DNA of 64,000 nt from Malacoplasma penetrans HF-2. Lineage in GTDB: Bacteria; Bacillota_I; Bacilli_A; Mycoplasmatales; Mycoplasmoidaceae. The translations under genes and the position numbers were made by a program. The DNA lies in the NCBI RefSeq assembly GCF_000011225.1, contig NC_004432.1, forward strand, positions 682,001 to 746,000, written 5' to 3'. Numbering within the stretch: the stretch's first letter is position 1; each line of letters opens with the position of its first letter. The notes under the pieces were generated by a model. The model was not told the DNA's origin, did no database searches, and worked only from the letters and a program-made list of their open reading frames with translations. This document shows positions 1 to 64,000 of this stretch, piece by piece.

Positions 1-554
1 TGACCAAACTCTTTTCTGTTAAGTATGTGTTTTGGTCTCATCCATATGGGAAATACATACTTTTCATCAAATTTAGAAAACATTCCTTTTTTTCTTTTTC
101 TACCTTTTATATAAGCAGTTCTTAGTTTGTCTGATCTTTTTTTAATTCATTTATTTGTTTGTATTCAGTTATAAATTTGTTTAGTGGAAGGAACTAAAAC
201 ACATGGATAATTTTCTTTTATATAGTGTCTAGTTAATTCCACACCATGTCATTTGCAATTGTATTTTTCTGCAAATAATTCTGAGAAAGTTTTGTATTTT
301 TGTCATAGAAAAAAGTTTTTATGGTTTCTTCTTTCTATATATTTTTTCTGTGCCTTTTCAGCACTATATCCTTCAACATTATTGTTTCTTCTGATCTCTC
401 TTAAAATTGTGGATCTATGTCTTTTTAATTCTGTTGCTATTTGGTTAATATTTTTCTTTTGAACAAAATACATATGTCCTATTATTTCTCTTTCACCATA
501 AGACAAATGTCTGTATTTGTTAGTATCATTTAGAGTAATTGTAGTGTAAAACAT
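1..554 (-). CDS. IS30-family transposase, partial
   Basis: This is the N-terminal ~184 residues of an IS30-type DDE transposase; the catalytic C-terminal part lies outside the window. The first 83 residues are identical to those of the intact copy at 37924-38940. They contain the IS30 helix-turn-helix region (SYGEREIIGHMYFVQ, then INQIATELKRHRSTILREI), which binds the terminal repeats. The frame passes through UGA read as Trp. The start at 554 is the same ATG as in the full copy. Whether this copy is intact cannot be judged. Confidence 0.9.
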
Positions 555-677
555 AATTGGTGTTCCTTTGTGCGTTTATATGGGGGCACCTTTTTTTATC
601 CCAATAAATAAAAAATTGAAATGTTAGGTGCTATACAAATTATACTTTGCATGTTGCACTTCACATTTCAATCGGGG
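1..677 (-). mobile_element. IS30-family element, copy 1 (cut by window edge)
   Basis: This stretch matches, in reverse orientation, the complete IS30 element at 37801-39023. The terminal inverted repeat lies at 651-671 (ATGTTGCACTTCACATTTCA...), and the outermost bases TCGGGG end at 677, as in the other copy. The transposase runs leftward off the window edge, so the distal end and its target duplication cannot be seen. The element abuts a terminator-like hairpin at 678-705, the same kind of target used by the second copy. Confidence 0.9.
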
Positions 678-705
678 AACCCTCTATTCTAATAAATAGA
701 GGGTT
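678..705. terminator. Hairpin terminator abutting IS30 copy 1
   Basis: A 10-bp perfect stem (AACCCTCTAT / ATAGAGGGTT) with an 8-nt loop is followed by TTTGG. It starts exactly where the IS30 end stops, so it is the probable insertion target. If a second copy of the hairpin lies beyond the far end of the element, it would be the target duplication. Confidence 0.7.
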
Positions 706-1094
706 TTTGGTTTTAAATATTTATTCAATAAAAAGTATTTCTATTATATTTTTACTTCTGAAACAAATATTCTATTAACATATTAAAGTTTTCTTAAAAC
801 CCAAGAATGAACTTATTTTTATCATCATGATATTATTATGTATATTTTTTATTTAAAAAATATTTGCTGATTATTATCATTTGAAAAATAAATTATATTT
901 AAAAATAAATTCTCTATTCATAATCATTTAAGTAAAACTAAAGCTATTAATATAAAAACTTGTCTTTTAAATTAAAATGAAACACCTAAATATTTTATTT
1001 AGTTAAATTTAAAAATTAATTAAATAATCTAATAGATTTTATTATGCATTTATTTCCTTTTGTGAAAAAATATTTTCATTTACAATGAATTAAT
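706..1094. other. AT-rich noncoding stretch, probably the original 5' region of the surface-protein gene
   Basis: No gene-like reading frame is visible. The right part (about 1063-1132) is the natural upstream region of the surface-protein gene now starting at 2887. It carries a possible -10 TACAAT at 1081-1086 and then the motif TTAGAATAAGGCAAA found upstream of both paralogues. The IS1202-like insertion at 1133-2828 has moved it 1.7 kb from its gene. The rest shows only low-complexity A/T sequence. Confidence 0.5.
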
Positions 1095-1132
1095 GACTTT
1101 ACTTATTTCTTATGTTAGAATAAGGCAAACAA
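1095..1132. repeat. 38-bp target-site duplication of IS copy A, left side
   Basis: The 38 bases from GACTTTACTT to GGCAAACAA are repeated exactly at 2829-2866, directly flanking the element at 1133-2828. This is the direct repeat made on insertion. The duplicated sequence includes the conserved leader motif of the surface-protein genes. Confidence 0.95.
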
Positions 1133-2828
1133 TGTTAATTTTATGTGACTTTGTCCCTATTAAATAGAACTTGGAGCAACTAAATTATATCAATGAGAAA
1201 AATATAATTTAGTTGCTTTTTGATATTTTTAGTTTTTGCTTTTTATTGCTCAATTAAATATTTAAAGAAAGTTCAATTTCTCTAATTTTAATTTTTTCCT
1301 CCCTTTCTTTTAAACTGTTGCTTCATCTTTCTAAAGCTATTCTTGTGTTTTCATTTTTTTGATAAATAGCTTTAGAAGCAGCTATACTTTTTCTTTTAAT
1401 TTTTTCTAATTTTAAAAACTCATTATCCTGAATCTCATTTATATATTCGTTTAATAAATCATCATTTATTTCTCTGGCAAAATATTTTGTATTTTTATCA
1501 AGTACAAATTTTTCACCCGTTAACATGTTGGTTCTTAATAAGATTTGATTTTTCATATTAACTCTTTTATCTTCTTTGGTGAACAAACCCATAGCCTTCC
1601 CATTATGGAAAAAATAAAAACCTTTTAGAACTTTGCAAATCTTAGTTGTATAGAACAAGTCTTTTAAATCATTTTTACTTAATTTTATGAATTGGTTTCT
1701 TTTTCCTTTTTCAGACTTTTTATATCTTTGATTGTAAGCATCAACAATTAACTGATAGTTCTTTTGTATTTTTTCTTTAGTATTCAAACCATGTTTTAAA
1801 AATAATTTGTAATAAATTTGTTGTGCATTTTTAAATGATCTTTCAACATTAGCTTTAAAAGTTGGTTGGCTTTCTGACTTAACTTGTATTTCTAGTTTAT
1901 TTAAACAATAAGTTAAATTGGTAACTGAATTTTCAGATCAAAATGTTTTTCTTCTATCTGTTTTTATAATATTTGGAGCCCCATACTTTTCTAGGACCTG
2001 TTTAAGCAGTTTACAATACCCAAAATTTGTTTCCTCATCGTCCATTCAAAAACCTAGGAACTTACCAGTCCCAGCATCAATGGCATGGTATATGTAATAT
2101 TTTTTAATTCCTATTCAAACACTAACGCAAGCATCTACTTCAACTATGTGACCAAAATCATAGTTGTGTTTTACATAAGGGGGATTTTTAGTTTTTAAAT
2201 ATTCTGTGTACGTTGGTTTATATTTTCTTAGAAATTCCAAAATTTTTTCCTGGATTTTTAACTCTGCTAAATTGCCTTCTTTAAGTTTTTTCTTCATAGT
2301 TTTTCTTGTGATCCTTTTTGAATATGAAGTGAGTAAAAAATTTTCATTTAGAAGTTTATTTACAAATCCGTATTTAACATTAAACTTGTCTTTTATTTCA
2401 TCTAAATAAAAATCTAAATGAGTCATTTCATAATGACCATCACTCATTTCTTTGCATGGAGTAGTTACTTCAATATATTTCTCTATAATTGCTCTTTTTA
2501 CTTCATCTTTTATTTTGTTAACATTTTCCTTATTTTTGTTTTTATGGCTAATCAAAAAAGTATTATCTTTAAAACTTTTTATAAACCTTCTAGACTGTTT
2601 GATTGAATATCCTGTTTTATTACTTAAAGTTTTTGGATTTAACTTTCCTTTTTTATTCAAAGAGCCCATTTCTTCTAAAATTCAGAACCTACTATTCTCA
2701 AATTTTGTTAAATTGTTTTTTATTATTTCTTTCATAAAAAAACACCTCACTAGATTAAACTCCAAGAGGGACAAAATCACAAATAATTGATTAGTCTTTT
2801 TTAGGGACAAAGTCTTGTAAAATCCACA
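1133..2828 (-). mobile_element. IS1202-like (ISNCY) insertion sequence, copy A, complete
   Basis: This 1696-bp element encodes one transposase. Its ends are TGTTAATTTTATGTGACTTT... on the left and ...AAAGTCTTGTAAAATCCACA on the right. They form imperfect inverted repeats with 5'-TGT...ACA-3' tips and a shared GACTTTGTCCC core. It is flanked by a perfect 38-bp direct repeat. Exactly the same length recurs in copy B (42129-43824) and in reconstructed copy C. A hairpin at 1175-1217 inside the element can act as the transposase terminator. It sits between the promoter region and the reading frame of the surface protein at 2887. Confidence 0.92.
1254..2735 (-). CDS. DDE transposase of IS1202-like element, copy A
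   Basis: This 493-residue transposase catalyses strand transfer of its own element. I start it at the upstream ATG (MKEIIKNNLTKF...), which has a GAGGTG ribosome site, rather than at the internal MGSLNKK; the two are joined in frame through a UGA Trp. An N-terminal helix-turn-helix-like region (residues ~35-60) precedes an integrase-fold core. The likely catalytic residues are Asp in HIVEVDA, Asp in IIKTDRRKTF and Glu in ANVERSFKNA. The arrangement resembles IS1202/ISNCY enzymes; family assignment is by motif pattern only. No stop other than UGA interrupts the frame, so it looks functional. Confidence 0.88.
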
Positions 2829-2866
2829 GACTTTACTTATTTCTTATGTTAGAATAAGGCAAACAA
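2829..2866. repeat. 38-bp target-site duplication of IS copy A, right side
   Basis: Exact repeat of 1095-1132. It lies 20 bp upstream of the surface-protein start at 2887. It carries the TTAGAATAAGGCAAA motif that remains next to the gene, while the -10-like sequence is on the far side of the element. Confidence 0.95.
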
Positions 2867-2886
2867 AAAAAGTAGAGGACAAAAAA

Positions 2887-3602
2887 ATGTTACTTAAAAA
2901 ATTATTATTAATAGGGGGGGTGTTGTAGTAGGTTCTACTGCTTTAGCTAGTGCGATAGCTATCCCTATCTCTCAATCTCAATTAAATTCTTCAAGTGCTG
3001 AAGTTCCAACTGATCCAAATGGTAATAATCAACCAAATGATCAAAATGAAAATAACAGTCAAAATGGAGATAATAACAACAATCCACAAGTTCCAGATAC
3101 AGATAATAATGGAAATAATGGAGAAAATATAAATCCAAATCCTGATATTGATAACAGTAATTTGATAAAGGATGTTAAATTACCTTCTGGTGATGTTATG
3201 TTTAAAAATCTTGAAAAAACAAACAATAACCATTCTGATTACTTTTCATATCAAGTTTATAACAAAATAATAGCCACAGATAGTGAATTAAATAATAAAT
3301 TAAAAGATTGGTTTGAACAAAATAAAAGGAATCCTAATTTTAATTATTTGTATTTCTTAGATTCAAAAAATATCACATGATTGCATGATAGCATTTTAGG
3401 ATATAACTATGAACCTATTGAATATGTAGATAACTCAGCAAAACTCTTTACTGAGAACTTGAGTGGCAGCAGCAACAGTTCAAGTAAATATAACAAAGTT
3501 TATTCTTTTCAAGTAACTCTAACACCAGCTTCTGGGCATGGTTGAACAGATGGTGATAGAGAAGGCAAAGTTATTACAATTTTTGCACCTTTTAGTTCTT
3601 AA
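2887..3602 (+). pseudogene. P35-like surface protein, out of frame at a G7 tract (probably phase-variable, OFF)
   Basis: The start codon, with ribosome site AGAGGA, opens a signal-peptide-like frame. It reaches TAG at 2926 because the G run at 2914-2920 has seven residues. One extra G would give ~238 residues: MLLKKLLLIGGG..., then an Ala-rich hydrophobic segment, an Asn/Gly/Gln/Pro-rich stretch, and a globular domain ending SGHGWTDG. That matches the neighbour at 3866 along its whole length (PISQSQ, LIKDVK, YQVYNK). The rest of the frame is clean to 3602. This is the pattern of slipped-strand ON/OFF switching rather than decay, although a sequencing error or simple inactivation is possible. 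No lipobox cysteine is visible. P35 membership is inferred. Confidence 0.75.
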
Positions 3603-3629
3603 TGAAATAATAAGAAATATTTATAAATA

Positions 3630-3660
3630 AAAAACATTTCCATAATAGGAAATGTTTTTT
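3630..3660. terminator. Intrinsic terminator after the first surface-protein gene
   Basis: A 12-bp stem (AAAAACATTTCC / GGAAATGTTTTT) with a 6-nt loop and a T run lies 27 bp after the stop codon at 3602. Confidence 0.85.
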
Positions 3661-3801
3661 TACTGAAAACGAGATAAAGCCTTTAAGTTTTTTAAAAGAA
3701 TCATATCTCTTTATTTATATTTTTTTGAATAGAAATATCTTTTTATTATTTTTTGGATTAAAAATTTAACAAAAATTAAATTTTTAATTTCTAATATTTT
3801 C

Positions 3802-3841
3802 TATAATACTTGAATCTTTTATTCAACATGTTAGAATAAGG
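3802..3841 (+). promoter_or_regulatory. Probable promoter and conserved leader motif of the second surface-protein gene
   Basis: A perfect -10 hexamer TATAAT (3802-3807) is followed 22 nt later by ATGTTAGAATAAGGCAAA. This sequence is shared exactly with the leader of the paralogue (1112-1129 and 2846-2863). No good -35 is seen, which is usual in mycoplasmas. The motif sits in the 5' untranslated region, so it could act in RNA or as a recombination or regulator site; its role is not known. Confidence 0.55.
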
Positions 3842-3865
3842 CAAAGAAACAACAAAGGACAAAAA

Positions 3866-4537
3866 ATGATAGTTAAGAAAATATTATTAGCAGGAATAGG
3901 TATTGCGACTAGTTCTGCTGCTTTAGCAACAGCAATAACTGTTCCAATTTCACAATCTCAAATTAACTCTTCAACTAATGAAGTTCCAAATAATCCTAAT
4001 TCAAATAATGAACCTAATCAAAATGGAAATAATAATGAAAATAATGGAGAAGCTAACCCCAGTCCAGAAATAGAGGATAATGGTTTAATAAAAGATGTTA
4101 AATTTCCAAACAGTGATATTGTATTCAAAGACTTCACAGGTCAAACATATGAAGCCTCTAAATCTTTTGCTTATCAAGTTTATAACAAATCAATTACAAC
4201 AAAAGAAGATTTAAATTCTAAACTAAAAACTTGGTTTGATGAAAATAAAAACAAAGATAAATTTAATGATTTACATTTTCAAAGTACAGTTACTTTAGTT
4301 GGATTAGGTGATCTAAGTGAAGGATATAACTATGAAGTTATTACTTTTGTAGATAATTCAGCTCAAATTATAGATAGTACAACTAGTCAAAATATTACTT
4401 TAAGAAACAAAAATTTTGTCTATTCATTTCAAGTTAATTTAACTCCAGTTTCTGGACATGCTTGAACTGATGGTTCTTCAGTAAGTAAAACACTTACAGT
4501 TTATGGATTATATTCTGGAAGTGTTAGAAAAAATTAA
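3866..4537 (+). CDS. P35-like surface protein, intact paralogue
   Basis: This is a 223-residue secreted or membrane-anchored protein. Residues 1-27 form a signal segment (MIVKKILLAGIG..., then a small-residue hydrophobic stretch). A spacer at ~35-65 is rich in Asn, Pro and Gly. A globular domain of ~150 residues ends in SGHAWTDG, where Trp is a UGA codon. The ribosome site is AAAGGA. It aligns end to end with the out-of-frame gene upstream, so the two form a tandem family. The spacer-plus-domain layout suits a surface antigen such as the P35 family of M. penetrans, but no lipobox cysteine is seen and the assignment is tentative. Confidence 0.75.
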
Positions 4538-4590
4538 AAGATAAAAGTTTATTAACTATTTTAAGAGTTTTAAAAAATAAGATATAAATA

Positions 4591-4631
4591 ATAAAACCTC
4601 TATTACTTATCATCGGTAATAGAGGTTTTAT
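4591..4631. terminator. Bidirectional terminator between surface-protein gene and rny
   Basis: A 16-bp perfect stem (ATAAAACCTCTATTAC / GTAATAGAGGTTTTAT) with a 9-nt loop carries A/T tails on both sides. It serves the convergent genes ending at 4537 (+) and 4657 (-). Confidence 0.88.
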
Positions 4632-4656
4632 ATTGTAATTTAAAACATTATATTAT

Positions 4657-6066
4657 CTAAGTTCTAAGCCTAGAAGCACTTCCCAATGTTGTAATAGATT
4701 GGGTGAATTTTCTAATTAAAGTAATTTGAATTGGTTGCTTATTAACAAGGTCACTATCTTCTAATTTGAATTTAATATCTTTTATTAAAATCTTACATTC
4801 ATCATCTGAAACTAATGAAGGATCTATAATTACTTCTATTTCTCTTCCTGATTTAATGACATATGCATCTGATACTCCTTCAAAGGATTTACAGATCTTT
4901 TCTAGTTCTTCTATTCTTTTAAAGTACTCATCATTAGAAACAAATCTAGCACCAGGTCTAGATGCACTTAATTTGTCTACAACTTTAACTAAAGCTGCAT
5001 AAACAGTTTTAGGGCTTACTTTATTATGGTGAGATTCGATTGCATTAATAATGTAATCTTCAAAATTAAATTTCTTAGCTAATTCGACACCTGAATTAAC
5101 ATGATCATTATCAATTTCAAAATCTACTGCTTTTCCAATGTCATGAAAGAAAGCTGCCTTTTTAGCTTTAATCGGATCTATATTTAATTTTTGAGCAATA
5201 TTAGCAGCTAAAACTGCTGCTTCTACACAATGTAATAAAACATTTTGACTATATGAAGTTCTAAAGTTTAGTTGTCCTACAATTGGATACATCTTTTTAT
5301 CAATATCAAAAATGTGTAATTTATTTTCTAAAGCATCCTTACCGATTTCATAACATGTTTGTTCAAATCCTTCTTCAACTTCCTTATAAAATAAAGAAAT
5401 CTTTGCTATATCCATGTTTTTAGTTTCTAAAAGTTTTTCCATTGTTCTTTTAGCTTTTTCTCTTCTAATTGGGTTAGGAGATGAAATTGTAATTGCTGGC
5501 ATATTAGGTTCAATAATTAAATCAGTTTTAGTAGTTTGTTCAAAGTGTCTTTTGTTTCTACCATCTTTACCAATGATTTTCCCTTTCATTCCTTCATTTT
5601 CTAATTTTATAGTGAATGAAAACTTAGAAGAGATGATATCTTCAGCATGTTGTTCCATGGCATTAATCATATAGTAAACTGCTTTTTCATTAAGATTATC
5701 TTTAATCTCTTTTTCCATTTGATCTATAAGTTTAATTTTTTCTAAATTTAGCTTCTTTTGATATTCTGATATAACTTCTTGTAATTGTTGATATGATTCT
5801 TGAGTTTCTTTTATTTTTAAATAATCAGCTCTTTGATGATTTAAAATTTCTCTTTTTTTATTAATTATAGAAATGAATTCATCTGCTTTTAATTTCTGAT
5901 CAGAAGTGGGGGTAATCTTATTATTCTTTTTAGGTTGTATTTTTATTTGTTTGAAATTTCTATTCTTTTTCTTTTGTACAAAAGAATAGATTACATAAAA
6001 AAATAAAGAAATAAAAAGAAAAATAATAACACCCACTAATATTAGAGTGACTGTATTTTGTTGCAT
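4657..6066 (-). CDS. rny: Ribonuclease Y
   Basis: RNase Y is the membrane-tethered endoribonuclease that starts mRNA decay in Firmicutes and mollicutes. The 469-residue protein has an N-terminal transmembrane helix (residues ~7-30) and a charged coiled coil (~45-130). A KH domain follows, with the GMKGKIIGKDGRN loop (~160-170), and then an HD phosphohydrolase domain with FFHDIGKA. It is slightly shorter than the usual ~510-520 residues, mainly in the coiled coil. The start at 6066 places the membrane helix at the extreme N-terminus. It is a monocistronic unit between terminators at 4591 and 6159. Confidence 0.95.
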   Translation of the reverse strand: MQQNTVTLILVGVIIFLFISLFFYVIYSFVQKKKNRNFKQIKIQPKKNNKITPTSDQKLKADEFISIINKKREILNHQRADYLKIKETQESYQQLQEVISEYQKKLNLEKIKLIDQMEKEIKDNLNEKAVYYMINAMEQHAEDIISSKFSFTIKLENEGMKGKIIGKDGRNKRHFEQTTKTDLIIEPNMPAITISSPNPIRREKAKRTMEKLLETKNMDIAKISLFYKEVEEGFEQTCYEIGKDALENKLHIFDIDKKMYPIVGQLNFRTSYSQNVLLHCVEAAVLAANIAQKLNIDPIKAKKAAFFHDIGKAVDFEIDNDHVNSGVELAKKFNFEDYIINAIESHHNKVSPKTVYAALVKVVDKLSASRPGARFVSNDEYFKRIEELEKICKSFEGVSDAYVIKSGREIEVIIDPSLVSDDECKILIKDIKFKLEDSDLVNKQPIQITLIRKFTQSITTLGSASRLRT

Positions 6067-6158
6067 TGTCTTCTCTTATCCTAGTGAATATATATGTATT
6101 TGTTAATAAGCAAAATGTCCTAGTACTATTATATATAAAATAAATGAAATAAAAATAA

Positions 6159-6188
6159 AAAAAGAGCACTTCGACAAATGCTCTTTTT
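6159..6188. terminator. Intrinsic terminator upstream of rny
   Basis: A 10-bp stem (AAAAAGAGCA / TGCTCTTTTT) with a 10-nt loop carries a long T run on the minus strand. It would end leftward transcripts coming from the ptsI side, 690 bp beyond the ptsI stop. Confidence 0.75.
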
Positions 6189-6882
6189 GATTAACTTAAA
6201 TCTATTAAAATTAACTTTGAATTTCCTTTACGGAACATTTATTTTTTAAAATATTAACCTTTTTAAAACTTCATATAAATTCAGCTACTTAGTCGAGGTT
6301 TGTAACTAACTTTACAATCTATTATAAAAAGATAAAAACTTGTTGAATGTTTCACGGGATTTTTAAATTATCCTGAAAATCATTACTTATGATACTCATT
6401 AATAAATAAAATGATTTATTCTCGTGAATAATGAATCGAAAACAAACTACAAAAACAACTCAAAGGACTATATAAATAATAAATAAATAATTAGAGATAA
6501 TATTTTTTAAATGATTCAATAACCAATAAATTTCTTTACCATGGCTTGATTAAAGTATTATATAAAATAAATTAAATCTATAATTTATTATCTTATTTTG
6601 GATAAACTAATTTTAAATAATAAATCTTTTCAGTTATTAATTTTTTCATTTATAAGGTTTCAAAAGTATTTAAAAAGTCTATAAACACAAACTTATTTCT
6701 TTTTCAACATAAATTCAATTGGCAAGTTAAGAAAATATCTCTAAGCTCGACAACTTTTGATTTCTCAAGCGACTTGAATGGGATAATGTGAGTTTACAAT
6801 AGAAAGTTCAATCAAAATTTCTATGCACTTGAGTAGTAAACTCACAGTATTCATTATATAAAAGTATTCACTATAAATGATA
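6189..6882. other. 694-bp noncoding gap between ptsI and the terminator, with hairpins
   Basis: No credible reading frame is visible on either strand. The strongest structure is an inverted repeat of 10 bp (GTGAGTTTAC at 6788-6797, GTAAACTCAC at 6836-6845) enclosing a second short stem (AGAAA / TTTCT). A smaller stem (CGGGAT / ATCCTG) lies near 6355-6376. There is no T run after the first hairpin, so it is not a normal ptsI terminator. The region is either a very long ptsI 3' UTR or holds a separate noncoding RNA ending at 6159. I saw no tRNA, tmRNA or RNase P RNA signature. Confidence 0.45.
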
Positions 6883-8622
6883 CTAAATTAAATTCTTTTT
6901 TTGTAAGAAATTTTCAACTAAATTATTTACTTCTTCAGCTGTATCGCAATCAATTGCTTTATTAGCAAGTTCCACACATTCAGAGTGTTTTAAAGATGCA
7001 ATAACTTTTTTACTTCTAAGGATTGAAGAAGCTGACATACTAAACTCATCTAGACCTTTTCCACCTAATCCTAATAGAATTGGAATAGATCTAATGTCAC
7101 CAGCCATTTCACCACACATACCTACAAATTTTTTATGAACAGCAGCACCTTCAATTGTTGCTTTAATTGCTCTTAATAATGCAGGGTTATTTGGTTGGTA
7201 TAAATAAGAAACATTTTCAGACATTCTATCAACTGCAAAAGTATATTGAACTAAGTCATTAGTTCCAATTGAGAAGAAGTCAGCATATTTTGCAAACTTA
7301 TCAGTTAAGAAAGCTGATGAAGGAATTTCAACCATCATACCAACAAGAACTTTGCTATCAAATGCAATCTTTTCTTTTGTTAATTCTTTTTTAGTTTCTT
7401 CAACAATATTTTTAGCTTTTAAAAACTCATCAACAGTTGCTATCATAGGGAACATTATCCCCATTCTTCCAAAAGCAGATGCTCTTAATAATGCTCTAAT
7501 TTGAGTTTTGAAGATTTCTGGATTATTTAAACAAAATCTAATTGCTCTATACCCTAAAAATGGATTCATCTCATGTGGGAATTGGTAATAATTTAATTTC
7601 TTATCTCCGCCAATATCTAAAGTTCTAATGATAACTAATTTATTTTTTTGTTTTTCTAAAATATATTTATAAGCATTAAATTGTTCTTCTTCTGTTGGTC
7701 ATTTAGAGTTTTCCATGTATAAGAACTCAGATCTAACTAAACCAATTCCTTCAGCACCATAACTATCTAAATTATCTGCATCTTCTGGTTTTCCAATATT
7801 AGCTACAACATCAACTTCAACACCATCTAATGTTTTAGCTTTAACATTAATATATTTTTTTAGTTCTTCTTTTTCTTTTAAAAAGATTTCTTTCTTTTTA
7901 TTTCAAACAGATAAATCACTTGGTTCTATAACTAAATCACCAGTTGAACCATCTAATGCAATCATTGAATTTTTATCAACTGCATTTGTAATATCTTTTA
8001 ATCCTAATACTGCTGGGATTTCCATAGTTCTAGCCATTATTGCAGCATGACTAGTTCTTCCACCAATGTTTGTAGCAAATCCTTTTACATATTTTTTATC
8101 TAATAATGCAGTTTCAGAAGGAGTTAAATCATCTGCAACAATGATAACTTCACTTTTAATAGCTAATAAATCTGGAAGTTCAATATTTAAGAAAAATGAT
8201 AAGATTTTAGTTCTAACATCTTCAACATCACTTGCACGTTGTTTGAAGTAATCATCTTCCATATTAGCAAATAAATCATGTGTCTTTTTAAAAACGACAT
8301 CAATTGCATATGCACCATTTACTTTTTGATCTTTAATAATAGAAATGATTTCATTTTTTAATTCTGGGTCATTTGCAATTTGTGCATGAGCATCAAAAAC
8401 CATTGCTTTTTCAGCACCAATTTTATCAATTGCAATTGTTTTAACATGTTCAATATTTTTAATTGAAGCTTCAATTGCAGCATTTACTTTTGAAATTTCT
8501 TGATCAACATTACTAATTTTTGAGTCATCAATTTTAAAGATTGGTTTATCTAATAAGAATGCTTTAGCTGTTGCAATTCCATCACTTGCACCAATTCCTT
8601 TGTATTTTTTATCTTTCATCAT
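6883..8622 (-). CDS. ptsI: Phosphoenolpyruvate-protein phosphotransferase (PTS enzyme I)
   Basis: Enzyme I takes phosphate from phosphoenolpyruvate and passes it to HPr, powering PTS sugar uptake; it is cytoplasmic. The 579-residue frame, with UGA Trp codons, is the normal length. The phosphorylated histidine sits in [12 protein letters not shown] (His ~192). The C-terminal PEP-binding half shows [21 protein letters not shown] and GMCGEMAGD. Two adjacent ATGs begin the gene, preceded by GGGGGAC. It lies 31 bp after the hydrolase gene at 8654 and is probably co-transcribed with it. No promoter is obvious between them. Confidence 0.97.
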
Positions 8623-8653
8623 TTTTAAAGTCCCCCATTTTGGTAACTATTTT

Positions 8654-9598
8654 TTATTTATTTTGTAATTCTTCTTGTGAATCTAAAACTTGTTCTGATT
8701 CACTATTTTCTACAATGATATTATCAACATCATTTTGGTTAATATCTACATTTACATTTTTTACTGAGTTAAAGAAATTTAAAACAGTTTCAATATATTT
8801 ATCATTTTCTTCAACAAAAGGTAAATGAGCAGATTCTTCAAAAGTTGCTATTTCATAATTTTGTAATGAACTAAATCTTTTTAATGTTTTATGATAAGTT
8901 ACAACCCCATCATATTTTCCAATAATAACCATAGATTCAACTCTATTGTTTGATTCTGCTTTTTTTAATTCATTATGTAATTTAATAGATTTCATATTTT
9001 TTCTTAAAAATTTAAAATCTTTTAAATGATCTAAGAAGTAGTTAGTTTCTTCAACTAATTCTTCAGTGCTATCTCCACTATAATGTTCTTCAGGTTTATA
9101 TAACAAAATAGATTTGGATTTTCAGTTCTTTTCATAAGTATCAGGTAACAGTTTATTAGTAGCAATTAAAGATTTTAAACTTGTTCACATTGATGAATTC
9201 ATTGGAGTTACAGCAATTAATTTAGCAAGTCTATCACCAACTAAATTTGATAATAAGATAGCTAATCCTCCACCCATTGAGTGACCAATTAAATATAAAT
9301 TTTCAAATCCCTTTTGATTAATTCAAGTAGAGATATATTGAGCATAATATAATGGGTTTAAATGGATTTTATGTTTTAGTTTTGCAAATCCATGACCAGG
9401 TAATTCAAGTGCATAGTAATTGAAATCATCTGTTAATTTATCAATTACTTCATCATGATATTCAGATGTTGTAGCAAACCCATGGATAAATAAAATATTT
9501 TTTGTAGATTTATTTTTAGAAGATTTGAATCTATATGTGTATCCATTTTCATTTATTAATTTAAAGTATTTGTTTTCATTAGACAAGTTGTTAGTCAT
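8654..9598 (-). CDS. Alpha/beta hydrolase (lipase/esterase-like)
   Basis: This is a 314-residue serine hydrolase, probably acting on lysophospholipid or acylglycerol esters; the substrate is inferred. It shows the oxyanion-hole motif IHGFATT (residues ~33-39), a Gly-His-Gly segment (LPGHGFAKL) and the nucleophile elbow GHSMGGG. A C-terminal GKYDGVVTY-like Asp region and a late His (ESAHLPF) complete a plausible triad. An unusual acidic tail (~25 residues, ending DSQEELQNK) follows the fold. Similar hydrolases are common as multiple paralogues in mycoplasmas. It is the first gene of a unit with ptsI. A terminator at 9730 separates it from secA. Confidence 0.85.
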
Positions 9599-9729
9599 TT
9601 TACTATCCTAGCTTATAAAAATTTATTTGTTTATTTTTACATAAAAGTGCAAAAATAAACAACAACACTATTATTATAGACTATATTTTATTTTGTTAAG
9701 CACACAATTTCTTTAATAGTTTAAGTAAA

Positions 9730-9763
9730 AAAGAAACAATTTCAAAAGAGAAATTGTTTCTTT
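9730..9763. terminator. Intrinsic terminator after secA
   Basis: A 14-bp perfect stem (AAAGAAACAATTTC / GAAATTGTTTCTTT) with a 6-nt loop lies 19 bp beyond the secA stop in the minus direction and has a T/A tail. Confidence 0.9.
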
Positions 9764-9781
9764 AATTAAATTAATAAAACT

Positions 9782-12700
9782 TTATTTTTTGTTGTTTTCT
9801 TTTAAATAATCTAGAATGTCTTTTTGAAGGTTGTGAATTTCTGCAGGTTGATTAATTTCTTGAATAATCTCTGTTTCATCTTCACTTTCTTTATCTACAG
9901 TTTTGATTATTTTAATGTTATTTAAAAAAGAATCTTGGCTATTGATGTTTGGCTCTTCTTCATTTGTGTTTTCTAGTTCTTCATTATTTTCAATAATCTC
10001 AACATCTTTTAAATTTTTATTTTTTTCTTGCAATAAAGCTGTAACAACTTCTGGATTTTCAGATGTTAACTCTTTTACATCCCCTAAATATTTTTCCATG
10101 AATTTCTCATGTTCTTTTTTTGTAATAAGTCATTTATCTTCTTCAGATAACTCTTCTGGATTAGGATTAATTACTTCTTCTAAAACTTCTTCAGATAATT
10201 CAGCAGCTTCAACTTCATCATTGAATTGGCCATCATCAATTACTTCATCTAGTGCTTCTTCAAATTCTAATTGTTGATTTTCTTCATCAACAAGATTATC
10301 TTCAAAAGATTGTTCTTCGTGAGGGTTATCCATAGCTTTAAAGTTGTCTAAGCTTTCACCCTCTGGAATATCTTCTAGATAATAAACTGGTGTTTCAAAC
10401 TCAACTTGTCTTTCTAGTTCTTTTCTTTCAAGAACCTCAGGGTCTTCTTTATTTAAAAGTTGATTAATTTTTTCCAATCTATCTTTTTCATCATCTAACT
10501 GTAATAAAGTATTAAGTTCTTGTTCACTAGCCTGGTTTTCTTCTCTAAATAAATTAGTAGATTTTATTTTTTCATTATCTAATTCATTTTTATTTTTAAA
10601 ATTAAATGGTGTCTTCTTTAAAAGATTTCCACCAAACAATGTTCCTGGTTCTTTTTTATCAACTTTTGGAAGTTTATAGAAAGCTTTGATATCATCATCA
10701 CTTTCATCCTCATTTAACTTTTTATAATCTGAATAATCAATTCCATTGTTTTTATTTACAAAAACTGAATTTCTATATTCAATAAAATCTGGGTCATTTG
10801 ATAAATCAAAAGAAATAGATTTTTGAATTTCTTCTTTAATAGATTCACGCTCAGATTCATCTAACAATTCAATTTCATTATCAATGTCACTTGTAGTGAT
10901 ATCCAATTGATTTTGTTCAGGAATATTTGCTGTAACTTCTTGTTCATTAGAAGATGGTTCTAATTGTTGAGTGATTTCTTTATCTTGATCATAGTCAATA
11001 TCCATGCTGTCTAAGATGTTATCTAAGTAATTTCCAATAGTTAATGGTTTTTCATCATCTTTAAATGCAGGCATATCAAGAATTTTTTGAATTTCTTCTT
11101 CACTTAAAGGTTGTTGAATTTCAGGAGCTTTATCAATATTAGAAACATTTTCAATTTCTTCAATATCATCTTCTAAATTAGCAGACTCAAATACAAATTG
11201 GTCATCAGCTTTAGCAGTATGAGGAGTTTCTTGTGGATCTAATTCTTCAGTATTAAATGTATTTTGAATTTGTGAGAAAGAGTTTTCAAAAATATCTGAT
11301 TCATTTTCTAAAATGTTAACTTCACTTGAACCATTGTTTAATTCATATTTATCTGTACCACTAGTATCATATTTTGGAATTTCAAATCCATATGGAGTAG
11401 TTTCTGTTTCAACAACTTCAGGTTCTGTTTGTTGTGGAATATATTCTTCAACTTCAACATATTCTTCTGGTGTTTCTTCAATTAAAGTGTTCTCTAATTC
11501 ACTTTCAATAAAGTTGTCAAATTCACTTGTTGCAGAACCAGAAAAACTTAAAGCGCTATTAAAGTTCTGTTCAATCTCCCTTTGGTTTCCATAATTTTTT
11601 TTTTTGAATTCTTCAGAGTTTACAAATTCATCCAATGCATTTGTAATTTCAATCATTTCATTAGGCAATGAAAGATTGCAAATACTTGTAATAGTATCTG
11701 TTACTACATTGATTTTCATTCTTTCAAACAAATTATTTCCATCTTCAATATAAATATTTAATGGACTTCTTTGTTCAAGAGATCTTAAGTTAACCCCTTC
11801 TCTTAGCTTAGTCATTTTATCAATGTGAGTTGTTCACTTTTGATCTAAGTTAACTAATAAGATTTCATCTATTACATTTAAACCATTGATTTTTTCAAGA
11901 ATTTTACACTTAACATCAACAACTTTTTTAATAATTGAAATTGCTTTATCAATAGCTAATAAGATTGGCATATTAGCAAAAGTTGCTGGAGTAAAATAAG
12001 AGAATTTTAAGATTTTCTCATTTAAGAAAGCAACAATCTTATTTGCATCAACAAGAGATGTATTGTCATTGTTTTTAAAGTTTAAAATTTCTGTTTCAAC
12101 ATAATCATCAATCATGTTGTTAATGATGTTTAAATTGTTAGTTTTTAATAAAATTTGATCACGTTGCTTATAAATCAATTCTCTTTGTAAAGATAAAACA
12201 TGGTCATAATCCATTAGGTTTTTTCTAATGTCAAAGTTAAGACCTTCAACCTTTTTTTGAGTTCTATCTAACATCTTAGAAAAGAATCTTGAGTCATAAA
12301 ATTCTTCTTCTAATTTTTGAGAAGCTTTTTCAAATCTATCTGTTGCAAATCTTTTAAATAAAGCATCTTCTAAAGAAGTAAAAAATCTAGATTCACCAGG
12401 ATCACCCTGTCTTCCAGTTCTACCTCTTAATTGGTTATCAATTCTACGAGATTCATGACGTTCAGTACCAATTACATACAGACCACCAAGTTCTCTAATT
12501 TCATCACTTACTTTAATGTCAGTACCACGACCTGCCATGTTAGTTGAAATTGTAATTGCACCTTTTTCACCAGCATGTTTTACAATCTCAGCTTCTTTAG
12601 TGTTATCTCTGGCATTTAATACTTCATGAGGGATTTTAAGTTCTGTTAATCTTTCATGAATAATTTCTGAGTCAGTTACAGAAGCTGTGCCAACAAGAAT

Positions 12701-13999
12701 TGGTTGACCAGTTTCATGACGATTAACTATTTCTTGAATTACATGATTCCACTTAACTCTTTTTGTCCCAAAAATATAGTCTTGCTTATCAATTCTAGCT
12801 ACTGGTTTGTTAGTAGGGATTCTAACAACTACCATGTTATAAATTTTCAAGAATTCTTCAGCTTCAGTCATTGCAGTTCCACTTACACCTGACAATTTTT
12901 CATAAAGTCTAAAAAATGATTGATAAGTAATTGTTGCCATTACAACATTTTCAGGTTCAATTGTTACTCTTTCTTTTGCTTGAATTGCTTGTTGTAATCC
13001 AGCATTATAACTTCTACCTTCTAAAACTCTTCCTGTAAATTGGTCTACTAAATAAATTTTGTCATCTTTCACTAGGTATTCTTTACCATTAGCAAAAATA
13101 TAGTGAGCTACTAAAGAGTTAGTAATTTTATGAACTATTTCTGCACTTTCAACAGAATATAAATTTGTTAAATTAAAAAACTTTTCAGCTTTAGAAACAC
13201 CTTGATCAGTTAAAGCAATTGTATTTGATTCATTATCAATTTTGTAATCATCTTCAGCTAAAGATCCTACAAATTTATCAATATCTAAATATAATGAAAA
13301 ATCTTCTTTTGGTTGTCCTGAAATAATTAAAGGAGTTCTAGCTTCATCAATTAAAACAGAGTCAGCTTCATCGACAATTACAAAAAATAATTCTCTAATA
13401 ACTTTTTCATTGATATCTCTAACCATATTGTCTTTAAGATAATCAAAACCAAGTTCTGAGTTAGTAGTATAAGTTATGTCTCTTGCAAACATTTCTTTTT
13501 TTGTTGCTTTACTTAATTTTGAAGTGTTATAACCTACAGTTATTCCTAATTTTTCAAAAGCTTTTTGAGCAAATAAAGCATCTCTTTCAACTAGATATTC
13601 ATTAACAGTAACAATATGAACACCACGTTTTGTAAGGGCATTTACAAAAGAAACTAAAAGTAAGGTTAAACTCTTACCTTCCCCAGTATACATTTCAGCA
13701 AAGTCACCAGTATGAACAACATATGCACCCATCATTTGAACTTCATAAGCTAGCATACCATGTTCACGATAAATGATTTCTCTTGCAATTGATAAAGCAT
13801 CAACAATGATATCTTCTAGTGTGAATTTATCTTTAGCTAAACCATCTACTAAATAATCAGTTCTAATCCTTAAGTCTTCAATTGATAAAGCACTATATTC
13901 TTCACGGTTATTTTCAACTTGTTGAGCAATTAGTTTTGCCTTAACAAGGATTTTAGATTTCTTTTTAATTTTTTTGAATTTTTTAATTTTCATATGCAT
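9782..13999 (-). CDS. secA: Preprotein translocase SecA with ~600-residue acidic C-terminal extension
   Basis: SecA is the ATPase motor that drives proteins through SecYEG. Read with UGA as Trp, the gene is one frame of 1405 residues. A code-11 reading would split it wrongly after LVNLDQK (UGA at 11834-11836). Seen in order: Walker A variant MYTGEGKS (~104-111; most SecAs have GEGKT), IVDEADSVLIDEARTPLI (~208), MAGRGTDI, RGRTGRQGDPGES, and the C-terminal WTTHIDKMTKLREGVNLRS helical region (722-740). SecA homology ends near residue 800, the normal size in relatives. The remaining ~600 residues are Glu/Asp/Asn/Gln-rich, with no zinc-binding tail. No stop separates the two parts. Function of the tail is unknown. 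Confidence 0.93.
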
Positions 14000-14205
14000 T
14001 CCTTACAACAAGATAAGTTTAAAAAATAATTTTTTGCAAATAATATAATTATTTTAATTTATATTTATTATTTAGTTGCTATTTTTTAAACAAATAGTTA
14101 GATTATTTTTGCTTATCATTTTTTATCATATTAAAAATTATATTTGTATAAGTTCATATAACTTTTGAAAAATTCTATATAAAAAAAAGAAAAACAATTT
14201 CAAGT
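14000..14205. other. Upstream region of secA
   Basis: No gene is seen. Minus-strand AT-rich sequence with TATATTAT-type candidates around 14035-14050 could hold the secA promoter. An AAGGAATGC ribosome-site-like sequence precedes the start. The IS21 element begins at 14206, about 200 bp upstream of secA. Confidence 0.4.
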
Positions 14206-14254
14206 TGTTATCGGTAAAGTTAAATCCCCACCTTTCAGCAAAGTTAATTCCCCA

Positions 14255-14269
14255 CCCCCCCCCCCCCCC
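14255..14269. repeat. C15 homopolymer in the IS21 leader
   Basis: Fifteen consecutive C residues lie about 57 bp upstream of the istA start. In such AT-rich DNA this is extreme and likely to slip. It is in the leader, not in codons, so length change would alter spacing or RNA structure rather than frame. The IS21 relic at 33631 has no such run at the matching place. Confidence 0.9.
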
Positions 14270-14325
14270 GTGAGGACTTAACTAAAGAAATGGGGATTTT
14301 TATAATTTCTCTAATAGGGGGAATT

Positions 14326-15702
14326 ATGAAAAAAATTAACAAAATAAGAATGATAGATAAAATTAAAGAATTGTTAAAAAATCAACAAGTAGTAAACATT
14401 AAGGCTTTATCTAGAGATTTACAAATAGACAGAAAAACTGTTAGGAAGTATTTAAGAATTTTAAGTAATAACCCAGAATTAAAATCTTGTGACTTCAAAA
14501 GAAAATATAAAAAACCATCTAAGAATTTTTTATCACAAATTGAACATATTATAGAATAGAGAATTGAATCTTATAAAGAAAAAACCAATGGAACTAAACC
14601 ATCAATATTTTCAATTTATGAACATCTCTTGGATTACTTACCTTCAAAGCTTGAAATATCTAAAACTGAATTTAAAAATAAAATTTCCTATTCTACTTTT
14701 AAATCATTTTTAAAAGAAAATTATGATTATTCTTCAAGAGCTATTACTCCTCCAAAAAAAATAATAAAGGAAACCTATCCTGGAAAAATTTTGGAAATAG
14801 ACTGGGCTGAAAATATTGTCATTCATACAAAGGAAGATGGAAAGTTAAAAATTAATATTTTGGTTACAAAGTTCTCGTATTCTAGATATATGAAGTTATT
14901 TGTTTCTTATGAAAAGAGTTCTCAAACTGTATTGAAGTTTTTAGTCTCTGCATTGGCAGAATTCCAAGGCAGCCCTCTTTATTTAGTTTGCGACAACATG
15001 AAATCTATTATTTCTAAAAACCAAAACTATTTAAACAAAAAGCCAATTTTAGAAAAACATTGAAATGATTTTGAAAGAGATTTTGGTATAGAGATTATTC
15101 CATGTGATCCAGCTTCACCAGAACAAAAAGCTAAGGTTGAAAGTGCTGTAAGAATTGCAAAAAAAATAAAAGCTTGAACTGGAGTAATTGAAAACAAAAA
15201 TCACTTAATAGAAATTGTTAAAAACATAGAATCTAAATACAACAACAGTGAGAATGGTGTGGGGTTTAAACCAATTCAATCTTTTTTAAAACAAGAATTG
15301 CATACACTTCAACCTTTACCTAACAAAAAAATTATTGAAGGTTATTTAAATTCAAAAGAAACAAGAATGGTAAAAAATGACTATAAAATAGCATTTTTAA
15401 GCAATTTTTACTACTTACCACCTTTATATCTAAATGAATATGTGCAAATATATCAAGATGATTCTAATGTCTACATAGAACATAATGGAACAATAATTGC
15501 AACATATGAAAACAGTTTAAAAGTAGCTAAGCATTCTTTTACTACAACAGAAATTCATTCAGAAATTTTAAAGTATGAATTTTTAAAAAGAGGTGACAAT
15601 ATTTCAGAAGAAGTCATTAGGAAAATGGCAAAAGAAACTGTTGAGTCATTAGACTTGCAGTATAAACTAAAAGTTTTTAATCAGAAAAATCAGGAGACCT
15701 AA
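14326..15702 (+). pseudogene. istA: IS21 transposase IstA, interrupted by TAG
   Basis: IstA is the DDE transposase of IS21. I start it at the ATG after GGGGGAA (14317-14323). The N-terminal helix-turn-helix is clear (IKALSRDLQIDRKTVRKYL). A genuine stop, TAG at 14557-14559, ends the frame after 77 residues. The same frame continues through UGA Trp codons with the catalytic core (LEIDWAE, LVCDNMKS, PEQKAKVESAVR) and the C-terminal domain to TAA at 15700. So the gene has a single nonsense mutation, or possibly a suppressed or restarted product. The full length would be about 458 residues. Confidence 0.85.
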
Positions 15703-15703
15703 A

Positions 15704-16465
15704 ATGAAAGAAATTGAAAATTTGTTAAATGAAGTTAAATGAACAACAAATGAAAAGGTATTTAATCTTTTAATGGATCAAAGATATTCTAGTCCTTTAA
15801 TTGTTGAATTTTTAAAATCAATTTTAAGAGAGGAGGTAAACTTCAAAACTAAAAGAAGAAAATATTTAAAAGTTAAAACAGGAGGATTTGGAATAATAAA
15901 AACTATAGAAGAATTTGATTTCACTTTTCAACCACAAATAAATCAAAATCAAATTAATTATTTTTTAAATTTTGATTTTATAAAAAATAAACAAAATATA
16001 ATTTTTCAAGATACTTCAGGAGTTGGAAAAACTCATCTTGCCACAGCTATTGGGATTGCTGCTGCAGAGTCAAAATATAGTGTTTATTTTATTGACTGCA
16101 ATAGGTTGTTAAATAATTTACAAGAAGCAAAATTTAAAAACCAACTTGCTCAAAGAATTAAACACTATTCTAAGTACAAGTTACTGATAATTGATGAATT
16201 GGGATTTCTTCCCATGGATCAAGAAAAAGCAAATATATTTTTTCAATTGGTTAATAGTAGATATTTAAAAAGCTCAACAATTATTACAACAAATAAACTA
16301 TTTTCAGAATGGGGAAAACTATTCCAAGATGAAGTTATAGCAAGTGCAATATTGGATATATTATTACATAAATCCCATGTTGTTAGCATTGCTGGAAAAT
16401 CTTATAGAAACTATGAGTCTTTAAAATTAAAAGAAGAAATTGAATGAAAGGATAATGTTAAATAA
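15704..16465 (+). CDS. istB: IS21 helper ATPase IstB
   Basis: IstB is the AAA+ ATPase that assists IstA in target choice. The 253-residue frame begins one base after the istA stop, with AGGAGA as ribosome site, and ends at TAA (16463-16465) after a UGA Trp codon. The Walker A region reads QDTSGVGKTHLA, where the usual first Gly is Asp. Walker B is LLIIDELGFLPM, followed by sensor-region TIITTNKLFSEWGK. The length is normal for the family. Because its partner is interrupted, it probably has no mobilising role here unless another IstA is supplied. Confidence 0.9.
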
Positions 16466-16582
16466 AACCCTTTTAAATAAAAAAAGTTAAGTCCCACATT
16501 TATACTAAGGGGTGGGGAATTAACTTTACCGAAAGGGTGGGGAATTAACTTTACCAAAAACACAATTATTTATAAATTTAAA

Positions 16583-16727
16583 TAAAAAAAGAGATGTTAA
16601 CCATCTCTTATCATAGACTGGGGTTTGGTTAATTTACCATTCCACACTCAATGCCCCCCATTTCATGCTTCAATAACTGTAAATAAACTTATCCACTATA
16701 TTAATAGTGTATATACCTATGTATACA
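16583..16727 (-). ncRNA. Candidate structured small RNA, tandem copy 1
   Basis: One of three diverged copies (others at 16913-17052 and 17357-17500), all on the minus strand. Order 5'-3': GTATACATAGG; stem CACTAT-TAAT-ATAGTG; a 9-nt-arm hairpin with G5 loop (CATGAAATG / CATTGAGTG); the invariant GTGTGGAATG; an ACCCC able to pair with the G loop; then a terminator (GAGATGG...CATCTC, T7). No reading frame is kept among copies. The paired bases vary together between copies, which supports RNA structure. Function is unknown. The IS21 insertion ends 20 bp downstream. Confidence 0.6.
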
Positions 16728-16740
16728 TTTAAATATTAGC

Positions 16741-16912
16741 ATAAAAATGTTATGTAGTAATTTTTTAAACTTTAAATCTCTATAGTCTTTGCAAAACTTT
16801 GTTTATTTTTTAATTTTATTCTTGTTAGATTTTTATAAAGAAGTAGAAGCAATATTAGTTCTTTAGTTTTCAACCATTTTAATAACTTCTTTTTTTAGTT
16901 GTTTTCTATAAA
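16741..16912. other. Spacer between RNA copies 1 and 2
   Basis: AT-rich sequence without a gene or an obvious repeat. Minus-strand promoter sequences for copy 1 should lie just right of 16727, but no clear -35/-10 pair stands out. Confidence 0.4.
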
Positions 16913-17052
16913 TAAAAAAAGAGATGCACACATCTCTTTTTATGCGGAGTTCTATTTAATTTATCATTCCACACAAAATGCTCCCCATCCTGTGTTTCAA
17001 TACCTACAAATTAAATTACATACATATAAATGTATATATACCCTACGTATAC
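16913..17052 (-). ncRNA. Candidate structured small RNA, tandem copy 2 (most diverged)
   Basis: Same order of elements as copies 1 and 3, but with many base changes that keep pairing. The first stem is ATACAT-TTAT-ATGTAT instead of CACTAT/ATAGTG. The second hairpin is CACAGGATG / CATTTTGTG, with all nine pairs including two G-U. The loop is GGGAG instead of GGGGG, and the downstream partner is CTCC instead of CCCC. It ends in a GAGATG / CATCTC terminator with T7. The compensatory changes are the main evidence that the element is an RNA. Confidence 0.6.
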
Positions 17053-17356
17053 ATATATATGTTAACACAGAGAATGAAGTGTCTTATATTTTTGCACATT
17101 TAATTTATGATATAGCAAGGATATCTGATTAAAAATCATATTTAGAAGTTTTTGTATATACAAAGATATAACTAAATCCATAAATAAAAAATTTTTTAAA
17201 TTAACTAAAAATAGGTGTACACTTTCAATGAACTTATTTTTATTTAAAAAGCAATTTCTTAAAAATTACATTTAGTTAACTGGCTAATTAATTTATTTAA
17301 TTCTATTCTTAAACATTATTATGAATTTATTAGTAAATATTTATTATTGTAGACAT
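17053..17356. other. Spacer between RNA copies 2 and 3
   Basis: About 300 bp of low-complexity AT-rich DNA. No gene, repeat or terminator is recognised in it. Confidence 0.4.
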
Positions 17357-17500
17357 AAAAAAAGAGATGGTAACATCTCTTATCATATATTGGGGTTTTA
17401 GCCATTTTGCCATTCCACACCCAATGCCCCCCATTTTGTGCTTCAATAACTGCAAAATAAACTCATCCACTATATTAATAGTGCATATACCTATGTATAC
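17357..17500 (-). ncRNA. Candidate structured small RNA, tandem copy 3
   Basis: Very similar to copy 1: stem CACTAT/ATAGTG in a variant context (TATGCACTATT), a hairpin CACAAAATG / CATTGGGTG with G5 loop, the constant GTGTGGAATGG, an ACCCC partner and a terminator GAGATG / CATCTC with T7. The TGGC...GCTA short stem after GGAA is matched by TGGT...ACCA in copy 1. It is the first copy in the direction of transcription and lies downstream of the membrane-protein gene, separated from it by the terminator at 17611. Confidence 0.6.
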
Positions 17501-17610
17501 ATTTAAATAGTAACGTATAGAAACAAGAAGTAAACACTTATTAACTTTTGATTTCAAATTTATTTTTATAATTATTATTTTTTAAAAGACAGATATTTAT
17601 ATCAAAAGAA

Positions 17611-17637
17611 AAAGATAGGTTTAAATAACCTATCTTT
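17611..17637. terminator. Intrinsic terminator after the 174-residue membrane protein
   Basis: A 10-bp perfect stem (AAAGATAGGT / ACCTATCTTT) with a 7-nt loop lies 28 bp beyond the stop at 17666. Confidence 0.88.
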
Positions 17638-17665
17638 TCAATATTTTTAAAATAAAGATTAAAAA

Positions 17666-18190
17666 TTAAAGAACACAAGAAAGAACTATAAAAACTATAA
17701 AAGTGATTGTGTGAATCCCAAAAGATATATAAAACAAAGTTGAACTTCTTTTAGAACGTTCTTTTAAATACTCTTTATATTCTTCAATGTTGGTAACTTT
17801 ATGAATTGAATAATCTAAATCACTATAAGGTTCAGTAAATTTTAAACGATCTAATTTAAATGATCTAATCATTTTCTTCATGCTATATCTTAAAGATAAA
17901 TTAAACCTTTGTCTAATTGAAAGTCATAAAACATTTAAACCAAAAGTAGTAGCACTAGCAATTGCAAAGATATCATATCATTGCAATAATTTACGAGTGT
18001 TAACTAAATATCCTATTAGAACAATGATTCCAAAGATTAACAACAAACTAATAAAAGGAGTTATTCCATTAGGGTACTTCCCTTTTGAAATTTCATTGTC
18101 ATCTTTATTAATCTTTTTATCACTAATTTTAGAAATTGAAGAGTTGTATTTAGTTAACCCTGTTTTTAGACCTTTTTTATTATCATTCAT
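17666..18190 (-). CDS. Small membrane protein of unknown function (DUF3899-like?)
   Basis: This 174-residue frame reads through UGA Trp codons. A charged N-terminus (~45 residues) is followed by two membrane helices (~46-64 and ~72-90), a cytosolic basic segment (SIRQRFNLSLRYSMKKMIRSFKL) and a last helix near the C-terminus (~150-172). I do not recognise catalytic motifs. Size, topology and position behind oppF suggest the DUF3899 group of mollicute proteins, but this is a guess. The opp terminator at 18227 lies between it and oppF, so it probably has its own promoter. Confidence 0.6.
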
Positions 18191-18226
18191 GATTTTTATT
18201 TTATAAAAATAATCACTAATCTATAT

Positions 18227-18270
18227 ACAAAAATAGTAATTAACAAATAAAAATTAATTACTATTTTTGT
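18227..18270. terminator. Strong terminator of the opp operon
   Basis: A 17-bp perfect stem (ACAAAAATAGTAATTAA and its complement) with a 10-nt loop and a T tail on the minus strand lies directly after the oppF stop at 18280. Confidence 0.92.
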
Positions 18271-18279
18271 TTTACTAGA

Positions 18280-20856
18280 TTAGTTACTTCCCTTTCATTC
18301 ATCATATTGATTGTTAGTTGCTAACACATAGTGAGATCCACTTTCATCAACATTATGATATTTTGGAACATTAACTAAAGAATAGTCTGAATCATACGTA
18401 TGCTTTTCTTCAAAACTTGCTAAATCAACATGGATTCTTGAAAGTTTTGGAACTGCTTTCATTAATGATTTAGTATATGGGTGAACAGGATTTTTAAATA
18501 CTTTATCAACTTCTCCACCTTCTAGAATTTTCCCTCTATGCATAATTATTAATTTATTACATACATGATTTACCATTGATAAATCATGGGCAATGAATAT
18601 AAAAGTAATTTGATGTTTCTGAGCTAATTCTTTCATCAAGTTAATTATTTGAGATTGAATTGAAACATCCAATGCACTAATTGGTTCATCAGCTAAAACT
18701 AGTTTTGGGTTAGTAATTAAAGCACGAGCAATTACAATTCTTTGTTTTTGACCACCTGAAAATTCATGTGGATATCTATAAGCATGTTCTTTTTTAAGAC
18801 CAACTTTTTCTAAAGCATCATACACATAATTTCTTTTTTGAACTGTTCTAAAAAATCCATGGAAAATTCATTTTAGATTATTTGGTAACTCAACTGCTTT
18901 TTCATAATATAAAGACTCTCTTAAAATAAAGTTTTTGTAAGCATTAAATGACACCAATTTATCTTCTATATACTTATAAGATTTTCTAAGTAATTTATCT
19001 TTTAAAAACACCTTTTTAATTGAAGATAAATTTTGATGATAATTTTGGATATAAGCTTCAATGTCTTTTTTAAGTTGTGCTTTATAAGTTCTATCTAGTT
19101 TAAACAATTCTTTTTTTAAATTAACTACATCAGCTGGTTTAAACTTTTTAGATTTAATGAAGTTATCAGAAATCTTTTTCAATGCATTTCTAAAGTAACT
19201 GTAACGTTCTTTAGAATTAATAAATTGCTGTTTACATAATGTTTTAAATTCATTTAATTTATCTAAATTCTCAAAATTTTCTGTAACAAAATCATAGAAT
19301 TTAGAACCATTCTCATCATGGCCTACAAATGAATCAATCTCTTTTAAATCATTTTCAATTTCTTCTAAAGCATAGTCTTTATCAACTTCAGAATTTTTAA
19401 CATCTAAACTTGCTTGATTAATAATTTCTAAATTTGTATCACTTAAATTTTTTGCTTCACCAAAGATATTAAATAATTCAGTAATCTTTTTTTCATCAAC
19501 ATGATTTTCTTTTGCCAAATTATTAATTTCATTAAGATTTGATTCATTTAACTTGTTCAAGTTAGATTTAAAGAAATCTAAAATCTTTTTTGTTTTTAAA
19601 TCTAATTCTTTTAATGAACTAATAATTTGCTTTTTTTCATCTACTGTAGACTTAGCAAAATTAGATGATAAATTAATAAATTCATTTGCAATAGACATAC
19701 AAATTTGATTAGCAATAGTTGCAAATTGGTCAGCACTGTTTTCTACAAAAACAACAGTTAAATTCTTAAATTGTTCTCTTAAAAAATCTAAGAATAAATA
19801 ATTTAATTTGTTCTCTAACAATGTGATATTGAAATGTATGTGAGTTATAAAGTCATTAGATAATAATGAATTTTGTTTAGAAACTTTAATTTTATTTTTG
19901 ATAGCAATTAATAAGTTTTTTGCTAGTTCTTTTCCATCTAAACACAATTCTTGTTTCTTATTTTTAAAGAATAATTTTCTATCTTTTTTAGTTAGCTTCA
20001 AATTCTTTTTATTAACTACAACTTTATTAGTTTGATAGTCTACTACTTTATTAATAACTTCTAATTCATTTTTAGCTTTTAACAAATTCCGATAATCTGA
20101 TTTTGAATCATAAACTTTTGATTTTTCATAATATTCATCTGCTAAGTCATCACGTTTTTTAATGAAGTTTTCAATTATTTCTGTAACATTTCAAATCTCA
20201 TTAACAAACTCATTATTTCGATATTCTAAAAACTCTTTAGGAGTTAAATCATTAGTAGGAATTTCTAAATTTAAAACTTTATCATATGCTTGTTCTAATC
20301 CATTATAGAAATCTTTATAAAAGTCATGTCTTATGCTTTTATATCTTCTCAAAAAATCATGATGATAAAAACTTGAAATAGTTTTTAATTTTTCAGATAA
20401 TTCCTTTGCTTTGTTTTTAATAGTTTTATTAACAACTAAAGGTTCAGCTACTAAGTTTAAAATATTTTTAGAATAGTTTAAAGAAGCTGTAGGATCTTGA
20501 AAAATCATTTGAGCATTTTCTTGTAAGAACTTTCTATTTTCATTTTTTAATTTCTTAACTGATATTAATTTGTTCTCAAATAAAATCTTTCCACCAGATG
20601 GCAAAACTAATCTTACTATAGCTTTTCCAGTAGTTGATTTACCACTACCTGACTCACCTACTACTCCAAAGAAGTCTCCTTTATTTACACTAAAACTTAT
20701 ATCATTTACTGCTCTAAAGTATGTTCCTTGAGCCTTAAATAAAACAGATAAATCATTTACTTCTAAAATTTTTTGTGGACTATTGTCATTAGAATCAATA
20801 ACATTTTCTTGTTGAAATTCTAAATCTAAATTGTTGTCCAAATCTTTAACTGACAT
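18280..20856 (-). CDS. oppF: Oligopeptide ABC transporter ATP-binding protein OppF, with large internal insertion
   Basis: OppF is one of two ATPases energising peptide import. The frame is 858 residues, against ~310-330 in most bacteria. Walker A (GESGSGKST, ~66-74) lies near the N-terminus. The signature FSGGQKQR (~699), Walker B (LVLADEPISALD) and the H-loop (FIFIAHDLS) lie near the C-terminus. Between them is a ~500-residue Lys/Asn/Glu-rich, mostly helical insertion. Large OppF proteins are known in M. pneumoniae relatives, so this is a lineage trait, not an artefact. The start has AGGAGAA eleven bases after the oppD stop. It is the last gene of oppABCDF. Confidence 0.93.
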
Positions 20857-20867
20857 AAATAATTCTC

Positions 20868-22088
20868 CTAAGCTTTTTTAGTAAATGATTTTTTAGCAAT
20901 TGCAATTTTATTAGCAATAATTTTTGGGATAGCAGTCCCTTTATAGTCTTTGTGTAATAACCATGTTGCTGCTCAATGAGTATCAGTGACTTTAAACATT
21001 GGTGGTTCTTTTTCAAAATCAATTTTTAAAGCATACTCATTTCTTTGGGCAAAAGGATCTCCTTTTGGTAAATCAAACATGTTTGGGGGAGTACCAGGAA
21101 TAGAAAGTAATTCATCATCACTTCCTTCTTCTGGTAAAGAAGAAATTAAAGCTCAAGTATATGGATGTTTAGGATCTGTAAACACTTCTTCAGTTGTTCC
21201 TTGTTCTACAATTTTCCCAGCATACATTACATAAATGTAGTCACAGAAGTTTGCTACTAATGCAATGTTATGAGAAATGAAAATAATAGTTGTGCCTAAT
21301 TCATCTCTTAATTTTTTTAATAAATCTAAAACCTTGGCTTGAATAGTAACATCAAGTGCAGTTGTAGGTTCATCTGCAATTATTACATCAGGTTTTGAAA
21401 TTACAGCAATTGCAATAGCAATTCTTTGTCTCATCCCTCCTGAAAATTCATTTGGATAAGCCCTTAATCTTCTAGATACATCTTCTATTCCAATGAATTC
21501 AAAGATTTCATTTAATCTAGCTTTAATTCCTTTTCTTGATAAAGAATATTTTTTGTTTGCTTTAGCTTGTGCTAATTCTTGTTTATATTGTTGTTGGTCA
21601 ATTGAATTATTTGCTAATTGTTCTTTAAGTCTTTTAACAGTTTCTTTATAAACTTTTTTCTCAGTAACTAAAATTGCTTCTTTAAGTTGATTACCAATTC
21701 TCATAGTTGGGTTTAAAGAAGTTAAAGGATCTTGAGGAATGTAAGCAATTTTTGTTCCTCTAATTTTCTTTCAATCTCTTTTTCTGATTTTTAATAAGTC
21801 TACTCCACCTAAGTTCAATGTATCAGCATCTACTTCTGAATTATCATTAAACCCAATTAAAGTTTTTAATAAAACAGACTTACCACTTCCAGATTCCCCA
21901 ACTAAACCTACTATTTCTTTTTTATCAATTGAAATAGAAGTTTTTCTAATAATTGGTAAAGCACCATCTTTAGTTTTAAATGCTACTGTTAAATTCTTTG
22001 CTCTAATAACTTCATTACCTACAAGTGCTTGATTTTCTCTTATAGGTAAGTTGTTATTTAAATCTAAATTATTATCACTATTATTCAT
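20868..22088 (-). CDS. oppD: Oligopeptide ABC transporter ATP-binding protein OppD
   Basis: A 406-residue ATPase partner of OppF. Walker A is GESGSGKSVLLK (~49-60). The QxxR-type region, signature EFSGGMRQR and Walker B DVIIADEPTTALD follow, then IIFISHNIALV and the OppD C-terminal peptide-transport extension (HPYTW...LLSIPGTPPNM). An insertion of ~60 residues before the signature (EKKVYKETVKRLKEQL...) is rich in Lys and Gln. The frame crosses UGA Trp codons and ends at TAG 20868-20870. It begins two bases after the oppC stop, so the two are translationally linked. Confidence 0.94.
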
Positions 22089-22090
22089 AA

Positions 22091-23323
22091 TTATTTACCT
22101 ATAATTCTTGGGTCAACAGCATCATTCATAGCATTTGCAATTATTTGAGTAGATACTGCAAATAAAGCAAAGATAGCAATTGGTGCATAAACCATTTGAG
22201 CAAGATTAGTTCCATAAGTATCTGTAAAGATTTGCCCAAAAGAGTTGCTTGTTGGAGTTCTTAAACCAATAATAATTAATGAAGTTTCAAAAAAGATTAC
22301 TCCTGGAATCATATGAACAAATCTTACAAAGATTCTTCCAGAAATGTTTGGTAATAAGTGAAAAAATAAGATTCTTGATTTACTTCCACCAATCACTCTA
22401 ACTGTTTGGATATATTCAGCATTTCTGTTTCTAATGATATACATTCTTACAAGGTATGCTGGTCCCATTCAACTAATTAAAATTAATGCAAAAGTAATTG
22501 AAGTATTGTCTAATGTTGCTGATGCATCTGGATTACTACTAGCTATTACTAAACTTAAAACTATTAATAATACAACAGATGGTACACTACCAATAATATC
22601 AATGATACGCATCATAACAATGTCTATTGTTTTACCAGCAAATGAACCTGCAATGGCTCCATAAATTGAACCTATTATAATAGCAAATACACTAACTATA
22701 ATTCCTGTTCCTAATGAGCCTGCAAACCCATCTCAAACTTTAGTTCACATATCAATACCAGTAGTATCAGTTCCAATTACTGGATATAAATTGCTTAGTG
22801 CTGGAATTCTATATGGATATAAAGTTAATCAATAGAAATTAGGATTCCCTTCTTGTTGGATAGCTGAAACTATAATGCTACCCCTAACACCTTCTCCAGC
22901 TTCATCTAGTTGTCTAACAGCTTCATAGATATCAGATGAAATTGGTTCAGGATAAGTATAAATTGGATCCATCCCTAATAGCCTTGGTGGCAACATTCTA
23001 ATTAATTGTGGATTAGTATTTGAAAGAATTGGTGAAAAAGAAGGGTATGGGGAAGTTAAAGGAATGATTAAAGCCATTAAACAAATCACAATAAAAATAA
23101 TTAAAAATACTACTGCTCATTTATTTTTGAAAAACCTTTTTAATACTCCTCTAAAAAAACTTATTGGTCTACTTAAGGTTTTTTCTTTTTGTTGGAATTG
23201 TCTAAAATCAACATTAACTAATAATTCAGAGTTAACTTCAATGTTTTGTAGTTCACCAAAATTATCATTCATTAAACTTACTTTTCCTGAATGCTGCTGT
23301 TCTAAATTATTTTGGTTATTCAT
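22091..23323 (-). CDS. oppC: Oligopeptide ABC transporter permease OppC
   Basis: A 410-residue inner-membrane permease of the peptide importer. A long polar N-terminus (~65 residues) precedes the first helix (residues ~75-95). The C-terminal half carries the binding-protein-dependent transport signature. Its EAA-type loop reads YIQTVRVIGGSKSRILFFHLLPN, which contacts the ATPases. The start overlaps the end of oppB by eight bases, with GGAGGT as ribosome site. The order and tight spacing in oppABCDF indicate one transcript from upstream of oppA. Confidence 0.93.
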
Positions 23324-24596
23324 TTAAGTTACCTCCTTCTGCTTTTTCATTAGCCAATTTTTCATCAACTAATTTAATTGCATATTTGTATTGACCAATA
23401 ACTAAGAATTTCTTTTGTATATTGGAATTTAAATTGTTTGATACATCTTGATATTCTTTTTCATTAAGATGAACATTGTTATTGATTATTTTTTTATTTT
23501 CTAAAAGATAGTCAAAGAACTTATCTTCAGTATTTAATGTAATTGAATTTTCTTCTGTAATTTCTTCTCATCCTTTGATTCATAATTTTCTCTTTAAGTA
23601 ACTTACAAATCTCTTGTATAGAGAGTAATTGTTCTTTTCAACTAGAACTACTCTTGGATCAATTAGTGGATAACAGCAATCCATTAATAAATCAAAGATG
23701 AAAAAGATTGATGTAAAGAATATTGTTTGAAACAATACTACATTAATTTCACCATTTGAAATTGAACTTACCAATCATTGTGCTGGTCCTTGAACACCAA
23801 AGAAATATTCAATAATTAATGACCCAGATAACAATAGTAAGAACTCTGGTGCAATTCTAGAAACTAAAGGAATTCCTGCATTTCTTAACATATGTTTAGT
23901 TAAGATTCTTCAAATTGATAAACCTTTAGATTTAGCTGTTTTTATATAATCTTGGTTCATTATTTCAACTAACTCATTTCTAACAAAATAAGTTAAAGAA
24001 GCAGCTGATCCAAAAGTTAAAGAAAGAATTGGTAAGATCATAGATCTTATCATTCCAGATAGTGTATAGTTGGATGTTCCTGGTGGAATAAATTGAATTT
24101 CAAGATTTATAAGTCTTCCTGCTCTAATTAACAAGATTGCAAAGATGAATGATGGAATTGATAAAAATACTGTAGCTAAAACATTTAAAGTAATATCAAC
24201 TGCTCTTCCTCTATAGAAAGCACATATTGTTCCACATAATAATCCAATTGCAATTGAAATTATTAAAGCAATAAAACTAATTAATAAAGTAAAAGGAATT
24301 CTACTGAAAAATGTTTCAGGAATATTATGAGCACCTGTACCTAATACAACTCCAAAATCCCCAGAGAAAATTCCACTTATATATTTTCATCACCTTTGAA
24401 CTACACTTAGTCCATATGGACCTAAATCATATTGAGCTAATAATTGATTATATTGTTCATCTGTTACATTCGGATTGGTATGTTGTAAATTGGAAGGTAA
24501 ATAAGGTAAAAGACTTGTAAGAAAATAAATTATTGTAATTATTATTAACAGCGATATCGCTGCAAATAATAATCTTTTTAAAAAGTATTTAAGCAT
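23316..24596 (-). CDS. oppB: Oligopeptide ABC transporter permease OppB
   Basis: A 426-residue permease. It starts MLKYFLKRLLFAAISLLIIITIIYFL, the usual first OppB helix, followed by a periplasm-type loop and several helices. The loop FVRNELVEIMNQDYIKTAKSKGLS (~155-178) is the EAA coupling motif. A cytosolic C-terminal tail of ~85 residues, rich in Lys, Glu and Asn, is longer than in most bacteria. The ribosome site AGGAGA lies just after the oppA stop. The end overlaps oppC by eight bases. Confidence 0.93.
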
Positions 24597-24605
24597 TATT
24601 TTCTC

Positions 24606-27149
24606 CTATTTTAAACCTAATCCAATTTGTACTAATTCACTTGGGCTTCTTGGTAAAACTCCATAGTTGTAAACTGGTTGATTTGCTTGATTTGTAAATG
24701 GTGCATAGACACCATCATAAATTTGTCTGTGTAGTTCTTTTGTTACATCTTCACCACCAGTGCTATCTTTTTCATTTCAGTGAAATACACCATAAGGAAT
24801 TGCACTAAACTCAAAGTCACCAGCTGGGTATACAAGTGAAGATAAATTGAATCAATTGATCATTCCAGGAATAGCAGCTCTAATAATTCTTGCTTGATCA
24901 CTTTCATAATCTGATAAGAATCTTGCTGCAGTTGAATTAACTGAGCTTTTTAATCTTGTTGTTGGTCTATGAGTAGATGAATCAATTTCATAAGGGTTCC
25001 CACCTCATACTGCAAAATTACTTTGTTCAGTTCTTGAAACCCCAATGTATTTAATTGCATTTCTTCAAACAGGATCGTTTATAACTGTTTGAGTTTCAGT
25101 TGTTGGAATTTGTGCAGATGAATAATTACCTGCTAAAAAGTTTTCATATACTACTTGTGCTGTAACTTGAGCACCAACCAAGTTAACTCTTTGTTCGGTT
25201 ATTTTTTCTTCATCTTTATTTATTAAATCTTTTCTAGCATTAAAGTATTCATTATTTTTTCTATAAACAATTTCACTTTCAGAAATTCTTGCAACATAGT
25301 ATGCACCTGCACTTCACAAGTTATCATCATTTAAATCACTAGATCTTCCCTTAGCCATTCCAAAAATATTCCCAAAATTTGTTCTATCTAAATCCAGTGT
25401 AGTTCTTGTTGTTCCATTTTCACTAGTTGTTGTTGTTTTTATTTCACCAGAATCACCTGTTTTTATATTTTTAACTTCTTGGTTTGTGTATGGGATACCT
25501 CAGAAGTAAGAACTTGATAAATACTCCAAAATATGACCATTTGGTTTTGTTACATATAAAGTGAATTTATTGTCTGTATTAGTATATTCTTCAGTTGGGT
25601 AATCTGAATCTGTTATTTTTTTATTATTTCCATTATTACCATTGTTATTGCTACCATTGCCATTATTTACAGTTCTTTGTAAATCTAATGCTAAAGTATT
25701 TATAAAATAACTATTTTGTTGATAACCTAATTCAGATGCTAATCAATAGGCCTCTAAATTTCTTTCAAAATCTTTCCCACTTAATGCTTGTTTTTGATTT
25801 CCGTTTTTATCTACTCATTTAATATTAGTGTCAATATTAAATTCTAATTGATAAGTTTTACCTAAATTTTCAGAAAGACTCGTTAAATCTAAGTCTTGAC
25901 CTCTATTTAAAGTTTGAAGTTCTTTTCCAGTGTTGTCCTTCAAAACCAAACTAGTAGCACCATTTAATCTTCAATGATCCATTGGTTGTTGTCTTGAATC
26001 ACTGTTGTTCCAATCACCTGTAACTTCTGTATCTATCAAAGAAATACCTGTACTATAGTTAGAATTTGATGCGGTACCAAATGCTGGACTAAATCATTGG
26101 TTGTTAGTTTGCCAAGCTGTAGCATTACCATAACCTTTAATTACACCTCTTTCTCTATTACCAGGAAGTTGATAATATGTTCCAGCAGCTTTTACTGCAC
26201 TATCTCTTAAATTTGTAAGTCCATAAGGACTACTACGTTGAATGAATTGAGGATCTAATAAAGTTGCACTTCTAGACTTCAAACTTGCAGTTGGAGTAGG
26301 CATAAAAAGATATAAATCATCTAAAATATATTGTAAAAAGAAAGAAATATCTTCTGTTAAATGCTGACCAAAGAATGAATCTGTAAAAATACCTTGAAAT
26401 GCATTATTCCCTGATGATTGACCAAGCGTTCCTTCAAAGGCTTGTCTGTAATCATCTGGTAAATTAGTTCCAGTAGAAAAACTGCTTTTATACAATCCAG
26501 CAGATATTAGTTTACTTAATAAGTCCTTAGCAGCAGCAACATATTTTTGACCATACTGAGCTAAATAAGAAGATTCATTTCTATAAATATCTCTAATTCT
26601 CTTATGAACAGCATCTCAAACATTTAAACTATTTCTATTATTATTTCCTCATTCATCTAATCCTATTCAAGAAGAAATTCAAGTTCCAACCCCATCATAG
26701 TCTGGTCCTCATAAGAAGAATCCCATTTCAGAATTTCCAGTACTAAATCATGAACTGGCAGATGGATTAGCTGTACCAGCAGGCAATCAGTTTCAACTCA
26801 TTAAACCACCTGATAATGTCTGACTAATCTCTGTACCTATTCTGTTATACATAGTTGTATTCAATGGCCCTAAAGATGAGTAAGGCGTAATGAAATCAAT
26901 TTGCATAGGATTAGATTCTGTTGCACCATAACGTCTTAAAGCATCTCTAAATGAATCAATACTTACTTCAATATCTCTGATTCCATCTGCTGCTTTAATA
27001 TTAAAAGGATTAATATAACTATATGATGTTGGAGTGGTTGAACTACCATAGCCAGCAACTTCTCCACCTTGGTTCACAACACCAATTGTAGTTCCAACAG
27101 TTATACCCAAACAAGAACTACTTGCTAATAATTTCCAAATTAATTTCAT
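24606..27149 (-). CDS. oppA: Oligopeptide-binding protein OppA, membrane-anchored
   Basis: This 847-residue surface protein should deliver peptides to OppBC. The N-terminus has a signal segment (MKLIWKLLASSSCLGITVG...) with a Cys at position 14 that could be lipid-modified, though the lipobox is imperfect. The long extracytoplasmic domain contains an Asn/Gly low-complexity insert near the middle (about 25620-25670). A conserved C-terminal region reads RFLSDYESDQARIIRAAIPG and then EFSAIPYGVFHWNEK. Mycoplasma OppA proteins are similarly large and divergent. The assignment rests on operon position plus this architecture. The frame crosses several UGA codons; I found no other stop. Confidence 0.88.
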
Positions 27150-27316
27150 ATGAAACCCCTTGTATATATAAATAGTTTATGTTACGTAATCATAGATATA
27201 TTTATTTATATTGTTTTATCTACAGTTAAAAACTTGCAAAAATAAAAAGCACATATTTATAATGTTTATACATTTTTAGTAAATGGTAGCCATTAAGATA
27301 CTTATTTAAATAGTTA

Positions 27317-27355
27317 AAAAAACCTCTTATCAAAATATTTAATAAGAGGTTTTTT
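27317..27355. terminator. Intrinsic terminator upstream of opp, ending the ABC ATPase transcript
   Basis: A 14-bp stem (AAAAAACCTCTTAT / ATAAGAGGTTTTTT) with an 11-nt loop lies 70 bp after the stop at 27425. Confidence 0.88.
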
Positions 27356-27424
27356 AGATTGTTTAATTTAATTTTAAAATGTTTTTATTTTGGTTATTTC
27401 AATACAATTTTTTTTAAATAAAAA

Positions 27425-28615
27425 CTATATTTGTTTGAAGGTTTTATTAATAAAATTTGTGCTCTTTTCTAATTCAGAAATCCCATTATTTTTATTATTA
27501 TACATTTCTATTGGTTCACCTTTTTTCTTAACAACAGTTCTATTTAATTTACCATCAAGAATGTAAAATACTTTATTAGCATAATTTGCTATTGTTTCAT
27601 CATGGGTAATAATGATAATTGTTGTCTTTAATTCTTCATTTATTTTTTGGAAGAGTTTTACAATTTGCCCAGACATCTCAGAATCAACTGCACCAGTTGG
27701 TTCATCACCAAAAATAATTTTAGGATTCTTTGCAATTGTTCTAGCAATTGAAGTTCTTTGTTTTTGACCACCTGAAAGTTCATAAGGATATTTGTCTTTA
27801 AATTCAAACAACTCTAAGCCTTTTAAAATATTTTCAATTTTTGCTAGTTCTTCTTTTCTGTTTAAATTATTTTTTTCTTTTTCATCTTTATTAAGTTTTT
27901 TTAATTCTTCTTTTGAATATGAAGTATTTTTATAAATTCTATTATCTAAAAATGAATTTGAAGATTTACCTAAGTATGAGCCCATTAAAACATTTTCTAA
28001 AACTGTTAGATTTGGTAATAAACCATATCTTTGAAAAACATAACCAATATTGTTTCTTCTAAAAATGGTTAATTTCTTTTCATCCATTTCTTCTAATCTA
28101 TAATTATTTACTCATAGATTTCCAGTGGTTGGACGATCTATTCCAGATATTAAATTCATAAGTGTAGTTTTACCACTTCCACTAGGTCCTAAAAAAACAA
28201 CAAAGTCACCATTATTAATTTCTAAGTTGATATTTTGTAAAACCCTAATTGCCATCTTTTTTGATGAATAGTATTTTGAAACATTGTTAATTTTTAAAAT
28301 TAAATTTTCATTATCCATTTGAGTTTGATTTCTATTCACTCAATTAGCTTGTTCAATATAAGTAATATTTTTATGTAAGAAAGATAAAAATGTAGTTCTA
28401 ATTTCTTTAACCAATTTGATTTCTTTTTTTTCAGTTGGTTTCAATTCATTTAGTTCTAATAAACCATTATATAAAACTTCAATAGCATTAGCTATTTGTG
28501 CTCTATATGCAATTGAATTCTTGTTTTTATTTTTAACAAGACTTTCGGCCATTTTATAAATTGATTCAAATTTTTTGTTAATGCTGTCAAAACTATTTTT
28601 TGTATTCATATTCAT
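27425..28615 (-). CDS. ABC transporter ATP-binding protein (LolD/MacB type) with N-terminal extension
   Basis: A 396-residue ATPase. Residues ~1-95 form an unfamiliar Lys/Asn-rich helical domain. The ABC domain follows: Walker [16 protein letters not shown] (~140), Q-loop [13 protein letters not shown], signature [16 protein letters not shown], Walker [15 protein letters not shown] and H-loop IIITHDE. A Lys-rich insert separates Q-loop and signature, and a ~40-residue tail follows. Such ATPases normally serve FtsX/MacB-like permeases; none lies adjacent here. I chose the first ATG (28615); an in-frame UUG at 28660 is possible but has no support. Confidence 0.85.
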
Positions 28616-28796
28616 AATTAATAATTTTACATTTAATAAATTATAAAATGATATCTTCAATATTGATATTGCTATTCTGTTTTTTTCTTTTTTGGATATT
28701 TTTTTAAAATAAACTCAATAACATCAAGAATAAATAATTGTAATTAACAATTCAATTGTTAATGTAATTTTATTTTAATATTCATTTAATTAAAAA
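28616..28796. other. Intergenic gap between R-M cluster and ABC ATPase
   Basis: AT-rich, no gene. A weak inverted repeat (AATTGTAATTAACAATTC near 28737-28754) may end the R-M transcript. It lacks a good T run. Confidence 0.35.
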
Positions 28797-31286
28797 TTAG
28801 TTATCTTCATAATAAACAATTTTTGTATTAAATAAACCTATTTTTTCTGATTTGTTTTTTAAAATCCCAGTATATTTCAAACTAGAATCTTCATATCTTC
28901 TAAAACTTCATATGGCATCATTCATAATTTTTTCATTAAAAATATTTAAAGATACTAAAAAATCAAAATCTTTTATAGTTAAACCAGTAACTTTCTCAAA
29001 AAAATCTGGTTCTAACTCTGTAATCACATCTTTAAGTGTTTCTTCTCTATAATCAGTTAAATACATAAAAATAGGAATTCTAGTTGCAAATTTAATTAAT
29101 TTCTTTTGTACTTCTCTCCTCTTTGATTGCTCATCCTTTTTATCATTACTAAGTAACTTTTTTTCTTCTTTTGTAAGTTCTGATTCAGTTGATTTAGTTT
29201 TTAATTTTTTTATTTGTTCACTTTTAGAAATAATTATAGATATGTCTTTGTTCAAATTTCTAAAATCTTCTAATTTGGATAGAATATCTAAAGCCTGTTT
29301 ATTAGACACAATTCTTTTTAATGTATCATTATCAACATTCACCAGCATTGCTGATTCCCATTTTCTAACAAGCATATTGTAAGTAATATTAGTTATTGTA
29401 TAATCTAAAATTTTTACTGCATCAACTTCCTCCATTATATTAGTGTCTGAAGAATATGCTAGAATTGGTAAAAATTTTATAAAATCTTTTACCTTTGATT
29501 CAGTAGATACCTTATTACTAGTATTTAGATTTTGACTATATTCAACTACTTGTTTTAATGCTCTATTTGGATCAAAGTCAAAAATATAACATTCTTTTTT
29601 ATAATTTTCCTCTTTTGAAACTTCATTATAATCATCTTTGAAAGTTCAAGAATTTTGAACTCTAAAAGCAGCTTGAAAATATGTTTCAGGAGATTTCAGA
29701 CTTCTAAGCATAAAAATACCTGATCATGGTCTTATAGTTACACCTGTAGTTAATTTTTGACATGAAAGAGTTATAGTTTTTGTTTCAATGGGGTTTTCCA
29801 TGTTTTTATGTATTTCTTCAATTAAACTTTCACCACTTTTTGATTTTCCACCAGCCGCTAATATTATTTTGTATTTTTTAAATTCTATGGTTTCTCTCAA
29901 TAAATCATACATTGCATAACAAGATGCAACATTAGGTAGTAGTCAAAAAGTATGAGACAAATTATTAAGCAATATTTCATCTAAGAAAGGCATTGGTGCT
30001 TGCTTATCTCTTGCCTTTAATCTTTCATTTAGGTATATTGTGTGTTTTCCAGTTAAAAAATTTAAAAATTGATTTACTTGGTCACCATGAATAAACTCAT
30101 ATTTTTTATTTCTCTCATTAAATTTTGCACTAAAAAATTCATTTAAACTAAATTCATCAAACTCCCCTTTCAATGCAACCTCTCTTAGATTATCAGGTAA
30201 TTTATAAGTTAACATAATCATTTTAGGCATACATCTATAAGGGTTATTTTCATCATTCTTATATTGCTCTTTTTTACTTTGCTCATCTGTATAAGTTCAA
30301 TTAAAAATTTGATCTTCCAAAAACTCACCATTACTAATAGCCCTAAATGGTGTTCCGGATAAGTATAAATATCTTTTGGATTTAATAGGGAATTGTTCAA
30401 TGCCTAATGCATCCATTATTTCTATTGAGTTGTAAAAGTCGTCATCTTTCTCATTAAATAAATCCTTTGATCTTTCTCTTCAAGCACCAAAATGATATTC
30501 ATCTATAATTATCAAGTCTCATTTGTTATTGTGAATTCACTGATTTTTCACTTTTATTCCACCATACTTATTTTTTCCAAGTAAATCTTGAAATGAACTG
30601 AAACAAACTATATTTTTTCCTGAATTTTTTTGCAAAGTTTTAAATGTTTCATCTTTATCTAGATTATTTATAAAAATATAATTTTCAAAATCAATATGTG
30701 ATTGCAAATCTTCTCTTCATGCTGTTTTTACTGTAGGTTTAAATGAAACAATTAAAACATTTTTATATTCCATTTCTTGAATAAACTTGTAAGCAGTAAA
30801 AGTCTTGCCAAATCTCATTTTGGCATTTCATAAAAATTTACAATATTTTTCATTTGCATTTTTCAAAAAATAATTTTTTGTGACTCTTATAGCTTCTTTT
30901 TGCTCTTCTCTAAGTGAAAAATCTTTTGTTCTATTTACTTCAAAATTTAACTTATTATGTTTAACTTCAAAAAAAGCTTTGTTTAAAATTTCTGGGTTAT
31001 AGTCAAATCACTCTCCATTTTTTCTCTGAACCCCTAAGCGAGATAAAGCATTATGAATTTCAATGTCAGTGAAAGTTGTTCCATCATTTCTAATTGCATT
31101 TTTTGCAAAAAACATAGTAAATGGTTTTTTTACTGGTGCACTCACAGGAAATTGTTCCTTTATTCTATCTTCTGGATTCTCTCTTGTTGTGTAACCTACC
31201 TTCATTTCTTTATTGTTTCTATAATCATAGTAAGCATATATTTTCCCAATTTTATTTGTTTGTTTTTGAAAATAATTATTACTCAT
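28797..31286 (-). CDS. Restriction subunit: T5orf172/GIY-YIG-like nuclease fused to a DEAD/DEAH helicase
   Basis: An 829-residue protein, the last gene of the R-M cluster. Residues ~12-60 (GKIYAYYDYRNN...MKVGYTTRENPEDRIKEQF) resemble the T5orf172 branch of GIY-YIG nucleases. A superfamily 2 helicase core follows: NAKMRFGKTF (Walker A-like), LIIIDEYHFGAWRER (DEYH box), YLSGTPFRAI (motif III), and a second RecA-like domain with TLSCQKLTTGVTIRPW and FQAAFRVQNSW. The C-terminal third is a Lys/Glu-rich helical region without known motifs. The start overlaps the methylase stop by eight bases. It probably cleaves unmethylated DNA with ATP; site and mechanism are unknown. Confidence 0.8.
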
Positions 31287-32808
31287 TTACAAACTCCTTA
31301 TTAGAAAATATATTTTCAATATAATTTATTTCTTCATCTGAAAATTGAAACATTGTATATAGTTCTGCATCAGTATATATTTTTGAAAAATCTAACAATG
31401 GAATAAAATCATAAGTTTCTTTTGTTGTATTTTGTGAAATTCTTTTCATGCCAAATAAAAAATGGAAAAATTTGGTTTTCATATATTCAATACAAAAATC
31501 CACTTCTTTTTCAGTATCAAATGGGCCTATTGCTAAATATGTTTCAGTGCAAACACTGTTAATTATCCCTTTTATAGGTTTTAAAAACAGTCCTCTTTTT
31601 TTCATATTTGCATCACCAACTGCTTTGGGAATGAATATCTTTCATCTGTCTCTTAATACAATGTTTTTTTCTATTAAAACATCTTGATGCAAAAATTTCT
31701 CATATCTCCCCTTATTGAAACCATAAATTTTAGTTAAATCTAACAAATTATTAGGATTTGTAAATTTTAAATTAGCATTAGAAGGTATGTTAAAAGGATT
31801 TCTAAAAGAAACAATAGATGAAAAAGGTTTGAAGCTAGGGTGGTTTTTAATTTTTTCAACTATAGATACAGCTTTATTAAATCTAATGAAATCTTTGTTT
31901 CCGTTTAATAAATATCTACTACTGGTATTAGTATTTCCATCTTCCACATTTACAAAATTGCATTTTCCACTATAGTGTTTTTCTCACAAAAAGTAGCAAA
32001 TCCCTCCATTTACATCTACACCGGAAAAGCAATCAGAAGAATTAACATAATCAACCATTGTGCTAATTTTATTACAAGCTAACATATAATTCCTAAATTC
32101 ATCCAATCCTTTACCTCCGATCATTCATCTAGATGGAATAATCATGGTTATGTATCTAGGTTCCATTTTTATTGCTTGCTCTACAAATTTGTTGTACAAA
32201 GGTATGGCACTAGACCCTATACCCCCCCCCCCGTCCGAAAGATGATATGGGGGATTGCCAACTATTACATCAAACTTCATATTAAACACCTCATTCAAAT
32301 TTTCAAAATGAATAAAACTATAAGCATGTGTTTCTAATTTTTCACTTCTTGAGTAATTCAATACACTAGCTCCACACATTTTGCATGTGTCTTTATTTCA
32401 CATGTGATCAGTTAACAAATATTTTATATTTCCACTTTCATCTTTAAAACTGTCACATATAGAATATTTATTATTGGCTTTTTTGGAACAGTAAAGTGTT
32501 CTTCTACTAATAAATCCTGTTAACTCTGTTATAGATAAGCCAAACACTTGGTTTAAAAGAATATGATTAATTCTTTTTTCAAGATTCGGTATCTCTTCTT
32601 CTAAGCCTTTTATTAATCTTTTTGTGATTTCTCTAAGGAATACCCCTGTTTTACAACATGGGTCCAAAAATCTTATATTTTTATTTTTTCATATTTCTCT
32701 CGGTAATAAATCCAATAGTTTGTTTGCAATCTCTGGAGAAGTAAAAATTTCATCACTACTAAGATTAGCAATACAATTCAAGACATCAGGATTATGATTA
32801 TTGTTCAT
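31279..32808 (-). CDS. N6-adenine DNA methyltransferase (Eco57I-like) with G11 tract
   Basis: A 509-residue modification enzyme. An N-terminal segment (EIFTSPEIANKLLDLLP) leads to the SAM-binding motif I variant FLDPCCKTGVFL (~47-58). Cys pairs that may bind zinc follow (YCSKKA, CKMCG). The catalytic motif IV is VGNPPYHLSD. Immediately after NPPYHLSD, eleven G residues (32222-32232 on the opposite strand) encode Gly4. The present length keeps the frame open; loss or gain of one G would truncate it soon after. A target-recognition-like C-terminal half follows. It overlaps its neighbours by 11 and 8 bases, so the three genes are one unit. Confidence 0.88.
32222..32232 (-). repeat. G11 tract inside the methyltransferase gene
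   Basis: Eleven C on the plus strand read as GGG GGG GGG GGT on the coding strand, just after the NPPY catalytic motif. In this AT-rich genome such a run in codons is exceptional and is the classic substrate of slipped-strand phase variation. Confidence 0.92.
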
Positions 32809-33439
32809 AAATATCTCCAATATCAAAATATTTTATAGGCTTATACTCTTTTAATTCTTTAGGTATAAAAAAATCTTTATCAGAATCAGTTAATTCGCTA
32901 AATAAATATTCAGTTCTTTTTATGTATAAATCATTAAGTGGTGATCATTCAGAAAATATTATAAATTCACCATTATTATCTTTCATTGTTAAACAATTTC
33001 CACATACTATGTTAACAGATAATATAAATTTGATAGTTTTAACAAACTTTTCATTTTGATCTTTAAAAAAACCTTTGTATTTGTTTAAAGCAATTTTTAA
33101 AAGATTGTCCCTACATTTTTCAACATTATCTTTAAGTAAATCTATTCCATATAATGATGAAACAGCAATAATTGTGTTTTTAACAAAATCTTGTTTATAT
33201 CTCTTGAATTTTTTACTTATTGCATCAAGTTTTCTTGAAAGTATTTCCATCAAAAACACACCTTCTCCACAAGCTTGTTCCAAAAACCTTGATTCTAATC
33301 TAATTGCTTCATGAGAAACTAAATCAATCATTTCATTTACTTCTCTTTGTGAAGTAAAAACTTCTCCATATTTTGAAATTCTCTCTTTATTTTTAAATTG
33401 AGTATTTTTATAATCAATCTTACTTTTACCATTTTTCAT
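32798..33439 (-). CDS. Methyltransferase-like protein with SAM motif but no NPPY motif
   Basis: A 213-residue frame at the head of the R-M operon. It begins with an EVFTSQREVNEMIDLV segment parallel to EIFTSPEIANKLLDLL of the next gene. A SAM motif I-like FLEQACGEGVFLMEIL follows at ~54-69, and SLYGIDLLKDN at ~96-106 is motif II-like. The remainder (VNIVCGNCLTM...) resembles the next strands of the fold. It stops with ...FDIGDIYEQ before any catalytic NPP(Y/F). It could be a cofactor-binding partner of the downstream enzyme, or a truncated paralogue. The stop overlaps the next start by 11 bases. Confidence in function is low, in the gene fair. Confidence 0.72.
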
Positions 33440-33630
33440 AAAAACAAATAATTTAACCTTATAAAATAATTACCTTTCAATAATATATTCTTTTTAAAGG
33501 TTCTGAGTTCTTTTTTAACTAAACAATAAAAAAATAATTCATAGTTAAATAAAAATATTCTTTCAATAATTAGTTAATTTTATATAACACTTTAATTTAT
33601 ATAAAAAATCTTAATTCAAAATCATTATAA
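33440..33630. other. Upstream region of the R-M operon
   Basis: No gene. AT-rich DNA presumably holding the minus-strand R-M promoter; no clear hexamer pair is recognised. Confidence 0.35.
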
Positions 33631-34003
33631 AGAAGTTAATTCTAAGCCTTTGAACAAAGTTAATCTTATATTTCTTGCAATGAACTTAACTAAATAAATA
33701 GCAATTTAAAAATTTCTCTAATAGTGGAATTATTTAAAAAATAAAAATAATAGATGAGAAATTAAATAATTGTAAAAACAGAAAAGTAGTTTAAATTAAA
33801 GCCTTATCTAAAGATTTAGAAATAGTAGTAATTGCAGTCTAAAACAGTTTTTAGATAGTCAATCATTCATTTACTACAACAAAAAAATTAATTCAAAAAT
33901 TTCAAAATATGAATTCTTAAAGAAAGATGATAATATTCCAGAAGATTTTATTATAAAAACATCAAATGAAGCTGTTCAGTAATTAAACTCACAATATAAA
34001 TAA
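33631..34003 (+). mobile_element. Decayed, internally deleted IS21 remnant
   Basis: Segments line up in order with the IS21 element at 14206. The left part (AAAGTTAATC..., AATTTCTCTAATAGTGGAATT, GCCTTATCTAAAGATTTA) matches the element's left end and the istA helix-turn-helix coding region. The right part (CATTCATTTACTACAACA... to ACTCACAATATAAA) matches the end of istA. The ~1.1 kb between them is missing, and many stops and small indels break the frame. It lies at the boundary between the R-M operon and msrA. Confidence 0.75.
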
Positions 34004-34094
34004 TGATTGCTAATACTGCTTATATTTTGATTTAAAATTTTTTTAATGATTCTAATGATATATAATTTATCAATCACTTTAATAAGGGGAAATT

Positions 34095-34577
34095 ATGATT
34101 AAAAAAATATATTTAGCAGGAGGATGTTTTTGAGGAATTGAACAATATTACAATTTAAATCAAAAAATTATTTCTACAAATGTGGGATATCTAAATTCAA
34201 AAATTGATAATCCAACATACAAAGATGTTTGTAATAATATCACAGATGCAGTTGAGGCTGTTGAACTTACATATGATGATCAAGTTATTTCACTAAATGA
34301 AATTATTGATTTACTTTTCAAAGTTATAGATCCTACAAGCATTAATAAACAAGGTAATGATATTGGAAGACAATACAGAACTGGAATTTATAGTAGAGAT
34401 AGTAATGAATTAATGGCTATCCAAGAAAAAATAAATGAATTACAAAACAACTATAGTAAACTAATTCAAACTGAAGTAATGCTTGTTGATAACTATTACT
34501 TAGCAGAAGAGTACCACCAAAAATATTTGGAAAAAAATCCTAATGGATATTGTCACATTAATTTAAAAGCAAAATAA
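34095..34577 (+). CDS. msrA: Peptide-methionine (S)-S-oxide reductase
   Basis: MsrA repairs oxidised methionine in proteins. The 160-residue frame begins MIKKIYLAGGCFWGIEQYY, with the catalytic Cys in GCFWG; that Trp is UGA. It continues with GYLNSKIDNPTYKDVC and the NKQGNDIGRQYRTGIY segment, which is the conserved substrate-binding region. The tail ending CHINLKAK contains a Cys that may act as the resolving residue. AAGGGGA is the ribosome site. It is a plus-strand single gene between the IS21 relic and a shared terminator. Confidence 0.95.
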
Positions 34578-34635
34578 TCATAATATTAAAGTAAAACATA
34601 AGATTGAATTCTTACAATAATACTTATTAAGATTA

Positions 34636-34664
34636 AAAAAATACTTAGGGTGCCTAAGTATTTT
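34636..34664. terminator. Bidirectional terminator between msrA and prpC
   Basis: A 13-bp perfect stem (AAAAATACTTAGG / CCTAAGTATTTTT) with a 3-nt loop lies between convergent genes and has T runs on both strands. Confidence 0.93.
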
Positions 34665-34684
34665 TAATTTAATAATTAATTTAA

Positions 34685-35482
34685 TTAATCTTTTAAAAAA
34701 CCAATGTATGAGAAAGAAATATTATCATTTGATTGATTATTTAAAGCATAGTTCACTAAATCATTTGAAAGGTTTTCTGCATTCCCATCATGAGATAAGA
34801 TGTCATATAAAGAACCTAAGTCACTAAAGAAATTATAAAAACCATCTGAAGCTAAAAAGACAAAAGAATTCTTTTTGATTTTAAATGAAACATAATCATA
34901 TTCTTGTTTATCTTTAGTGTTAATTGAAATGTAATTCATTAAAGAATAAATCTTTTTACCTTTAGCCTCTATTTCTTCTTGTGGTGTTCCTGTTTTAATT
35001 AAATAATTTAGTAGGTTATGATCATCACTTAATTGTTCAAAACTTTTCTTATCAATTAAGTATGCCCTAGAATCACCAATTCAAAAAACATGGAAAGTGT
35101 CTTCAACAGATAATGCTAAAACTAAAGTTGTACACATTTGATTATGATCTTTAAATCTTAAGACATGATCAATCATTGCAAATTTTGCTCTTTCAATATT
35201 TTTTTCAAATCATTCATTAACATTAGTTAAAAGATATTCTTGTTTTAGAAAACTATTAACAAATGTTTTAGCTACAATTTCAGCTGCTTTTTCACTACCT
35301 CTACAACTTCCAATTCCATCACATACTATTAACAAATTATCTAGTAATTTATTTGTTCCACAATATGCATAATCTTCATTTTTTTGTCTTGTACCAGTAT
35401 CAGATTTAGAATATAAAACTCTTCTTAACTTAATAAAATTATTGTTGTTATTAAAAAATTTTTCTAAATTAAACTTTTGCAT
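34685..35482 (-). CDS. prpC: PP2C-family serine/threonine protein phosphatase
   Basis: A 265-residue metal-dependent phosphatase that removes phosphate from Ser/Thr residues. The PP2C motifs are in order: SDTGTRQKNEDYAY (~27-40), LLIVCDGIGSCRGSE (metal-binding Asp), FWIGDSRAYLI (UGA Trp), FLASDGFYNFF and SNDNISF. The start overlaps the rlmN stop by 14 bases. In M. pneumoniae the order is def-gmk-PP2C-kinase. Here rlmN sits between gmk and the phosphatase, and no PrkC-type kinase follows: the next gene is msrA, on the opposite strand. Confidence 0.94.
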
Positions 35483-36527
35483 TTCTTAGCTCCAATATTT
35501 TCTTTATTCTTAATTGTCCACAAGCTGCATCAATACTGCTTCCACGTTCAAGTCTTATAGTTGCTTGAATATTATTTTTCTTCAAAACATCAAAAAATTG
35601 TTTTCCTCTGACACTTCTAAAATAATTATTCTCAACTACTTTATTATAAGGGATAAGATTAACATAACACAATTTGCCCTTTAATAATTTTGCTAATTCA
35701 ACTGCATTTTCATCACTATCATTTACATCTTTTATTAGAATGTATTCAATAGTTACTCTTCTTTTAGTGACTTTAATATAGTAATCCATTGCTTCTATTA
35801 CTTTATCAAGAGAATAAACTTTATTAATTGGCATAATCTTATTTCTGATTTCATTATTTGGAGCATGCAATAAAATTGCTAAATTTACTTGGTTTTTAAG
35901 ATCTGCAAATTCTTTAATTTTTTCTACTAATCCACAAGTTGAAACTGTGATTTTTCTAGGACTAATACATAATCCTTTTTGTTGTTTGATAACTTCAAAA
36001 AATTGAATTAAGTTTTCAAAATTATCAAATGGTTCGCCAATCCCCATTACAACCATATGAGTTAACTTATCATTAAAGTTTTTCTCAACATATTCTTTAG
36101 CAATTATAAATTGTTTAATGAATTCACCAACTGTAATATTTCTTTTCTTTCTAATTAATCCTGAAGCACAAAACTTACAAGCCATATTACAACCAATTTG
36201 AGAAGTTACACAAACACTATAACCATAATTAAATTTCATAATTACAGTTTCAATAAAATTACCATCTTCTAACTTTAATAGAAATTTAACTGTACCATCA
36301 TGTTTATCAACTTGTAATTTATCTACAACCATATTTTCAAAAGAAAATAACTGTTTTAATTTTTCAATATTTTCTTTAGAGATATTTTTCATTTCATCAA
36401 ATGAATCTACATGTTTAGAATAAATTCAATCAAAGATTTGTTCAGCAACAAAAGCTTTAATATTATTTTTTGTTAGTTCTTTTTTTAATTCTTGTAAAGT
36501 AAAACTATAAATCGAGTTCATAAGCAT
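35469..36527 (-). CDS. rlmN: 23S rRNA (adenine-2503-C2) methyltransferase RlmN
   Basis: A radical-SAM enzyme that methylates C2 of A2503 in 23S rRNA. The cluster-binding motif CNMACKFCAS (~115) and the GIGEPFDNFEN segment are present. The reactive cysteines are represented in STCGLVEKI and near the C-terminus in DAACGQLR. At 352 residues it has family length. The N-terminus (MNSIYSFTLQELKKELTK...) is joined through a UGA Trp. The ATG at 36527 overlaps the gmk stop as TAATG; a second in-frame ATG at 36521 is the alternative. Confidence 0.93.
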
Positions 36528-37117
36528 TATTTCTTTTCTAGTACCTTTTCATAAAGGATATGTCTTAATTTATCTGCTGCATTTTTAGCATCATCATTCA
36601 AGATGATAAAGTCATATTCATTTTGTAATTTTAATTCAACTTTAGCTCTTTTAATTCTTTGTTTAATTTTTTCTTTAGTTTCAGTATCTCTAATTTTCAA
36701 TCTTCTTTTTAATTCCCTGATTGATGGTGGTATCAAAAAAATAGAAATATAATCTTCTCTGTTTAAAATGTCTTTAACCTTGGTTGCACCTTGAACCTCG
36801 ATTTCTAAGATTACATTTTTATTTTCACCAATTAACTTATATAAATTTTTAATTGGTGTTCCATATTTATTGTTTGCAAATTCTGCTCATTCTAATAACT
36901 CACCTTTTTCAATTGCACTATTAAATTCTTCTTCAGAGACAAAGAAATAATCTACACCATTTTTTTCATGTTCTCTTGGAAGCCTGGTAGTCATTGAAAT
37001 ACTATATGTTAAATTAAGATCAACATTATTAATAACTTGATCAATTATTGTTTTTTTTCCAACCCCACTTGGACCACTAATAATAATTATTTTTCCTTTT
37101 TTATTTTTTTCTTCCAT
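36527..37117 (-). CDS. gmk: Guanylate kinase
   Basis: Phosphorylates GMP to GDP. The 196-residue frame has the P-loop [10 protein letters not shown] (~14-23; the common GKGT is GKKT here). The GMP-binding segment is [23 protein letters not shown], and [13 protein letters not shown] and [14 protein letters not shown] follow. A UGA Trp occurs in LLEWAEF. It is the first gene of gmk-rlmN-prpC; spacings are overlaps, so all three should be co-transcribed. The divergent def gene starts 80 bp away. Confidence 0.95.
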
Positions 37118-37196
37118 ATTAAAACCTTATTAATATAAAATATTATTTGAGTAAAATTATATTAATTCTAAATAAAAATAGAGGAAAAAGAAAATA

Positions 37197-37757
37197 ATGT
37201 TTAAGAAATTAGATCCATCTCCAAAATGAATTGTCTATGATAATAACCCAGTTATGCACAAACCAATTGAAGATGTTGTGTTTCCATTAACAAAAGAAGA
37301 TGAGCATGTAATTAGCCAAATGCTTAGTTATGTTGATGCTTCATATGAAGGTGAAGCTGACAAATATGACATAAGAGCAGGAATAGGAATTGCAGCAATT
37401 CAATTAGGTTGCCCAAAAAAAATTATCTACATTCATTTAGATGATAAAAATGGAGAGCACAAATATTTGATGGCTAACCCTAAAATTATTAAGGAATCAA
37501 CTTCAAAAATGTATTTAAAAAATGGTGAGGGTTGTTTATCTGTAAAAAAAGATCACAAAGGGCTTTCAATAAGAAAATCAATTGTGTGAGTAAAGGGAAT
37601 TGATTTATTTACTAATAAAGAAATTGAAGTCAAAGCAACAGATTTATTAGCAGCTTGTTTTCAGCATGAAGTCGATCACAACAACAACAAATTCTATTAC
37701 AACAGAATTAATGAGTCAGATCCTTACTATGTAGAAAAAAATTGAGAAGAAATTTAA
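37197..37757 (+). CDS. def: Peptide deformylase
   Basis: Removes the formyl group from new proteins, using a metal ion. The 186-residue protein has the three family motifs: GIGIAAIQLG (motif 1, usually GxGLAAxQ), EGCLSV (motif 2, metal-binding Cys) and QHEVDH (motif 3, catalytic Glu and two metal-binding His). It begins MFKKLDPSPKW with a UGA Trp at residue 11, after GAGGAAA. Its terminator (37770-37800) is the insertion target of the IS30 copy that follows. Confidence 0.95.
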
Positions 37758-37769
37758 TCAATTGATAAA

Positions 37770-37800
37770 ATAAAGACCATGCACAAGCGTGGTCTTTTAT
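37770..37800. terminator. def terminator, also left copy of the 31-bp IS30 target duplication
   Basis: The stem AAAGACCA...TGGTCTTT encloses a 10-nt loop and lies 12 bp after the def stop. The whole 31-bp sequence recurs exactly at 39024-39054 on the other side of the IS30 element, so the element duplicated an entire terminator. Confidence 0.92.
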
Positions 37801-39023
37801 CCCCGATTGAAATGTGAAGTGCAACATGCAAAGTATAATTTGTATAGCACCTAACATTTCAATTTTTTATTTATTGGGATAAAAAAAAGTGCCCCCATAT
37901 AAACGCACAAAGGAACACCAATTATGTTTTACACTACAATTACTCTAAATGATACTAACAAATACAGACATTTGTCTTATGGTGAAAGAGAAATAATAGG
38001 ACATATGTATTTTGTTCAAAAGAAAAATATTAACCAAATAGCAACAGAATTAAAAAGACATAGATCCACAATTTTAAGAGAGATCAGAAGAAACAATAAT
38101 GTTGAAGGATATAGTGCTGAAAAGGCACAGAAAAAATATATAGAAAGAAGAAACCATAAAAACTTTTTTCTATGACAAAAATACAAAACTTTCTCAGAAT
38201 TATTTGCAGAAAAATACAATTGCAAATGACATGGTGTGGAATTAACTAGACACTATATAAAAGAAAATTATCCATGTGTTTTAGTTCCTTCCACTAAACA
38301 AATTTATAACTGAATACAAACAAATAAATGAATTAAAAAAAGATCAGACAAACTAAGAACTGCTTATATAAAAGGTAGAAAAAGAAAAAAAGGAATGTTT
38401 TCTAAATTTGATGAAAAGTATGTATTTCCCATATGGATGAGACCAAAACACATACTTAACAGAAAAGAGTTTGGTCATTGGGAACTAGACTTAGTCATAG
38501 GAAAAAGACAATCTGGTTATAGTAATTTATTGGTAATGGTAGAAAGAAAAACTAGAAATTCATTTATTACTAAAGTTGAGAACAAAAATCCTTTCACTAT
38601 TAACTCAGCAATAAAAAGTTTAGTTAATAAAAACAACTTACATGTAAAGACAATAACAATAGATAATGGAATAGAATTCTCAAAAATAGGAATTGCAGCT
38701 TATTGAATAAAATGTAAAGTTTATTATTGTGAACCTTATGCTTCATATCAAAGGGGTTCAAATGAAAATGTTAATGGATTGATTAGAAGAGTGTATAAAA
38801 AAGGTACAGATTTTTCTTTGTTAAGTGATGCAGAAATAAACAATCTCCAAAACAAAATTAATAGAATGCCTAGAAAAATGTTTAACTATATGAGTAGTGA
38901 TCAGTACTACAAAAAATGTATGAATTCTTTAAACTGATAAAATAAAAAAATTCTGCTCCCTTTTTTGAGGTAACAGAATTTCTTATGCTAACATTAATGT
39001 TGCACTTCATGTTTCAATTAAGG
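37801..39023 (+). mobile_element. IS30-family element, copy 2, complete
   Basis: A 1223-bp element with one transposase. The inverted repeats are at 37807-37827 (TTGAAATGTGAAGTGCAACA...) and 38997-39017. They differ at two of 21 positions, with outer tips CCCCGA and TTAAGG. A direct repeat of 31 bp flanks it. A subterminal inverted repeat (ATTGAAATGT / ACATTTCAAT, 37806 to 37861) encloses a TATAAT at 37834-37839 and could fold the transposase leader. IS1630 of M. fermentans, an IS30 relative, is known to duplicate long inverted-repeat targets; this copy behaves likewise. Confidence 0.93.
37924..38940 (+). CDS. IS30-family transposase, complete
   Basis: A 338-residue DDE transposase. The N-terminal helix-turn-helix (INQIATELKRHRSTILREI) binds the ends. 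The catalytic core has Asp in HWELDLVIGKRQSG, Asp in ITIDNGIEFS and Glu in SNENVNGLIRRVYKKGTDFS. That last stretch also has the Arg/Lys pattern of IS30 enzymes. Several Trp codons are UGA, and the frame ends UGA-UAA, with Trp last. No defects are seen, so this copy should be active. A downstream stem (TTCTGCTCCC...GGTAACAGAA) lies before the right repeat. Confidence 0.94.
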
Positions 39024-39054
39024 ATAAAGACCATGCACAAGCGTGGTCTTTTAT
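39024..39054. terminator. Right copy of the duplicated def terminator
   Basis: Exact 31-bp repeat of 37770-37800, including the AAAGACCA / TGGTCTTT stem. It now lies downstream of the IS30 transposase and of the converging DUF16 gene at 39079. Confidence 0.92.
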
Positions 39055-39078
39055 TTATAAATTTATATAACTTTAATT

Positions 39079-39435
39079 CTACGCATTTTCATATAGATTA
39101 TGGTTTTTGCAGTATTTACCAGATTTTACATCTATCATATCTGCTTTAAGAACTGCAACATCAGATTTAACTTCAACCATGTCAGTTTTTAGTTGAGCAA
39201 CATCTGTTTTTAATTCAACAATGTCTTTCTTCATTTCAACAATGTCTGCCTTAACTTGAACCATGTCAGTTTTTAGTTGAGCTACATCCTCTTTAAGAGT
39301 TTTCAGATCTAGTTCAATTACATCCATTTTATCTAGGATTTTACCCAGTATAACTTCAATTGAACTATCTTTGTCTTTGGGAGGAGGTATAACCTCATTA
39401 ATTAATTTTTCTTTTTTTGTTTTAATAATTTCCAT
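39079..39435 (-). CDS. DUF16/UPF0134-like coiled-coil protein, 5'-truncated paralogue
   Basis: A 118-residue frame almost identical to the C-terminal part of the neighbour at 39637-40152. It shares EIIKTKKEKLINEVIPPPKDKD, a run of 7-residue repeats of the type VAQLKTDMVEVKSD, and the ending SGKYCKNHNLYENA. Similarity continues ~45 bp upstream of the ATG and then stops abruptly, so the N-terminal ~60 residues and the promoter are missing. Heptads suggest a trimeric or dimeric coiled coil, as in M. pneumoniae DUF16 proteins. Expression would need read-through of the 39531 terminator. It may be a silent donor copy. Confidence 0.7.
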   Translation of the reverse strand: MEIIKTKKEKLINEVIPPPKDKDSSIEVILGKILDKMDVIELDLKTLKEDVAQLKTDMVQVKADIVEMKKDIVELKTDVAQLKTDMVEVKSDVAVLKADMIDVKSGKYCKNHNLYENA

Positions 39436-39530
39436 ATAACACTTTGCTCTAGTTGTTATTATTCTAACATTGTTTTTATTGTGTAATAAGATTGATGTCT
39501 TATTAATATTTAATATATTAATAATAAAAA

Positions 39531-39566
39531 ATAACCATACTAAATTTTAAGATTTAGTATGGTTAT
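39531..39566. terminator. Strong terminator between the two DUF16-like genes
   Basis: A 15-bp perfect stem (ATAACCATACTAAAT and its complement) with a 6-nt loop lies 70 bp beyond the stop at 39637. It should end the upstream DUF16 transcript. Confidence 0.9.
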
Positions 39567-39636
39567 AGATGTTTATTTATAAAACAATTTAAAATTTCAA
39601 ATTTATACTAACTAAGAGTGTTTTTATATATTAGAT

Positions 39637-40152
39637 TTAAGCATTTTCATATAGATTATGGTTTTTGCAGTATTTACCAGATTTTACATCTATCATATCT
39701 GCTTTAAGAATAGCAACATCTTGTTTAAGAAGTGCAACATCTGATTTAACTTCAACCATGTCAGTTTTTAGTTGAGCAACATCTGATTTAACTTCAACCA
39801 TGTCAGTTTTTAGTTGAGCTACATCCTCTTTAAGAGTTTTCAGATCTAGTTCAATTACTTCCATTTTATCTAGGATTTTACCAAGTATAACTTCAATTGA
39901 ACTATCTTTGTCTTTGGGAGGAGGAATAACCTCATTAATTAATTTTTCTTTTTTTGTTTTAATAATTTCCATATAACATTTTGCTCTAGTTGTTATTATT
40001 CTAACATTGTTTTTATCATCTACAAAAACATTGCTATCTGTAATAAAGTGATCAACATTTACGATTTTGCAACCTTTTATCACAGATATAAATTCTTTTT
40101 CGGAAAATTGACCTTTAAAAGGTTTATTGTTGTTTTTATTGTTTTGGTCCAT
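39637..40152 (-). CDS. DUF16/UPF0134-like coiled-coil protein
   Basis: A 171-residue protein of unknown function. A ~60-residue N-terminal domain (FSEKEFISVIKGCKIVNVDHFI...) is followed by a Pro-containing linker (EVIPPPKDKD). A long heptad region holds tandem 14-residue units such as VAQLKTDMVEVKSD, and a conserved tail ends CKNHNLYENA. The same layout occurs in the large DUF16 family of M. pneumoniae. Repeat number differs from the truncated paralogue downstream (39079), so the units expand and contract. The ribosome site GGAGGT lies inside the end of the overlapping upstream frame, suggesting coupled translation. Confidence 0.82.
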   Translation of the reverse strand: MDQNNKNNNKPFKGQFSEKEFISVIKGCKIVNVDHFITDSNVFVDDKNNVRIITTRAKCYMEIIKTKKEKLINEVIPPPKDKDSSIEVILGKILDKMEVIELDLKTLKEDVAQLKTDMVEVKSDVAQLKTDMVEVKSDVALLKQDVAILKADMIDVKSGKYCKNHNLYENA

Positions 40153-40378
40153 AATTTACCTCCATTTTCGTATTAACTGAATTATTGTAAAAATCCTTAG
40201 CTAGTTGGAAAAAAGTCATTTTATAAATTTGTTTTATAAATAATTGTTTAACTCTTATAAATTTCTTTTTAATACTTTCTGTAAAAGCTAATTTATTAAT
40301 ATTTGAAATTTTAAAAAGTCTGTTTACAAAATTAATAAAATAGTAAAATTTCATTTTTTGAATTTTTCTTTTAGTCAA
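40136..40378 (-). CDS. Small basic protein overlapping the DUF16 gene (tentative)
   Basis: An 80-residue Lys/Phe-rich frame starting at UUG (40378), six bases after a GGAGGT ribosome site. It ends ...TKMEVNYGPKQ, overlapping the DUF16 start by 17 bases. No known domain is seen. It sits between the duplicated promoter and the DUF16 gene, so at minimum it is a translated leader that feeds ribosomes to the DUF16 start. The UUG start makes it uncertain. Confidence 0.45.
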   Translation of the reverse strand: MTKRKIQKMKFYYFINFVNRLFKISNINKLAFTESIKKKFIRVKQLFIKQIYKMTFFQLAKDFYNNSVNTKMEVNYGPKQ

Positions 40379-40429
40379 ATTTTGACCTCCATTTTTTTAT
40401 TAAAGTTTGTAGGCATTCTTTATGTCTAC

Positions 40430-40458
40430 ACTATATGTATGTAAAAAAATCAGACCAA
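40430..40458 (-). promoter_or_regulatory. Promoter P1 of the DUF16 operon
   Basis: On the minus strand TTGGTC (40453-40458) and TATAGT (40430-40435) are 17 bp apart. The transcript would begin just before a hairpin (GTAGACAT / ATGCCTAC, one mismatch). The whole unit is a near copy of the one at 40563-40591. Confidence 0.7.
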
Positions 40459-40562
40459 TGTCATAACTTTTTTAAAAAATTTTTTATTTTTTGAATTTCA
40501 TTTCATTCATGTTTGTACTCCATTTTAGTCGTTAACAATTTGTAGACATTCTTTATGTCTAC

Positions 40563-40591
40563 ACTATATGTATGTAAAAATTCAGGGTCAA
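40563..40591 (-). promoter_or_regulatory. Promoter P2 of the DUF16 operon (duplicate)
   Basis: On the minus strand TTGACC (40586-40591) and TATAGT (40563-40568) are 17 bp apart, a better -35 than P1. It is followed by a perfect hairpin GTAGACAT-AAAGA-ATGTCTAC, then GGAG and a tiny frame MNEMKFKK. The unit is a duplicate of P1 plus the first codons of the 80-residue gene, now ended by UAA. Confidence 0.75.
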
Positions 40592-40638
40592 TGTCATAAC
40601 TTTTTTTAAATTTTTTAAGTTTTGATAAAAAATAAAAA

Positions 40639-40671
40639 ACTCTTTTTAGAACTATTAATTCCAAAAAGAGT
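40639..40671. terminator. Intrinsic terminator after ackA
   Basis: A 9-bp stem (ACTCTTTTT / AAAAAGAGT) with a 15-nt loop and T6 on the minus strand lies 43 bp after the ackA stop. Confidence 0.85.
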
Positions 40672-40713
40672 CAATTTAAAACACTTAATATGTAAAGCAA
40701 TCTTAATTATAAA

Positions 40714-41904
40714 TTAATTGTTAGATACAATTTTTTGAGTATCTTGAGCAATTTTTAATTCTTCATTTGTTCTTACAACAAAAACTTTATGTCTAGATAA
40801 TGGTTGGCTAATTCTTGCTCATTCACCAACTCTTGTTTCATTTATAGAAGGATTTAAATCTAATCCTTTAATCTTTTGACAAATTTGTTTTCTTACATTT
40901 CAAACATTTTCACCAATTCCACCAGTGAACACAATTCCATCAACTTTATCTTCCAACATGTTTTTGTACATTGCAATGTAATTTACAATTCTTTGAACAA
41001 AGATTTCAGTTGCAAATTCATAGTCATTTCCTGGTTGTGTATTACTTTCAATATCTCTAAAGTCAGAAGAACCACAAATTGATTTAAGACCTGATTCTTT
41101 ATTTAATTTATTAAAAATTTCAGCTGCTGACATTCCAGTTTCTTTTGCTACTAAATCAAAAACAGAAGGATCAATATCACCAGATCTAGTTCCCATTATT
41201 AAACCACAAAGAGGTGTTAATCCCATTGTTGTATCAAATGATTTATCTTCCTTTACACAACAAACACTTGCACCATTACCTAAGTGACAAATAATTAAAT
41301 TTAAAGGTCTATTAATATTTAAGATATCATGCATTTTTTCAGTTATATATCTATATGAAGTTCCATGGAATCCATATTTTTTAATTCCATAGTTTTCAAT
41401 TCATTCTTTAGGGATTGCATAATATGAATTAATTTTAGGAATTGAAGTATGAAAAGATGTATCAAATACTGCAACATTTTTAGTATTTGGAATTTTATTC
41501 ATAACAATTTTTAACACATCTGCTTCTGGTTTATTATGAAGAGGTGCAAGAGTAATGCAATCTTCAATTATTTTTAAAATCTTATCATCAACTAAAGAAG
41601 ACTCAGATAAACTACCACCTTGAACAATTCTGTGTCCAACACCAACAATATCTTCTAGGTTATCAACAATCTTTAATTCAACTAGTTTATTAAATAAATA
41701 ATCAATTGCTAAATCATGATTTTGAAAATCTGCATTACCTTCATATTTCTTAGTTTCATGGTTTGATTTATATTCAATTTTGAAAAAACCATCAATCCCA
41801 ATTCTTTCACAAATACCAGAAACTAATTCAGCCATATTTCAATCATATAGTTTGAATTTTAAAGAACTACTTCCTGCATTTATAACTAAAATACTTTTAC
41901 TCAT
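40714..41904 (-). CDS. ackA: Acetate kinase
   Basis: Converts acetyl phosphate and ADP to acetate and ATP, a main ATP source in glycolytic mycoplasmas. The 396-residue frame begins MSKSILVINAGSSSLKFKLYDW (phosphate-binding NAGSSSLK). It continues with VGHRIVQGG, VAVFDTSFHTSIP (catalytic Asp and His region), LIICHLGNGASVC and the C-terminal VFTGGIGEN. UGA codes the Trp at ~22. AGGAGA is the ribosome site. It is a single gene whose upstream region carries the nested insertion sequences. Confidence 0.96.
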
Positions 41905-41956
41905 AATAATGATTTCTCCTATTTTCTATTACAACCATTTAATTTTAATATCTTGT

Positions 41957-41996
41957 TGCAATAATTAATAATATAAATTAAAAAATATTTAAAAAA
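41957..41996. repeat. 40-bp target duplication of IS copy C, left side
   Basis: Forty bases beginning TGCAATAATTAATAATATAA recur exactly at 45426-45465. They bound the whole 41997-45425 insertion. Confidence 0.95.
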
Positions 41997-42091
41997 TGTG
42001 GATTTTACAAGACTTTGTCCCTAAAAAAGACTAATCAATTATTTGTGATTTTGTCCCTCTTGGAGTTTAATCTAGTGAGGTGTTTTTTTAT

Positions 42092-42128
42092 GAAAGAAAT
42101 AATAAAAAACAATTTAACAAAATTTGAG
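42092..42128. repeat. 37-bp target duplication of nested copy B, left side
   Basis: The 37 bases from GAAAGAAATAATAAAAAACA to AAATTTGAG are repeated at 43825-43861, directly flanking copy B. Confidence 0.95.
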
Positions 42129-43824
42129 TGTGGATTTTACAAGACTTTGTCCCTAAAAAAGACTAATCAATTATTTGTGATTTTGTCCCTCTTGGAGTTT
42201 AATCTAGTGAGGTGTTTTTTTATGAAAGAAATAATAAAAAACAATTTAACAAAATTTGAGAATAGTAGGTTCTGAATTTTAGAAGAAATGGGTTCTTTGA
42301 ATAAAAAAGGAAAGTTAAATCCAAAAACTTTAAGTAATAAAACAGGATATTCAATCAAACAGTCTAGAAGGTTTATAAAAAGTTTTAAAGATAATACTTT
42401 TTTGATTAGCCATAAAAACAAAAATAAGGAAAATGTTAACAAAATAAAAGATGAAGTAAAAAGAGCAATTATAGAGAAATATATTGAAGTAACTACTCCA
42501 TGCAAAGAAATGAGTGATGGTCATTATGAAATGACTCATTTAGATTTTTATTTAGATGAAATAAAAGACAAGTTTAATGTTAAATACGGATTTGTAAATA
42601 AACTTCTAAATGAAAATTTTTTACTCACTTCATATTCAAAAAAGATCACAAGAAAAACTATGAAGAAAAAACTTAAAGAAGGAAATTTAGCAGAGTTAAA
42701 AATCCAGGAAAAAATTTTGGAATTTCTAAGAAAATATAAACCAACGTACACAGAATATTTAAAAACTAAAAATCCCCCTTATGTAAAACACAACTATGAT
42801 TTTGGTCACATAGTTGAAGTAGATGCTTGCGTTAGTGTTTGAATAGGAATTAAAAAATACTACATATACCATGCCATTGATGCTGGGACTGGTAAGTTAC
42901 TAGGTTTTTGAATTGATGATGAGGAAACAAATTTTGGGTATTGTAAACTGCTTAAACAGGTCCTAGAAAAGTATGGGGCTCCAAACATTATAAAAACAGA
43001 CAGAAGAAAAACATTTTGATCTGAAAATTCAGTTACCAATTTAACTTATTGTTTAAATAAACTAGAAATACAAGTTAAGTCAGAAAGCCAACCAACTTTT
43101 AAAGCTAATGTTGAAAGATCATTTAAAAATGCACAACAAATTTATTACAAATTATTTTTAAAACATGGTTTGAATACTAAAGAAAAAATACAAAAGAACT
43201 ATCAGTTAATTGTTGATGCTTACAATCAAAGATATAAAAAGTCTGAAAAAGGAAAAAGAAACCAATTCATAAAAATAAGTAAAGATGATTTAAAAGACTT
43301 GTTCTATACAACTAAGATTTGTAAAGTTCTAAAAGGTTTTTATTTTTTCCTTAATGGGAAGGCTATGGGTTTGTTCACCAAAGAAGATAAAAGAGTTAAT
43401 ATGAAAAATCAAATCTTATTAAGAACCAACATGTTAACGGGTGAAAAATTTGTACTTGATAAAAATACTAAATATTTTGCCAGAGAAATAAATGATGATT
43501 TATTAAACGAATATATAAATGAGATTCATGATAATGAGTTTTTAAAATTAGAAAAAATTAAAAGAAAAAGTATAGCTACTTCTAAAGCTATTTATCAAAA
43601 AAATGAAAACACAAGAATAGCTTTAGAAAGATGAAGCGACAGTTTAAAAGAAAGGGAGGAAAAAATTAAAATTAGAGAAATTGAACTTTCTTTAAATATT
43701 TAATTGAGCAATAAAAAGCAAAAACCAAAAATATCAAAAAGCAACTAAATTATATTTTTCTCATTGATATAATTTAGTTGCTCCAAGTTCTATTTAATAG
43801 GGACAAAGTCACATAAAATTAACA
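42129..43824 (+). mobile_element. IS1202-like element copy B, complete, nested in copy C
   Basis: 1696 bp with ends TGTGGATTTTACAAGACTTT... and ...AAAGTCACATAAAATTAACA, as in copy A. It is inserted in the same orientation into the transposase gene of copy C, just after codon 13. A hairpin (AGCAACTAAATTATAT and its complement) near 43741-43792 should end its transcript. Confidence 0.94.
42222..43703 (+). CDS. DDE transposase of IS1202-like element, copy B
   Basis: A 493-residue transposase nearly identical to copy A's at 1254-2735; differences include a Lys for Arg in SKKITRKTM. The start MKEIIKNNLTKF follows GAGGTG. The catalytic candidates are again Asp (HIVEVDACVSVW), Asp (IIKTDRRKTFW) and Glu (KANVERSFKNA). 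UGA codons at Trp positions are shared with copy A. The frame is uninterrupted, so this is the most likely active source of the family in the window. Confidence 0.9.
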
Positions 43825-43861
43825 GAAAGAAATAATAAAAAACAATTTAACAAAATTTGAG
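43825..43861. repeat. 37-bp target duplication of nested copy B, right side
   Basis: Exact repeat of 42092-42128. Because the duplicated bases are part of the transposase gene, copy C now has two versions of codons 2-13. Confidence 0.95.
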
Positions 43862-43888
43862 AATAGTAGGTTCTGAATTTTAGAAGAA

Positions 43889-45304
43889 ATGGGTTCTTTG
43901 AATAAAAAAGGAAAGTTAAATCCAAAAACTTTAAGTAATAAAACAGGATATTCAATCAAACAGTCTAGAAGGTTTATAAAAAGTTTTAAAGATAATACTT
44001 TTTTGATTAGCCATAAAAACAAAAATAAGGAAAATGTTAACAAAATAAAAGATGAAGTAAAAAGATCAATTATAGAGAAATATATTGAAGTAACTACTCC
44101 ATGCAAAGAAATGAGTGATGGTCATTATGAAATGACTCATTTAGATTTTTATTTAGATGAAATAAAAGACAAGTTTAATGTTAAATACGGATTTGTAAAT
44201 AAACTTCTAAATGAAAATTTTTTACTCACTTCATATTCAAAAAGGATCATAAGAAAAACTATGAAGAAAAAACTTAAAGAAGGCAATTTAGCAGAGTTAA
44301 AAATCCAGGAAAAAATTTTGGAATTTCTAAGAAAATATAAACCAACGTACACAGAATATTTAAAAACTAAAAATCCCCCTTATGTAAAACACAACTATGA
44401 TTTTGGTCACATAGTTGAAGTAGATGCTTGCATTAGTGTTTGAATAGGAATTAAAAAATATTACATATACCATGCCATTGATGCTGGGACTGGTAAGTTA
44501 CTAGGTTTTTGAATTGATGATGAGGAAACAAATTTTGGGTATTGTAAACTGCTTAAACAGGTCCTAGAAAAGTATGGGGCTCCAAACATTATAAAAACAG
44601 ACAGAAGAAAAACATTTTGATCTAAAAATTCAGTTACCAATTTAACTTATTGTTTAAATAAACTAGAAATACAAGTTAAGTCAGAAAGCCAACCAACTTT
44701 TAAAGCTAATGTTGAAAGATCATTTAAAAATGCACAACAAATTTATTACAAACTATTTTTAAAACATGGTTTGAATACTAAAGAAAAAATACAAAAGAAC
44801 TATCAGTTAATTGTTGATGCTTACAATCAAAGATATAAAAAGTCTGAAAAAGGAAAAAGAAACCAATTCATAAAATTAAGTAAAGATGATTTAAAAGACT
44901 TGTTCTATACAACTAAGATTTGTAAAGTTCTAAAAGGTTTTTATTTTTTCCATAATGGGAAGGCTATGGGTTTGTTCACCAAAGAAGATAAAAGAGTTAG
45001 TATGAAAAATCAAATCTTATTAAGAACCAACATGTTAACAGGTGAAAAATTTGTACTTGATAAAAATACAAAATATTTTGCCAGAGAAATAAATGATGAT
45101 TTATTAAACGAATATATAAATGAGATTCAGGATAATGAGTTTTTAAAATTAGAAAAAATTAAAAGAAAAAGTATAGCTGCTTCTAAAGCTATTTATCAAA
45201 AAAATGAAAACACAAGAATAGCTTTAGAAAGATGAAGCAACAGTTTAAAAGAAAGGGAGGAAAAAATTAAAATTAGAGAAATTGAACTTTCTTTAAATAT
45301 TTAA
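43889..45304 (+). pseudogene. Transposase of copy C, separated from its start codon by copy B
   Basis: The body of the gene is complete and in frame from MGSLNKKGKL to TAA (471 residues). The true start with its ribosome site is at 42090-42092, left of the nested element. An internal ATG at 43889, preceded by AGAAG, could still give a protein lacking the first 22 residues, so loss of function is likely but not certain. It differs from copy B at a few residues (for example a Ser for Ala in DEVKRSIIEKY). Confidence 0.85.
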
Positions 45305-45425
45305 TTGAGCAATAAAAAGCAAAAACTAAAAATATCAAAAAGCAACTAAATTATATTTTTCTCATTGATATAATTTAGTTGCTCCAAGTTCTATTTAATA
45401 GGGACAAAGTCACATAAAATTAACA

Positions 45426-45465
45426 TGCAATAATTAATAATATAAATTAAAAAATATTTAAAAAA
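45426..45465. repeat. 40-bp target duplication of IS copy C, right side
   Basis: Exact repeat of 41957-41996. It runs into the A-rich foot of the rplL terminator. Confidence 0.95.
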
Positions 45466-45493
45466 GGATATCTTTTTAACAAGATATCCTTTT
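45461..45493. terminator. Intrinsic terminator after rplL
   Basis: An 11-bp stem (AAAAGGATATC / GATATCCTTTT) with a 10-nt loop and a T run on the minus strand lies 34 bp after the rplL stop. The IS copy C target duplication ends inside it. Confidence 0.88.
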
Positions 45494-45526
45494 ACATTTA
45501 AGTTTGTTTTTTTAGAAATTAGTTAA

Positions 45527-45892
45527 TTATCATTCAACAGTTGCGCCAGCTTCTGCGAATTGTTTTTTCATGTTTTCTGCATCTGCAAGTTTAACACCTT
45601 CTTTAACTTTAGAAGGAGCATTATCAACTAAAGCTTTAGCTTCCATTAATCCTAATCCAGTAATTTCTCTTACAACTTTAATAACAGCAACTTTGTTACC
45701 ACCAACATCTTTTAATGTTACAGTAACTTCACTAGGAGCAGCAGCTCCACCAGCTGGTGCAGCAGCAACTGCAACTGGTGCAGCAGCAGAAACACCAAAT
45801 TCTGTTTCGATTGCTTCGATTAAATCTTTAATTTCTAACATGCTCATTTCTTTTAATGAGTCAATAATATCTTTAGCACTTAATTTAGCCAT
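45527..45892 (-). CDS. rplL: 50S ribosomal protein L7/L12
   Basis: The acidic stalk protein that recruits translation GTPases. The 121-residue frame has the N-terminal dimer helix region, the Ala-rich hinge ([18 protein letters not shown], ~34-51) and the C-terminal domain ([31 protein letters not shown]). After GATVE the gene has UGA (Trp) and then UAA, so the protein ends in Trp rather than the usual Leu-Lys. It follows rplJ by 27 bp. The two should be made in several-fold different amounts from the same transcript, as elsewhere. Confidence 0.96.
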
Positions 45893-45919
45893 AATTAATT
45901 CTCCATTTATTTTATATAA

Positions 45920-46405
45920 TTAATTTTTTGTTTCACTTACTGCTTTTAAAGCATATAAAACACCACGAATTGGTCCTGTAAGACAAGATAATAGCATTGA
46001 GTATAATCCTTCTCTGTTTGGAAGTGATGCAATTGACATAGTTTTTTGTGCATCTAAGAAAGTTCCTTCTACATAAGAACCTTTAATTTTGATGCATTCA
46101 TTGTCTTTAGTTAAGTTAAAAACTTCTTTAAGAGGAGCAATTTCATCTTCTGTTCCTCAAACAATTGCATTAGGTCCAACTAAATCACCAAATTCTTTAA
46201 TATTTGCTTTTTCTAAAGCTCTTCTTAAAATATTATTTTTTAAAACTAATAATTTACTACCAGTTTTAAATAAATCTTTTCTTAGTTTTGTAATAGTAGC
46301 AGCATCTAGCCCTAAGTATTCAAAAATAATAAATGATTTAGATGATTTTATTTGTTCAGAAATCTCACTACTTAAATTATCTTTAAATTGAATAATTTTT
46401 TTCAT
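45920..46405 (-). CDS. rplJ: 50S ribosomal protein L10
   Basis: L10 anchors L7/L12 on the ribosome and represses its own operon. The 161-residue frame starts MKKIIQFKDNLSSEISEQIK. It contains the family core TITKLRKDLFKTGSKLLVLKNNILRRAL and LVGPNAIVWGTED (UGA Trp). The C-terminal helix (REGLYSMLLSCLTGPIRGVLYALKAV) binds L7/L12. The ATG at 46405 follows AAGGAAAT. A longer UUG-started frame covers the leader and is not credible. Confidence 0.95.
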
Positions 46406-46429
46406 AGAATATTTCCTTATCCATATTTT

Positions 46430-46570
46430 TTGTAATATACAAAAATAACTTGCCCTTTTGAAAAATACAAAAGACAAGTTATGTTAAGATCTACAACTTT
46501 ATAAAGATAAAATATTTGTTGTATACCTCGGTAACAAATTAAGGTTAATTCACCAGTTACTGTCTTTAGT
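46430..46570 (-). promoter_or_regulatory. L10 (rplJ) autoregulatory leader with attenuator
   Basis: The minus-strand leader carries ACAGTAACTGGTG, then TTACCGAGGTATACAAC, the constant CCGAGG-type block of the bacterial L10 leader. It ends in a terminator-like hairpin (AACTTGTCTTTTG / CAAAAGGGCAAGTT, 46447-46480) with a T5 tail before rplJ. In B. subtilis relatives L10(L12) binding to this kink-turn region controls attenuation; the same is inferred here. Confidence 0.8.
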
Positions 46571-46640
46571 ATATTACTAAATAATGATAACAAATTTTTT
46601 AATGGTTTAAAAAATAAGTTTTAAAAAAGTTAATAAAAAA

Positions 46641-46670
46641 ATGTTAGGAAATAATTTTACTTCCTAACAT
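46641..46670. terminator. Intrinsic terminator after glpQ
   Basis: A 10-bp perfect stem (ATGTTAGGAA / TTCCTAACAT) with a 10-nt loop and T7 on the minus strand lies 22 bp beyond the stop. Confidence 0.9.
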
Positions 46671-46691
46671 TTGATTTAAAAATTAATAGTT

Positions 46692-47429
46692 TTAATATTT
46701 GTAATTACTGATTAAGAAATGAACATCTTTATCTTTTGCATAATGTTCATAAACTTTAGCATCCTTAATAGTTCATAAATTAAATGGTAATCCTAATTTT
46801 AAATAGTTATCTTTTTCCTTTTTATAGATTTCAGTTCAAGGATGAAGATATTTACATACCTTTTTAATCTCTTCTGGATTTACTGCCTTAAATTGAGATT
46901 TAGTTCATCATAAAAAACCATTAGTTCATTTAGGGTTTAATTCATGTAAAGTTTTTAAAGAATTGAAATTGAAAGATGAAAAGATAATTTTTTCATATGC
47001 ATCATCATATGTTTTAACTAATTCATCTAAGTACTTTTCAATATTTGGATAAACTATAATATCAGTTTTAATCTCAATATTTAGATAACTAATTCTATAT
47101 AGAAATTTATCTAACAATTCTTTCAAAGTTAAGATTTCTTGTTTGGGGCAATTAATTTTAAAAAATGCTGCTTGATCCAGTTCTTTTAATTCTTTTAAAG
47201 TAGAATCTTTAATCATTTTTTTAACTAAGCTAGTTCTATAAGTATCTTCATCATGAATAACAACTAATTGATTATCTTTGGTTAAATGAACATCAATCTC
47301 AAAACCATCAAATCCAAAATTAACAGCAGTTTCAAATGCTAATTCTGTATTTTCAGGTGCAATCCCACTATAGCCTCTATGAGCAAGTATTTTAGTGTGA
47401 GTTTTTGATATATCTACTTTTTTATGCAT
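46692..47429 (-). CDS. glpQ: Glycerophosphodiester phosphodiesterase
   Basis: Cleaves glycerophosphodiesters from lipid breakdown to glycerol-3-phosphate and an alcohol. In mycoplasmas this feeds peroxide production where glycerol-3-phosphate oxidase exists. The 245-residue frame has KILAHRGYSGIAPENTELAF (catalytic HR...EN), GFDGFEIDVHLTKDNQLVVIHDE (metal-binding E-D and catalytic His) and YLNIEIK. The C-terminal part reads through UGA Trp codons (WTNGFLWWTK). No signal peptide, so it is cytoplasmic. It overlaps the MFS gene by eight bases, which suggests that transporter supplies its substrate. Confidence 0.92.
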
Positions 47430-48894
47430 TGTTTAAAGCTCTTCATCTAAAGTAATTAATATTGTGTTTACTTAGTTGTTTGTTATTAGTTCAATACACT
47501 AAAAATCCTGCAACCAACCCAATTAAAGCAACTATCATCCCAATTCCTATAATTATTTGATAACCTGTTTGAGTAACAACTTGAGTATTAGGATCAGTAT
47601 AATCTGATGCTATTGCACTTCCTAGTTGATAAAATCATGCATCACTACTAAATCCAATAAATGACATTAAAGCATTTGCTGAAGCATAACTATTTTTTGG
47701 TATTTGGATTTCACTCATTTGTGCATATCTTAAAGTTACCATTACTCATGATAGGAATGAAGAAATTAAGAATAATCCTGACATGAATATCATTGCAAAT
47801 AATTTATAACCATCGCTTAAAGTTTGGAAGTAGTTTAATGTTCCACTCGGTGAAATACCAGGTAAGAATAAGAAGATTGCAACAATTACTAACCCTACTG
47901 TTAAAGTAATTAAAAGTAATAATGTTAAGCTTCTAAATGAATCAGATTTTTTACCAATTCATGCACTTACCAAAAATCTTAAACCATATAATCTAAAACC
48001 TGAAATTACTAGCAATGCAACTGTTGGCATTAATAGAACATTAGCTAGCATTTGATTTAAATAATATGCAAAAATAGATTGGAACATATACATTCCCATT
48101 AAGAATACTGATAATGCTCAAAGTTTTCAATCTTGTAAAACTCTAGCAAAAGTTTTAATATTAACAGCAAATTTTTCAGATGTAGGTTTTTCAACTACAA
48201 AGAAGAATACTAATACACCAATTAATAACAAACATGCTGCAAAGATATAAATGTAAATTGCAAAAGGAACTACAAGACCAGGTTGTGCTTCTAAAGCTTC
48301 AGGAGTAATAGCAGTATTACCAGCATTGTATTCAATTACTTGACTAACTGCAGTTCCAATTCCAAATACAAATACTAAACCTACAATTCCATTTAATGAA
48401 CCTTGTAAACCATAAACTAAACCTTGGTTATCTTTATTACCTTGTTGTGAAACAAGTTTTCATAAAGGTGTTCAAAATAATGGAGTTGTTGCAAATCCTC
48501 AAAGTCCAAAAATTATAAAGTATTGGATTTTTAAATTCACATAATCTAAATCTCTTGATTTGATAATCAATGTACCAAATCAAATTGTAATAACTCCAGT
48601 CATAATGGTTGCTATTGATAACAATTTTTTTGAGCTAATTTTATCAGCTAACCACCCACCAGGAAGTTGTGTTAGTAAAACCACTCAACCAATAATAGAA
48701 GTCATAGTACTTACATCAGCTTCACTAACATTCAAGTAGACTTGTAAATTAGGTACAAGAGATTTTAAATAATATGGAGCTGCAATTACAAAACAATCTG
48801 CTGCACCTAATAATAAAATCCCAATTATGGTTTTAGGACCTAATGACTTCAATTTAGCCCACATTGAAAGATCTTTCTTTTTATTAGCTTTCAT
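47422..48894 (-). CDS. Major facilitator superfamily transporter, possibly for glycerophosphodiesters
   Basis: A 490-residue membrane protein with about 12 predicted helices. It has the N-terminal MFS pattern [17 protein letters not shown] between helices 2 and 3 and a related GKKSDS loop in the second half. The fold resembles the organophosphate/nitrate branch only loosely. Linkage to glpQ (overlap of ATGCATAA) suggests glycerol-3-phosphate or glycerophosphodiester uptake, an inference from context. I start at 48894, where GAGGA gives good spacing; an ATG at 48906 is in frame. Confidence 0.8.
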
Positions 48895-48910
48895 ATTTTT
48901 CCTCATTTAT

Positions 48911-49348
48911 TTAATTTAAATTTTGAAAATCATAATCTCTTGGTTTGACAATCCCTATAACAATGTCACCAAAATAAAAAGCAGCCGCAGTACCATAGAA
49001 TAGTATTGAAAATACTATTACAATATCAGGGTATGCAGCATACAGTGCCAAATTAGGATCTACTGTTAAATAAATACTAACTGGTGTAACAATTAGAATA
49101 AAAAATAGTTTGATAAATGCTGAGATGTACTTTTTCAAGTAGAAACGATCAGCACCAAAAAATCCTAAAAAAATAGCTAATAATAAATTAGTTTTCTTTT
49201 TATATGGAGATGTTCCAGAAGACCAATACTCTGGAATTTCACGATCATAAATTAAACCTTGTTGTTTTAGCTCATTAGCTTTTTTAGAATCTTCAATAAT
49301 TTCTTCTTGTGTAAGAAAATATTTTTTCTTTTGCTTTTTACCTTCCAT
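48911..49348 (-). CDS. TM2-domain membrane protein
   Basis: A 145-residue protein with a ~60-residue charged cytosolic N-terminus, then NLLLAIFLGFFGADRFYLKK, the hallmark of TM2 domains (helix, G-x-H/D-R-F-Y-L, helix). A further hydrophobic segment (IVIVFSILFYGTAAAFYFGD) follows. Its role is unknown. It precedes the MFS-glpQ pair by 16 bp and is probably the first gene of that operon. The start at 49348 is chosen because AAAGGAGG lies just upstream; an ATG at 49363 is within that ribosome site. Confidence 0.8.
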   Translation of the reverse strand: MEGKKQKKKYFLTQEEIIEDSKKANELKQQGLIYDREIPEYWSSGTSPYKKKTNLLLAIFLGFFGADRFYLKKYISAFIKLFFILIVTPVSIYLTVDPNLALYAAYPDIVIVFSILFYGTAAAFYFGDIVIGIVKPRDYDFQNLN

Positions 49349-49349
49349 G

Positions 49350-49637
49350 TTTCCTCCTTTCATATGTTTTTATAAAAAAGTAAATAATTGCTAGTCAGTT
49401 AAAATAAGCTAACAAATATACTTTTAAAAATTTATAGGTGATTTATGAATTATTAAATAAACAATCATAAATCTACTTATATATTAAAATGAATAGCAAA
49501 CTTGCTTTTTAACAAGTGTTATTAATTTTTCACATAAAAAAGATGTTTTTATTAATGTAATCAAAAATTGAATTTTATTGTATATATAATATGGAAAGTA
49601 AAAATATAATTACTGAATTTAATTTTTATAAAACACA
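49350..49637. other. Intergenic region upstream of the TM2-MFS-glpQ operon
   Basis: About 290 bp of AT-rich DNA without a gene. It should hold the minus-strand promoter of the operon; TATAAT-like words occur near 49580-49590 on the plus strand (TATATATAATAT), but no confident promoter can be assigned. Confidence 0.35.
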
Positions 49638-49670
49638 AAAAATCTTATTTGGTATTCAAATAAGATTTTT
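49638..49670. terminator. Intrinsic terminator (second) after the Asn-rich protein gene
   Basis: A 14-bp perfect stem (AAAAATCTTATTTG / CAAATAAGATTTTT) with a 5-nt loop and T tails on both strands. Confidence 0.9.
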
Positions 49671-49716
49671 AATTTTATATATGGAAGCACTAATAATTGT
49701 TTAATTGTTAAATAAA

Positions 49717-49749
49717 AAAATCCATTTGGATTTTATTCAAATGGATTTT
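49717..49749. terminator. Intrinsic terminator overlapping the stop of the Asn-rich protein gene
   Basis: A 12-bp stem (AAAATCCATTTG / CAAATGGATTTT) spans the last codons and stop (49733-49735). With the hairpin at 49638 it forms a tandem terminator pair. Confidence 0.85.
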
Positions 49750-50668
49750 CTTTATTGTATTTTACATAGTGCACATCATCTTCTTTTTTATTCTGAAAAC
49801 TATTTGGGTTATTATAGTTAGGAATATTAGGATTTGCACCATTATTATTTAAAACATTTTCACTTTGAAAATTGTTTGGATTTGGTTGATTTGAATTAAT
49901 TGGAACATTCACATTATCTTGTTGGCTTAAACTTACCACAGGAGCATTGTTAATTTCATTTAAATTAGATTCTTTTAAAGCTAAAACATTTGCAGGGTTT
50001 GCAACATTTGAATTTCTATAAATTGGATCTTGTTGAATAATAGGATTTACTGGATTTGCAGGAGAACCAGGATTAACTAAATTTGCATTGTTAATAGAAC
50101 TATTTAAATTTTGAGGACCATTTAATTGGTTATTGTTTTGTTGTTGATAATGGTTTAACTTGTTATCTGCATTTGTATTAGATTCTAAAGATTGAGCAAT
50201 ATACTTTTCATTTGCAACAGTTGCAATGTTTGGAGATTGTTGAACTTCTTTTTTAACTGAAGGCTTAGACTCTTCAATTTTTTCATCTTTAGAAGCTGTA
50301 TGAAAATTATGAACTTCTCCTCTAACAAGAGGGTTAACATTATATTTTGAGAAATCAAAATCTTGCTTATTAATAATTTCAATATCAGAACAATCAAACA
50401 TGTATTTCAATTCAGAAAATAATTTTTTCTTATTCTTTTCTTTTTCTTTCATTACTAGTTGAAAGATTACTCTAAACACTTTGTTGTCATCATTTACAAA
50501 ATTAAAGAAAGTATAATCTTCACTACTAAAGTATGATTTTTCTTTTAATAATTTTTTATCTAAAATTTGTTTATCACTTAAAGTGTTTTTAGCAATTTCA
50601 GCAACTGTTCTTCTAGAGAATGACAAAACAACTACAAAAGGTGTTTTAATTTTTTTCTTTTTAAACAT
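49733..50668 (-). CDS. Protein of unknown function with Asn/Pro/Gln-rich C-terminal half
   Basis: A 311-residue frame; I recognise no family. Residues ~1-115 look folded (FVVVLSFSRRTVAEIAKNTLSDKQ..., then FNFVNDDNKVFRVIFQLVMKEKEKNKK). The remaining ~190 residues are low complexity, dominated by Asn, Gln, Pro and Ser, with motifs such as NPGSPANPVNPI, and end in KKEDDVHYVKYNKENPFE. No signal peptide or membrane helix. It is the third gene after a MoxR-type ATPase and a VWA-like protein, so it may be their partner or target. The start at 50668 follows AAGGGGAAC. Confidence 0.7.
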   Translation of the reverse strand: MFKKKKIKTPFVVVLSFSRRTVAEIAKNTLSDKQILDKKLLKEKSYFSSEDYTFFNFVNDDNKVFRVIFQLVMKEKEKNKKKLFSELKYMFDCSDIEIINKQDFDFSKYNVNPLVRGEVHNFHTASKDEKIEESKPSVKKEVQQSPNIATVANEKYIAQSLESNTNADNKLNHYQQQNNNQLNGPQNLNSSINNANLVNPGSPANPVNPIIQQDPIYRNSNVANPANVLALKESNLNEINNAPVVSLSQQDNVNVPINSNQPNPNNFQSENVLNNNGANPNIPNYNNPNSFQNKKEDDVHYVKYNKENPFE

Positions 50669-50759
50669 GTTGTTCCCCTTTTTGTTTTTTAATATTTTTA
50701 TAATCTTGAAAGAAGTTAACTTAATCAATTTTTATAATTAACTAATCTCTTAATTAAGA

Positions 50760-51620
50760 TTATTCTACAAGAATTAATGATGGATTTAAATATCTTTCTA
50801 GAATTGTTGTAAAATACGGTTCAGCTTCTTTAAGCTTTTGAATATCTTTATTGTAAATAGTGTTACCATAAGCATTTCAATATTGGTTAGTTGGATCAAT
50901 TTCATAAATCATGAACATCATTCTTCTTAAGAAGTCTGCACTTTCAAACATCAATCCTTGACCATTAACATTTACACCATTTCTTATCTTTACAATTGAT
51001 ATTCTGTAATAATCAATTTTATTTTCTGTAGTTTTAGAAATGTTACCTAAAGACAAACTTTCAAAATCATATAGTTTGAAATAGTCTCTAATGATTTTTC
51101 TGTAGTCTTTTCAATTCATGTTTCCACTTACATTAATCAAAATAGTTGCCTTTTTGAAAATAATTGATTTTTCTTTAATGAAAGTTAGCATGTTGTTGGG
51201 ACTTAAGTTATTTAAGTAACTTGGAATGTGTGGAACACCACCAACAGTACTGAATTTAACTCTCATTTTTTTAACACTATTAACTTTTAGTAAACTGATT
51301 TTTTCTTGATTTAACCAAGTTTCATTAATGTAATCTTCCATTGTAGGAAATTCAAAGAAATTACTCTTTTTATCGATGACTCTGTGTGAAGCTAAATTTA
51401 ATTGAGGAAAAGATGGTTTTTTTCTTTTTGTATTGATAATCATTTGATTAATCATTTCAGCATATTTTTCACCTGGGTATTGTTTAACAATATCAACAAG
51501 TTCTTCAAGATATCATTCATCAATATAAACAACTGTCTTTTCATTGATTTTGATTTCAATAACTCTTGATTTGATCAATTGATTATCTTTTTTCTTTCTA
51601 CTTATTATTTTTTTAGCCAT
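50760..51620 (-). CDS. VWA-like protein partnered with the MoxR ATPase
   Basis: A 286-residue frame with UGA Trp codons. The N-terminal third is basic. The second half holds ATILINVSGNMNWKDYR (~166-182), in the position and style of a von Willebrand A metal site (D-x-S-G-S-M). It lacks the first Asp (Asn here), so metal binding may be altered. The rest (YYRISIVKIRNGVNVNGQGLMFESADFLRRMM) fits the Rossmann-like VWA fold. It lies 32 bp after the MoxR gene. MoxR/VWA pairs act as chaperones that insert cofactors or assemble complexes; that role is inferred. Confidence 0.65.
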
Positions 51621-51652
51621 ACTTTTTACCTAAGCCATTATTTTAATTCAGC

Positions 51653-52657
51653 TTATCTAGCTGCAGTTTTTTTAGGAACTGGACCTCTAGCAACTGTTTT
51701 CTTTGCAACATCTGTTTTTTCAATAACAGTAATTGGACTTCCAGTTTCTTTTCTCATAAAGCCTTCAATTAATGCATAAATTCTTTCTTTAATTTTAGGA
51801 AGTGCAGTTTTTAAAATTGTCATCTCAAAAGCTTCTTTTCAAGAGTGGCCAATCGAAATAAGTCTTAGACCTAAAATTAAGGATCTTGTTGAACAAATTA
51901 ATGGTAATTTTTCAGCAATTACAATTTTTCTAGCAGCAATAAATCTATCAAAGTATTGTTTTCCAAAAGGGTAACCTCTAGCAAACTTTTCTTCTAATTT
52001 TTCATCATATGGCATTTCTAAGAAGATAAAACGGTCAAGAGTAGCAATATCAAGTTGTTGTCTTGCAGTATATCCATTACCAATATCTATCCCATTAGTA
52101 TTACCAGCACCAATTAATCTAAATCTTTCATGAGCAATTACTCTTCCCACAGGGAAGTCTAAAAAGCCATTAGCAAGTGCAGCATTAATTGTAATTAAAG
52201 CTTCTGGGTTTGATGCATCCATTTCATCAAATAAAAATAATCCACCATTTTTAAAACAACGGTAAAAATCAGTTTCTATATAATCACCTTTTGCACTTTT
52301 GTATCCTACTAATTTATATGGTTCTAATACTGCTCCACTAAAATAAAAATCTAGTTTTAAAGTCTTAGCAATTTCTTGAGCCATATAAGTTTTCCCTACA
52401 CCTGGTGCAGAGTATAAATAAACATTAAAATTTTTAGCTATTAATTTTAAAACAGTCTCAAATAAAAAGTGTTGTTTTTTAGCATCTCTTAGTTCAATGT
52501 CTTTGATTTCCATTGACTCTAAAGTTACTTTTAAATCTTTGGAAGTTATTCCATGCTCCAGATGATGAATAATCTCTTTAGAAACTTCTAAAAGCTTTTC
52601 ATCTAAGGCTTTGGAAACTTCCTCTCTTATCTTTTTTTTACTATTGAATAAATCCAT
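51653..52657 (-). CDS. MoxR-type AAA+ ATPase
   Basis: A 334-residue ATPase. An N-terminal helical region (~75 residues) precedes Walker A VYLYSAPGVGKTYMAQEIA (~96-114). Walker B is GGLFLFDEMDASNPEAL, the sensor region RFRLIGAGNTNG, and an Arg-finger region is ATLDRFIFLEMPYD. A short basic tail (VAKKTVARGPVPKKTAAR) ends the protein. The core matches MoxR/CbbQ chaperones. It is the first gene of a three-gene set with the VWA-like and Asn-rich proteins. UGA Trp occurs in IGHSWKEAF. Confidence 0.85.
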
Positions 52658-52798
52658 AAGTTGTCTCTATTTTTTTCCCAAATATTTTTTAAAATTCAAG
52701 TATTATTTTACTTTAAAGAGTTAAAAATAATAATAAGATTTTAAAATTTTTTTAAACCTTTAAAAATTGATAAAAATATCATTTTTCAATAAATATCC

Positions 52799-53350
52799 TT
52801 ATCTTTTTTCAATTTTTACAACACCCAAATGTTTAAAGTTTCTGTATTTATCTCTGCTATCTAATCCAAATCCAGCAACTCATTCATTCGGAATGTTTGT
52901 GCCTATTCAATCAGGTTTATATTTGTCTTTATAATCACTTATCTTATTAAATAATGTACATGTTTTAATTTCTTCTACATCACAATTTTTAATGAAATCA
53001 CAAACCTTTTGAAGTCTTACTCCAGTATCAATAATAGTGTCTAATATTAATATCTTGTGTCCTTTAATTTCTAAAGGATCAAAATTTGCAATCACTTTAA
53101 TATTAGAATTTTTAGAAACTGATTTATGACCTAAAAAAGTCATTTTAACAGTTTTAAAAATTGTTGAAAAATCCAATAATGGTAACAAGTGTCCTGCAAA
53201 GATAACACTTGAATCTAAAATTGGAATTACAACAACATCACTATTTTCAAAACTTTTGTAATAAGCATTTAATTCAAAAGATAGTTTTTTTATTACATCC
53301 TTTATTTCTTCATAAGAAAATAAAATTTTAGCAAAGCAATCTTGGTACAT
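52799..53350 (-). CDS. hpt: Hypoxanthine-guanine phosphoribosyltransferase
   Basis: Makes IMP and GMP from free bases and PRPP. The 183-residue frame carries the PRPP loop HKILILDTIIDTGVRLQKV (~92-110; the usual acidic pair before DTG is D-T here, a slight variant). PVIPILDSSVIFAGHLLPLL-type and FKTVKMTFLGHKS segments and the C-terminal WVAGFGLDSRDRYRN hood motif are also present. Its ATG overlaps the purB stop as TAATG. It completes a purA-purB-hpt salvage operon. Confidence 0.93.
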
Positions 53351-54648
53351 TATCTAAAAATCCTTTTATAAATATCATTGATATATTTTAAATGATGTTT
53401 TTCATCAAAAATAAAATTAATATCTTTTTCAGTTAATCCATCAGCCAATTTAGATTTTAAAATTTCACTTTTAAAATCTAAATTATTGTTAAAACACAAC
53501 AATGCTATTTTTTGAATTTCATCATATACAAATTCTCTAGAAAGATTTTCATTTTCCAATAACTTTAATAACAATGCTTGAGAGTAAATTAAACCATTAG
53601 TTAGTTTCAAATTCTTTTGAATATTTTTTACATATACATTAAGATTTGCAATTACTTTAGTTAATCTTTCAATTACATAATAAGTAAGTGTTGTAGCATC
53701 TAAAAACATAATTCTTTCATTTGAAGAATGAGAAATATCACGCTCATGTCAAAGGTCATTATTTTCTAATGCAACATTACTATATGCTTTAATCATTCTA
53801 GAAAGCCCACAGATATTTTCTAAACTAATAGGATTTTTCTTATGTGGCATTGCAGAGCTACCTTTTTGATTAATATCAAAAAATTCACTAACTTCAGAAA
53901 CTTCAGTTCTTGATAAGTGTCTTAATTCAGTTGCAATTTTTTCAACTGTACTTGCAATCACTGCAAGAGTTGCAAAATAAAATGCATGATTATCTCTTTG
54001 AATAATTTGAGTAGAAGCATTCGATGAATTAATCTTTAGTTTCTTACAAACATAATCTTGAAGTTTTAATCCAGTGTTTGCAAATGTACCAACAGCACCA
54101 CTAATCTTTCCAACCTCAACTTCTTTTCTAGCAAGATTTAATCTTTCTAAGTTTCTATTTAATTCATCATATCAAATTGCAAATTTATAACCAAAACTAG
54201 TAGGTTCTCCATGGATCCCATGAGTTCTACCTATTTGAACTAAATCTTTATATTTAAAAGCTTTCTTTTTTAGTTCCTTCATTAAGTTTTTAATTGCTTC
54301 AATAATTAACAAATTTGTTTCTTTAAGCATCACTGCATTTGCAGTATCTACAACATCTGTTGAAGTTAAACCATAATGAATTCACTTCTTAACACTGTCT
54401 TCTTTTATGTTTAAAGATATTGCTCTTAAAAAAGCAATAACATCATGTTTAGTGTTTTTTTCAATTTCATAAATTTCATTTAAATCAAAAGACATTTTTT
54501 CATTTAATAAATTAAATGTTTGTTCATCAATTTTTTTACTCACATAAAAATAGTTAATTACACACTTTTCAATTTTCAATCAAGTGTTAAATTTATTTTC
54601 ATCTGATCAAATTTTAGAAATTATAGGAACTTCATATCTTTTAATCAT
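53350..54648 (-). CDS. purB: Adenylosuccinate lyase
   Basis: Splits adenylosuccinate to AMP and fumarate. The 432-residue frame begins MIKRYEVPIISKIW (UGA Trp). The family signature is GSSAMPHKKNPISLENICGLSR (mobile catalytic loop Ser), and an upstream THGIHGEPT-like segment spans the active-site His. The all-helical C-terminal domain follows. The ribosome site AAGGTGA overlaps the tail of the intergenic 9 bp after purA. With PurA it converts IMP to AMP, useful in an organism that salvages hypoxanthine. Confidence 0.94.
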
Positions 54649-54657
54649 ATTTTCACC

Positions 54658-55938
54658 TTAATTATCTTTTATTATTGTTTGATTACGATCTGGACCAACT
54701 GAAACAAATCTAACTCTTACTTTTAAAAAGTTTTCAATATAGCTTATATATCTTTTTAAATTTAAGGGTAAATCATCATAACTTTTGATACGACTTACAT
54801 CTTCACTTCATCCATCTAATATTTCATAAATTGGTTCACATTTTTGTAACTCTTCAATAGATGATGGCATGTAGTTTAGTTGTTTATCATTTCTTTTGTA
54901 TCCTATACAAACTTTTATTTTTTGTACCTTTGATAAAACATCAATTAATGTAATAGCAATTTCACTAATTCCACTAACTGTTACAACATATTTTAATAAG
55001 AATAAATCTAATCAACCTATTCTTCTAGGTCTTTTAGTAACTGTTCCATATTCATGACCTTTTTCACGAATATAATGTGCTAAATTTTCCTCTTCAATTT
55101 CACTAACAAATGGACCACTTCCTACACGTGTAGAATAAGCTTTAACAACTCCTAAAATTCTTTTAATTTTATTAATTGCTAATCCAGTTCCAGAAGATAC
55201 TAAACCAATTACATTACTAGAAGTTACATATGGATAAGTACCATAATCAATATCAAGCATTATTCCTTGAGCACCTTCAAATAAAATTTTATTATTTCTT
55301 TCATAAGCATAGTTTAATAAAGCAACTGTGTTAATTACAAAAGGTTTAATTTGTTGTCCTAATTCATAGTATTGTTTAGCAATTGTATATGGATTAAAAA
55401 TTTGTTTTCCATATCTACTAAATAAAACATTTTTAATTTGTAAGTTATCTTGAATCTTAGCTAATAAAACATTGAAATCAAATAAATCACAAACTCTAAT
55501 CCCAACTCTTGAAACTTTGTCAGTATAACAAGGTCCAATCCCTTTATTAGTTGTCCCTATTTTTTTTGATCCTTTTAGTTCTTCAAGCATTTTATCCATT
55601 TCAATATGGAAATTAAAAATAACATGACATTTATCTGAAACATATAAGTTGTCAGTACTTACTCCATTTGATTTTAAATACTTAACTTCTTCTAATAATG
55701 TAATTGGGTTTAAAACTACACCATTAGCAATAACTACTCTGTTTCTAGGGTTAAAAATTCCAGAAGGAATTAATCTTAATTTAAAAGTTTTGTTGTCAAA
55801 AACAATTGTATGACCAGCATTGTCCCCACCTTGATATCTCACTATATAGTCAAATTGATTGGATAAAAGGTCAACAAATTTTCCTTTACCTTCATCACCA
55901 AATTGAGAGCCAATAATCATCAATAAATTTTCATTCAT
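54658..55938 (-). CDS. purA: Adenylosuccinate synthetase
   Basis: Joins IMP and aspartate with GTP to give adenylosuccinate. The 426-residue frame starts MNENLLMIIGSQFGDEGKGKFVDLL with the GDEGKGK P-loop at ~14-20. It continues QGGDNAGHT, GIGPCYTDKVSRVGIRV, LFEGAQGIMLDIDYGTYPYVTSS and TKRPRRIGW. The ATG at 55938 is preceded by AGGAAC; an upstream in-frame UUG is rejected because the G-loop is already near the N-terminus. It is the first enzyme of purA-purB-hpt. Confidence 0.95.
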
Positions 55939-56044
55939 AAGTAAATTGTTCCTAATCAGTAAATTTTTATATATCAAACATTTATTATTATTACAAATAA
56001 TATAAAAATTAGAGTATTTATTTTAAATAATTTACTAATTAAAA

Positions 56045-56212
56045 TTAATTTACTTTTTCAGGTTCTTTTTTATCATTTTCTTTTTCTTCAGGTTTAATTT
56101 CATTTTTAATAAATAAAGGTTTTCTTTCAATTTTCATTTTTACTATTACTTCATTTACTTCACTCTTTTGAACCTTTTTATTTTTCTTGTTCTTTTTATT
56201 TCTATGTTTCAT
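56045..56212 (-). CDS. Small Lys/Glu-rich protein of unknown function
   Basis: A 55-residue frame with an unusual charge layout: a strongly basic N-terminus (MKHRNKKNKKNKKVQK), a short hydrophobic-charged middle (VIVKMKIERKPLFI) and a Lys/Glu tail ending KKEPEKVN. No domain is recognised. It fills the gap between nrnA and purA in the same orientation and ends with UAA 107 bp before purA. Composition is consistent with a nucleic-acid-binding or ribosome-associated peptide. It could be a chance frame, but there are no stops and codon use matches neighbours. Confidence 0.5.
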   Translation of the reverse strand: MKHRNKKNKKNKKVQKSEVNEVIVKMKIERKPLFIKNEIKPEEKENDKKEPEKVN

Positions 56213-56255
56213 ATTATATTTCTCTTTGTATCTTTATCATATTGTAATAAATAAA

Positions 56256-56277
56256 AAGAAGGTATTCTAACCTTCTT
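56256..56277. terminator. Intrinsic terminator overlapping the nrnA stop
   Basis: An 8-bp stem (AAGAAGGT / ACCTTCTT) with a 6-nt loop and T5 on the minus strand spans the TAG at 56267-56269. Confidence 0.75.
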
Positions 56278-57238
56278 GATTTTGCAATTCTGCCAAATAT
56301 GATTGTAGTCTTTCAACTACCTTATAAAAGTCTTTTTCATTTTCTAAAGTATATCCAGCTGCAAATTTATGACCACCACCATTAAATTCACTAGCAATGT
56401 GATTAATTTGAATATCTCTACTTCTCATAGAACCTTTTCAACTTAAAGTTTGTTCATCAAAATAAACTGTAGTTCAAATATAAACACCTTTAATATCTGA
56501 TAGTAAATGAACCATTGAAAATTGTGGATAAATATTAAATTTCTTATGAGCACCTTTAGGAATAACAAAATATGCTACTCCATTTTCAATATGCATTCTT
56601 TTCATTAAGTAATTTGTAAATTCAATTTGATATGGTTCTCTTAAATAAATTGAATCATGTACTTCACTTCTTCTAAAACCAGTAGAAATTAATTTACTTG
56701 TTACTTCATAAGTTGAAGGTAAAGTATTACTATGTAAGAATCTTCCAGTATCAGTTAATATTCCAGCATACAAATATTTTGCACATTGAGCACTTAATTT
56801 TAATTTAGATTCCAAAAATAAAGAACCTCACATTTCACAAGTTGCTGGGATCATAGGATCAATTCATTCATAGTCTGCAAAAGTTTCAATTTGAGGATGG
56901 TGATCTACTCTTATTGTTTCTTTACATAATGTATTTTTTCTAGAATATACTCTTGCTGTATTAGCAGTATCTGAAATAATACCAAGTGATGAAGAAATGA
57001 ATTCATTTGATGAAGCATTTTGTTCAGCATCAAATTTAAAAAGAGAAGAACCATAAAGTTCAGATAATGTATCTAAACCAATAATTTTCACATTCTTATT
57101 TTTAAAGTTATCATTTATAAATTCTCTCACAGCAAAACATGACCCTAATGCATCAAAGTCAGGTCTCTCATGAAAAAATAATGAAATGTTTTCATACTCT
57201 TCAATTTTTTTAATAATAATTTCTGTTATATCCATCAT
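56267..57238 (-). CDS. nrnA: DHH/DHHA1 phosphoesterase (NrnA-like oligoribonuclease / pAp phosphatase)
   Basis: A 323-residue Mn-dependent enzyme that degrades very short RNAs and often 3'-phosphoadenosine 5'-phosphate. The DHH domain has HERPDFDALGS (~23-33), a second Asp motif in GIISDTAN, and RVDHHP (~113-118). GILTDTGRFLHSN follows. The DHHA1 domain has INHIASEFNGGGHKFAAG near the C-terminus. It starts six bases after the thiI stop, so the two are co-transcribed. Two ATGs (57238, 57235) are adjacent. Confidence 0.92.
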
Positions 57239-57244
57239 AGTAAT

Positions 57245-58396
57245 TTACTCCTTTATTATTTGAACATTTGCAACTGCTCTGTCTTCTAAACTTTTTAACA
57301 ATTCTAATTCATTTTCTAATGCTAGTGCAATACTTAGTTTAGGTTTAGTAATTGGATGTTTTGGTGCAAACATAGAACAAACATCCTCATGCTCACTAAT
57401 TGAAATTTCATATGTCCCAATTTGTTTTGCTATCTCAATAATTTCAACTTTATCAAATGTAAGTAATGGTCTAAATATTTCCATCTTGTCACAAACTTGA
57501 GAAATTGTATTAATACTTTCTATAGTTTGAGATGCTACTTGTCCTAATGAGTCTCCACAAATTAATGAGTTCATTTTATATTTAATAGCTAACTGTTGAG
57601 CAATTCTATAAAATGATCGCCTCATTAATGTAATCCTATATTTCTCATTAGACATGTGAATTAATTCATGTTGCACTTTTGTAAAATCAACTATAAAAAA
57701 TCTAGGCTTATAAATCTTATAGTTTAAAGTAATTTGTTTAATTAATGACTTTAGTTTATTAAGTGTAATTTCAGTTACATCATCTGTAATGAAAGTTAAA
57801 TAATCTACTTGCTGACCTCTTTTTTGTAATAAGAATGAAGCAACAGGAGAATCAATTCCTCCGGATAGTAAAGATAAACACCTACCATTTACACCAATTG
57901 GTAATCCACCAACTCCAAGTATTTTATCAAACCAAACATAACTTTTATTTTCATCATAAATTTCAATATTGATTGTTAGTTCAGGATTATGAACATCCAC
58001 TTTAATTTCATTATTTTTTAAAATATAAGTGGCAACTTCTTTTTTAATTTCAGTTTGATCAAGAAATTCTTTATACCTTCTTTTTACTTCAATTTTAAAA
58101 GTCTTATATTTTTTATCAAACCCATTAGCAACTTTTGCAATTTCTTTAATATCTGTTTTTGCTTCTAAACATAAAAAGAAGTGATGAATCCCTGGAATCA
58201 TTTTTAAGATATGAATAATTTCATTTTCATCTTCTGAACAATACTCTAAAGTAAACATACTATGTTTATCTAGTAATTTAAATTCAAAGTCTGATAAAGC
58301 TTTATTTACATTTTTAAATAATGCTTTAATAAACTCTTTTTTATTTTTTCCTTTTAAAAATAATTCACCAAATTTTATATTTATATGTTTTTTCAT
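57245..58396 (-). CDS. thiI: tRNA 4-thiouridine synthase ThiI
   Basis: Makes 4-thiouridine at position 8 of tRNA. The 383-residue protein has an N-terminal ferredoxin-like and THUMP domain (~1-165) and a PP-loop ATP pyrophosphatase domain with CLSLLSGGIDSPVAS (~174-188). It then has YRITLMRRSFYRIAQQLA and ICGDSLGQVASQT, where the tRNA and ATP sites lie. EDVCSMFAPKHP carries a conserved Cys. There is no C-terminal rhodanese domain, as in many Gram-positive relatives. It is the first gene of a thiI-nrnA pair. Confidence 0.95.
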   Translation of the reverse strand: MKKHINIKFGELFLKGKNKKEFIKALFKNVNKALSDFEFKLLDKHSMFTLEYCSEDENEIIHILKMIPGIHHFFLCLEAKTDIKEIAKVANGFDKKYKTFKIEVKRRYKEFLDQTEIKKEVATYILKNNEIKVDVHNPELTINIEIYDENKSYVWFDKILGVGGLPIGVNGRCLSLLSGGIDSPVASFLLQKRGQQVDYLTFITDDVTEITLNKLKSLIKQITLNYKIYKPRFFIVDFTKVQHELIHMSNEKYRITLMRRSFYRIAQQLAIKYKMNSLICGDSLGQVASQTIESINTISQVCDKMEIFRPLLTFDKVEIIEIAKQIGTYEISISEHEDVCSMFAPKHPITKPKLSIALALENELELLKSLEDRAVANVQIIKE

Positions 58397-58516
58397 AAAT
58401 AAGCCTAATGGATAATAATACTATAGTTTTCAAAAAAATTTTTATCTTTTTTTAAAATATTATTTAGTTCAAATATGGTTAATAAACTTAATTACAACTA
58501 ATTATCATTCATTAAA

Positions 58517-58548
58517 AAACCATAAAATGGATAAACATTTTATGGTTT
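58517..58548. terminator. Intrinsic terminator of the nucleoside ABC transporter operon
   Basis: A 13-bp perfect stem (AAACCATAAAATG / CATTTTATGGTTT) with a 6-nt loop and T6 on the minus strand lies 27 bp after the last permease gene. Confidence 0.92.
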
Positions 58549-58574
58549 GAATTAAGTATTTTATTTTATAAAAA

Positions 58575-59504
58575 TTATCTTGCACTCTTATTAAAGTGTT
58601 TACCAGCTGATTTTGGCCCAATTGAGAATCTTCCAAATAGAACCATTACAACTAGAGTTAATGCAAATGGAATAATTTTTAAGATATATCTATTTTCTTG
58701 AGTAAGAGATAATGCATTAGATGCAAATACATACAATGCTGAGAATAAGAATCCTATAATAACACTTGGACTGATTTTTCATGAACTTACAATTAATAAA
58801 GCTAATGCAATAAATCCAAGACCATTAACATCTCCTGCAAACGCACTTCCAGGAATGTAGTAAGAGAATAAACAACCAGCAAAAGAAGCTAAAGCACCTA
58901 CTACCAATACTCCAATTCATTTATATTTAATTACATTAATCCCTTGAGCATCTGCAGCATTTGGATTTTCACCAATTGATCTATATCTTAAACCATATTT
59001 AGTGAAGTTCATAAATACATAGATTGCTGCAATTATAACTAAAGAAATTACTAAACAAATAATTGCTTCACCACTTACAGAACCAACACGGATATCAGGG
59101 TTAAAAGTATATTTATTTGCTAAACTTGATTGACCATTAAATATTACTGGAGCATTATCAGAAATAATTAAACCAATTCCAGGAGCAATTAAGTTAATTC
59201 CAGTACCACCAATTACATGGTCACATTTTAATTTAATAACAGCAAATCCAAACAATGCACCAACACCAACTCCTAGCGCACTTGAGATTAACATAGTTAG
59301 AAAGAATGTAGAGTTATAAGATCCACTTCCTTCATTAAAAGCTTGGTAGAAGACATTTGAGAAAATGTTAAAGAACACTGCCCCAAAGATCATCATCCCA
59401 TTAATTGCAATATTAACAATTCCAACTCTTTCAGAAAGATAACCACTTAAAATTCCAAATATTAATGCTGGAGCTAATATAAATCATTGACTAACATCAA
59501 ACAT
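58575..59504 (-). CDS. ABC transporter permease, nucleoside (NupQ/YufQ-like)
   Basis: A 309-residue membrane protein with about eight helices. The start MFDVSQWFILAPALIFGILSGYLSERVGIVNIAINGMM contains the BPD_transp_2-type sequence in which NIAINGMM marks the family. YGLRYRSIGENPNAADAQGINVIKYKW is the cytosolic coupling loop. It is the second permease of a nucleoside-type importer, overlapping the first by TAATG, with GGAGGT as ribosome site. Substrate assignment (purine/pyrimidine nucleosides) is from family and operon. Confidence 0.9.
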
Positions 59505-61138
59505 TATTGGTTACCTCCTTTGAATTCAGCTACTCTCTTTTCAATAATAGAGTATTGTTCTTCTAAATTAAGAATTGTGAAATCTTCTTGCATAGTTGTT
59601 GGACATTCATTAATTCATTTTTTAATTTTTTCTTTATCTTTCAATCATTTACTGTCTATTGAGTTGTTCTTTTTAAAAACAAAATGTTTTCAATAATCCA
59701 AAGTTGAAATCACACAGCTGAATTTAAAGTCATTATTAATTTTTTCTCTTTTTTCAGCATATGCTTTTTTATTTTCTAATACTCTTGCTTTAAATTCTTT
59801 ATTGCTTAATGGTAGAACCACACTGTAATAAACTTTTACAAAGAATGATAAGAAAGCAGTTGTAAACTTATCTAAGTTCTTTTTCTTGATTGAATTTTCT
59901 ATTTTTAAATTAATAAATTCATTTTTAAGTCTTTTGTATTCAAAAGAATAAGCTTCAGAAACTTCAAATACTGAGTTTTCTAAATTCATGTAATTTTCTT
60001 GATTTTGTTTACCATATCTATTTTTAATAAATTCTCTTCATGGTTTGAAGTAATTTAATAATGAATAGATTGCAACAATATACATCATAATACCAACTAT
60101 TAATTGGATTGTACTTGATGGAAGACCAGCAGGTGCTGCACCAACATTAGGGAATGTAAAGATGAATGATACTACCACTATTGCTAATGGGTTGTTTAAT
60201 GCAATTAATCCAATTGCAATTCCGTCAAACCCTTGAGTTGGTGTTTTATTAAGTGCTAACCCTCCAGCAGATTGAAGATCTAATGATCTAGTATAAGTCC
60301 CTGTATAAACTATTACTGCCAAGATTCCTGATAAGATACCAGAGATTGCAAATGATCATAATTGCAATGCATTTTTGTTATAACCAAAGTTTTGAGCTGC
60401 AAATGGACTTTGTCCAGTTGTTTTTAATTTATGTCCAAAAACTGTGAATTTTAAGATTACTCAAATTGCTACCACACAAACTACAGTAATTCCAATTGAT
60501 CAAGCTCATCCTCAGAAATCACCTTCTTGTCAGAAAGTAAATGCTGGGTTCATTGCATTTGATCTAAATAACCCGTTGTTTAATCCAGTTTGATCTAAAT
60601 CATATTTATATATTAATGCCCCTACAATATATAGAATGATTCAGTTAAGTAAGATTGCACTTACTACTTCATTTACTTTGAAATATATTTTTAATAACCC
60701 TATTGTTACTGCAACTGCAGTTGCCCCTAATATTGAAAATAATAATGTAATGATTTGTCCACCAGCTGGTGCAAAATCTTGTGGGAATAAGCTAATCAAT
60801 AAGAATGCTGTACTTCCTCCTGCCATCATTTGACCTGATATACCAATATTAAAGATACCAACTCTCATTGAGAAACTAAAGGCTAGGGCTGCAACAATAT
60901 ATGTACAAAGTTGAACTGCAAAGTGTTGGGCATCATATTCTCATGCAAATGCTTTAACAAAAATCTGGAAGAATGCTTCAGGTTTAGTTCCTAATGCTGA
61001 AATGATTACAAATGATACAAATAGAGCAAACACAATACATAAGGTAACAGAAAGGAAATTCCGTCTTAAACTTTTTTGTTTAGTCTGATAAAACAATTTA
61101 TCAAACGTTGTTAAATTTTTATTATAAAAATTTTTCAT
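59504..61138 (-). CDS. ABC transporter permease, nucleoside (NupP/YufP-like), with long cytosolic tail
   Basis: A 544-residue permease. After a ~35-residue basic N-terminus come helices and the family motif MRVGIFNIGISGQMMAGG. A GKHKLKTTGQSPFAAQNFG-like coupling loop and further helices run to ~375. The last ~165 residues (YGKQNQENYMNLENSVFEV... to ...VAEFKGGNQ) are a soluble, Lys/Glu-rich, helical extension absent from typical bacterial homologues of ~350-380 residues. It overlaps both neighbours by one base, so ATPase and permeases are translationally coupled. Confidence 0.88.
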
Positions 61139-62991
61139 TATAAACTCTCCCCTGCTAATAATTGTCCAATGTGTTCTCTATTCATAATTTTTCTATCATT
61201 TTCTTCAATAATTCTATTCTTACTCATTACTGAAATTGTGTCAGCAAGTGCTAGTATTTCATCCAATTCATAAGAGATTAATAATACTGCATTACCTTTT
61301 TTCTTTTCTTCAATAATCTGGTTATGGATGTATTGAATTGCACCTACATCTAATCCTCTTGTAGGTTGAGTTAAGATTATTAACTTATGGTGTTTTTCTA
61401 ATTCTCTACCAATAATCACTTTTTGTTGATTACCACCAGAAAGTGATTTAGCAAGTGCAACTCCATTAGCTGATCCTCTAACATCATATTTTTCAATTGT
61501 TTTTTGAGCATACTCAACAATTTCATAATCAACTAAAAATCCTATATTACTAAATGGTTTTTTACTAATTTGATTATTAACAATGTTGTATCTTACAGTT
61601 TGTTCCAAATCTAAACCAAACTTATGACGATCTTCTGGAACATGACTAATTCCTAATTGTATTCTTTTATTAATATTTGAATTTGAAATATCTTTACCCA
61701 TGAAAAAGATTGAATTAGGATTTGCTTTTCTAAGTCCTGCAATTTGCTCAACTAGTTTTGATTGACCATTTCCTTCAACTCCAGCAATTGCATAGATTTC
61801 ACCACTATGAACTTTAAAGCTAACTTTTGAATTATTTTTAGCTGTTACATTTTCAATGTTAATGTTTTTGTTAATGGTCTTTAGAGCCATATTTTTTACT
61901 TTAACAACTTGCTCTTGGATTTTTTCATCATCAAATAAAGTTAAGTGAGAAAGATCTAAATCTTTTACTTCTAAAACAACTTCTTTTTTATCTAATGGTA
62001 AATCATTTACACTTGGTACTATTTTTCTACCAACCATTAATTCAGCCATCTTTTCAACAGAAGTGTCTTTAACTTTTATATGATCAATGTATTTACCTTT
62101 TCTAATAATAGTTGCTTCATCTGCAATTTCTTTAATCTCATGAAGCTTATGAGAAATAATAATAATTGTTTTTCCATCTTCTTTGAATTTTTTCAAGATA
62201 TCTAAAAATGCTACTATTTCACTATCTGATAAAACTGCTGTTGGTTCATCGAAAATCATAATTTCTGATTCTCTATATAAAACCTTTAAGATTTCTACTT
62301 TTTGTTGTTGACCAACTGTTAAGTTTTTTACTTTATCATTTACATTAATATTGAATCCATATTTTTGGATTAACTCTGAAATGATTTTTTTAGATTTCAT
62401 TCTATCAATGAAACCTTTGAAAGTTTTTTCACTTCCTAAAACTATGTTTTCTCAAACTGTATAGTTATCTACTAATTTGAAGTGTTGGTGAACCATTCCA
62501 ATTTTATATATAGTTGCATCTTTTGAAGATTTGAATTTAATCTTTTCATTTTTAATTCAAATTTCTCCAATGTCTTGTTCATACATCCCAAACAAGATAG
62601 ACATTAAAGTAGATTTACCTGCACCGTTTTCACCAATGATTGCATGGATTGAATTTTTTTTAACATATAAATTCATCCCTACATTTGCTTTAATGGTTCC
62701 ATTATTAAATGATTTGTGAATGTTAACCATTTTTAATACATAATCAGCACCTTGTTCTTCTTTAAAAGGTACATATGTAAATTCACTGAAATTTTTAACT
62801 TCTTTTTTCTCTGTTTTTTCTTCAGATACTTTTTCAGTAGTTGCTGCATTTACTGATGGTTTAACTGTGTCCTTTGTATTCTTAGTTTCTTTTTTATCAA
62901 TCTTTGCCTCAGATACTTTTACAGCTGCAGTTGATTTTGTTGATGCTTTAACTGTACTAGTTTTTGTGTTTTTAGTTTTTTTCTTATCCAT
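61138..62991 (-). CDS. ABC transporter double ATPase, nucleoside/sugar type (NupO/YufO-like)
   Basis: A 617-residue protein with two ABC domains, as in ribose and nucleoside importers. The first ~70 residues are a Lys/Thr/Val/Ser-rich low-complexity segment ([17 protein letters not shown]...). The first Walker A is [18 protein letters not shown], with the [15 protein letters not shown] signature and [12 protein letters not shown]. The second domain has the degenerate P-loop [13 protein letters not shown], then [15 protein letters not shown] and [14 protein letters not shown] start at 62991 after AGAGGT; a longer frame from 63036 would overlap the lipoprotein gene. Confidence 0.92.
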
Positions 62992-63001
62992 AATCATACC
63001 T

Positions 63002-64000
63002 CTAAGTTCTTCTGAAGAACACCTTTTTGACTTCATCTTGTAATGATTGAGGAATTACTTTAGTGCTTGCTACATACTTAGCTTCAGCATCTGGAACAGA
63101 ATAAGTAACAGCAACACCATTAGAAGTTATTGCTGGAATGTGTTTAGATAAGTTAGTGCTTATAAAATCATTTGCAGCACTGCTACCTGACCCTACATTA
63201 TTATAAATTTTTCAACTACCATCGTTTTTTGGGCCATTTTGACCTTGTGAAGATGTAAGCTTAGTTTCAATAATGCCTTTTGCCGTTGTATTCAAATCAC
63301 CTGTTGTTGTACCATTAGTGCCTGAACTCCCTGCTGTTCCAGAAGTTGTAGTTCCATTTTTAGTATTAAAGGTACCATTCAATAAAGCACTATACTGTTT
63401 AATAACTGCATCATCTGCAGATAATGAATTTGCAACATTTTTTTGTAATACATCAGTTAACTTTAAGCTTGTTAAGTCAGAACTTGTAATGCTAGTTGCT
63501 CCATCTGGTTTTTTTCATTCATTTCAGTTAGGATTCAACAAATATTTCAAACCTGCATTTGAAACACCAACACCTGCATTTGTTAGAGTACCAACATTAT
63601 TTCAACCTAATCCATAAAAACCATTGTATCCTTTGATATTGGAACTACTATCGCCATTAGAATTATTCTTTGCAGATTCACCATTGTACTTTCCACTTGA
63701 ATCAGTAATAGCACTTAATATATAGTTAGTTGAATCTTTTAGGTTTTTAACCGAAGAGAATTGGATGATTTTTCCAGTTCCAACACTACTACCATTACTA
63801 GGTAAATTAACACTAAGTGAATCAGTATTTTCTTGAGCTGTATCAACTCCTAACACAATTGCTTTAGAACCATCTGATGCAATTTTATTTACAACTAATG
63901 CAGTCTGAGGACCCGCAATAGGGAAAATTGCTGAAGCACCATTATTAGTCATATTACCTGTTAGTGCTGATGCAGCTGTTTCATTAGCATTAAAACTTCC
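63002..64000 (-). CDS. BMP-family nucleoside-binding lipoprotein, partial (N-terminus outside window)
   Basis: The visible 333 residues form the C-terminal part of a substrate-binding protein. [22 protein letters not shown] and [13 protein letters not shown] match the BMP/Med family pattern (periplasmic-binding fold; xxFPVAG and GVD). Asn/Thr/Gly/Ser-rich inserts ([19 protein letters not shown], about 63290-63360) break the fold, as in mycoplasma surface lipoproteins. It ends TAG eleven bases before the ATPase start. It should be the first gene of the importer operon and capture nucleosides outside the cell. Confidence 0.82.

Follow-up and report, generated by a model that had tools for sequence, protein, structure and literature searches.

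The window analysed here, a stretch of 64,000 nucleotides (bases 682001-746000 of a 1,358,633-bp genome in one contig), carries on its minus strand three tandem copies of a small RNA (sRNA) with a conserved pseudoknotted fold, and a fourth copy is located 3.7 kb to the left of the window. On the strength of sequence and predicted structure, these copies very probably represent a genuine, multicopy family of structured sRNAs, which is apparently restricted to one species. The three copies of the original prediction are present where it placed them, and the covariance-model (CM) search that it had called for recovered all three and added the fourth. The copies are as follows:

16585-16709, minus strand: sRNA copy 1 (type A), CM match of 139 bits
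16914-17035, minus strand: sRNA copy 2 (type B), CM match of 122.1 bits
17358-17483, minus strand: sRNA copy 3 (type A), CM match of 140.3 bits
G000:C1:678332-678451, minus strand: sRNA copy 4, match of 112 bits (E 3e-21) to the CM of copies 1-3

The span from the first hairpin to the U-tract is about 125 nt in copies 1-3, and the unit as a whole is about 140 nt, with spacers of 190-320 nt between units. Copies 1 and 3 are 88-89% identical, while copies 2 and 3 are about 73% identical. A 37-nt core pattern is matched three times in the window, by copies 1-3, and is not matched in shuffled sequence. It had been claimed that the copies share no reading frame, and a coding repeat had been named as a finding that would count against an RNA; no frame is open across all copies and no coding repeat is present in them. 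An IS21-type element encoding an HTH protein, an integrase core and IstB occupies window positions 14215-16556. A run of 15 C (14255-14269) is located upstream of the first of these genes, and the right end of the element is about 30 bp from the end of copy 1.

Every copy presents the same order of elements: a stem-loop (P1), a stem (P2), an internal loop, a second hairpin (P3), a 4-bp pseudoknot between the P3 loop and the tail, and a terminator stem (P4). The coordinates of these elements in the window are:

16709-16704/16699-16694, minus strand: copy 1, P1
16689-16679/16637-16627, minus strand: copy 1, P2
16678-16669 and 16643-16638, minus strand: copy 1, internal loop
16668-16659/16653-16644, minus strand: copy 1, P3, with loop GGGGG at 16658-16654
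16623-16620, minus strand: copy 1, pseudoknot strand CCCC
16609-16602/16596-16589, minus strand: copy 1, terminator P4
17035-17030/17025-17020, minus strand: copy 2, P1
17017-17006/16964-16953, minus strand: copy 2, P2
17005-16996 and 16970-16965, minus strand: copy 2, internal loop
16995-16986/16980-16971, minus strand: copy 2, P3, with loop GGGAG at 16985-16981
16949-16946, minus strand: copy 2, pseudoknot strand CTCC
16938-16931/16926-16919, minus strand: copy 2, terminator P4
17483-17478/17473-17468, minus strand: copy 3, P1
17463-17452/17410-17399, minus strand: copy 3, P2
17451-17442 and 17416-17411, minus strand: copy 3, internal loop
17441-17432/17426-17417, minus strand: copy 3, P3, with loop GGGGG at 17431-17427
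17395-17392, minus strand: copy 3, pseudoknot strand CCCC
17381-17374/17369-17362, minus strand: copy 3, terminator P4

Apart from short linkers, the whole molecule is structured. P2, which was absent from the original prediction, is a long-range stem that encloses the second hairpin and contributes four of the ten compensated pairs described below; its inner end is closed by UUUAC/GUAAA, UUUGU/AUAAA, UUUUGC/GCAAAA or UUUAU/AUAAA. The internal loop has the consensus AGNU-AUU-GAA / GG-AAU-G, and the P3 loop is GGGGG or GGGAG, with a tail of CCCC or CUCC. Because the tail begins only 3-4 nt 3' of P2 while the loop that it pairs with caps P3, two helices away, formation of the pseudoknot would require that the RNA bend sharply at the internal loop, and a P2 and P3 of matching length would bring loop and tail together. 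The observed lengths fit this bent geometry, since P1 varies between 6 and 13 bp across the four copies, whereas P2 (10-12 pairs) and P3 (constant at 10 pairs) are nearly equal. Inspection by eye of AGNUAUUGAA / GGAAUG in either orientation found no match to the kink-turn consensus of a 3-nt bulge and tandem G-A pairs. The minimum-free-energy fold of copy 2 has a z-score of -4.6, with none of 200 shuffles equally stable, and copy 4 folds into the same shape with a z-score of -6.0.

The evidence that the fold is maintained by selection comes from the pattern of substitutions between the copies. In a hand alignment of all four, drawn up with knowledge of the structure, 149 of 159 pair cells are standard and 10 of the 41 pairs are doubly compensated (four in P1, four in P2, one in P3 and one in the pseudoknot), compared to a mean of 70 standard cells and 2.8 double compensations when pairing partners are shuffled; none of 2,000 such shuffles reaches the observed values, and structures slid along the alignment yield at most one doubly changed pair (0-1). 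RNAalifold assigns the alignment an energy of -30.8, compared to a mean of -4.6 +/- 2.3 over 300 column shuffles (z -11.6), none of which is as low. In an independent count with a MAFFT alignment, evaluated without P1, 95.7% of cells are paired as opposed to 38-52% for slid structures, six pairs are doubly changed, and neither the pairing nor the covariation score is matched in any of 500 shuffles. Compensations separate type A from type B, copy 1 from copy 3 and copy 2 from copy 4, and so represent more than one event; copy 1 also carries single-base deletions on both strands of P2. Since the letters have changed while the folded shape has been kept, the shape is under selection.

Two of the substitutions that had been reported, CACTAT/ATAGTG against ATACAT/ATGTAT in stem 1 (four of six pairs changed with pairing kept) and a GGGGG loop with CCCC against GGGAG with CTCC, are exact, and covariation in a wider alignment, on which the original prediction was to stand or fall, is strong among the four copies, with copy 4 adding one more compensated pair and lengthening stem 1 by 7 bp. 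The segment GTGTGGAATG, which had been called constant, is so in copies 1-3 and is replaced in copy 4 by GAGTGGAATG, with its partner base changed too. Invariant positions are distributed unevenly, making up 15 of 16 in the internal loop, 4 of 12 in P1, 12 of 24 in P2 and 11 of 20 in P3, which is the pattern that would be expected for a selected shape combined with a binding or bending motif. The pseudoknot is likely, on the basis of one compensatory change (G-C to A-U) and three invariant pairs, a weaker support than that available for the helices.

Copy 4 contributes changes of its own, with a stem 1 of 13 bp (ATACATTTAATTG/CAATTAAATGTAT), in which the 7-bp extension is symmetric, and a P3 of the form CTCA...TGAG, a fresh double change. 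Its terminator has been entered by a transposable element:

L039 (G000:C1:668001-682100), 9110-10330 plus flanks: IS30/IS1630-type element

The transposase of this element (L039:9235-10251) has the domains HTH_38 and rve, and AAAGAGATGCACACATCTCTTT flanks the element on both sides, which accounts for a weak fifth CM match at 677087. PMC3317919 cites Calcutt 1999, whose title has inverted repeats targeted and duplicated by IS1630 of M. fermentans, and gives duplications of 16-26 bp. Ancestrally, copy 4 probably ended in a terminator and T-run like those of the other copies, and the terminator copy on the sRNA side has since lost its U-tract. The CM search found no further convincing copies in the genome beyond the four. 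The same genomic segment and the window, whose genes were translated with TGA read as Trp, also contain lipoprotein-like open reading frames (MLLKKLLLIGGGVVVGS) with a poly-G tract in the signal-peptide codons (L039:5854-5861, 12694-12701 and 11723-11731; window 2918-2924), the tract being G8 in open frames and G9 or G7 in copies that are apparently out of frame, which suggests phase variation by slippage. A run of 11 C at window positions 32222-32232, in or beside a reading frame near a ResIII/T5orf172 protein gene, is possibly another phase-variable tract.

Each copy appears to be equipped as a separate gene. Just 5' of P1 is a block of the form TGTATACRTA(G)GGTATA, which occurs at exactly four sites in the genome, one per copy (control, 0), and which within the window is found at:

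16712-16727, minus strand: promoter-like block TGTATACATAGGTATA, upstream of copy 1
17037-17053, minus strand: promoter-like block TGTATACGTAGGGTATA, upstream of copy 2
17486-17501, minus strand: promoter-like block TGTATACATAGGTATA, upstream of copy 3

Homology between the copies extends further upstream, for about 100 nt in the case of copies 3 and 4. The conserved block is a probable promoter, and conservation suggests that the RNAs probably begin just 3' of it, at about 16717, 17042 and 17489, which would give transcripts of about 125-145 nt. The terminator that had been noted for each copy can be recognized as a stem and T-run at each of copies 1-3, and these are among six terminator-like sites in the region, compared to 0.4 in shuffled sequence. 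Copies 3, 2 and 1 follow, respectively, the terminators of a 174-aa gene, of copy 3 and of copy 2; each would be its own gene, with a putative promoter and an intrinsic terminator. No same-strand gene lies downstream of copies 1-3.

The family has no recognizable relatives within the range of the searches. The original prediction knew of no named family of this form, and Rfam 15 indeed contains none that matches above its curated cut-offs: a scan of the window at these thresholds produced no match to the sRNA, and scans with E limits relaxed to 10 and 5 (copies 1-3 and copy 4) produced only sub-threshold matches, the strongest of which is terminator-like and on the opposite strand. The window scan did identify, elsewhere, a ribosomal protein L10 leader (46433-46587, minus strand; RF00557, 50 bits). 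Relatives had been expected in mollicute genomes, but the CM searches, which covered 320 genomes of the order, 37 relatives in a sensitive scan and 392 genomes drawn from the phylum, detected the sRNA in one species only, with no convincing homologue in about 640 other genomes; because scans with stricter filters may miss divergent members, the restriction to one species holds within what a model based on three or four sequences can detect. The sRNA was not detected in the nine further species of the genus that were examined. In the three relatives closest to this genome, sequence 3' of the 174-aa gene reaches the contig ends before the syntenic site.

Several candidates from these searches were rejected. 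BLAST-level matches in relatives are to EF-G-like coding sequence (L006-L008, L010) or lie within apparent coding sequence (L005 and L009), and those weak CM matches outside this genome that were inspected owe their score to the terminator and have no core. A relaxed core pattern applied to 317 genomes of the order matches four times in the present genome and singly at scattered places elsewhere, two of which resemble 16S rRNA. Pattern scans of viral and GTDB sequences returned only matches judged to be chance: two GC-rich ones in viral contigs (the first in a phage coding region with zero model score, the second judged by eye) and 14 in genome contigs, which is about the number expected by chance and which have no CM score. 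The phage and plasmid collections contained no convincing match.

A candidate target is found next door. The copies are downstream of, and on the same strand as, an opp operon that consists of a head gene at 24606-27149 (DUF5396), oppB and oppC (both assigned by Pfam), two ABC ATPase-like genes and the 174-aa gene; operon position makes a solute-binding role likely for the head gene. Its Shine-Dalgarno (SD) region is:

27147-27160, minus strand: candidate target, SD AGGGGTTTCATATG of the opp head gene, with perfect complementarity to AAACCCC in copies 1 and 3

In copies 1 and 3, every base of the sequence 5'-AAACCCC-3' at the pseudoknot strand has its complement in the head-gene SD 5'-AGGGGUUUCAUAUG-3', and the pattern AGGGGTTTN{0,10}ATG has a single match in the genome, at this gene. 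A small duplex scan of seven segments against 75 start regions placed the head gene first for each of the two type-A tails. GGGGTTT does not occur in the readable start regions of related genes in three relatives without the sRNA. The match is post hoc and its energy modest, with shuffled tails equalling the real one in 9 of 60 cases for copy 3 and 35 of 60 for copy 1; the complement of AAACCCC in AGGGGUUU is a genome-unique site, but the pairing energy is not beyond that of shuffles. Copies 2 and 4 could pair with the SD only through a U-G wobble.

The leading model, which we hold tentatively, is that the sRNAs are antisense repressors of the opp head gene, resembling LhrC. The pseudoknot would hold a C-rich anti-SD strand (AACCCC or AACUCC) in reserve until the pseudoknot opens or a target displaces the strand, and the strand would then pair with an SD and block translation; the most likely target would be the opp head gene, just upstream on the same strand, as with LhrC in Listeria. 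Against this, the pseudoknot alone explains the C-rich strand, and the invariance of the internal loop suggests contact with a protein or ligand more than plain antisense action. It is a serious possibility, though short of probable, that the RNAs act chiefly with a protein or metabolite able to recognize the bent P2/internal-loop/P3/pseudoknot fold, with the RNAs sequestering a protein or acting as its cofactor and the number of copies setting the dose; this would account for an unpaired loop with 15 of 16 positions invariant between helices that change by compensation, and for a molecule that is structured almost throughout, but the neighbourhood suggests no protein partner. Rather unlikely is the bolder proposal of a new fold class, in which matched helices are folded back at a near-invariant loop so that a G-rich loop captures an anti-SD strand, and self-masked or switchable siblings feed back on opp.

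Other readings are less probable still. The placement of a pseudoknotted domain directly 5' of an intrinsic terminator recalls a riboswitch or attenuator in which an aptamer controls a downstream gene, but this is improbable because no same-strand gene lies between one copy and the next, or between copy 1 and the IS21-type element on the opposite strand; in addition, no anti-terminator alternative was seen by eye and no Rfam riboswitch matched. Debris of a non-functional repeat or mobile element, structured in appearance only, might be suspected from the single-species range and the adjoining IS elements, yet the unit has neither terminal repeats nor a transposase, and neutral decay would not be expected to leave compensations on several branches, both within-pair branches among them; covariation refutes this reading unless the alignment is wrong, and we regard it as very improbable. 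Equally hard to credit is negative regulation of the IS30-type transposase through pairing of the P3 loop GGGGG with GUGCCCCCAU in the transposase leader. This duplex is the best for the loop segments among 75 start regions, unequalled in 60 shuffles, and the 14-base leader site GTGCCCCCATATAA is present six times in the genome; the shuffle null, however, breaks the G-run, C runs of at least five are common in this DNA, the loop is occupied by the pseudoknot, and type-B loops match worse. Tandem copies, a pseudoknot and a terminator are also hallmarks of type III antitoxins, RNAs that neutralize a ToxN-like nuclease (PMC5086642), but such a role is exceedingly improbable for units of about 140 nt with their own terminators and spacers of 190-320 nt, and no toxin gene of the ToxN/AbiQ/CptN kind is adjacent to the copies (a ToxN family search of the genome gave zero matches, with its control also silent).

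By its sequence and fold the RNA family is new, while sibling sRNAs are of a kind already known. A bent-hairpin pseudoknot that masks an anti-SD strand would, if proven, be a new variant. Few regulators are known in mollicutes, and covariation supports the structure of few of their sRNAs; if the bolder proposal is true, self-masked siblings would regulate opp in a near-minimal bacterium thought to be poor in regulators. With four natural variants of a single fold, the family is large enough for its essential parts to be mapped by eye, and it has a single candidate target next door. That it is missing from nine further species of the genus suggests that complex pseudoknotted sRNAs can appear, or vanish beyond recognition, quickly.

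Known systems resemble the family in part. In the SAM-I riboswitch a helix is kinked at an internal loop and a hairpin loop reaches a distant strand, the kink-turn reportedly being stabilized by tertiary contacts. The P2/kink-turn/pseudoknot module of SAM-I is similar in that a kinked helix lets the hairpin loop meet a distant strand; it differs in that the present RNA has no standard kink-turn consensus by eye, no downstream gene and no Rfam match. RsaA is an RNA of about 140 nt with a pseudoknot, encoded in a single copy, and it differs from the sRNA described here, which has no Rfam match, in copy number and lineage. In Staphylococcus aureus it acts by base pairing to block the SD and coding region of mgrA (PMC10240345), a mode of action that for the present sRNA is no more than a proposal. 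The type III antitoxins ToxI, antiQ and CptI share tandem units, a pseudoknot and a terminator with the present copies, but published ToxIN repeats are short (e.g. 35 nt) and arranged head-to-tail in one transcript with the toxin gene next to them, and are processed by that toxin, in contrast to the separate long units found here (PMC5086642).

A close parallel in arrangement and proposed action is the LhrC family of L. monocytogenes (LhrC1-5, Rli22 and Rli33-1), multicopy sRNAs of 105-121 nt that repress oppA by pairing with its ribosome-binding site (PMC8079631). The difference lies in structure and descent: the present RNA has a strongly conserved pseudoknotted fold, and no homology to LhrC is apparent from the Rfam scans or from CM matches, which occur in this genome only among those of the order and the phylum-wide sample. 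In both cases there are siblings of similar size, several in tandem and one elsewhere (PMC8079631), encoded by several homologous genes (four here), each with a putative promoter and terminator. A further parallel is proposed, in that the C-rich strand here would pair with a ribosome-binding site and an opp transporter mRNA is its predicted target; since LhrC represses oppA at the ribosome-binding site, such wiring exists.
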